A stretch of 30,585 bases of DNA from a virus. Position 1 is the stretch's first letter. Every line of letters begins with the position of its first letter. A model generated the notes under the pieces. It did not search any database, was not told the origin of the DNA, and saw only the letters and a program-made list of their open reading frames with translations. Shown piece by piece: positions 1 to 30,585 of the stretch. Location of the stretch: IMG/VR virus record IMGVR_UViG_3300042445_000658, positions 1-30,585 of that record. One strand, 5' to 3'. The position numbers and the translations under genes are program-made.

Positions 1-90
1 GACGTGCCATTATTTGTTCCCAAATTACCGAATCTAAATTTTGGCCCCATTGATCCATGGTCAAATTTGAACCGCACCCCAAACAATTAG
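1..90 (+). CDS. 3' end of an upstream gene, possibly terminase small subunit
   Basis: The window opens inside a reading frame that stays open for 29 codons and stops at TAG 88-90, overlapping the start of the large terminase gene by 34 bases. The other two plus frames close within about 50 bases. The peptide is Pro/Asn-rich (it contains VPLFVPKLPNLNFGPIDPW) and has no recognisable motif. Position directly before terL is where the small terminase subunit usually sits, so that is the likeliest identity, but it rests on context alone. The fragment is short enough to be open by chance. Confidence 0.4.
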   Translation, partial: DVPLFVPKLPNLNFGPIDPWSNLNRTPNN

Positions 91-1325
91 AATTCATGGA
101 GGCCGTTTTCGGCGGAGGTTATGAATCATTGTTGTATGGCGGCGCGGCGGGTGGCGGGAAATCTTATGTGTCATTGGCCACATTGATATTGTTGGCCAAG
201 ATTTTCCCCAATTCCAAGTCACACGTGATACGCGAATCGTTGCCGTCGTTAAAGCGGACCACCATTCCAACGTTTTTCAAGTTATGCCCGAAGTCATTTA
301 TCCGCTCTTATCACCAAACGGACCACATTGTCACGTTCGTAAATGGTTCAACCCTGGAGTTTTTCCCCGAAAATTACAACATGGACAAAGATTTGACGCG
401 ATTTGACGGATTGGAAACGAATTTTTTCTTAATTGAGGAAGCCCAGGAAGTTCAAAAAAAGACCTTTGAAAAATGCAAATTGAGGGTTGGCCGTCACATT
501 ATACCAAACCAACCGCCCCGTTTAATTTTATTGACATGCAATCCGTCGCAGACGTGGACCAAAACCGAATTCCATGAACCCGCAATGGCGGGAACATTGC
601 CAACGTCTTATTTCTACAAACGCGCGTTAATGATTGACAATCCAACATTACCGACCGAGTATTTGGCCGCCATGGAAAATTTGGACGAAATGACCCGCGC
701 GGTGTTCGTCAATGGGGATTGGGACGTGATTGACGTGGACCGCCCGTTCGCTTATGCGTTCAACAAGTTCAAGACAGTCAAACCAAACGTGGAAATCAAC
801 CCAAAGGAACCAATCATTTTGTCGTTCGATTTCAACGTCGATCCGATTACGTGTATTGCGGGGCAATCATACAACGATAAAATCCGAATCATTCGGGAAT
901 TCAGATTGAGGAATTCGGACATTTTCCAATTGTGCGAAACGATTCGTGTGGCGTTTGGGGACAAATTTTTTATTATCACGGGTGACGCGTCGGGGGCCAA
1001 CCGTTCCGCCATGACCAAGGGCGCGTTGAATTATTACATGATTATTCGCGACGAATTGGGGATCCCCAAATCCGCGTTCAAAGTTCCAAGCGTGAACCCG
1101 TCAATTAAGAATTCGCGGGTATTGCTCAATTCAATGTTGGAAAAACACCCCAATTTAATTATTGATTCGAGTTGTCAATTTCTTATTCATGATTTGCAGA
1201 ACGTCGAAACAACGGCCAATGGGGACATTGACAAAGGCCGCGACGCCTCGTTGACCCATTTGTTGGATTGTTTTCGTTATTATCTGTGGACATTCCACAA
1301 CGATTTCATTCGTTTTATGAAATGA
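57..1325 (+). CDS. terL: Terminase large subunit (packaging ATPase and nuclease)
   Basis: This 422-residue protein pumps phage DNA into the procapsid through the portal and cuts it. The N-terminal ATPase has a Walker A loop GGAAGGGKS at residues 28-36, a Walker B strand FFLIEE at 123-128 whose second Glu is the likely catalytic base, and a coupling motif LLTCNPSQ near 158-165. The C-terminal RNase H-like nuclease shows the expected acidic residues: D258 in SFDFNVD, D310 in ITGDASG, and D404 in HLLDCFRYY (or D396 just before it). Length is normal for TerL. The start at 57 lies a few residues before the first conserved block (PHPKQLEF). A promoter-like motif follows the gene, so the tail genes may have their own transcription. 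Confidence 0.95.
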   Translation: MVKFEPHPKQLEFMEAVFGGGYESLLYGGAAGGGKSYVSLATLILLAKIFPNSKSHVIRESLPSLKRTTIPTFFKLCPKSFIRSYHQTDHIVTFVNGSTLEFFPENYNMDKDLTRFDGLETNFFLIEEAQEVQKKTFEKCKLRVGRHIIPNQPPRLILLTCNPSQTWTKTEFHEPAMAGTLPTSYFYKRALMIDNPTLPTEYLAAMENLDEMTRAVFVNGDWDVIDVDRPFAYAFNKFKTVKPNVEINPKEPIILSFDFNVDPITCIAGQSYNDKIRIIREFRLRNSDIFQLCETIRVAFGDKFFIITGDASGANRSAMTKGALNYYMIIRDELGIPKSAFKVPSVNPSIKNSRVLLNSMLEKHPNLIIDSSCQFLIHDLQNVETTANGDIDKGRDASLTHLLDCFRYYLWTFHNDFIRFMK

Positions 1326-1328
1326 TTT

Positions 1329-1342
1329 TTGACGTATTTTTG
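1329..1342 (+). promoter_or_regulatory. Promoter-like motif, TTGACGTATTTTTG
   Basis: The last eight bases fit the Bacteroidota -7 element TAnnTTTG and lie 35 bases before the ATG of the next gene, in a 52-base gap. The preceding TTGACG is shared with copies at 15341 and 22474. A -33 element is weak here (TTTA near 1314). It would drive the chaperone and tail genes. Confidence 0.55.
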
Positions 1343-1377
1343 GGGAAATTAAATAAGCAAACCCAAAGAACAACAAA

Positions 1378-2007
1378 ATGAAATGGTTCAAACGACAACA
1401 ACCGCATGTTGAACAATCCCAACAACATGTGACGGGATCCAAAATCCCATTGAAAAAAGTATTCACGGAGGCCGACGGAACCGAGTGGTTCGAATACCAC
1501 AACCCAATGACCATTCCCGCAAAACGCGCAATTTCCGCAGAGGTCGCAACCAGGTTCGTCGAAATGAACATGACCAAAGACCAATTGAGTACAATTATCG
1601 AGGCCATGAAGAAATCCGCCAATGGTGGAAACATTGTCGAAATGTTCCATTTGTTGGCTGAAATGGAATTCCGTTTGGAATTTATTGGCGAAGAACAAAC
1701 CATGATCGAATTAGCCGCGTGTTATTTCGTGATAAAAGGCGAGGACGAAACCGAATTTTCGGACGTTTGGAAACAAATAAAAATTGAACGGATCAAATCC
1801 AATTCGGAGGCGTCCGATTTTTTTATCCAAAGGGCGTTCGTACACACAACCAAATATTCCGAAATGTCCGACAACGATATTCACGAATATTTGAGAGCGA
1901 ACGTCCCCGCAAACGAACGGTTTCGTCAAATTTTGCAACGATTGAGATCGGGCGATATATTGACGAAATCCAATATGTTAACCAAATCATTTGTGAAAAC
2001 CGAGTGA
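1378..2007 (+). CDS. Putative tail assembly chaperone (G-like product)
   Basis: This 209-residue protein is unrecognised by motif. It is mostly helical and charged, and sits between the terminase and the tape measure gene, where long-tailed phages encode the tail assembly chaperone that binds the tape measure protein before tube polymerisation. Supporting that role, codons 148-149 contain a run of seven T at 1818-1824 in the correct phase (T TTT TTT) for -1 slippage, and the -1 frame is open from 1788 to 2117. A slip would replace the last 60 residues with a 97-residue tail, giving about 246 residues. Slippage well before the zero-frame stop is unusual for G/GT genes, and there is no canonical heptamer closer to that stop. 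Function is inferred from position and this arrangement. Confidence 0.6.
   Translation: MKWFKRQQPHVEQSQQHVTGSKIPLKKVFTEADGTEWFEYHNPMTIPAKRAISAEVATRFVEMNMTKDQLSTIIEAMKKSANGGNIVEMFHLLAEMEFRLEFIGEEQTMIELAACYFVIKGEDETEFSDVWKQIKIERIKSNSEASDFFIQRAFVHTTKYSEMSDNDIHEYLRANVPANERFRQILQRLRSGDILTKSNMLTKSFVKTE
1818..1824 (+). other. Candidate -1 ribosomal frameshift site T_TTT_TTT
   Basis: Seven consecutive T bases fall as GAT TTT TTT ATC in the zero frame, the X XXY YYZ arrangement for tandem -1 slippage. The -1 frame has a TGA at 1785-1787 and then no stop until TAA at 2115-2117, so a slip here would be productive. I did not identify a downstream pseudoknot by eye. Confidence 0.45.
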
Positions 2008-2012
2008 CCGAA

Positions 2013-2117
2013 ATGAAAGCGTTGGAATCGTTGTCAATTGACGAATATTATCAAACGATTTCAACATTTTTCAAGATCGTGGACGAACGGAATGAAGCAA
2101 TGGAAAAAAATAAATAA
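2013..2117 (+). CDS. Small ORF or T-like frameshift extension of the tail chaperone
   Basis: An ATG five bases after the preceding stop begins a 34-residue frame (MKALESLSIDEYYQTISTFF then an acidic Lys-ending tail), ending 11 bases before the tape measure start. It could be a free small protein. The same frame is open back to 1788, and the stretch just before the ATG (EIGRYIDEIQYVNQIICENR) also reads like a real amphipathic helix, so it may instead be the C-terminal part of a frameshifted GT-type chaperone. The peptide is helical and acidic, as expected for a segment that binds a tape measure. Confidence 0.5.
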   Translation: MKALESLSIDEYYQTISTFFKIVDERNEAMEKNK

Positions 2118-2128
2118 AACACCAAACC

Positions 2129-5100
2129 ATGGCAGAGGTTAAAAATATATTGTTCAAGTTACAAGCCGACACGTCACAAATGCGTCGCGAATTGGACGCA
2201 ATCAAAACGGGAATAACCAACGTTGGAACCGCAACCAAACAAACGGAATCCGCAGTTTCGGGATTGAAGAAAACATTGGCGGGGGCCGCCGCCGCGTTTG
2301 GTGGTATTTCAGTCGCCGCCGCTGCAATTGATTTCGGTAAGGGAGCAATCCAGGCGGTTGCGGATTATGAAAACGTTCAAATTTCATTGGAAACGTTTTT
2401 GGGTTCCGCGGACAAAGCCAAAAAAACATTCAAGGAATTGGAGGAATTTTCCATTAAGACACCGTTCACCCCCGAACAAGTCAACCAAGCGGGAAAGGCG
2501 TTGTTGGCGTTCGGTGAACCCGTGGATCAATTGACCACGACGTTGGGACGGATTGGTGACGTGTCGTCGGCAACGGGCAAAGATTTTAATGAATTAGCGG
2601 TTATTTATGGAAAGGCCCGTGTTCAAGGAACATTGTTCGCCGAGGATATAAACCAATTGACCGAGGCGGGTGTCCCGATCATTGGGGAATTTGCCAAACA
2701 ATTGGGCGTGTCCGAAAAGGAGGTCAAAAAATTAGGATCCGAAGGAAAAATTTCATTCGCCAATCTCGAAAAGGGATTCCAATCGTTGACGTCGGAGGGT
2801 GGACGGTTTTTCGGTTTGACTGATAAGTTGTCGCAATCAACCACGGGTCGTTTGTCCACATTGGAGGGAAATTTCACCGAGTTAAAACGATCCATTGGCC
2901 AGGGTTTATTGCCCGTTTTCGAATCGTTGGTGGGCGTTGCGTTTGACGTGATTGACGGATTGAGAGCAATCCCCGCATTTGTTGAAGAAAACCGCCGAAC
3001 ATTATTGTTGTTGGCGGGTGTTGTGGCGTTTTATGTTGGCCAAAGAAAAGCCGCATTACAAGCCGAAATACTTTATGAAGCCCGTTTCAAGTTGTTGTTG
3101 ATCCGTGAACAATTGGGATTGGCAATCACCAAAGCCAAGGCGTTTTTCACACGGGCGGCGGCAACGGCCACGAACGTATTGACGGGGGCCACGTCGGCCC
3201 AAGCGGTGGCGGCGCGTGGCGCAACGGCGGCCCAAGCGGCGTTGAATGGGGCAATGAAAGCGAATCCAATCGGATTGGTGATTGGTGCGGTGACTACATT
3301 GTTGGCATTGTTCCCCGATTTCATTTTTGGGGCGGAGGACGCCGCAGCGGCGACACAACAATTGTCGTTGGAACAACAAGCCGTCGCGGATTTTACGGAA
3401 ATCATGAACAAAAAAATCGCCGACGAACAAGTTGAATTGGACGGTTTATTTAACGCGTTACGAAATACCAACGCGGGAACGGCGGAACGTTCGCAGTTGA
3501 TCAATGAAATCAATTCGAAATATGGGACAACGTTGACCAATTTGAAAAACGAAAAGGAATTCGTTGAACAATTGGACATCGCGTATCAAAATTTGATTAC
3601 CCAAATCCGAAACAAAGCGGCCGCAGAGGCAAAAACCCAGGTGATAACCGATTTAATCGCAAAACAAATCCGCGCCCAACAGTTTTTGGAAAATTCATAT
3701 TCGGGTTTGGCTCAATCATTAGGTCAAGGATCTGAAACCGCTAAAAAAATCTATGCGGGTTTATCCGCTGAAAACAAAAAATTGGTTGACGGATTACTTG
3801 CGGGAAATAAAAAGGCAGCCAAGGAATTGAACGAAAACCCATGGGGATTAAGTGGGGCGGAACAACAAGCGGCGGGGGCATTAAATAATTTGGACAACAT
3901 AACAACGTCAATCTCAAACGTTGATAATCCGTTTTTACAGTTATCCCAAGGTGAAACCGACGCGTTGGCAAAGATTGAGGAGGAAACGGGATCCGCGGTT
4001 TCGAGTTACCAATTCTTTTTAGATCAATACGAAGCCACAACCCGCGGAATCGCCGCCGTTGACGCCGCGTATATTGTCGGCGCAAACGCAAAAGGAACGA
4101 CGCGAACATTTACAAGTGAATCGTCCGCCAAAACCGCCGAAAAATTAAAAGAGGCCCAGGACAAATTGAAATTTTCGTTACAACGCGAAATCGATAAACA
4201 AGTCCTCGAATTAAAATTCCAACCCGCATTGTTGGCGGATCCGAAAAACGTCGAACAAGCGGTGGACCAAGCGCAAAAAATAGGGCAAAAACAACGTGAA
4301 ATTTTTGAACAAGAGATCGCCCAAAGGATTGAGGATTCAAAAGCGGAGGGAACATTCACGACCGCGATCGCGTTACAATTTGGCCAATTAAGAAAAAACG
4401 GATTGGAAATTTTAGCCGCAGAAACCGAAAACGCAATCACCAAGATTAAAGAGGACGCGGAAAAAAAGAGGTTGGCGACATTGGATCAAATCGCCGCCGT
4501 GGAATTGGAACGCCAATTGACGTTGGTGGAACAAAACACTCAAACATTGGAGGGGCAAAGGTCCAAATTGATTAAAGATTTGGCCGACGCCCGTGGAACC
4601 GAGGAACAAAATCGAATCCGTCAACAGTTGAATGATAATTTGAAATTGATTCAAGATTCATTGACCAACGAACAAGGCGTAAGAATTAAAGCCATTGAAG
4701 CGGATCGGGACGCGGAATTGAAAAATACTGAATTGACATTGGAGGAACGAACGTTGATTGAAAAACAAGCGGATTTGGAAATCTTAAAAACCAAAAACGA
4801 TTTTCACGATCGGTCAATCAAATTATTGGAGGACGAAACCGACAAAACAAAAGAGGAAACGGAAAAACGCAAACAAGCGATCACCCAGGGAATCGAGGAC
4901 GTTTTGAAGGCGACATTGGATTTGGCCAACGCGGTGATTGACGCACAAATTCGCCAAACCGACGCGGCCATTTCAGCACAACAAAAGCGTGTGGACGCCG
5001 CCGCAACCATTGCAGAAAAGGGAAACGCCGAGTTGTTACAAATCGAAGAAACCCGTTTACAAAAGTTGAACGAACAAAAGGCGAAATTCGTCCGCGCACA

Positions 5101-5599
5101 ACAAGGATTGGCCGCCATTGAGTTGGTTGCCAATTCAGCCGTGGCAATTTCGAAAGCCGCCGCCGAGGGTGGGGCCGCCGCACCGTTCACCATTGCCGCG
5201 ACATTGATCGCATTGGCCGCGGGATTGGTTGCCGCAAGGGCCCAAGCCAGGGCCGCCGCGGGATCGTTTGCCGAGGGGGGTTACACGGGCGACGGTGGGA
5301 AATATGAAGCGGCGGGGGTTGTTCACCGTGGGGAATTTGTCATGACCAAAGAAAAAACGCGCCAATGGCGTCCATTATTGGAGGCAATTCACGCGGGTCG
5401 TGATCCAATGTTGGCCAAGGGATTGAATGATCGTGTTATTGCGATAAACAATAAATCCATGGATTCAAAATTGGAACGAATTGAAATGGCAATCCGTCAA
5501 CAAAAGGGTTTGACATTATCGATTGACGAACGCGGGATCAACGGAATCGTTTCGAAATTGCAGTATAAAGAACAACGAATTCGAAACAAAGCCAAATGA
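2129..5599 (+). CDS. Tail tape measure protein
   Basis: At 1156 residues, this is the longest gene in the window. It runs through the tail tube, sets tail length and takes part in DNA ejection. The N-terminal 270 residues match the TP901/lambda-like tape measure core: NILFKLQADTSQMRREL, an Ala/Gly-rich hydrophobic stretch near 50-75, then a helical domain with FEDINQL-like (FAEDINQLTEAGVP) sequence. Hydrophobic segments occur near 290-305 and 380-400. A long charged helical region rich in Gln, Lys and Glu spans about 660-930, followed by a second Ala-rich segment near 1010-1060. The C-terminus has the Gly/Tyr signature AEGGYTGDGGKYEAAGVVHR. Start context is ACCAAACCATGG without a Shine-Dalgarno. 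Its stop overlaps the next start (ATGA). Confidence 0.93.
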   Translation: MAEVKNILFKLQADTSQMRRELDAIKTGITNVGTATKQTESAVSGLKKTLAGAAAAFGGISVAAAAIDFGKGAIQAVADYENVQISLETFLGSADKAKKTFKELEEFSIKTPFTPEQVNQAGKALLAFGEPVDQLTTTLGRIGDVSSATGKDFNELAVIYGKARVQGTLFAEDINQLTEAGVPIIGEFAKQLGVSEKEVKKLGSEGKISFANLEKGFQSLTSEGGRFFGLTDKLSQSTTGRLSTLEGNFTELKRSIGQGLLPVFESLVGVAFDVIDGLRAIPAFVEENRRTLLLLAGVVAFYVGQRKAALQAEILYEARFKLLLIREQLGLAITKAKAFFTRAAATATNVLTGATSAQAVAARGATAAQAALNGAMKANPIGLVIGAVTTLLALFPDFIFGAEDAAAATQQLSLEQQAVADFTEIMNKKIADEQVELDGLFNALRNTNAGTAERSQLINEINSKYGTTLTNLKNEKEFVEQLDIAYQNLITQIRNKAAAEAKTQVITDLIAKQIRAQQFLENSYSGLAQSLGQGSETAKKIYAGLSAENKKLVDGLLAGNKKAAKELNENPWGLSGAEQQAAGALNNLDNITTSISNVDNPFLQLSQGETDALAKIEEETGSAVSSYQFFLDQYEATTRGIAAVDAAYIVGANAKGTTRTFTSESSAKTAEKLKEAQDKLKFSLQREIDKQVLELKFQPALLADPKNVEQAVDQAQKIGQKQREIFEQEIAQRIEDSKAEGTFTTAIALQFGQLRKNGLEILAAETENAITKIKEDAEKKRLATLDQIAAVELERQLTLVEQNTQTLEGQRSKLIKDLADARGTEEQNRIRQQLNDNLKLIQDSLTNEQGVRIKAIEADRDAELKNTELTLEERTLIEKQADLEILKTKNDFHDRSIKLLEDETDKTKEETEKRKQAITQGIEDVLKATLDLANAVIDAQIRQTDAAISAQQKRVDAAATIAEKGNAELLQIEETRLQKLNEQKAKFVRAQQGLAAIELVANSAVAISKAAAEGGAAAPFTIAATLIALAAGLVAARAQARAAAGSFAEGGYTGDGGKYEAAGVVHRGEFVMTKEKTRQWRPLLEAIHAGRDPMLAKGLNDRVIAINNKSMDSKLERIEMAIRQQKGLTLSIDERGINGIVSKLQYKEQRIRNKAK

Positions 5600-7353
5600 A
5601 CACGTCAATCAAAATAAAATTGAACGGGGTGTGGATCACGGGTCGCATTGACGGGACCGCCACATTTGAGGTCACATTGCGACGCGCCGACGCCAATGGT
5701 CAAACGGCCAAATCTTATTCGTCGGAATTGACATTTTACGACGACGGGTATCAAATTTTGAAAACCGCATTGATTGACGACCCGAATGGATTCGCGAATG
5801 AAATCCCCATTGAAGTGTGGGACGACTGTTGTGGGACCGCTCAATTCGTTGGTGTGATTAAAGGCGACGCCATTGATTGGTGTGAACCCGATTGTTCCAT
5901 TTCGGCCAACATGATCGAAAAAACGCCCGAATTTAATTGCGTTCAATCAACCATTTTGTGGGACAATTGGAACGGGTTTTTGAACCAAAATCGACCCGCG
6001 GTTCGATATTGCATTGACCACCGCCCCGCATTTATTCAAATTGTTATTTTATGGGTGGCGTTTTTGTTGGCCCTAATTGTTGATCTTATTTTATATCCGT
6101 TGGCCATTATTTTCACCCCATTGTTGGCCGTTATTTATCTTTTGTGTTCGATTGTTTGCGCGATCCCAGGAACGGATTGTTCACAAAGCGATTGCAATGA
6201 ATCGAATTTTTCCCCATGGGGTGCGTTCGATTTGATTGCAGATATAAACGCCGAAATTGCTGAATGGGTGATCCCATGCGGTTGGTATCACCCGTCCGCA
6301 TTGGTTCGCGATTACGTCAAAAATGTTTGTGGAAAATGTGGATTGACATTTCAGTCGTCCATTTTGAACGATCCCGCGTCGCCATATTGGAACACCGTAT
6401 TGTTGTCGGCGCAAGTCCGCAGAGGATTCAAAAAAGACGAAACCAATTTCATGTTGATTTCGGAAAATTTGCCCGTGGAAACATTGTCGTCGTTTTTGGA
6501 CAACATTTTGAAACCAACATTCAACGCGGATTGGCGGATCATTGGGAACAATTTAGTGTTCGAACGAAAAGATTTTTTTCAAGGAACAACACCATGGATT
6601 GACGCGATTGATTTATTGAACAACAACATGATCGCAGAAAACAAAATTTGTTATTCATGGATTGATCGCGAACGTTGGGCGTTTGGCCGCTTCGAATATC
6701 AACCCGACGCCCAAGAATATTTGGGGAATGAAGCCGCCCCACGATTCAATGACATTATTGATTTCAATGTCCCATTCAACCCGTCACAGTCGGGACAATA
6801 CACGGTTTCGTTGCCGTTGTCACCCGTTCGAACCAGGGAGGACGGAATCCGTCAAAATTTTTACGAATATTTCGAAAATTGGGCGGGTGGGATTGTGAAT
6901 TCATTTTTCGGTGGCGCGTTGTCCGATTATTCGGACGCCATGTTAATGAACGACGACACCGCGTTCAATTACAAATTATTGATTTGGGACGGCGACAACA
7001 TGCAAAACGCCGCCGTAAAAGGTAATTATTCAGATTCATTCACGGGTGGATCCGTTGTTGTCAATGGGACGACCATTCCAACAAACGCCCGATACAATTA
7101 TCCGTTTTGGTTCAAGGAAAACAACGCGAATAATTTGTACACATTGTTTCACTACATTGACGATCCAAGACAACCAACCGCGACACAATTCAATTTTGAT
7201 TTCGCGTTTGAATTTTCATGTAATGATTTGGCCAATTTTGATTGGGCCAAAACAGTTAGATTGCCAAAAAATGGATCCGTGGTTTATGGCCAAATCACGG
7301 AGGTTAAATTGAATTTTGTGACACGGGTGGCCACGGTGTCGGGAATTGTCTAA
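5596..7353 (+). CDS. Tail tip or baseplate protein with internal hydrophobic segment
   Basis: This 585-residue protein is not recognised by name. It starts inside the tape measure stop codon (ATGA overlap), the place of distal tail or hub proteins. Residues 1-110 look beta-rich with paired cysteines (DDCCG, DWCEPDCS). Residues 146-192 form a long hydrophobic stretch long enough for two membrane passes, unusual in a tail structural protein. Another cysteine cluster follows (CSQSDCN). The C-terminus is beta-rich and ends GQITEVKLNFVTRVATVSGI. The hydrophobic region could be buried in the tail and inserted into a host membrane at ejection, which is a guess. Confident as a virion protein by position; exact role open. 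Confidence 0.75.
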   Translation: MNTSIKIKLNGVWITGRIDGTATFEVTLRRADANGQTAKSYSSELTFYDDGYQILKTALIDDPNGFANEIPIEVWDDCCGTAQFVGVIKGDAIDWCEPDCSISANMIEKTPEFNCVQSTILWDNWNGFLNQNRPAVRYCIDHRPAFIQIVILWVAFLLALIVDLILYPLAIIFTPLLAVIYLLCSIVCAIPGTDCSQSDCNESNFSPWGAFDLIADINAEIAEWVIPCGWYHPSALVRDYVKNVCGKCGLTFQSSILNDPASPYWNTVLLSAQVRRGFKKDETNFMLISENLPVETLSSFLDNILKPTFNADWRIIGNNLVFERKDFFQGTTPWIDAIDLLNNNMIAENKICYSWIDRERWAFGRFEYQPDAQEYLGNEAAPRFNDIIDFNVPFNPSQSGQYTVSLPLSPVRTREDGIRQNFYEYFENWAGGIVNSFFGGALSDYSDAMLMNDDTAFNYKLLIWDGDNMQNAAVKGNYSDSFTGGSVVVNGTTIPTNARYNYPFWFKENNANNLYTLFHYIDDPRQPTATQFNFDFAFEFSCNDLANFDWAKTVRLPKNGSVVYGQITEVKLNFVTRVATVSGIV

Positions 7354-7364
7354 ATTTGTAAAAT

Positions 7365-10172
7365 ATGCCGAATTATTTATCCATTGGTTCATGTTTGAAT
7401 CCACACCCAACCCAAAATCGGGTTTGGATTAAATGTTGTCAAACGTTGACGTGTACCGTTACGAATACACACAACACCCCATTGACATTAACCGACACAA
7501 ATTTGTCGTTCAATGTCGGCGCGTTGTATTCAGTCACGGGAATTTCAATCAATGGTGTGACGCCATACGAAAACAATTTACCAATTGTGATTCCCGTCGG
7601 AGGAACATTTCAAATTGTCATGGACATTTGTCACACGGGAACGGCAAAAACGGACGTTGGTGATTTGAAAATTCAATTCACAACCGCCGAACATGGTGTT
7701 GAAAACAACACATTCAATTTTGCGGTTTCCCATACAATGTTGCCATACGTTTCACCCAACCCATTGGATTTTGGATCGGTGATTTTTGGAACAACGGGGA
7801 CCGCCAATTTGAACGTGACCAATCCAACGATTGGACCCATGGATTTTATTATTGATTTTGCCGCATGTTCCGAGGGTGGTTTCGATTTGCACACACCAAC
7901 CAATCCCGTGAACATTGCGCCAGGTGTCACCCAAGCGGTTCCAATCGAATGGACGCCACAAATGGTTGAAGAAATTTTGGAATGTTCGATCCGAGTGACT
8001 GTTGAATGTAATGGGGTGAACACAACATTGGACGTGTCGGGAATTTCGGAACAAGATTGTTCGTGTTTGTGTTGTGACGACGTGAGCGTTGAAACCGAAA
8101 ATGGTTTATTAAGAACGGTTAAAGAGTTATGCGCGACAACCCGATTGTTTCAAAATTCCGCCGTGTGTGAACAAAAAACAGTTCAATTCACATTTACATA
8201 TTTGAATGGATTGACCAACGGCCTACAAATTTGGTTCAACCCATGGTTGTGGTCGTTTTGGTGTGATTTCGGGACGAAATACGGATCGGGAATCGTTGAC
8301 GGTCCACCGCCCGTTGGTTGGTTTTTGAATTACAACAATTCCACAATGGGGGTTGGAACACAAACGGCCATGGCGTTGATTGGGACGGGTTCCAATTTCA
8401 TGGCGGCGAAAAATTTCGACGTGACATTTGAACCAATGGACACCCAACAATTTGTGATCCGATTCACATTTTTTCAAATGCAAGATTTGGACAATTGGAC
8501 CACGGCGAATTTGGTTCCGAACAATCCTAAATGGAGGCGGACCGACGTGAGCGCAATCAATCCGCCCGTTGGAAATTCTTTATTGGCGAACGTGTTTCCG
8601 ACGGTTTACAAAATGCCAAAAAAATTATGTTCATTGTTTTATTTGGTTGATCCAAACACAACGGTGGACGGCCAACCTTTTGAATGTGCGGAAATCCAAA
8701 CAATCAATTGGGCGTCGCGTTGGTATAATTCGGGTTTGTATGGTGGCCCGTCGGAGTTCACGGATCATTCGTTTAATTTTGAACGCAATGGATCAAACGT
8801 TCCAAATTTTTCAACAGTTCAAACAACCAAAGTTTATTTTCAAATCACGATTCCACCCGCTTATTCGGGTGGATTGAACGGGGTGATTTTTCAGTTATTT
8901 GACGAAACCCAAACAACCAATTCGGTGGATTTTTTGACCAATTACGGTTCAAGTCGCGCGGAAATTCCAAACGTTGGCGGGATTTCAGTATTGGACAACG
9001 ATTTGGAATCACCGTCGGACACAATTTCATTGGGCGGAGGGGTTTATCAAATATCCGCACACGTCGGAATTGGTGTCAATCCGTCGGGCGTTTATCGAGT
9101 GGCGGCGATTGTTTACGGTGGGGATTCGCAGACGGTCAACACATTTATTTCGGATCCGATCGAAGTCACCCAGGTCCCCGATTTGGAATGTGACGGTTGT
9201 GGAATTAGTGTTAATCAAACACGTTTTCAACAATATTTTCGTGAAAACACAACAAATTGTGTTCAACCCGTAGCAAAGGAACGGATCAACCATTTTTTAC
9301 AATTGGCGGCGGGAAATTTCAAAGATTGTTTGTCCGCATGGGGCGCGTCCATTCCCGATTACCGTGAATACATGAATAATATCACGTTGAACGTTTATCG
9401 CAGAGTTCAAGATTTTCCAACCGTTGGTCAAACGACATTTTTCATTTGGCAAACCCACCAATCCAATCGCGTGATTGGGTTCCCAGGCAATTGGCAAAAT
9501 TTAGGTGACATGATTGTGGCGGACATTGGGTCAACGTTTATTGATATAAATTTCGAAACGCGCGTTCGTTGGGAATCAACCGCATTTGACGGGCCGTCGA
9601 TAATGTTGGCAAACACGGCCACATATATGAACCGAACGTCGGCGGGTCCATTGGGGTCCACATACGTTTCGACATTGGGGATCACTAACGATTGGCGTGG
9701 CGAAGAAATTTATTTGGAATACCGATTCCGTTTTGATTTATCCGCTTTATTTGGTCAACCATATATTGCAAACCAAATCGCAGCGTTCGCAGTCCGACCA
9801 ATCCAAAATGAATTTGACAATTCGGGGTATTCAAGTATTTTAACCGACATGATTGTCGAAGGGTTCAACGGGTCATGGGAAACAATTGTCGGACCAATTT
9901 GTCCGTCCGATTGGGACGAAATTCGCGTTATTTATACGGCAAATCAAAACGGTGATTTTATTTTCTTCATGAATCCATTGGGCGGCGGCGTTTCGCAGTT
10001 AACCGAATCCGAATACAACGTTTCACCATTCAGTTTTTCGCAAATGGTCAACGTGTTGTCAATTGACCCCGATTTTTTGAGTGGCCAGGCGGCCGCTTAT
10101 TTGGACCTTACAACATTGACCAACGGATCGTGGGAATTGTGCGGATTGATTTCAATTCCGCCCGTGTATTAA
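7365..10172 (+). CDS. Large tail protein with two Ig-like (ASH-type) domains
   Basis: This 935-residue protein follows the previous gene by 11 bases. Residues about 25-123 and 130-228 are two tandem beta-sandwich domains. The second opens with SPNPLDFGSVIFGTTGTANL and ends with LDVSGIS, the pattern of ASH/HYDIN or choice-of-anchor-D domains. A cysteine cluster (DCSCLCCDD) separates them from the C-terminal 700 residues, which look beta-rich and rich in Asn, Thr, Phe and Trp, without a recognisable enzyme motif. Position after the tape measure and hub-like genes suggests a tail tip, fibre or receptor-binding role. No signal peptide or membrane segment is seen. Confidence 0.75.
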   Translation: MPNYLSIGSCLNPHPTQNRVWIKCCQTLTCTVTNTHNTPLTLTDTNLSFNVGALYSVTGISINGVTPYENNLPIVIPVGGTFQIVMDICHTGTAKTDVGDLKIQFTTAEHGVENNTFNFAVSHTMLPYVSPNPLDFGSVIFGTTGTANLNVTNPTIGPMDFIIDFAACSEGGFDLHTPTNPVNIAPGVTQAVPIEWTPQMVEEILECSIRVTVECNGVNTTLDVSGISEQDCSCLCCDDVSVETENGLLRTVKELCATTRLFQNSAVCEQKTVQFTFTYLNGLTNGLQIWFNPWLWSFWCDFGTKYGSGIVDGPPPVGWFLNYNNSTMGVGTQTAMALIGTGSNFMAAKNFDVTFEPMDTQQFVIRFTFFQMQDLDNWTTANLVPNNPKWRRTDVSAINPPVGNSLLANVFPTVYKMPKKLCSLFYLVDPNTTVDGQPFECAEIQTINWASRWYNSGLYGGPSEFTDHSFNFERNGSNVPNFSTVQTTKVYFQITIPPAYSGGLNGVIFQLFDETQTTNSVDFLTNYGSSRAEIPNVGGISVLDNDLESPSDTISLGGGVYQISAHVGIGVNPSGVYRVAAIVYGGDSQTVNTFISDPIEVTQVPDLECDGCGISVNQTRFQQYFRENTTNCVQPVAKERINHFLQLAAGNFKDCLSAWGASIPDYREYMNNITLNVYRRVQDFPTVGQTTFFIWQTHQSNRVIGFPGNWQNLGDMIVADIGSTFIDINFETRVRWESTAFDGPSIMLANTATYMNRTSAGPLGSTYVSTLGITNDWRGEEIYLEYRFRFDLSALFGQPYIANQIAAFAVRPIQNEFDNSGYSSILTDMIVEGFNGSWETIVGPICPSDWDEIRVIYTANQNGDFIFFMNPLGGGVSQLTESEYNVSPFSFSQMVNVLSIDPDFLSGQAAAYLDLTTLTNGSWELCGLISIPPVY

Positions 10173-10222
10173 AAAAACGAAAAACCGCATGTCGATAAAA
10201 AAAACACCGTAAATTTGAAACC

Positions 10223-11272
10223 ATGGCCGAATTGTTTGATTCATATATAAACCCCAATAACCCGTCCGAGGTTTATTGTGATTTGACGGACGAATTTGAT
10301 TGTTCCGATCCAAACACCCGCTTGTTGTGCGGAACAATTCAAATATTTTGCGGGTCAAATACGTTTTGTTCGGACATGATTGTCAACAACGGGTTGATTT
10401 TGTGCGATTGCACCGAATCATGGAACTGTAATTTGTGCGGCAACGATTCCGCGTTTTGGATCCCATTTCAAGTTGGCGACACATACACATTCCAATTTCA
10501 ACAAATTTTTAGACCGAATGGCGGTTGGTTTACAGTTGACACGTCGTTTGTTGGTTCGGCAAGTTTTCAAATAAAAACATGTTGTGACGATATAGCGTTT
10601 CCCATTCCCGACGAATTGTTCAATCAATTTGTTGTGAATCAATTTGTCGGTGAATTCCAAACAACCCAGGTCGGAGGAATTATCACAACGACACCAATCC
10701 AACAAATCGAATTTGATTTGTACGCAATCACCGAGTATTTAATCGCCCAAGGTTGGGACACATGTTTTTATTTTGAATTTTGTTTCGGAGGTGATCGGGA
10801 AACCAAACCACAATGTTTTTGTTCGGAACCGTTCAAATTGGAGGTTTGCAGCGACAAAAAACAATCGGTGTTGATTGAATCCGATTATCCGTCAACGGAT
10901 TGTTTCGGCCTATATTACGGGAACAATTGGTCCGACGTTTTTGGCGGAATTGCGTTCAATTATTCAAATCAAATTCGGATCCCATGTTCATTTGAACAAA
11001 CCAATTTTAACATTTCCAAATCGATCATCGAAACGTCGCGCAAAACGACGGGTTCGGAAATATGCGAGAATTGGCTAATGAATTCGTTCGCATTGCCGCA
11101 GAGGTTCACAAAAATATTGGCCACCATTGTCGCGGGGACAAACATAACAATCGACGGTGTTGATTTCAACATTGACGGCGAAATCACAAAAAATAATGAA
11201 ATTGGAACCCGTTGGTGGGTTTCGTTAACTTTTGAACATTGCGAATGTTCTAAATCCCTTACATGTTTATGA
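10223..11272 (+). CDS. Cys-rich tail-module protein, unrecognised
   Basis: This 349-residue protein has no family I recognise. It is beta-rich, acidic and Cys-rich: the first 90 residues contain about ten Cys (for example DCTESWNCNLCG), and CCDD recurs further on, as in the preceding tail protein. Start context is TTGAAACCATGG. It shares style (Cys pairs, Trp, Asn/Phe-rich strands) with its two upstream neighbours and is probably a tail tip or accessory virion protein. Its stop overlaps the portal start. Confidence 0.7.
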   Translation: MAELFDSYINPNNPSEVYCDLTDEFDCSDPNTRLLCGTIQIFCGSNTFCSDMIVNNGLILCDCTESWNCNLCGNDSAFWIPFQVGDTYTFQFQQIFRPNGGWFTVDTSFVGSASFQIKTCCDDIAFPIPDELFNQFVVNQFVGEFQTTQVGGIITTTPIQQIEFDLYAITEYLIAQGWDTCFYFEFCFGGDRETKPQCFCSEPFKLEVCSDKKQSVLIESDYPSTDCFGLYYGNNWSDVFGGIAFNYSNQIRIPCSFEQTNFNISKSIIETSRKTTGSEICENWLMNSFALPQRFTKILATIVAGTNITIDGVDFNIDGEITKNNEIGTRWWVSLTFEHCECSKSLTCL

Positions 11273-13197
11273 TTGAAATCGAGCAAATCACCGCGTTATT
11301 GGCGGACGAAAAACACCGACCAAAGAAATACGAAGATTGGAACGACGTTCGTCGAACAATGTTTGTTCACACCCGTGGCAAAAACCCCGAAAACATATTG
11401 ACGGCGCGTCGTCCGAATGAGGATCCCGACGTTCAAAAATATCGTTTGTCAATTTACGAACCAATCACCAAGGGTTCAATGAATCGCGCGATTGATAAGT
11501 TGTTTCGCATTTTCCAAAACGCAAATTTTTCAATCCAGGTGTCGGACGAATTGAACACGTATTTGTCGGAACACAAATTCGACGGTCAATTCTTTTATTC
11601 ATACATTCAAAAGTTCGTTGTTCGACGTATGATTGAAGATCCGAACGGTTATTTGGTTTGGATTCCCGTGGGTCCTGGATTAACCGATCCAACAATTAAA
11701 GTTGACGTTGAACCGATTTTAATCATGTCCAACGACATTAAAGTTTTGAACCACAATTTAATCACATGGAGGTCAAACGACGAATATTCCATGATTCGCG
11801 AAAACGGAAAAATGGTTGAACATGGCCTGGTTTATTATACATTGACCGACACCGCATTTTTTCGCCATGAACAATTTGGAAACGCCATTGACAAAAAATT
11901 CAACACGGTGATCGTTTACGAACATAACATTGGCCAATGTCCCGCCGTTATTTTGGGTGGGGATTTGACCGACGACAATTTTTTCGATTCATATTTTTCC
12001 GCGTTTGTTCCATTCGCAAATGAAGCGATCCGCCAATATTCCGATTGGACGGCGGTCATGACAACGTCGGCGTTTCCTTATCGTGAGGAGGTTGCCGAAA
12101 CATGTGACGCGAAGGGTTGCCGCGACGGTGTCGTTTACAATTCCGAACATGAAGAACACGAAACATGTTCCAAATGTAAAGGATCGGGACGAATCATTTC
12201 ACGTTCACCATTTGGGGTTTTTCTTCGAGAAAAGGGGAACGCCGCATTGGGAACGGACACGGGTTCAAGTGAACCAATGATCCGATTCATTTCACCGCCC
12301 GTTGACATTATCAAATATTCGGGCGAAGCGTGGGAAACGTTATTAAGAAAAGCCGAGGAATCGTTGCATTTGAACACAATCGACGAAGCGCAAAGCGGAA
12401 CGGCCAAACAAATCGACCGCGAAGATTCATTTTCGCAGTTGACCAAGATTTCAAACAATTTATTCGACGAAATCATTTTCAAATCGTTGGTATTTATTGA
12501 GCAATACCGAAACGTTGTCAACCCAATGGATCCGATCATTGTCAAACCCATTTCGTTTTCCATGAAAACCGAGGACGATTTGATTGAGGAATTGAATAAG
12601 TTGACCGACAAAAACGCCCCGATTGCTTTTTTGGTTGAATCAACCAAAGATTTGGCGCGGAAACGTTTTTCGGGAAACAAGACGGTTTCGAGGTTGGTTG
12701 AAATATTGGTTTCATACGACCCAATTTATCATTTGAACACCAAGGACAAACAAATGTTGTTGGCGTCGGGAACGATACGAAAAGAGGATTTATTGAAATC
12801 GTTGTTTGCTTACAAAACATTGACCGCCATGGTCGCAGACAATGGAACCGAGTTTTTGGAACAACCGTTGTCGGTGATCTTTGCCGAGTTGGACGCCAAA
12901 TTGGCCCCAATACTTTCGACCTACATTCCAAAAACCGTGATTGATATAAATTCGGATTCCGCAGACACGGGAACCGTTGACACCGAATTGGCCCGTCAAC
13001 GCGCCGAGGCCCAAGCGAATCTAAAAGGAACCGTTGGGGGTGTTCAAGGTATATTGTCAATTCAACAATCCGTGTCCCAGGGCGTGACCAAACGCGACGC
13101 GGCAATTTCGTTATTGGAAACCATTTACGGGTTTGATTCCGAAACGGCGAATCGATTGTTGGGTGATCCAATTGAAATTCAACCGCCATTGGCATGA
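11269..13197 (+). CDS. Portal protein with a zinc-knuckle-like insert
   Basis: The dodecameric portal forms the DNA channel of the capsid and docks the terminase and the neck. I chose ATG 11269 because it gives an ATGA overlap with the preceding stop; ATG 11263 in frame would add two residues (644 in total). Support for portal: length, position before a MuF gene and scaffold, and a helical C-terminal half. The middle contains C-x4-C (CDAKGC, Cys 281 and 286 in the longer form) and C-x2-C (CSKCKGSGR, Cys 302 and 305), resembling a DnaJ-type zinc finger. The last 60 residues are rich in Ala, Gln and Arg. Identity rests on synteny and general shape, as portals diverge strongly. Confidence 0.8.
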   Translation: MIEIEQITALLADEKHRPKKYEDWNDVRRTMFVHTRGKNPENILTARRPNEDPDVQKYRLSIYEPITKGSMNRAIDKLFRIFQNANFSIQVSDELNTYLSEHKFDGQFFYSYIQKFVVRRMIEDPNGYLVWIPVGPGLTDPTIKVDVEPILIMSNDIKVLNHNLITWRSNDEYSMIRENGKMVEHGLVYYTLTDTAFFRHEQFGNAIDKKFNTVIVYEHNIGQCPAVILGGDLTDDNFFDSYFSAFVPFANEAIRQYSDWTAVMTTSAFPYREEVAETCDAKGCRDGVVYNSEHEEHETCSKCKGSGRIISRSPFGVFLREKGNAALGTDTGSSEPMIRFISPPVDIIKYSGEAWETLLRKAEESLHLNTIDEAQSGTAKQIDREDSFSQLTKISNNLFDEIIFKSLVFIEQYRNVVNPMDPIIVKPISFSMKTEDDLIEELNKLTDKNAPIAFLVESTKDLARKRFSGNKTVSRLVEILVSYDPIYHLNTKDKQMLLASGTIRKEDLLKSLFAYKTLTAMVADNGTEFLEQPLSVIFAELDAKLAPILSTYIPKTVIDINSDSADTGTVDTELARQRAEAQANLKGTVGGVQGILSIQQSVSQGVTKRDAAISLLETIYGFDSETANRLLGDPIEIQPPLA

Positions 13198-13400
13198 TCA
13201 CGGAACGATTAAAACAATGTAAATTTGGAATGTGGACATGTACAAACAACGTCACGTCCTTTTGTAATTCATGCGAGGACGGGGACAATTACGAATGTTA
13301 TGAACCCGAATTGGCACGACGTGAAAAGTTAAAAAAAGAGCAAAAACAACAACAAAAACAAAATGGCGGAATTCACGGACGAAATAATTCGGATCATTGA
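13194..13400 (+). CDS. Small Cys-rich protein between portal and MuF
   Basis: This 68-residue frame starts by ATGA overlap with the portal stop and overlaps the MuF gene by 38 bases. The first 35 residues hold five Cys (CKFGMWTCTNNVTSFCNSC and one later), a possible metal site; the rest is a Lys/Gln-rich tail (REKLKKEQKQQQKQ). No function recognised. Tight coupling to portal is the main evidence that it is real; the low-complexity tail overlaps the next gene's leader. Confidence 0.55.
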   Translation: MITERLKQCKFGMWTCTNNVTSFCNSCEDGDNYECYEPELARREKLKKEQKQQQKQNGGIHGRNNSDH

Positions 13401-15153
13401 AAAAAAGGATCGGACCATGGAAACAATCAACAACGATTTGTTTCAATCATTGGATCCGACCCAACAAACGATTTTTGAAGCGGTAAAAAAACACATTTCA
13501 AAAATGGAAACCGCAGACGGTAAAATCATTTTTGACGAAATGAACACCGACATGGTGAACGAAATTGATCAAATTATCGCCAACGCGATCAAACGGTCAA
13601 AATATCCGTCGTCGGTTCAAAGTTATTTGTCCGATTGGAACACAATAAACGAGTTCAATTATACGGTTCACAAAGACGTGAACGAATTGTCAAAAACTGA
13701 ATTGGAAAATTTAGTCAATCCGATCCAAAAGCAAATGACCGAACAAACATTGACGGGTTTGACGGGATCGGGTGTCAACACAAATTTCATTGAACCCATT
13801 CGCCAAGGTATTTTTCAAAACATTGTCGCGGGATCTTCAATCACCGATTTGGAAAATTATTTGACGACCTACATTTTGGGAAACCCAAACGTGGACGGAT
13901 TGTTTTCACGATACGTTAAACAAATAAGTCGTGATTCGTTGAATCAATACGACGGCCAAATCAACGCCAAGATCGCCGAGGAATTCGGATTGGACGCGTT
14001 TCGATATGTTGGTTCATTGATTGACGATTCACGTCCCCAATGTCGTCGTTGGGTGAACATGCGGGTGATCCAAAAAAAGGATTTGCCAAACGAATTATCG
14101 TGGGCCACCAATAACGGGACGGGAATGATCCCAGGAACAAACACGGAAAATTTCGCCGTTTATCGTGGCGGGTATAATTGCAGACATTCCGCCATTCCGT
14201 TCAAGTTGACCAAATCACAACGTGAAAAATTGGGAATTGAAGCGGACAAAGCGGAGGAAAAACAAACAACAACGGTTGACGATCAAATCGCAGAGGTAAA
14301 AAAGGACAATAAAACAACCCAAAAGGAATTCGACAAAGCGGTGGCCAAACAACAATTGAATGAGGAATATTTTATTTCGACGCAATCCCCCGCAATAAAC
14401 AAGGCGTTTTTTGATTTGGTAAGTGACCAAGACGGGGCCGCAGAAATTGCCGCAGAGTTCAACACCATTTCGGGGATTGTTTCACCGTCACAAACACGAA
14501 ACACAAAGAAATTGTTTCAAAACAAACCAAAGGTCACACAATGGAAAGTTTTAAGCATTGGAAAAAATTCGGGTGGGGCATGTACAACCGACAATTCGTG
14601 TTTGTTGGTTAAATTGGCCAAAAATCAAAAAATTGTTGGTCAATCTTATGACACCGATTTTAAGATCGCCACGGAACAAATCGAACAATGGCATCAAATC
14701 AATGTCCCAGGCGGCAATACATTTATTTCAAAAGGCCGAAAAGTTTATACCGACGCCCAAGGTTATGGGATTGCGACCATTGACAAAAATGGAAAACCCC
14801 GTTTTTTCACCATGTCGTCGTTGACCGAAGCCGTTGACGGTAATATCGCCCCAACAATCACACATGAATTTGCACATTTAATTCACAACAAAGTCGATCC
14901 AAAAACATATAATGGATTGGGTGAACGTGTAAAAATTAGAGATTTGGCCGCCAAATTAGGGGTCAAGTTAAGCGACGCGCCAACCACATACGGCGCGACG
15001 AATTGGTCGGAATTTTGGACCGAATCATGGACCGCATACACATACGCACCAAAATGGTTTGAAGCGGAACACAACGCCGCGTTCAAATTATTTGAAAACT
15101 TATTGGACGAATATCAAATCGACCCGAAAACAATTAAACAGTTTACAAAATGA
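13363..15153 (+). CDS. MuF-type minor head protein fused to a zinc metallopeptidase-like domain
   Basis: This 596-residue protein combines a capsid-associated MuF (SPP1 gp7-like) module with a C-terminal effector-like domain. The MuF core is at about 213-280: FRYVGSLIDDSRPQCRRW, then YRGGYNCRHSAIPF. A Lys/Thr/Gln-rich linker spans 290-335. The C-terminal domain has HEFAH at 501-505, the HExxH zinc site, followed by NWSEFWTESW whose E550 or E554 could be the third ligand of a gluzincin. MuF proteins carry enzymatic or toxin-like C-terminal domains in many phages and are packaged with the DNA. The peptidase may process head proteins, act on the host after injection, or be a toxin; sequence alone does not say. 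Start 13363 is chosen over ATG 13417 for its A-rich context. Confidence 0.85.
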   Translation: MAEFTDEIIRIIEKKDRTMETINNDLFQSLDPTQQTIFEAVKKHISKMETADGKIIFDEMNTDMVNEIDQIIANAIKRSKYPSSVQSYLSDWNTINEFNYTVHKDVNELSKTELENLVNPIQKQMTEQTLTGLTGSGVNTNFIEPIRQGIFQNIVAGSSITDLENYLTTYILGNPNVDGLFSRYVKQISRDSLNQYDGQINAKIAEEFGLDAFRYVGSLIDDSRPQCRRWVNMRVIQKKDLPNELSWATNNGTGMIPGTNTENFAVYRGGYNCRHSAIPFKLTKSQREKLGIEADKAEEKQTTTVDDQIAEVKKDNKTTQKEFDKAVAKQQLNEEYFISTQSPAINKAFFDLVSDQDGAAEIAAEFNTISGIVSPSQTRNTKKLFQNKPKVTQWKVLSIGKNSGGACTTDNSCLLVKLAKNQKIVGQSYDTDFKIATEQIEQWHQINVPGGNTFISKGRKVYTDAQGYGIATIDKNGKPRFFTMSSLTEAVDGNIAPTITHEFAHLIHNKVDPKTYNGLGERVKIRDLAAKLGVKLSDAPTTYGATNWSEFWTESWTAYTYAPKWFEAEHNAAFKLFENLLDEYQIDPKTIKQFTK

Positions 15154-15335
15154 CAATTGAACAAAGGACCGAGTTGTCCGAGTTAACAACCCAAGCGGCC
15201 ATAAACGACGACATTCAAACATTGAAGAAAATAAAATCAATTATTGAATCCGACACGGACGAAATCCAATCAATAATGGGTGACGAATGGTTTTATTCGT
15301 CGTTGACGTCGGCCCAAATTAACGCGTTGGAATAA
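15150..15335 (+). CDS. Small acidic protein downstream of MuF-peptidase
   Basis: This 61-residue protein overlaps the MuF stop by four bases (ATGA), so it is probably translationally coupled. It is strongly acidic (12 Asp/Glu against 4 Lys/Arg) and predicted mostly helical; it ends SSLTSAQINALE. No family recognised. Its coupling to a gene with a potential toxin domain makes an inhibitor or immunity role possible, but a small virion or chaperone role is as likely. A promoter-like motif follows it immediately. Confidence 0.65.
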   Translation: MTIEQRTELSELTTQAAINDDIQTLKKIKSIIESDTDEIQSIMGDEWFYSSLTSAQINALE

Positions 15336-15340
15336 TCAAT

Positions 15341-15354
15341 TTGACGTATATTTG
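15341..15354 (+). promoter_or_regulatory. Promoter-like motif, TTGACGTATATTTG
   Basis: The motif matches TAnnTTTG in its last eight bases and is nearly identical to the copy at 1329 and identical to that at 22474. It lies 27 bases before the next ATG in a 46-base gap. A TTG at 15327-15329 is suitably placed for a -33 element. It would drive the scaffold and capsid genes. Confidence 0.6.
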
Positions 15355-15381
15355 TAGAAACCATTCATAAACAACAAACAA

Positions 15382-15720
15382 ATGGAAAAAATTCGAATCC
15401 AAAACATTAAAACGGGCAAGGTTTCCGTGATCACAAAAACCGCATGGGATTTATTACGCCGCGGCGGAAATTCAAAAGTTTTTGACGTAATCCCAATGGC
15501 CGAAAAACCTGTGAAATTCAATGTTCCCGCAGAGGAAACAAAAGTTGAAACCCATATTGTGGTTGAATCACCAATTGAGGAGGAATTAGAGCAATCCAAC
15601 AGTCCCGAATCGGAATTTGTTGACATTGAAGCACCAATCCACGAAGAAAAAACCCAAGAACCAAGCGAAGAAACGACCGAGGAATCCCCAAAAAAACGCG
15701 GTCCAAAAGCCAATAAATAA
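15382..15720 (+). CDS. Head-module protein with acidic low-complexity tail
   Basis: This 112-residue protein has an N-terminal 40-residue part (IRIQNIKTGKVSVITKTAWD) that looks like a small folded domain, followed by about 70 residues rich in Glu, Pro, Ser and Thr and a basic end (PKKRGPKANK). No function is recognised. It sits just before the scaffold under its own promoter-like motif, and may assist head assembly. The disordered acidic tail resembles linkers of small phage head proteins. Confidence 0.7.
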   Translation: MEKIRIQNIKTGKVSVITKTAWDLLRRGGNSKVFDVIPMAEKPVKFNVPAEETKVETHIVVESPIEEELEQSNSPESEFVDIEAPIHEEKTQEPSEETTEESPKKRGPKANK

Positions 15721-15734
15721 AACAACAACGACCC

Positions 15735-16574
15735 ATGTCAAAAATCGAAAATTTTTTGAAAAAAATCGGTGTTCCGTCGGACTCAATTACCAAATTGACA
15801 ACCGAGGACGATACAACACCAATTGAAGAAATCGCAACGTCGTTCAAAACAGTACAACGCGACGTTTTGAAAAACGATCCTGAATTCATTCAACCAATGA
15901 AAGACGAAATCCGCGGCGCGGAATTGTCGAAGATTGAACATAAATTGAAAAAAACATTCAATTTACAGTCCGAAGATATTAAGGATAAGAAATTCGACGA
16001 AATCATTTCAATCGCATACGAAAGCGCGTCCAAAGCAACGGCGCAAGGTGCTGACGAAATTCAAAAAAAGGTGATTGAATTGTCGAATGAAAACAAACGA
16101 TTATTGGAGGAGGTAATCCCCGCCAAGGAATTGGAGGCAAAGAAACAAATCACAACATTCAAACGTGAATCAATCATTTCCCAGGCGATTGCCAAACGTC
16201 AATTGATTGTTTCAACGGAAGTGGTTTCACCCGCGGTTCGTTCGTATTTGGAACAAAATTATAATGTTGACGTTGACGACAACGGTCAATTGGTTGTGAA
16301 AACAAAAAATAATTTGAATCCATTGAACCAAGACGGAACAAAAATCGTTACCTTTGACGAAATATTGGACGGGCATTTGACCCAATTGGGTGTTGTGAAA
16401 CAATCAAACGGTTCACCAAACAATCAAAACGCTAATCCAAAAGGAACGCCACCAAACCCGCCAAGCGGAGGAAACGGAGAACAAAAATTCAATTTGCCAG
16501 GTCTGAAAATGGCCCAACAAAATGCGGATAATTTGACCAAAATGAAAGTTTTCGGTCAAGGAAACGCAGAATAA
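15735..16574 (+). CDS. Capsid scaffolding protein
   Basis: This 279-residue protein directly precedes the major capsid gene. It is charged and helical with a probable coiled coil near residues 100-160 (IQKKVIELSNENKRLLEEV), a middle domain, and a Gly/Pro/Asn-rich flexible stretch near 225-250 before a basic C-terminus. This architecture fits phage scaffold or gp20-like proteins, which template the procapsid and leave before DNA fills it. The call rests on synteny and composition. Start context is CAACGACCCATG, no Shine-Dalgarno. Confidence 0.75.
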   Translation: MSKIENFLKKIGVPSDSITKLTTEDDTTPIEEIATSFKTVQRDVLKNDPEFIQPMKDEIRGAELSKIEHKLKKTFNLQSEDIKDKKFDEIISIAYESASKATAQGADEIQKKVIELSNENKRLLEEVIPAKELEAKKQITTFKRESIISQAIAKRQLIVSTEVVSPAVRSYLEQNYNVDVDDNGQLVVKTKNNLNPLNQDGTKIVTFDEILDGHLTQLGVVKQSNGSPNNQNANPKGTPPNPPSGGNGEQKFNLPGLKMAQQNADNLTKMKVFGQGNAE

Positions 16575-16624
16575 AAAACGGGCCGTCGGGCCGAAAACGA
16601 ATTCCACGGGTTCGCCAAACCAAA

Positions 16625-16708
16625 ATGGCAAACAACGGGGGACCGACCCATTTCGGAATGATCACATTTTTCATGTGGTTGTTACGCAATGGGTTTCGTG
16701 TTTTTTAA
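16625..16708 (+). CDS. Possible 27-residue micro-ORF in the capsid gene leader
   Basis: The 179-base gap between scaffold and capsid genes contains an ATG in the context ACCAAAATGG and a 27-codon frame ending TAA. The product has a polar Asn/Gly start and a hydrophobic second half (MITFFMWLLRNGFRVF), enough for a short membrane-associated helix. It could be a real microprotein, a leader peptide, or chance. Nothing else is seen in this gap apart from short weak inverted repeats and the shared A-rich leader. Confidence 0.3.
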   Translation: MANNGGPTHFGMITFFMWLLRNGFRVF

Positions 16709-16721
16709 CCCCAAACAAATA

Positions 16722-16737
16722 AACAAAAGTTAAACAA
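16722..16737 (+). repeat. Leader repeat copy 1, before the capsid gene
   Basis: AACAAAAGTTAAACAA is repeated exactly at 17833-17848. Both copies end 16 bases before an ATGG start and are followed by A-rich sequence. It probably acts as an unstructured translation-enhancing leader or mRNA end for abundant virion proteins. Confidence 0.6.
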
Positions 16738-16753
16738 TTAAAAACTAAAAAAA

Positions 16754-17788
16754 ATGGCATTTACACAAGGATTGTGTCAAAAGTTGCAAACGGATTTGAA
16801 TTCGGTTGCGGGTATTAACGCACCCGCATTAAAGCGCGATCGCGTTGGGTATTTGGACGCCCTAATGTCCGAAGAAAACCGCATGGGATTCGAAGCGATT
16901 CCAATTCCAACGAACGGAAAATATCGCGCGGTTCAAGTGAATTACATTCAACGCGGAATCGCTGATTCTGTGAATTTGACATGTACAAATTCATGTGACA
17001 CCGACCAAGAAATCGCACCATTGGAAACAATTGTGAACATCACCAATTGCATTGAAACAAAGGGAATGAAATTTTCCGAGGATCAAATGCGTAAATTGTG
17101 TGAAGCGGACGCGGTTTACGTTTCGAGCGTAATCATGGCGCAAATGAACGCGTTGAACACGGCGTTAAACCAACAATTGTTGGCGGGTCAATCTTCAAAT
17201 TTTGGTAAATTTGCAGACGGCACAACTGAAAAGGCAATTCAATTGTTTTTAGGTAGTGAAACCAACGCGCCACGCGCAATGGCGTCGGCACAAATTCGCC
17301 ACGAATATGATTTAGTTGGTGCAAGTGGTGCGCCAATGATCATTGGAGGTGGAAATTTTGATTTGTACGCAAAGACACAACAAATCGCTTGTTGTAATTC
17401 AACCACAGGAACCGACATGGCTCGTTGGACGGATTACATGTATTACAATGACCGTTTCGTGAATACCGTAATTGGTGCAAACGAATTCATTGTTTTAGCA
17501 CCTGGAGCGGTTCAATTGTTAACCTGGAACAAATACGTTGGTGATTACGCAAAGCGTAACGACGTATTCGAACACGGAACAATCACCGATCCATTCACGG
17601 GATTGACGTATGATCTTAAAGTTCATTACGACGATTGCGCTGACGAATGGTCAATCAAATTGTCATTGAATTGGGAATTGTTCTTTTTACCTGAAAACGC
17701 GTTCAACGAGGACGACATCAATTCGGGTGTTAATTACACATTCCATTTCTCGGATTGTTCAACCATTATTGGTTGCGAAGTTGCATAA
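16754..17788 (+). CDS. Major capsid protein
   Basis: This 344-residue protein follows the scaffold and is the likely shell subunit. It starts MAFTQGLCQKLQTDLNSVAG and has long helical and beta segments with Ala/Asn/Gln-rich composition, and a C-terminal beta part ending in SDCSTIIGCEV. Several Cys occur (TCTNSCDTD, IACCNSTTG), which may give disulfide or metal stabilisation. Assignment is from synteny after MuF and scaffold and its size; no HK97 motif can be read by eye. The leader is very A-rich and the gene is followed by a strong hairpin. Confidence 0.8.
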   Translation: MAFTQGLCQKLQTDLNSVAGINAPALKRDRVGYLDALMSEENRMGFEAIPIPTNGKYRAVQVNYIQRGIADSVNLTCTNSCDTDQEIAPLETIVNITNCIETKGMKFSEDQMRKLCEADAVYVSSVIMAQMNALNTALNQQLLAGQSSNFGKFADGTTEKAIQLFLGSETNAPRAMASAQIRHEYDLVGASGAPMIIGGGNFDLYAKTQQIACCNSTTGTDMARWTDYMYYNDRFVNTVIGANEFIVLAPGAVQLLTWNKYVGDYAKRNDVFEHGTITDPFTGLTYDLKVHYDDCADEWSIKLSLNWELFFLPENAFNEDDINSGVNYTFHFSDCSTIIGCEVA

Positions 17789-17795
17789 ATTAAAA

Positions 17796-17828
17796 ATACC
17801 ACCCCGATCGAAATGTTTGGGGTGGTAT
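17796..17828 (+). terminator. Perfect 10-bp hairpin after the capsid gene
   Basis: ATACCACCCC at 17796-17805 pairs perfectly with GGGGTGGTAT at 17819-17828 around a 13-base loop. It lies eight bases after the capsid stop. No T tract follows, so it may be a partial terminator, an mRNA processing site, or a 3' stability element that raises capsid mRNA level. Confidence 0.6.
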
Positions 17829-17832
17829 AATT

Positions 17833-17848
17833 AACAAAAGTTAAACAA
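17833..17848 (+). repeat. Leader repeat copy 2
   Basis: Exact second copy of AACAAAAGTTAAACAA, again ending 16 bases before the ATG (17865). Confidence 0.6.
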
Positions 17849-17864
17849 ATAAAAAAATAAAAAC

Positions 17865-18407
17865 ATGGCAATTTGTCCAAGTACATGCGCCCCCGATTTG
17901 CCCGAAAGTTATTCGGGTGGGTGTGGCGTTACAACCCGCAATGGTGGGATTTCAAAATTGGCGTTCGTAAAATGTGATTACGAATTCGACAACATTAACG
18001 ATCGAACCGAATGGATCGCGGCAATTGCAGCGGGAAATGTGGTTTTGACGGGTTTGTTGTTAGGCCAAAAACCAAAGGGATCATTCACGAAGAAAAGAAT
18101 TTCTTCATGTGGACCCGAAGCGATTGTTGGCGGTGAAAAATCCGTGACATTCCAGGATTACAATTCAGATCCCGAAGATTGCACCGACACGGATTTTTGG
18201 AACGCGATTCAATCGAACGCGACCAATTATCAATTCGGTTATTACACATGCGACGGGTATTTTTACGGATTGATTCCGTCGTTTCAAATCGAAGTTGACC
18301 AAGTTATCGAGGACAACAACACGGGGTCAATTTATTTTGACGGAACCGTGACATGGAACACGACAACAATTCCATGTGGCGTTCAAGTTAATTTGGACGG
18401 AATCTAA
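17865..18407 (+). CDS. Probable major tail (tube) protein or other abundant virion protein
   Basis: This 180-residue protein has the size and beta-rich look of a major tail protein. Cys are frequent (MAICPSTCAPDLPESYSGGC at the start, later SSCGPE, YYTCDGYF). The Phe/Tyr-rich middle (TNYQFGYYTCDGYFYG) and the C-terminal strands fit a tube fold. The identical leader it shares with the capsid gene, and the terminator just after it, suggest high, separate expression. A head decoration protein is the alternative. No family was recognised directly. Confidence 0.7.
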   Translation: MAICPSTCAPDLPESYSGGCGVTTRNGGISKLAFVKCDYEFDNINDRTEWIAAIAAGNVVLTGLLLGQKPKGSFTKKRISSCGPEAIVGGEKSVTFQDYNSDPEDCTDTDFWNAIQSNATNYQFGYYTCDGYFYGLIPSFQIEVDQVIEDNNTGSIYFDGTVTWNTTTIPCGVQVNLDGI

Positions 18408-18430
18408 TTCCACCGAATTTTTGTTCATTG

Positions 18431-18470
18431 AAAACCCCGTGGTCAATGTTGCCATGGGGTTTTTTTTCTT
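18431..18470 (+). terminator. Rho-independent terminator
   Basis: AAAACCCCGTGG at 18431-18442 pairs with CCATGGGGTTTT at 18452-18463 (one G-T pair), followed by a T tract to 18470. It closes the head transcript after the likely tail tube gene. Confidence 0.85.
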
Positions 18471-18477
18471 ATTTTTG
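18470..18477 (+). promoter_or_regulatory. Putative -7 element TATTTTTG abutting the terminator
   Basis: TATTTTTG fits TAnnTTTG and begins at the end of the terminator T tract. A TTG at 18449-18451, inside the terminator loop, is at a plausible -33 distance. It lies 26 bases before the ATG at 18504. Confidence 0.45.
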
Positions 18478-18503
18478 AAAATACAAATTAAAAAATTTAA
18501 GAC

Positions 18504-18902
18504 ATGATTTATCACGAAAAAAAATTGATCAACATGGACAAAACCACGGTGGCGGCCATTAAATCATTTCAAAAAAATATTGGTCGATTGGACGTTTTTA
18601 TCATTGCCGCAGACAAAAAGTCGAGTGATAATATCAAACAAATGGAAAAAGTCGCGGGTGGATCATTCACCAAAGCCGCATGGACTAAATCCGTAGCAAA
18701 TGGCGAAGGTGTTATTTTAACAGTTAATTCAGAATATTTTCGTCGTCGGGCAACCAAGCCCGTTTTGGCGGCCATTGAAACGGTCAAAAAACAATTTGAC
18801 GGATTGACGTTTGAACAAGTTGACCACAAAAAATTCGCGGCGTTTTTTATTGCTTACAAATCAAAAGCAATTGAAGAACCCGTAATTGAAAAACCCGCGT
18901 AA
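18504..18902 (+). CDS. Hypothetical protein at the head of the lysis region
   Basis: This 132-residue protein (or 122 if started at ATG 18534, context AACATGG) is not recognised. It looks alpha/beta with many Lys and Ala, without membrane segments or a signal peptide; the C-terminus is a short Glu/Pro/Lys tail (EEPVIEKPA). It begins a new transcription unit after the terminator and ends two bases before the amidase, so it is probably co-expressed with lysis genes. Confidence 0.7.
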   Translation: MIYHEKKLINMDKTTVAAIKSFQKNIGRLDVFIIAADKKSSDNIKQMEKVAGGSFTKAAWTKSVANGEGVILTVNSEYFRRRATKPVLAAIETVKKQFDGLTFEQVDHKKFAAFFIAYKSKAIEEPVIEKPA

Positions 18903-18904
18903 TC

Positions 18905-19429
18905 ATGAAGAAACCATTCAAATATTTTGTGATTCATTGCACCGCAACGCATGAGGGGCAAAACATAACGCCCGAAACAATTGTTCGTTGGCACACCGCA
19001 GAACCGCCAAACGGTCGCGGTTGGTCCCAGGTTGGATATTCGGACATGATCATGTTGGACGGATCCCGCCACCAATTTGTGAAACACAATGGTGATCGAT
19101 TTATCGAAACCAATGAAATCACCAATGGCGTTAAAGGAATCAATTCAATCGCGCGTCACGTTGTTTACGTCGGCGGATTGGAACCAAAAACGCCAAACAA
19201 AAAACCCAAGGCCAAAAACACATTGAACACGGCCCAAAAACAAACGTTGATTTCAATCATTAAAGAGGTGTTGGCATATCAACCCGACGTGATCATTGGA
19301 GGCCACAATCAATTCGACAATAAAGCGTGTCCGTCATTTTGGGTTCCGAAATTTTTGGAATCAATTGGCATTCCCGACAAAAATATTTACAAAAACGATC
19401 CGTTCGGTTATGGCAAATTGCTTCAATAA
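18905..19429 (+). CDS. N-acetylmuramoyl-L-alanine amidase endolysin
   Basis: This 174-residue enzyme is a T7-lysozyme-type Amidase_2 domain that cuts the bond between muramic acid and L-alanine in peptidoglycan. Zinc ligands are readable: H11 in FVIHCTAT, then H134 and C142 in GGHNQFDNKACPSF, with the same eight-residue spacing as H122 and C130 of T7 lysozyme. GWSQVGYSDMI supplies the conserved Tyr (Y45). The length is a single catalytic domain with no cell-wall-binding domain and no signal peptide, so export depends on the downstream holin. The next gene starts 20 bases inside its 3' end. Confidence 0.92.
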   Translation: MKKPFKYFVIHCTATHEGQNITPETIVRWHTAEPPNGRGWSQVGYSDMIMLDGSRHQFVKHNGDRFIETNEITNGVKGINSIARHVVYVGGLEPKTPNKKPKAKNTLNTAQKQTLISIIKEVLAYQPDVIIGGHNQFDNKACPSFWVPKFLESIGIPDKNIYKNDPFGYGKLLQ

Positions 19430-20351
19430 TTTTATTGGGATCAAATGCGTTTCCCAAACCAATCCCAAATCGGGGTTGTTCATTGACGATTTGGAGGGAA
19501 TCAATTTAAGATTCGCCGCCGACACCGCAGACGCGGGATTTTCGTCGGGTGTTCAAATGTTGGAATCAAAAATCCAATTCGCGACCCAATTGGTATTGGA
19601 CGAAATCGCGCGTTTCACGTTGCCATATTTCCGCATGAATTCCATTGTGGACGAATTGGTCGTTGGTGAATTTCAACCTACATTTTTGCCAGGCCAAGCC
19701 ACGGACCGAGGGGTTCGTATCACAACAAGGGAATCGAGATTATTACGCGTTCGCGTTCAATCTGTCAAAATACGAATGGCGGAGGGATTGGCAAATGGTG
19801 AAATTAAAATCGTTGACGGGACCGAGGTAACGGAATTTCCGTTTCAATGCGACACAAGTGGAAACGCTGAAATTTTCCCCAATTATTTGTCACAATCCGC
19901 GGAGGTTTTTGTCGTAATGGACACGGAAGATTATTCACCAAACAACACTAAGGTCAAGGGCGGTTGTACATGTTCAACTAAAAAATCTGAATTTTTAGTG
20001 GCCAACGGTTGGAACGGAACAAGCACAACAACGACGTCGTTCGGATTAATTGTCCAGGCCAATGCTGAATGTTCGGTTGACGAAATCGGTTGTATTTTGG
20101 CTCAAAAAATTAGATTCGCGGTTTTGTACAAATCGGGAATTGAAATCGTTAAAGAGGCGTTGACAACCGATCGTTTGAATTCGGTGACATTATTGGATTC
20201 CGATAAATGTCAATTTTTATTGGCGGAATTTGAAAAACAATATAAACAACATTTCGAAACCGCAGTCCAAACATTGCCAACATTATTTTCAAGGATTGAC
20301 GATATTTGCATTATCTGCAATCAATCGCGTTATGTTTACGGAACACCATAA
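19410..20351 (+). CDS. Hypothetical virion-type protein between amidase and holin
   Basis: This 313-residue protein is unrecognised. I chose ATG 19410 (MANCFNNFIGIKC), which overlaps the amidase by 20 bases; the frame is open further upstream inside the amidase but that part is unlikely to be used. It is mixed alpha/beta and has Cys pairs (GGCTCS, ICIICNQS) like the capsid and tail proteins, but no membrane segment. Its style resembles the structural genes, so it is probably a virion or assembly protein embedded in the lysis cluster. Confidence 0.7.
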   Translation: MANCFNNFIGIKCVSQTNPKSGLFIDDLEGINLRFAADTADAGFSSGVQMLESKIQFATQLVLDEIARFTLPYFRMNSIVDELVVGEFQPTFLPGQATDRGVRITTRESRLLRVRVQSVKIRMAEGLANGEIKIVDGTEVTEFPFQCDTSGNAEIFPNYLSQSAEVFVVMDTEDYSPNNTKVKGGCTCSTKKSEFLVANGWNGTSTTTTSFGLIVQANAECSVDEIGCILAQKIRFAVLYKSGIEIVKEALTTDRLNSVTLLDSDKCQFLLAEFEKQYKQHFETAVQTLPTLFSRIDDICIICNQSRYVYGTP

Positions 20352-20362
20352 ATTATAAATAA

Positions 20363-20446
20363 ATGAAATGTAATTGTAATAAACCAAGCCGTCCCGCTTC
20401 GCGTCCCGTTTCACGTCCGACGTCAAGACCAAGACCAAAGTATTAA
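20363..20446 (+). CDS. 27-residue Arg/Pro/Ser-rich micro-ORF
   Basis: An ATG in the context ATAAATAAATG starts a 27-codon frame ending TAA. The product begins MKCNCNK and then is a repeat of SRP units (SRPASRPVSRPTSRPRP). It is very basic, disordered, with two Cys near the start. It fits exactly between its neighbours (11 bases either side), favouring a real gene. No function recognised; nucleic acid or membrane binding would fit the charge. Confidence 0.5.
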   Translation: MKCNCNKPSRPASRPVSRPTSRPRPKY

Positions 20447-20457
20447 AATAACCAATC

Positions 20458-20970
20458 ATGGAACACCCAAACACACCCAGGATCCAAACCGAATTGACGG
20501 AAATCATTCAGTCCGTTTGTTCCTTAAAACTAAAAATTGAAATGTGGTTTTTAACATTATTTGGTGGATTCACCATTGGCGGGTTGTCCGCTTTAATTGA
20601 CGATTGGATTTTTTCCCCGTCGGCGTCTTATTTTGCGTTAATCGGTTTGATTTGCGCGGACCACATAACGGGCGTGACGTTAGCAATCAAACACGATAAA
20701 TTTGAAACGCGCAAAGCGTTGCGAATATTTTGGACCGTATTGTCCCACACGGGATTGTTGGTTTTTGCCACCAATTTGGCCAAAGGGTCCGACATTTTGT
20801 TTTGGCTCAATGAGGGCGTTTTTGTTCCATTGGTCGTTGTGAATTTGTTGTCATTGGTGAAAAATTTATCGTTGTTGGGTTATGTTAAAAAAGATTTCGC
20901 GAGTTTCTTTTATCGCAAAATTGACGCATATAAAAACCACTACATTGAAAAAAATGAAGTTCAAGAATAA
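20458..20970 (+). CDS. Phage holin
   Basis: This 170-residue membrane protein has about four hydrophobic segments (near 30-47, 57-76, 90-108 and 120-140) and a charged C-terminus. It resembles the toxin-secretion/phage-lysis holin family (phage_holin_4 type), with ICADHITGVTLAIKHDKFET between the second and third segments, the family's D-x-x-TG pattern. It would make the inner-membrane holes that release the upstream amidase. It overlaps the candidate spanin by 17 bases. Confidence 0.8.
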   Translation: MEHPNTPRIQTELTEIIQSVCSLKLKIEMWFLTLFGGFTIGGLSALIDDWIFSPSASYFALIGLICADHITGVTLAIKHDKFETRKALRIFWTVLSHTGLLVFATNLAKGSDILFWLNEGVFVPLVVVNLLSLVKNLSLLGYVKKDFASFFYRKIDAYKNHYIEKNEVQE

Positions 20971-21400
20971 TTGTTTGATCTTGTTGATCATAATCGTGTC
21001 ATTGTCGTCGTGTATTACCGTCGAACGGTGTCGTAATCGGTTCCCGTGTCCAATCAATACCGAGATTAAAACGGTGATTCGTGACACGACCATTGTGACC
21101 AACCGAACCATGTTCGACACGATTGTCCGTTGGTCGTCCCGTGACACCATTTTTGTAAGGGATCAAAAAACCAACATTGAAACCAAAATTGTTTGGTTGC
21201 CAGGCGATTCAATATTTGTTAAAACAACATGTCCGCCCGACACCATACGCGTCGAAAAAATCATTCAAACCACCATTAACACCGCAGAGGTTGAAAAGTC
21301 CGAAACCATGCCATGGAAATGGTTTATTTGGGCCGTTTTGGCCATTGTTGGAATTATTGCCGTGGGATATTTGATCAAATCAATTAAGCCAACAAAATGA
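20954..21400 (+). CDS. Candidate unimolecular spanin (u-spanin)
   Basis: This 148-residue protein has an N-terminal lipoprotein signal with the lipobox LSSC at 17-20, a beta-rich periplasmic region with repeated DT[TI] strands (RDTTIVTNRTMFDTIV, later RDTIFV), and one C-terminal transmembrane helix at about 121-142 (WKWFIWAVLAIVGIIAVGYL). That layout, outer-membrane anchor then inner-membrane anchor, is the u-spanin architecture known from phage T1 gp11, which fuses inner and outer membranes in the last lysis step. It directly follows amidase and holin. Start 20954 is chosen because it begins exactly at the signal peptide and overlaps the holin end. Confidence 0.75.
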   Translation: MKFKNNCLILLIIIVSLSSCITVERCRNRFPCPINTEIKTVIRDTTIVTNRTMFDTIVRWSSRDTIFVRDQKTNIETKIVWLPGDSIFVKTTCPPDTIRVEKIIQTTINTAEVEKSETMPWKWFIWAVLAIVGIIAVGYLIKSIKPTK

Positions 21401-21837
21401 CACCCGCAGAATTCAATATAAAAATTGACCAAGCCGTTCGCGCGGCGTCGTCCAACCAAGTGACGTTTTTGTTTTTGGGGGCCAAGTTATTGGAGGGCGA
21501 AATGAAACAACGTATTTTCAACGACGGCGGCGCGTCCAATGGAACAAAAATTGGACAATACAAATCCAAATCATGGATTACCAAACGCGCGGACAATGGA
21601 CGTCAAACGAACAATGTTGATTTGGAATTCACGGGTGATTTGAGGAATTCAATCAAACCCGTAAAATCGGGACGTGACGTTTTTTTGGTTGTTGTCAACG
21701 ATAAAGATTTCGCCAAGGCCAAAGGCCAGGAGGACCGCAGAAAAAAAGAAATATTCACCCCGACGTCGGCCGAGCGTGAATCCGTTGAACAATACGTCGC
21801 GGATTTGTTCATGGACGATTTTCTGAAATCAATTTGA
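21397..21837 (+). CDS. HK97 gp10-like tail completion or neck protein
   Basis: This 146-residue protein starts by ATGA overlap with the spanin. The pattern is that of gp10-like/phage virion morphogenesis proteins: an N-terminal helix, LEGEMKQRIFNDGGASNGT with a stretch of Lys/Ser/Trp, then FTGDLRNSI, and a C-terminal helical half. These proteins join the head-tail connector to the tail terminator. Its position far from other neck genes is odd. Moderately confident. Confidence 0.65.
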   Translation: MTPAEFNIKIDQAVRAASSNQVTFLFLGAKLLEGEMKQRIFNDGGASNGTKIGQYKSKSWITKRADNGRQTNNVDLEFTGDLRNSIKPVKSGRDVFLVVVNDKDFAKAKGQEDRRKKEIFTPTSAERESVEQYVADLFMDDFLKSI

Positions 21838-21839
21838 TT

Positions 21840-22388
21840 ATGTTGAACATTATTAAAATATTAGCGGATTCGGTTCACCAAAAGGTCCCCCAAATGAAAA
21901 AATCCGTTTATTTGGCCGTATTGGACGACGAAGGTCGTGTTTTAATGAAGCGGCCAAACGAAAATGAATATTCATTCGCGGGGGTTCATGATCACGACGA
22001 TTTGTATTTTTATATCCGTTTTCGAAACGACGGTCGAATCCAATTTTCGGAATCGCCAACCAACCGAAGATTCACCCCGATCCAAGATTTTTTTCGAATC
22101 AAATATCCATTGACAATTGTCGCATGTGTTCGGGAAATGGACGCGTATTGTTTGGAGGAAAAAATAAGGTTTGCAATCATGACCGCGGATTTACCGTCAA
22201 CGGCTACATTTCAAAATGTATTTGTTGAACCCGTTGAATCCTGGATTGATCCCATTTCGGTGGTTAAGCGGGAAACCCCAAACCGAACCAAGTCGTTCGA
22301 CAAAAAATTGACGTTTGTCGCGTTTGATTTTGATTTGATTGGGGATCGTGACATGGCATTGGAGGAATATATCGAAACAAATTGTTGA
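21840..22388 (+). CDS. Hypothetical protein, possible tail terminator
   Basis: This 182-residue protein starts at the ATG two bases after the previous stop (a TTG six bases upstream is in frame but less likely). No motif recognised. It is mixed alpha/beta with few Cys, no signal or membrane segment. In many siphophages a gp10-like gene is followed by the tail terminator, so that role is possible by order, as inference only. Confidence 0.65.
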   Translation: MLNIIKILADSVHQKVPQMKKSVYLAVLDDEGRVLMKRPNENEYSFAGVHDHDDLYFYIRFRNDGRIQFSESPTNRRFTPIQDFFRIKYPLTIVACVREMDAYCLEEKIRFAIMTADLPSTATFQNVFVEPVESWIDPISVVKRETPNRTKSFDKKLTFVAFDFDLIGDRDMALEEYIETNC

Positions 22389-22393
22389 TAATT

Positions 22394-22477
22394 ATGAAGA
22401 AAATTTGGACATGGATCGCAGAGGTTCAAAAAACAGTTAACGAAATCCAATCGAAAATGTTATTCGGAAAATTTTGA
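22394..22477 (+). CDS. 27-residue amphipathic micro-ORF
   Basis: Five bases after the previous stop, an ATG opens a 27-codon frame ending TGA. The product (KKIWTWIAEVQKTVNEIQSK plus MLFGKF) would form one amphipathic helix. Its TGA overlaps the TTGACG of the promoter motif at 22474. The frame fills the gap exactly, but nothing else proves translation. Confidence 0.45.
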   Translation: MKKIWTWIAEVQKTVNEIQSKMLFGKF

Positions 22478-22487
22478 CGTATATTTG
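22474..22487 (+). promoter_or_regulatory. Promoter-like motif, TTGACGTATATTTG
   Basis: Identical to the copy at 15341 and one base different from 1329. It ends 15 bases before the ATG at 22503. No good -33 element is seen. Confidence 0.55.
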
Positions 22488-22502
22488 AAAAAACATTGAA
22501 CA

Positions 22503-22814
22503 ATGAATTGTGGTTGTGTCAAACATTTAGGTTGTTTCATTCCAAATGAAACCATTAGTTTTGGAATTGTGGCCCCATTTGAGGGCATGTACACGTTCGA
22601 AATATTTAATTCAGACGGTACGTTCACAACCATGAATTATTTTTTCGACGAGGGCGACAATATTCAAATTCCGTTTACATTTAATGAGAATTCGGACACA
22701 TTGATCAAAATCAAAAATCCCGACGGTGACACCCAAGATTTGGGATTTCATTATTTCACGACCGCAGACGGCGCGTGTACATGGTCCGTTTCGGGATTGG
22801 TTCCAAATTGTTAA
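22503..22814 (+). CDS. Small Cys-rich beta protein
   Basis: This 103-residue protein starts MNCGCVKHLGCF (three Cys) and ends with two more. It is beta-rich with Gly/Asp turns (DGDTQDLGF), without signal or membrane segment. No family recognised. It has its own promoter-like motif, so it may be made in quantity. The Cys-rich start resembles the other structural proteins here, hence perhaps a minor virion protein. Confidence 0.65.
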   Translation: MNCGCVKHLGCFIPNETISFGIVAPFEGMYTFEIFNSDGTFTTMNYFFDEGDNIQIPFTFNENSDTLIKIKNPDGDTQDLGFHYFTTADGACTWSVSGLVPNC

Positions 22815-22832
22815 TTCAAAAACCCCAATACA

Positions 22833-23255
22833 ATGAACAACAACAAAATTGTCAATTCAATCAACAACACATTTTTGATCGTGATCGGAATTTTAATCGG
22901 ATTCATGGTCGCCAATTTAATCACCGTTCCGACACAATTCACCATGGTTTCGTGGGCTGCAATCATTGGGATCATGGCCGCCATGATTTCAATCTTCATT
23001 GATTTTTTGATTCAACCAGGTGAAATATTTGGATTTTGGACCCGTGTTTTAACTTACATGAACAACCCAAAAAACCCATTTCGATCATTGACCAAGCCGT
23101 TGGGCGGTTGTTTGTATTGTATGAATGTATGGGTGACGTTAGCGTCGTTTATGTTATGCAAAGGCGGGATTGGAATGTCATGGTGGTATTTGATACCAAC
23201 GGCGGCCATTGGTCACGTTGTGTTGGCAATCATGGAACGTAAGGTCAACGGATAA
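22833..23255 (+). CDS. Small integral membrane protein with a CxxC motif
   Basis: This 140-residue protein has about four hydrophobic segments (13-31, 39-61, 98-110 and 117-132) and PLGGCLYCMNVW near residues 89-100, a membrane-edge CxxC pattern reminiscent of DUF1360-type proteins. No function is assigned. It lies after the lysis and structural genes and before a terminator. A second holin or a superinfection-exclusion membrane protein is possible, but not shown by sequence. Confidence 0.65.
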   Translation: MNNNKIVNSINNTFLIVIGILIGFMVANLITVPTQFTMVSWAAIIGIMAAMISIFIDFLIQPGEIFGFWTRVLTYMNNPKNPFRSLTKPLGGCLYCMNVWVTLASFMLCKGGIGMSWWYLIPTAAIGHVVLAIMERKVNG

Positions 23256-23278
23256 AAATAATTTTTTAGGTTCATGCA

Positions 23279-23311
23279 AAAAAGCGGGGGACAACGGTTT
23301 CCCCTTTTTTT
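23279..23311 (+). terminator. Rho-independent terminator
   Basis: GGGGA at 23287-23291 pairs with TCCCC at 23300-23304 around CAACGGTT, with a run of A before and T after (23305-23311) extending the stem. It ends the late region; a promoter follows 48 bases later. Confidence 0.75.
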
Positions 23312-23358
23312 GTCCTTAATCAACAAACAAGTGTTGAAAATAATTTAACAAAAATTTG

Positions 23359-23385
23359 TTTGAATGAAATTTTGGTGTAATTTAG
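23359..23385 (+). promoter_or_regulatory. Promoter: TTTG then TAATTTAG
   Basis: TTTG at 23359-23362 and TAATTTAG at 23378-23385 (15-base spacer) fit the Bacteroidota -33/-7 layout with one mismatch in the -7. The block TTGTTTGAATRAA is shared with the promoter at 25121. The expected start point near 23391 rules against the ATG at 23390 and for the ATG at 23411. Confidence 0.55.
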
Positions 23386-23410
23386 CCAAATGAAACAAAC
23401 AAACAACAAC

Positions 23411-23614
23411 ATGGAAAAACAAATCACAGTCGATTTTTTTGGAATTAAGGTTCCCGCATTTACAACGTTAGAAGCCGCATGGAATAACGCGTCACAATCA
23501 CAATTCGGAACGGGCCAATGGTTGCAAAATGGCAAATTGTGGATTGTAATGTCGGAAAATAATCCATTATATAAACAAATTTTAACCGCTAAAATTGGTT
23601 GGTTCATTCGTTAA
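23411..23614 (+). CDS. Small hypothetical protein
   Basis: This 67-residue protein starts MEKQITVDFFGIKVP and is mixed alpha/beta (LEAAWNNASQ, LWIVMSENNP). I chose ATG 23411, in an AACAACAACATGG context, because an in-frame ATG at 23390 is too close to the promoter. No family or function recognised. It is the first gene of a new transcription unit and is followed by a hairpin. Confidence 0.65.
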   Translation: MEKQITVDFFGIKVPAFTTLEAAWNNASQSQFGTGQWLQNGKLWIVMSENNPLYKQILTAKIGWFIR

Positions 23615-23622
23615 AATAACCA

Positions 23623-23644
23623 GGGCGGGTAATCAAACCCGCCC
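23623..23644 (+). terminator. Perfect 8-bp GC-rich hairpin between small genes
   Basis: GGGCGGGT at 23623-23630 pairs exactly with ACCCGCCC at 23637-23644 around a six-base loop. No T tract follows. It may terminate partially or protect the 3' end of the upstream message. Confidence 0.5.
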
Positions 23645-23663
23645 ACAATACAACAACAACAAT

Positions 23664-23960
23664 ATGAAAGTAGAAATTGAAAGATTAAACGGGTTGACCG
23701 TAATCAATTTAGAAAAAATCCGTTCCGCCAAATACGACCACAATGTCGAAATAAACGGGGAACATTCAAACACGTGTTTTATTTGCGGCAAACCAACGGG
23801 GTCACGAACGTTTGTTCATTATATCACCGACGGGTTTTTAATTCCCGCAGAATTGGACCACGACGATTTGGAATATTTTGACATGGAATCCCAAGGTTGT
23901 TTTCCAATTGGTTCCGAGTGCGCAAAAAAATTAGGATCTGAATTTTTAATGAAATTATAA
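23664..23960 (+). CDS. Small protein with four-Cys putative zinc site
   Basis: This 98-residue protein starts in a CAACAACAACAATATG context; the frame is open further upstream across the hairpin but that is unlikely to be coding. It has CFICGKPTG near residue 38 and GCFPIGSECAKKLG near 78, together a possible zinc-binding site. The middle is acidic (LDHDDLEYFDMES). No function recognised; the location near recombination genes suggests an early DNA-metabolism or host-takeover protein. Confidence 0.7.
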   Translation: MKVEIERLNGLTVINLEKIRSAKYDHNVEINGEHSNTCFICGKPTGSRTFVHYITDGFLIPAELDHDDLEYFDMESQGCFPIGSECAKKLGSEFLMKL

Positions 23961-23979
23961 ACCCAAAAATCAGTATAAA

Positions 23980-24279
23980 ATGTTCGACACAACAACAACC
24001 CAGGCCGACCAATTCAAAATGTTGGCGTATTTCAAAAACCCGAATGAATCAATTGGGGCAATCCATGTTATTCGCCGCCATTTATTACAAATGAATGCCC
24101 GACGATTTGCGGTCATTGCAGAGGCGGGAATCGAATTGTGGACCAAAGACAACCGTATTGTTGTAATCCAACGCGAAGGTCAATTTTTCCGCTTGTATAC
24201 GTCGATAAATTTCGACACCATGGACACCGCCCTGGAAGCAATTGACAAATTTTTTAGAATCCCTAAAATTGAATTTTGA
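23980..24279 (+). CDS. Small hypothetical protein
   Basis: This 99-residue protein (starts MFDTTTTQADQFKMLAYF) has an alpha-beta pattern with basic helix IRRHLLQMNARRF and beta strands IELWTKDNRIVVIQ. No membrane or signal segment and no family recognised. It lies in a tight run of small early-type genes; the next starts one base after its stop. Confidence 0.65.
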   Translation: MFDTTTTQADQFKMLAYFKNPNESIGAIHVIRRHLLQMNARRFAVIAEAGIELWTKDNRIVVIQREGQFFRLYTSINFDTMDTALEAIDKFFRIPKIEF

Positions 24280-24280
24280 T

Positions 24281-24619
24281 ATGGGACGAGTAAAAAAGCC
24301 AAGCGGCGAACCGAAATCCGCCGCCCGACCCAATGTTCAACGTCAAACGTTAAACAACAACAACGTCACCAAAGATACGCACGATTGTGTTTTATTCGGG
24401 TCAATTGCAGAACATTTTTGTGATTGGGAAATCGCGTTTCTTATTCATCACATGAATAAAGCGAAAACGTTCGGAATAAAAATCAATCTTCAAACCATTA
24501 AATTCATTGCAATCGAAACGATTAGTGAATTTATTCAAACAATCACCGTCGGTTCAATCGGTCAATCCGTCGTTGGTTGCATATTGTCAAAATTGGCCAC
24601 AAATTCAAAACACCCATAA
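24281..24619 (+). CDS. Small hypothetical protein
   Basis: This 112-residue protein starts at ATG 24281, one base after the previous stop (an upstream in-frame ATG would overlap that gene by 38 bases). It has a basic, disordered start (MGRVKKPSGEPKSAARPNVQ) and a hydrophobic helical remainder (FIAIETISEFIQTITVGSIG). No function recognised. Confidence 0.6.
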   Translation: MGRVKKPSGEPKSAARPNVQRQTLNNNNVTKDTHDCVLFGSIAEHFCDWEIAFLIHHMNKAKTFGIKINLQTIKFIAIETISEFIQTITVGSIGQSVVGCILSKLATNSKHP

Positions 24620-24621
24620 TT

Positions 24622-25104
24622 ATGGAACAAAATTTTTTAGCAATGGTCAACGCGGAACAATCGTTGACAAAGAAACGAGCGGCGGAATTCGCTCAAATCA
24701 TTATTGACATTAATGAAAACGGTCATGTGGATACGTTCACGGCGTTGGCCCGATTGGAATTCATGTCCCAGGTGATTGACACGGCCAAATCGAAATTGAG
24801 AGAAGCGGCCACCGACGAATTGGATTTATACGGTCCCGAAGCCAAAACGGGAATCAACCGTTTGGGCGTGACATTCAAATCCAAAGAAACGGCGGTGAAA
24901 TATGATTTTTCAATGACACCCATTTGGAACGAATTAAAAGCCGCAGAAGATCGCGCTTCAAATGAACGTAAGGATTTGGAAACCCAATTGAAAGCGTTGA
25001 AAAAATCAACGGTTAATGTGGATCCCGAAACGGGCGAAATGGTCGAAATGGTTATCCCAATCAAATCGTCAAAAACAACAGTCGAAATAACATTATCAAA
25101 ATAA
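24622..25104 (+). CDS. Hypothetical protein upstream of RecT
   Basis: This 160-residue protein starts two bases after the previous stop. It is helical and charged, with ELDLYGPEAKTGINRLGVTF in the middle and a likely coiled coil near 105-130 (ERKDLETQLKALKK). Helical proteins of this size sometimes precede phage annealases, where they may help recombination; this is inference only. The gene ends 66 bases before RecT, with a promoter in between. Confidence 0.65.
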   Translation: MEQNFLAMVNAEQSLTKKRAAEFAQIIIDINENGHVDTFTALARLEFMSQVIDTAKSKLREAATDELDLYGPEAKTGINRLGVTFKSKETAVKYDFSMTPIWNELKAAEDRASNERKDLETQLKALKKSTVNVDPETGEMVEMVIPIKSSKTTVEITLSK

Positions 25105-25120
25105 TTTTCAACAAATATTG

Positions 25121-25148
25121 TTTGAATAAATATTCATTCGTATTTTCG
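25121..25148 (+). promoter_or_regulatory. Promoter: TTTG then TATTTTCG, upstream of RecT
   Basis: TTTG at 25121-25124 and TATTTTCG at 25141-25148 (16-base spacer) resemble the promoter at 23359, with the shared block TTGTTTGAATRAA. The ATG is 22 bases further on with a CAACAACAACATG leader. The 66-base gap is otherwise empty. Confidence 0.55.
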
Positions 25149-25170
25149 TTGAAATCAAAACAACAACAAC

Positions 25171-26151
25171 ATGAACGAGATTCAAAAAAACCAGGTACAC
25201 GCCATTGACGTGGGCAAATTGCAAACTTATTTGAACGCCATGGGAATGGCGAACAATTTAACCAAAGGTGAATTCGAACAATTCGTGGAAATCGCCCAAG
25301 GGTTCGGACTGAATCCATTTAAGCGCGAAATTTACGCGAATAAATACGGGAACAACTTTTCGGTCATTGTCGGTTACGAAACCTACATTAAACGCGCCGA
25401 GCGTTCGGGGTTATTATCGGGTTGGTCGGTGAAAACCGACGGAACGGTCAATTTCCAAAAGCCAAAGGAATCGACATTGAGAGCGGAAATCACAATTCAC
25501 CGTCGTGATTTTCAACACCCATTTATTCATGAGGTTTATTTTTCGGAGTATTTCGGGACGACCAAAGACGGCGTATTGAACAAATTTTGGGGATCCAAAC
25601 CAATGACCATGATTAAAAAGGTGGCAATGGCCCAGGGTTTCCGATTGTGTTTTTCGGACGAATTGGGTGGCATGCCATACACCGCCGAGGAATTGAATAC
25701 AATGGACGCGGATCATGTGGTAATTGAGGACAAACCAAAAAGAACTTCAAGTAAGTACGAACAAAAGAAAGAAATCACCATTGAAGTTGAACCAACCCCC
25801 GAAACATTAAAGGACGAAATTAATATTTTTGCCAAAGCAATTGGGGCGGTAAAAGACGCGAAAAACATGGACGAATTACGAAAGGTTTGGACGCAATTCC
25901 AAAACATTCAAGGAAATCCCGATTTCAAAAAGTTGGTCAATGATCGCAAGGCAAAGTTAACCGCAGAGATTGAACCTACCAACGACGTGAAATCCGAGGA
26001 CGAAATGATTAAATTGATTGACGGTTGTGATACCGAATCCGAAGTCCTGGAATTAACCGCAGACGAAAAGCGTCGTGACGTTTTAGACGCTGCATTGGAT
26101 CGAATTACTCGATTAAGTGAAACCGCTGAAAATGGAGGGTCAAATGAGTAA
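25171..26151 (+). CDS. recT: RecT/Bet-family single-strand annealing protein
   Basis: This 326-residue protein binds single-stranded DNA and anneals complementary strands in phage recombination. The RecT/Bet core is clear: GFGLNPFKREIYANKYG, then VGYETYIKRAERSGLLSGW, and FWGSKPMTMIKKVAMAQGFR followed by LGGMPYTAEEL. The C-terminal 140 residues after TAEEL form a Lys/Glu-rich extension not needed by the core. No exonuclease gene is present in the window. The C-terminus NGGSNE overlaps the next start and is duplicated 216 bases later. Confidence 0.9.
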   Translation: MNEIQKNQVHAIDVGKLQTYLNAMGMANNLTKGEFEQFVEIAQGFGLNPFKREIYANKYGNNFSVIVGYETYIKRAERSGLLSGWSVKTDGTVNFQKPKESTLRAEITIHRRDFQHPFIHEVYFSEYFGTTKDGVLNKFWGSKPMTMIKKVAMAQGFRLCFSDELGGMPYTAEELNTMDADHVVIEDKPKRTSSKYEQKKEITIEVEPTPETLKDEINIFAKAIGAVKDAKNMDELRKVWTQFQNIQGNPDFKKLVNDRKAKLTAEIEPTNDVKSEDEMIKLIDGCDTESEVLELTADEKRRDVLDAALDRITRLSETAENGGSNE

Positions 26152-26152
26152 A
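26133..26152 (+). repeat. Repeated RBS-start-stop junction, copy 1
   Basis: TGGAGGGTCAAATGAGTAAA contains a Shine-Dalgarno (GGAGGG), the ATG of the next gene, and the TAA of RecT. It recurs with one change at 26350. In both places the same bases encode the terminal GGSNE of the upstream protein, so the junction was probably duplicated. Confidence 0.7.
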
Positions 26153-26368
26153 ATGTCAGCATTAGATTTTTTGGAATATCGCTATAAACACAACGTCAAT
26201 TTAACGGAAGGTGATTTTGTCCAAGCCAAAGCAATGCATAAAGCCGAAATTGAAAAAACCTATTTTGACGGCCAATGTGTTAACGCAAAAACGGGAACGA
26301 CGTATGAATCGTTAATTGAAAGTTCAAAGAATTATTACAATCAAAAATTTGGAGGGTCAAATGAATAA
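26144..26368 (+). CDS. Small protein, paralogue of the next gene
   Basis: This 74-residue protein starts at ATG 26144, five bases after GGAGGG, overlapping RecT by eight bases. It begins MSKMSALDFLEYRY and has VQAKAMHKAEIEK; it ends YYNQKFGGSNE. The next protein has a matching start ([MQ]S[AP][LV]D[FY]L) and AKEMEAEN, so the two appear related. Such small proteins recur in Bacteroidota phages as I recall; function unknown. Confidence 0.65.
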   Translation: MSKMSALDFLEYRYKHNVNLTEGDFVQAKAMHKAEIEKTYFDGQCVNAKTGTTYESLIESSKNYYNQKFGGSNE

Positions 26369-26369
26369 A
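26350..26369 (+). repeat. Repeated RBS-start-stop junction, copy 2
   Basis: TGGAGGGTCAAATGAATAAA matches copy 1 at 19 of 20 bases with the same functional arrangement. Confidence 0.7.
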
Positions 26370-26714
26370 CAAAGTCCCGTTGATTATCTTGTTACTGAGA
26401 TTGAAAAAATTGGTTTTTCAAGCAATAACACGTTGGAGTTTTATGATACTGTTCAAGTTGCCAAGGAAATGGAAGCCGAGAATAATCAAGAACGATTAAT
26501 CAAAGAATCTAATCCAGGGTTGTTTAACAGTCCATACGCCATTGAACCAACCCCGAAAATTACACGCGAAGAGGTTTGGATGAAAGCGTGGGTTTGTATT
26601 GGTGCGTCGATAACATGTCATGAAACAACCACCGCAACCAAATGGGCGGATAAATGTCTTGACGCATTTGACGAACGTTTTTCGAATAAAGGAGGTCACC
26701 ATGAAAGCAAATGA
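26361..26714 (+). CDS. Small protein, paralogue of the previous gene with extra C-terminus
   Basis: This 117-residue protein starts at ATG 26361 with GGAGGG five bases upstream. Its N-terminal 45 residues resemble the preceding protein; the C-terminal part (ITREEVWMKAWVCIGASI) is different and may be a fusion. It ends 14 bases inside the next gene. Function unknown. Confidence 0.65.
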   Translation: MNKQSPVDYLVTEIEKIGFSSNNTLEFYDTVQVAKEMEAENNQERLIKESNPGLFNSPYAIEPTPKITREEVWMKAWVCIGASITCHETTTATKWADKCLDAFDERFSNKGGHHESK

Positions 26715-27093
26715 ATTGCGTATCGGTAACATTATTGAAGCCGAAAGAATGTATACGTCGGGTTGGTCATGGACATATGTAGGACATGAAACAATTTACA
26801 ATGTCGCATGTGGAAATGAAGCGTATTATCGACCAATCCCATTAACCGAAGAATGGTTGTTGAAGTTTGGGTTTGTGGCAAAAAGTATTGATTATAATTT
26901 TACATTAGGAAATATTGAAATAGCATCCGCTATAAGAGTATTATCAACTAATGAAAGACGTAATTTTTATTTAGACTGTGAAATTCCCGAATGGATGAAA
27001 ATTAAAATTGAATACGTTCATCAACTTCAAAATCTATACTTTGCATTAACGGGTGAGGAATTACAAACAAAAGCCAACCCATGCAAAAAGTGA
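26701..27093 (+). CDS. Conserved small Bacteroidota-phage-type protein
   Basis: This 130-residue protein starts five bases after GGAGG at 26691-26695. Its pattern MKANELRIGNII ... PIPLTEEWLLKFGF ... IEYVHQLQNLYFALTGEEL is one I recognise as a frequent small accessory protein of Bacteroidota phages and prophages, with no known function. It has a typical beta-rich opening and a helical end. The use of a Shine-Dalgarno sets it apart from the structural genes. Confidence 0.75.
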   Translation: MKANELRIGNIIEAERMYTSGWSWTYVGHETIYNVACGNEAYYRPIPLTEEWLLKFGFVAKSIDYNFTLGNIEIASAIRVLSTNERRNFYLDCEIPEWMKIKIEYVHQLQNLYFALTGEELQTKANPCKK

Positions 27094-27332
27094 TTCATTC
27101 GAAAATTGATTTACTCAATTCAAAATTGGTTGACATTGTTGGCGAACAAAAGGCGACAATGCAAGTCAATGTAACCATACTGACATGCACGATTATATCA
27201 GTTCGAGAATGGTCCGACGAGGACAACACCGAATTGAACCCCAACATGTGTGTGGTTTATCTAATTAGCGGTGAAACGTGGGTGATTTATACCCCATACC
27301 AGGAAGTAATTAAAATTTTAGGTTGGAATTAA
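27081..27332 (+). CDS. Small hypothetical protein
   Basis: This 83-residue protein overlaps its upstream neighbour by 13 bases. The first half is amphipathic (MQKVIHSKIDLLNSKLVDIV), the second beta-rich (CVVYLISGETWVIYTPYQEV). No family recognised. It sits in the accessory block with its neighbours. Confidence 0.6.
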   Translation: MQKVIHSKIDLLNSKLVDIVGEQKATMQVNVTILTCTIISVREWSDEDNTELNPNMCVVYLISGETWVIYTPYQEVIKILGWN

Positions 27333-27343
27333 TACGAAAAAAC

Positions 27344-27964
27344 ATGACAAGAGATCAAATGATTATGGCTCTATCAAAATCGAAAGATGAAATTGTAGCA
27401 GAAAAATGTAAGGATTTGTTAAGTGGCAAATTGTCCATTGAACAAGCAAAAAAAGAAGCGGGTGTATTTATGACATGCGTTTTGAATGGCGATTACAATG
27501 AGGCGTTGGCTCATGCAGACCATTACAAAAAATTGGCCCTATTTATTCACAAGGATTTAATCGAATTTGGTTTTTCGAAAGGAGGTGCGGAAAAGGATTT
27601 TGTACCGTATGAATTAAGTTTAGAGTTGAAAAAAATCGGGTTCAAAGAACGTTGTTTGGGTTATTACGATCAAGACGATAATCAAATATTGAAGTTTGAT
27701 TATGAATGTACAATGAACAGTATACCCGCACCAACGTTTTACCAGGCGTTCAAATGGTTTGATGAAAACACAAATTTGAAAGGTTTTATTGTTCCGTCGT
27801 TTGTAAGAGGTCATTTTGATTGGGTCATTTTAGAGAATGACGAAAAAAGAAATCAAAATGAAGTGGAATTTGTCGAACGCCATGAATCACAACAACAATG
27901 TTTGGAATATATGATTTCAATCACATTGTACAAAATGCAATTAATGCCAAATATATTGGATTAG
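27344..27964 (+). CDS. Accessory protein with a Bacteroidota-phage-type C-terminal domain
   Basis: This 206-residue protein starts at ATG 27344. Residues from about 88 (FVPYELSLELKKIGFKERCL, later TFYQAFKWFDENTNL) follow a pattern common in small Bacteroidota phage proteins of unknown role. The N-terminal 80 residues are helical. AG dinucleotides are about twice as frequent as in terL by my hand count (27 against 15 per 480 bases), and codon use looks less biased, so the gene may have been acquired later. Confidence 0.7.
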   Translation: MTRDQMIMALSKSKDEIVAEKCKDLLSGKLSIEQAKKEAGVFMTCVLNGDYNEALAHADHYKKLALFIHKDLIEFGFSKGGAEKDFVPYELSLELKKIGFKERCLGYYDQDDNQILKFDYECTMNSIPAPTFYQAFKWFDENTNLKGFIVPSFVRGHFDWVILENDEKRNQNEVEFVERHESQQQCLEYMISITLYKMQLMPNILD

Positions 27965-27966
27965 CC

Positions 27967-28368
27967 ATGAAGAAAACAGTATCAGTAAGAAGCCGCCAAG
28001 AACGGATTAAATCCCATATTAAATTGAAATTTGGGTCCATTCGTCAATTTTGCCAGGTGAACCAATTTAATTATTGGACCGCAACGAACGCGTTGAACAT
28101 GCGTTTAGAAATTGGCCATTTGTTGGAAGTGTTAACCGAAATCGAGTGTTTGATTATTGCGTCACCCGTTCAAACGTGTGAGGAATGTATCAACACCGAG
28201 GACCGCGAATATGTTCGTATCACGTTAATTACGAAGTGGAAATCAATTCAAAAGTTCGTGGACAATCATTCACAATTTTCAATGACATTTGTTCACAACG
28301 TAATCGCGGGAAAACGAAAAAACCGCGATAAGCGATTTTACGAATTGATTGCAGCCATTAACGCATGA
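27967..28368 (+). CDS. DNA-binding-like protein with two HTH-type repeats
   Basis: This 133-residue protein starts two bases after the previous stop. Residues about 20-58 (GSIRQFCQVNQFNYWTATNA) and 90-131 (KSIQKFVDNHSQFSMTFVHN) look like two copies of a helix-turn-helix-like unit, S-I-x-x-F followed by a turn and a recognition-like helix. A Cys pair (CEEC) sits between. A transcription or replication regulator is likely; it is coupled to the replication gene by a four-base overlap. No database family was recognised. Confidence 0.6.
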   Translation: MKKTVSVRSRQERIKSHIKLKFGSIRQFCQVNQFNYWTATNALNMRLEIGHLLEVLTEIECLIIASPVQTCEECINTEDREYVRITLITKWKSIQKFVDNHSQFSMTFVHNVIAGKRKNRDKRFYELIAAINA

Positions 28369-29171
28369 ACAACAAAGTCAAACAAAATTCCAGGGACCGA
28401 CAACCCGCGTTTCAATTTTACGCGGGTGATTGGTTGACCGATCCGTCTTTAAGAATGTGTTCATTCGAAACCCGTGGGGTTTGGATTGATTTATTATGTA
28501 TCATGTTTTTGAGCGACGAAATCGGTGTTTTGAAGATTGGAAATCAAATTTTAGACGAAAACGGTGTCCGAAATTTGGTAAAAATGTCGCCAAAAAAGTT
28601 CAAAAAAGTTTGGAATGAACTGATAATTTTCGGAATTGTAAAGTGTGACGAAAGTGGTCGATTTTTTTCCAAACGAATGGTGGGTGACGAACGTATCCGC
28701 CAAGTTAGACGGGAGGTTGGCAAATTGGGCGGGAATCCGAAGTTGATTAAAGAGGTTGGAAATTTGGTTAAGCAAAAGGACAACCAAAATCCAACCCCTT
28801 CATCTTCATCTTCATCTTCATCTTCATATAATACAAATAATGAGATTATTTGTATGGCAGATAATGATTTGGTTGATCACGGGAAAATTCATTTTTTAAT
28901 GCAGCATGTCGCCGACAATTTCCCCAATGTGGCAAAGATTAAAAATCAATTGACCAACGAACAATGTGAAAATTTGGAGGCGGAATTTTCCCGCGCTGAA
29001 ATTATTGAAGTTTTGGAGGCCATGGAAAACCATTCCAACGTGACTAAAAAATACATGTCGGTTTCACTAACTTTGAAAAATTGGATTAAAATTCGAAAAC
29101 AAAATGTCAAACAACAACAACAAAATGTCCGTTCGAAACCCGATTTCGACGATACAATTCGCAAGTTTTAA
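28365..29171 (+). CDS. DUF1376-type phage replication protein
   Basis: This 268-residue protein starts in an ATGA overlap. Residues 16-45 (FQFYAGDWLTDPSLRMCSFE and following TRGVWIDLLC) are the start of a DUF1376 domain, found in phage replication initiators related to DnaD/winged-helix proteins. A nine-Ser linker (146-154) from a TCATCT microsatellite joins it to a C-terminal helical region ending with a Gln-rich basic segment. It probably recruits replication proteins or helicase to phage DNA. Confidence 0.75.
   Translation: MNNKVKQNSRDRQPAFQFYAGDWLTDPSLRMCSFETRGVWIDLLCIMFLSDEIGVLKIGNQILDENGVRNLVKMSPKKFKKVWNELIIFGIVKCDESGRFFSKRMVGDERIRQVRREVGKLGGNPKLIKEVGNLVKQKDNQNPTPSSSSSSSSSYNTNNEIICMADNDLVDHGKIHFLMQHVADNFPNVAKIKNQLTNEQCENLEAEFSRAEIIEVLEAMENHSNVTKKYMSVSLTLKNWIKIRKQNVKQQQQNVRSKPDFDDTIRKF
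28800..28826 (+). repeat. TCATCT microsatellite encoding nine serines
   Basis: The hexamer TCATCT is repeated four times and followed by TCA, in frame. Slippage in units of six would only change the Ser linker length; it is the only perfect tandem repeat I noticed in the window. Confidence 0.85.
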
Positions 29172-29979
29172 GGGCCGAGAAATTGCAGAGGCCGCAACCC
29201 AGGACACACCGATCCGTGATTTGACCAACGACGAACCAATCCGTCAATCGTTGCGATACGTGTTCGCGTTAATCGGATTGAAAGCGGAAAACTTACCAAC
29301 GGACGTTCAAAAAATCGTTTTGTTGGAATTCATTCAAACGGAATTGAAACATTTCACGCCCGAAGAACTGAAATTGGCGTTTCGAATGGCGGTCGCGGGT
29401 GAACTGAATGTGGAAATTTTACATTTTCAAAATTTCAACGCCGTTTATTTGTCCAATGTCATGAACGCATACAAAGAAAAACGCGGGGCCGCATTGACTG
29501 AAATGAACCAAAAATTGAAAGCGTTGGAACCAAAAAAGGAACCAACCGAGGCGGAACAAATCGCCGCGTTTTGGGATTACATGGAAAAATTCGTCGGCTC
29601 AAAATTTGAGGAATACCGAACAACCAAACGAATTGATTGGGACAAAGTTTTTGGATCCGATCACATGTTCATTCAATTGGAAAAATTGGGGATCATTCAT
29701 TTGACAGTTCAAAGAAAAAACGAAATCATGAAGATCGCCGAAACCCAGGTCAAAACCCAATGGGAAAATGAACGTTCACAATCCCGTGATCGTGTCCGTG
29801 AAATACGTCAATTGCGCGAAGCGTTGGCGGAGGGATTAAAACCGCCGCAGAATTTCCAACAAAAGGTTGTCACCCGCGCCCGTGAATTAGCAATCGAACA
29901 AACGTTCGCGTCAATGTTGGAATCAAATATCGATTTCAAAGAAACAATTCAATCAATTAAATCAAATCAATATGAGTAG
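29125..29979 (+). CDS. Replication-region protein, unrecognised
   Basis: This 284-residue protein overlaps the replication gene by 47 bases. ATG 29125 follows CAACAACAACAAA; ATG 29104 would add seven residues. It is helical, with LPTDVQKIVLLEFIQTELKH and NFNAVYLSNVMNAYKEKRG, typical of proteins near phage replication genes in Bacteroidota, and a charged coiled-coil-like C-terminus. A helicase-loader role is possible by position; no ATPase motif is visible. Confidence 0.65.
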   Translation: MSVRNPISTIQFASFKGREIAEAATQDTPIRDLTNDEPIRQSLRYVFALIGLKAENLPTDVQKIVLLEFIQTELKHFTPEELKLAFRMAVAGELNVEILHFQNFNAVYLSNVMNAYKEKRGAALTEMNQKLKALEPKKEPTEAEQIAAFWDYMEKFVGSKFEEYRTTKRIDWDKVFGSDHMFIQLEKLGIIHLTVQRKNEIMKIAETQVKTQWENERSQSRDRVREIRQLREALAEGLKPPQNFQQKVVTRARELAIEQTFASMLESNIDFKETIQSIKSNQYE

Positions 29980-30235
29980 TAAGCCAGGACAAATTCAAGT
30001 CGGCACGGCGATCATGTTTTTGTTACAACGCGAATACATTCGCGAGTGCAAAATCGAACCCGCAATCGACGAAAACGGGACCCAACAAACGGGTCCAAAC
30101 GGGGAACCAATGGACCGAGCCGTCCACCCAATGGGTTGGACATTCGAAACATGGTTGAAAACAAACAAAATTGTTTTTGACGAACCGTCAATTATTGAAA
30201 AGGCCCCCGCGCCAATGCAAATTGTAAAATCTTAA
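29972..30235 (+). CDS. Small hypothetical protein upstream of SSB
   Basis: This 87-residue protein overlaps the previous gene by eight bases. It starts MSSKPGQIQVGTAIMFLLQR and ends in a Pro/Ala-rich tail. Mixed helix and strand, no known motif. Location between replication genes suggests an early role. Confidence 0.6.
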   Translation: MSSKPGQIQVGTAIMFLLQREYIRECKIEPAIDENGTQQTGPNGEPMDRAVHPMGWTFETWLKTNKIVFDEPSIIEKAPAPMQIVKS

Positions 30236-30244
30236 AACAACAAC

Positions 30245-30585
30245 ATGAATAAAATCATTGTAATTGGACGCGTTGGACGCGATCCCGAAACACGAACGTT
30301 TGGCCAAGGAACAAGCGTCACAAATTATTCGTTGGCGGTGACTGAAAAATGGTCGCGCAACGGTGAAAAGGAAGAAAAAACCACCTGGTTTAACATTTCA
30401 CAATTCGGACGCGGAGCGGAATTCTCGGCCCAATACGTTCGCAAAGGACAAAAAATCGCCGTTGACGGACGATTGGAAATCCGTGAATGGACCGACAAAA
30501 ATGGAGTAACGCGCAAAGACCCCGAAATTGTGGCGGACCACGTCGAAATTTTAGCGGATCCAAATCGAGTTGCAACCAATACCCA
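30245..30585 (+). CDS. ssb: Single-stranded DNA-binding protein (5' part)
   Basis: The frame is open from ATG 30245 to the window end (113 codons), so the C-terminus is missing. It is a clear OB-fold SSB: MNKIIVIGRVGRDPETRTFG, then SVTNYSLAVTEKW, TTWFNISQFGRGAE and YVRKGQKIAVDGRLEI, with the family's conserved Trp/Phe DNA-binding residues. It coats single strands during phage replication and recombination, alongside RecT. The start is preceded by AACAACAACATG. Confidence 0.93.
   Translation, partial: MNKIIVIGRVGRDPETRTFGQGTSVTNYSLAVTEKWSRNGEKEEKTTWFNISQFGRGAEFSAQYVRKGQKIAVDGRLEIREWTDKNGVTRKDPEIVADHVEILADPNRVATNT

Follow-up and report, generated by a model that had tools for sequence, protein, structure and literature searches.

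A probable programmed -1 ribosomal frameshift upstream of the tape measure gene in a divergent phage family

Introduction

In phage lambda and its long-tailed counterparts, the gene that directly precedes the tape measure gene specifies two proteins with a common N-terminus, one short and one extended. The extended protein arises by a -1 slip on a heptamer of the form X_XXY_YYZ; in lambda, where the two products are termed 'gpG' and 'gpGT', this heptamer is G_GGA_AAG. Slipping occurs near the 3' end of the lambda G gene; the G part of the protein binds the tape measure protein, and the T part binds the tube protein (PMC5009743). Frameshifting of the G/GT kind is widely conserved across the long-tailed phages (PMC5009743, citing Xu et al. 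2004).

Here, we describe a gene of an uncultivated tailed phage, from a virus record of 30,585 bases, the whole of which was analyzed and is referred to below as 'the window'. Like the lambda gene, it lies immediately 5' of a tape measure gene, carries an in-phase heptamer, and is predicted to specify a short product and an extended product that begin alike. Unlike lambda, a terminase gene lies directly 5' of it, the heptamer is T_TTT_TTT, and the slip point comes 60 codons before the frame-0 stop; sequence homology to gpG or gpGT is not detectable. We consider it highly likely that this one gene gives rise to two proteins by programmed -1 ribosomal frameshifting. Judged from comparative sequence, the frameshift is probably real, and belongs to a known kind in a divergent family. 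It stands out for its early site, for the length of the stretch that is read in two frames, and for the exchange, among relatives, of a downstream stem for a longer run.

Recognition of such genes has practical consequences. The longer protein, of 246 residues, is missed by ordinary gene calling, and a spurious gene of 34 residues might be called. The case also brings into the range of G/GT frameshifting a family of phages with a frame-0 protein that matches nothing in the isolate phage records searched.

Layout of the gene and its surroundings

Open reading frame analysis places the frame-0 gene, of 209 codons, at 1378–2007. The -1 frame contains a TGA at 1785–1787, is open thereafter from 1788 to 2114, and closes with a TAA at 2115–2117, just before the tape measure gene. 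Between these points lie seven consecutive T residues in the context GAT TTT TTT ATC, the first T being the last base of the GAT codon, which gives the phase T_TTT_TTT. The principal features are as follows:

1378–2007, + strand: frame-0 gene; G-like product of 209 residues, conserved in 50 representatives at 45–79% identity
1818–1824, + strand: slip site, T_TTT_TTT, its phase kept in each of the 85 distinct relatives
1824–2117, + strand: -1 frame extension; T-like domain of 97 codons and a stop, beginning with TAT at 1824–1826
1825–1831, + strand: spacer of 7 nt between slip site and stem
1825–2004, + strand: two-frame stretch, comprising the 60 frame-0 codons that follow the slip site
1832–1841, + strand: putative stimulatory stem, 5' arm
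1851–1893, + strand: inner hairpin in the loop; a 9-bp helix (1851–1859 with 1885–1893) and a 6-bp helix (1863–1868 with 1876–1881), predicted in the window and less conserved
1897–1906, + strand: putative stimulatory stem, 3' arm
2129–5599, + strand: tape measure gene (context); Pfam TMP_3, E 5.6e-26

A sequence-only reading of this DNA had proposed a candidate programmed -1 frameshift here from the position and phase of the run and the open -1 frame that follows it, all of which we find as it described them. It had put the expected products at 209 and about 246 residues; recomputed, they are 209 residues in frame 0 and, for a slip at the run, 149 + 97 = 246. It had also called the early slip point unusual, and so it is by comparison with lambda: an early slip forces about 60 codons, or about 180 nt, to code in two frames.

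The upstream neighbor, the terminase gene, ends at 1325. Among relatives with room on the contig, a terminase gene occurs 5' of the frameshifted gene in 41 out of 41, and a tape measure gene occurs 3' of it in 38 of 42 loci. In the window, the terminase large subunit gene, the frameshifted gene (57–2117 in all) and the tape measure gene adjoin, and a portal-like gene is found far downstream (11263–13197). This order—terminase, frameshifted gene, tape measure, with the portal-like gene remote—is uncommon. The best matches to the tape measure protein include phages of Bacteroidota (Cellulophaga phage phi39:1, and Riemerella phages), and the host is therefore probably a member of that phylum.

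Relatives and the slip site

Relatives were gathered from IMG/VR by searching with the frame-0 protein, with its alignment, and with an alignment of the -1 extension. About 120 loci were obtained, several of which overlap as parts of a single contig; the loci comprise 85 distinct sequences, with identities down to about 46%. Relatives of the frame-0 protein were found neither in the isolate-phage collection, where a weak match to SbcC was taken as spurious, nor in bacterial genomes (GTDB).

The run is present and in phase in every one of the 85 distinct relatives, and lost in none. Phenylalanine is encoded by TTT in just 53% of the upstream Phe codons (233/438), yet the run is kept in phase everywhere, and in the 50 representatives synonymous variation is zero in both of its TTT codons. 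Within the overlap, the window has no other in-phase heptamer of the X_XXY_YYZ form. Two other elements were considered and set aside. Later slip sites have no in-phase candidate in that overlap, GGGAAAT being confined to some relatives; and a GGAGG shortly 5' of the run, which might resemble a Shine-Dalgarno stimulator, is present in the window's clade and absent from relatives. In E. coli, U_UUU_UUU promotes slipping less strongly than A_AAA_AAG does (PMC5009743).

The stem, and what slips

A 10-bp outer stem, formed by 1832–1841 with 1897–1906 and enclosing a 55-nt loop, begins 7 nt 3' of the run, within the 5–9 nt expected for a structure downstream of a -1 frameshift site. The 85 nt concerned fold with a z-score of -4.4 in the window; the others with a stem that were tested scored between -2.1 and -6.1. 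The outer stem occurs in all of the representatives with a T7 run (29/29). Three of its pairs have changed on both sides, and its covariation score in these 29 exceeds those of all 500 shuffles and of all slid controls. The site matched no known RNA family. Both arms are doubly coding, and for nearly every arm exactly one sequence preserves both proteins. Covariation is thus accompanied by amino-acid changes, since the arms code in two frames with essentially no synonymous freedom. Conservation of the stem is not cleanly separable from conservation of the proteins, and because dual coding fixes the arms, the role of the stem itself is less certain than the frameshift.

Not all members of the family carry a stem. 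Runs of T9–T10 occur in 21 of the 50 representatives (e.g. L034, L067 and L119), and in 19 of these 21 the stem is absent; four T9–T10 representatives that were folded gave z-scores from -1.7 to +1.8. The two remaining members, L055 and L092, carry both a T9–T10 run and the stem. Three or four changes on the tree underlie the association between run and stem, and a tree test of the exchange yielded 2–4 independent contrasts; these either were neutral or pointed the expected way, and their number was too small to reach significance.

Long runs bring to mind transcriptional slippage, in which RNA polymerase adds an extra U within the T run and ordinary translation of the altered message yields the same 246-residue protein. 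The product would be identical to that of the ribosomal route, and the many representatives with long runs and no stem are compatible with it: a run of 9 is long enough for efficient slippage by bacterial RNA polymerase (PMC5009743). The window, however, has a run of T7 only, with the stem on its 3' side. The stem would not yet be transcribed while the polymerase was on the run, and could act only on ribosomes. Ribosomal slippage is therefore the better reading in the window, and we regard the transcriptional route as improbable there. Tentatively, we raise the possibility that one gene family keeps its frameshifted product while the route changes: T7 with a 3' stem (ribosomal) in some lineages, against T9–T10 without a stem in others, where slippage would be transcriptional or by unassisted ribosomes, L055 and L092 being possible intermediates.

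Selection on both frames

Programmed -1 frameshifting predicts two protein products, and the pattern of substitution shows protein-level selection on both frames, with the switch between them located at the run. Mean synonymous variation in frame 0, across the 50 representatives, falls from 0.53 before the run (128 columns) to 0.27 after it (49 columns); by column, the Mann-Whitney p is 3e-11, which is indicative only, the columns being related by descent. Upstream of the run, the most variable positions are the third positions of frame 0. Beyond about +38 codons, they are the second positions of frame 0, which are the third positions of the -1 frame.

Close relatives show the same switch. The window differs from L001 at 11 positions before the run, every one of them silent in frame 0 but not in -1, and at three positions after it, every one silent in -1 but not in frame 0; one of these three creates a frame-0 stop. 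Against L002, upstream changes are mostly silent in frame 0, and again 3/3 downstream changes are synonymous in -1. All five downstream changes among these near-identical phages, the stop-maker included, are synonymous in -1. The latter falls at window position 1988, which is substituted in L001 and L003. In L001, it converts a frame-0 serine codon to a stop and is silent in -1; the L001/L003 stop comes six codons early, making the G product six residues shorter and leaving the -1 protein unaltered.

The downstream frame might instead belong to a separate small gene, translationally coupled to the end of frame 0. The sequence-only reading had offered such a gene, of 34 residues, from the ATG at 2013, and a GTG at 2004 overlaps the frame-0 TGA (GTGA, 2004–2007). 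Methionine occupies the 2013 column in 40 of the 50 representatives. In the other 10 it is replaced by Val or Ile, however, and L088 has no ATG, GTG or TTG at all before this point. Nor does the -1 frame of the window contain any of these codons between the run and 2004, and protein-level conservation in -1 starts well upstream of any start codon. The distance from the frame-0 stop to the end of the -1 frame, moreover, spans about 31 to 78 codons, so the coupling arrangement is not conserved. This alternative is very unlikely. That the -1 frame is open by chance and untranslated, which a short overlap and biased codon use might allow, we consider negligible: an open overlap has a probability of 0.002 in the window when the frame-0 protein and the codon usage of the family are taken as given (0.001–0.071 across the 50 representatives), yet the frame is open in all complete relatives but one, and the substitutions 3' of the run are synonymous in it.

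Programmed frameshifting accords with the persistence of the extension. Of the 82 relatives with complete ends, 81 have a -1 extension that is open for 95–127 codons, and an early stop after the run occurs in just one of them, L121. Both frames close early in this exception, which probably reflects either a sequencing error or a disrupted gene. In one contig (L059/L117), a frame-0 stop lies 5' of the run, but the run and the -1 extension are retained.

Proposed mechanism and identity of the products

We infer that the ribosome, rather than RNA polymerase, slips, and that the stem stimulates it. Most ribosomes would stay in frame 0 and produce the 209-residue, G-like protein. A minority would be paused by the stem 7 nt 3' of the run, and would slip on T_TTT_TTT into the -1 frame to produce the 246-residue, GT-like protein. 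The last 97 residues of the latter are predicted to form a distinct, mostly helical domain. On the model of lambda gpG/gpGT, the two proteins may function as chaperones, binding the tape measure protein and recruiting the tail tube protein.

The sequence-only reading had named the gene as a tail assembly chaperone. Its position 5' of the tape measure gene and its architecture—two products with a common N-terminus by way of a frameshift, as comparative sequence indicates—speak for this identity, which would rest on these rather than on homology; a significant match in sequence or structure did not emerge. Neither domain significantly matched anything in Pfam, PHROG or PDB. In BFVD, several tail assembly chaperones are among the named matches, all with E above 0.1 and none significant. 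For the G product, a model of modest confidence (pLDDT 69) is largely helical; that of the extension is helical (pLDDT 77).

Comparison with other systems

Cellulophaga phage phi39:1 (L126, KC821626) presents a similar arrangement at 3103–3829. Two small genes, gp19 and gp20, lie just 5' of its tape measure gene; gp19 ends in a homopolymer run (A8), and the gp20 frame is open from this run. What is annotated as two genes may be a G/GT pair expressed by frameshifting. The pair differs from the window's gene in its frame relation, -2/+1, and in having its run at the extreme end of the gene; the likeness is one of arrangement alone, and does not imply kinship with the window's family.

The variation within the family has its closest parallel in dnaX. 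Homologous dnaX genes yield two products either from a short, structured slip site, by ribosomal frameshifting, as in E. coli, or from a longer homopolymer run, by transcriptional slippage on a run of 9, as in Thermus thermophilus (PMC5009743). The T9 group differs from the latter in that it is known from a sequence correlation that involves three or four tree changes. The T7-plus-stem and T9-without-stem groups parallel the two kinds of dnaX gene and, as homologous genes themselves, provide a natural comparison of stem-assisted with long-run slip sites.
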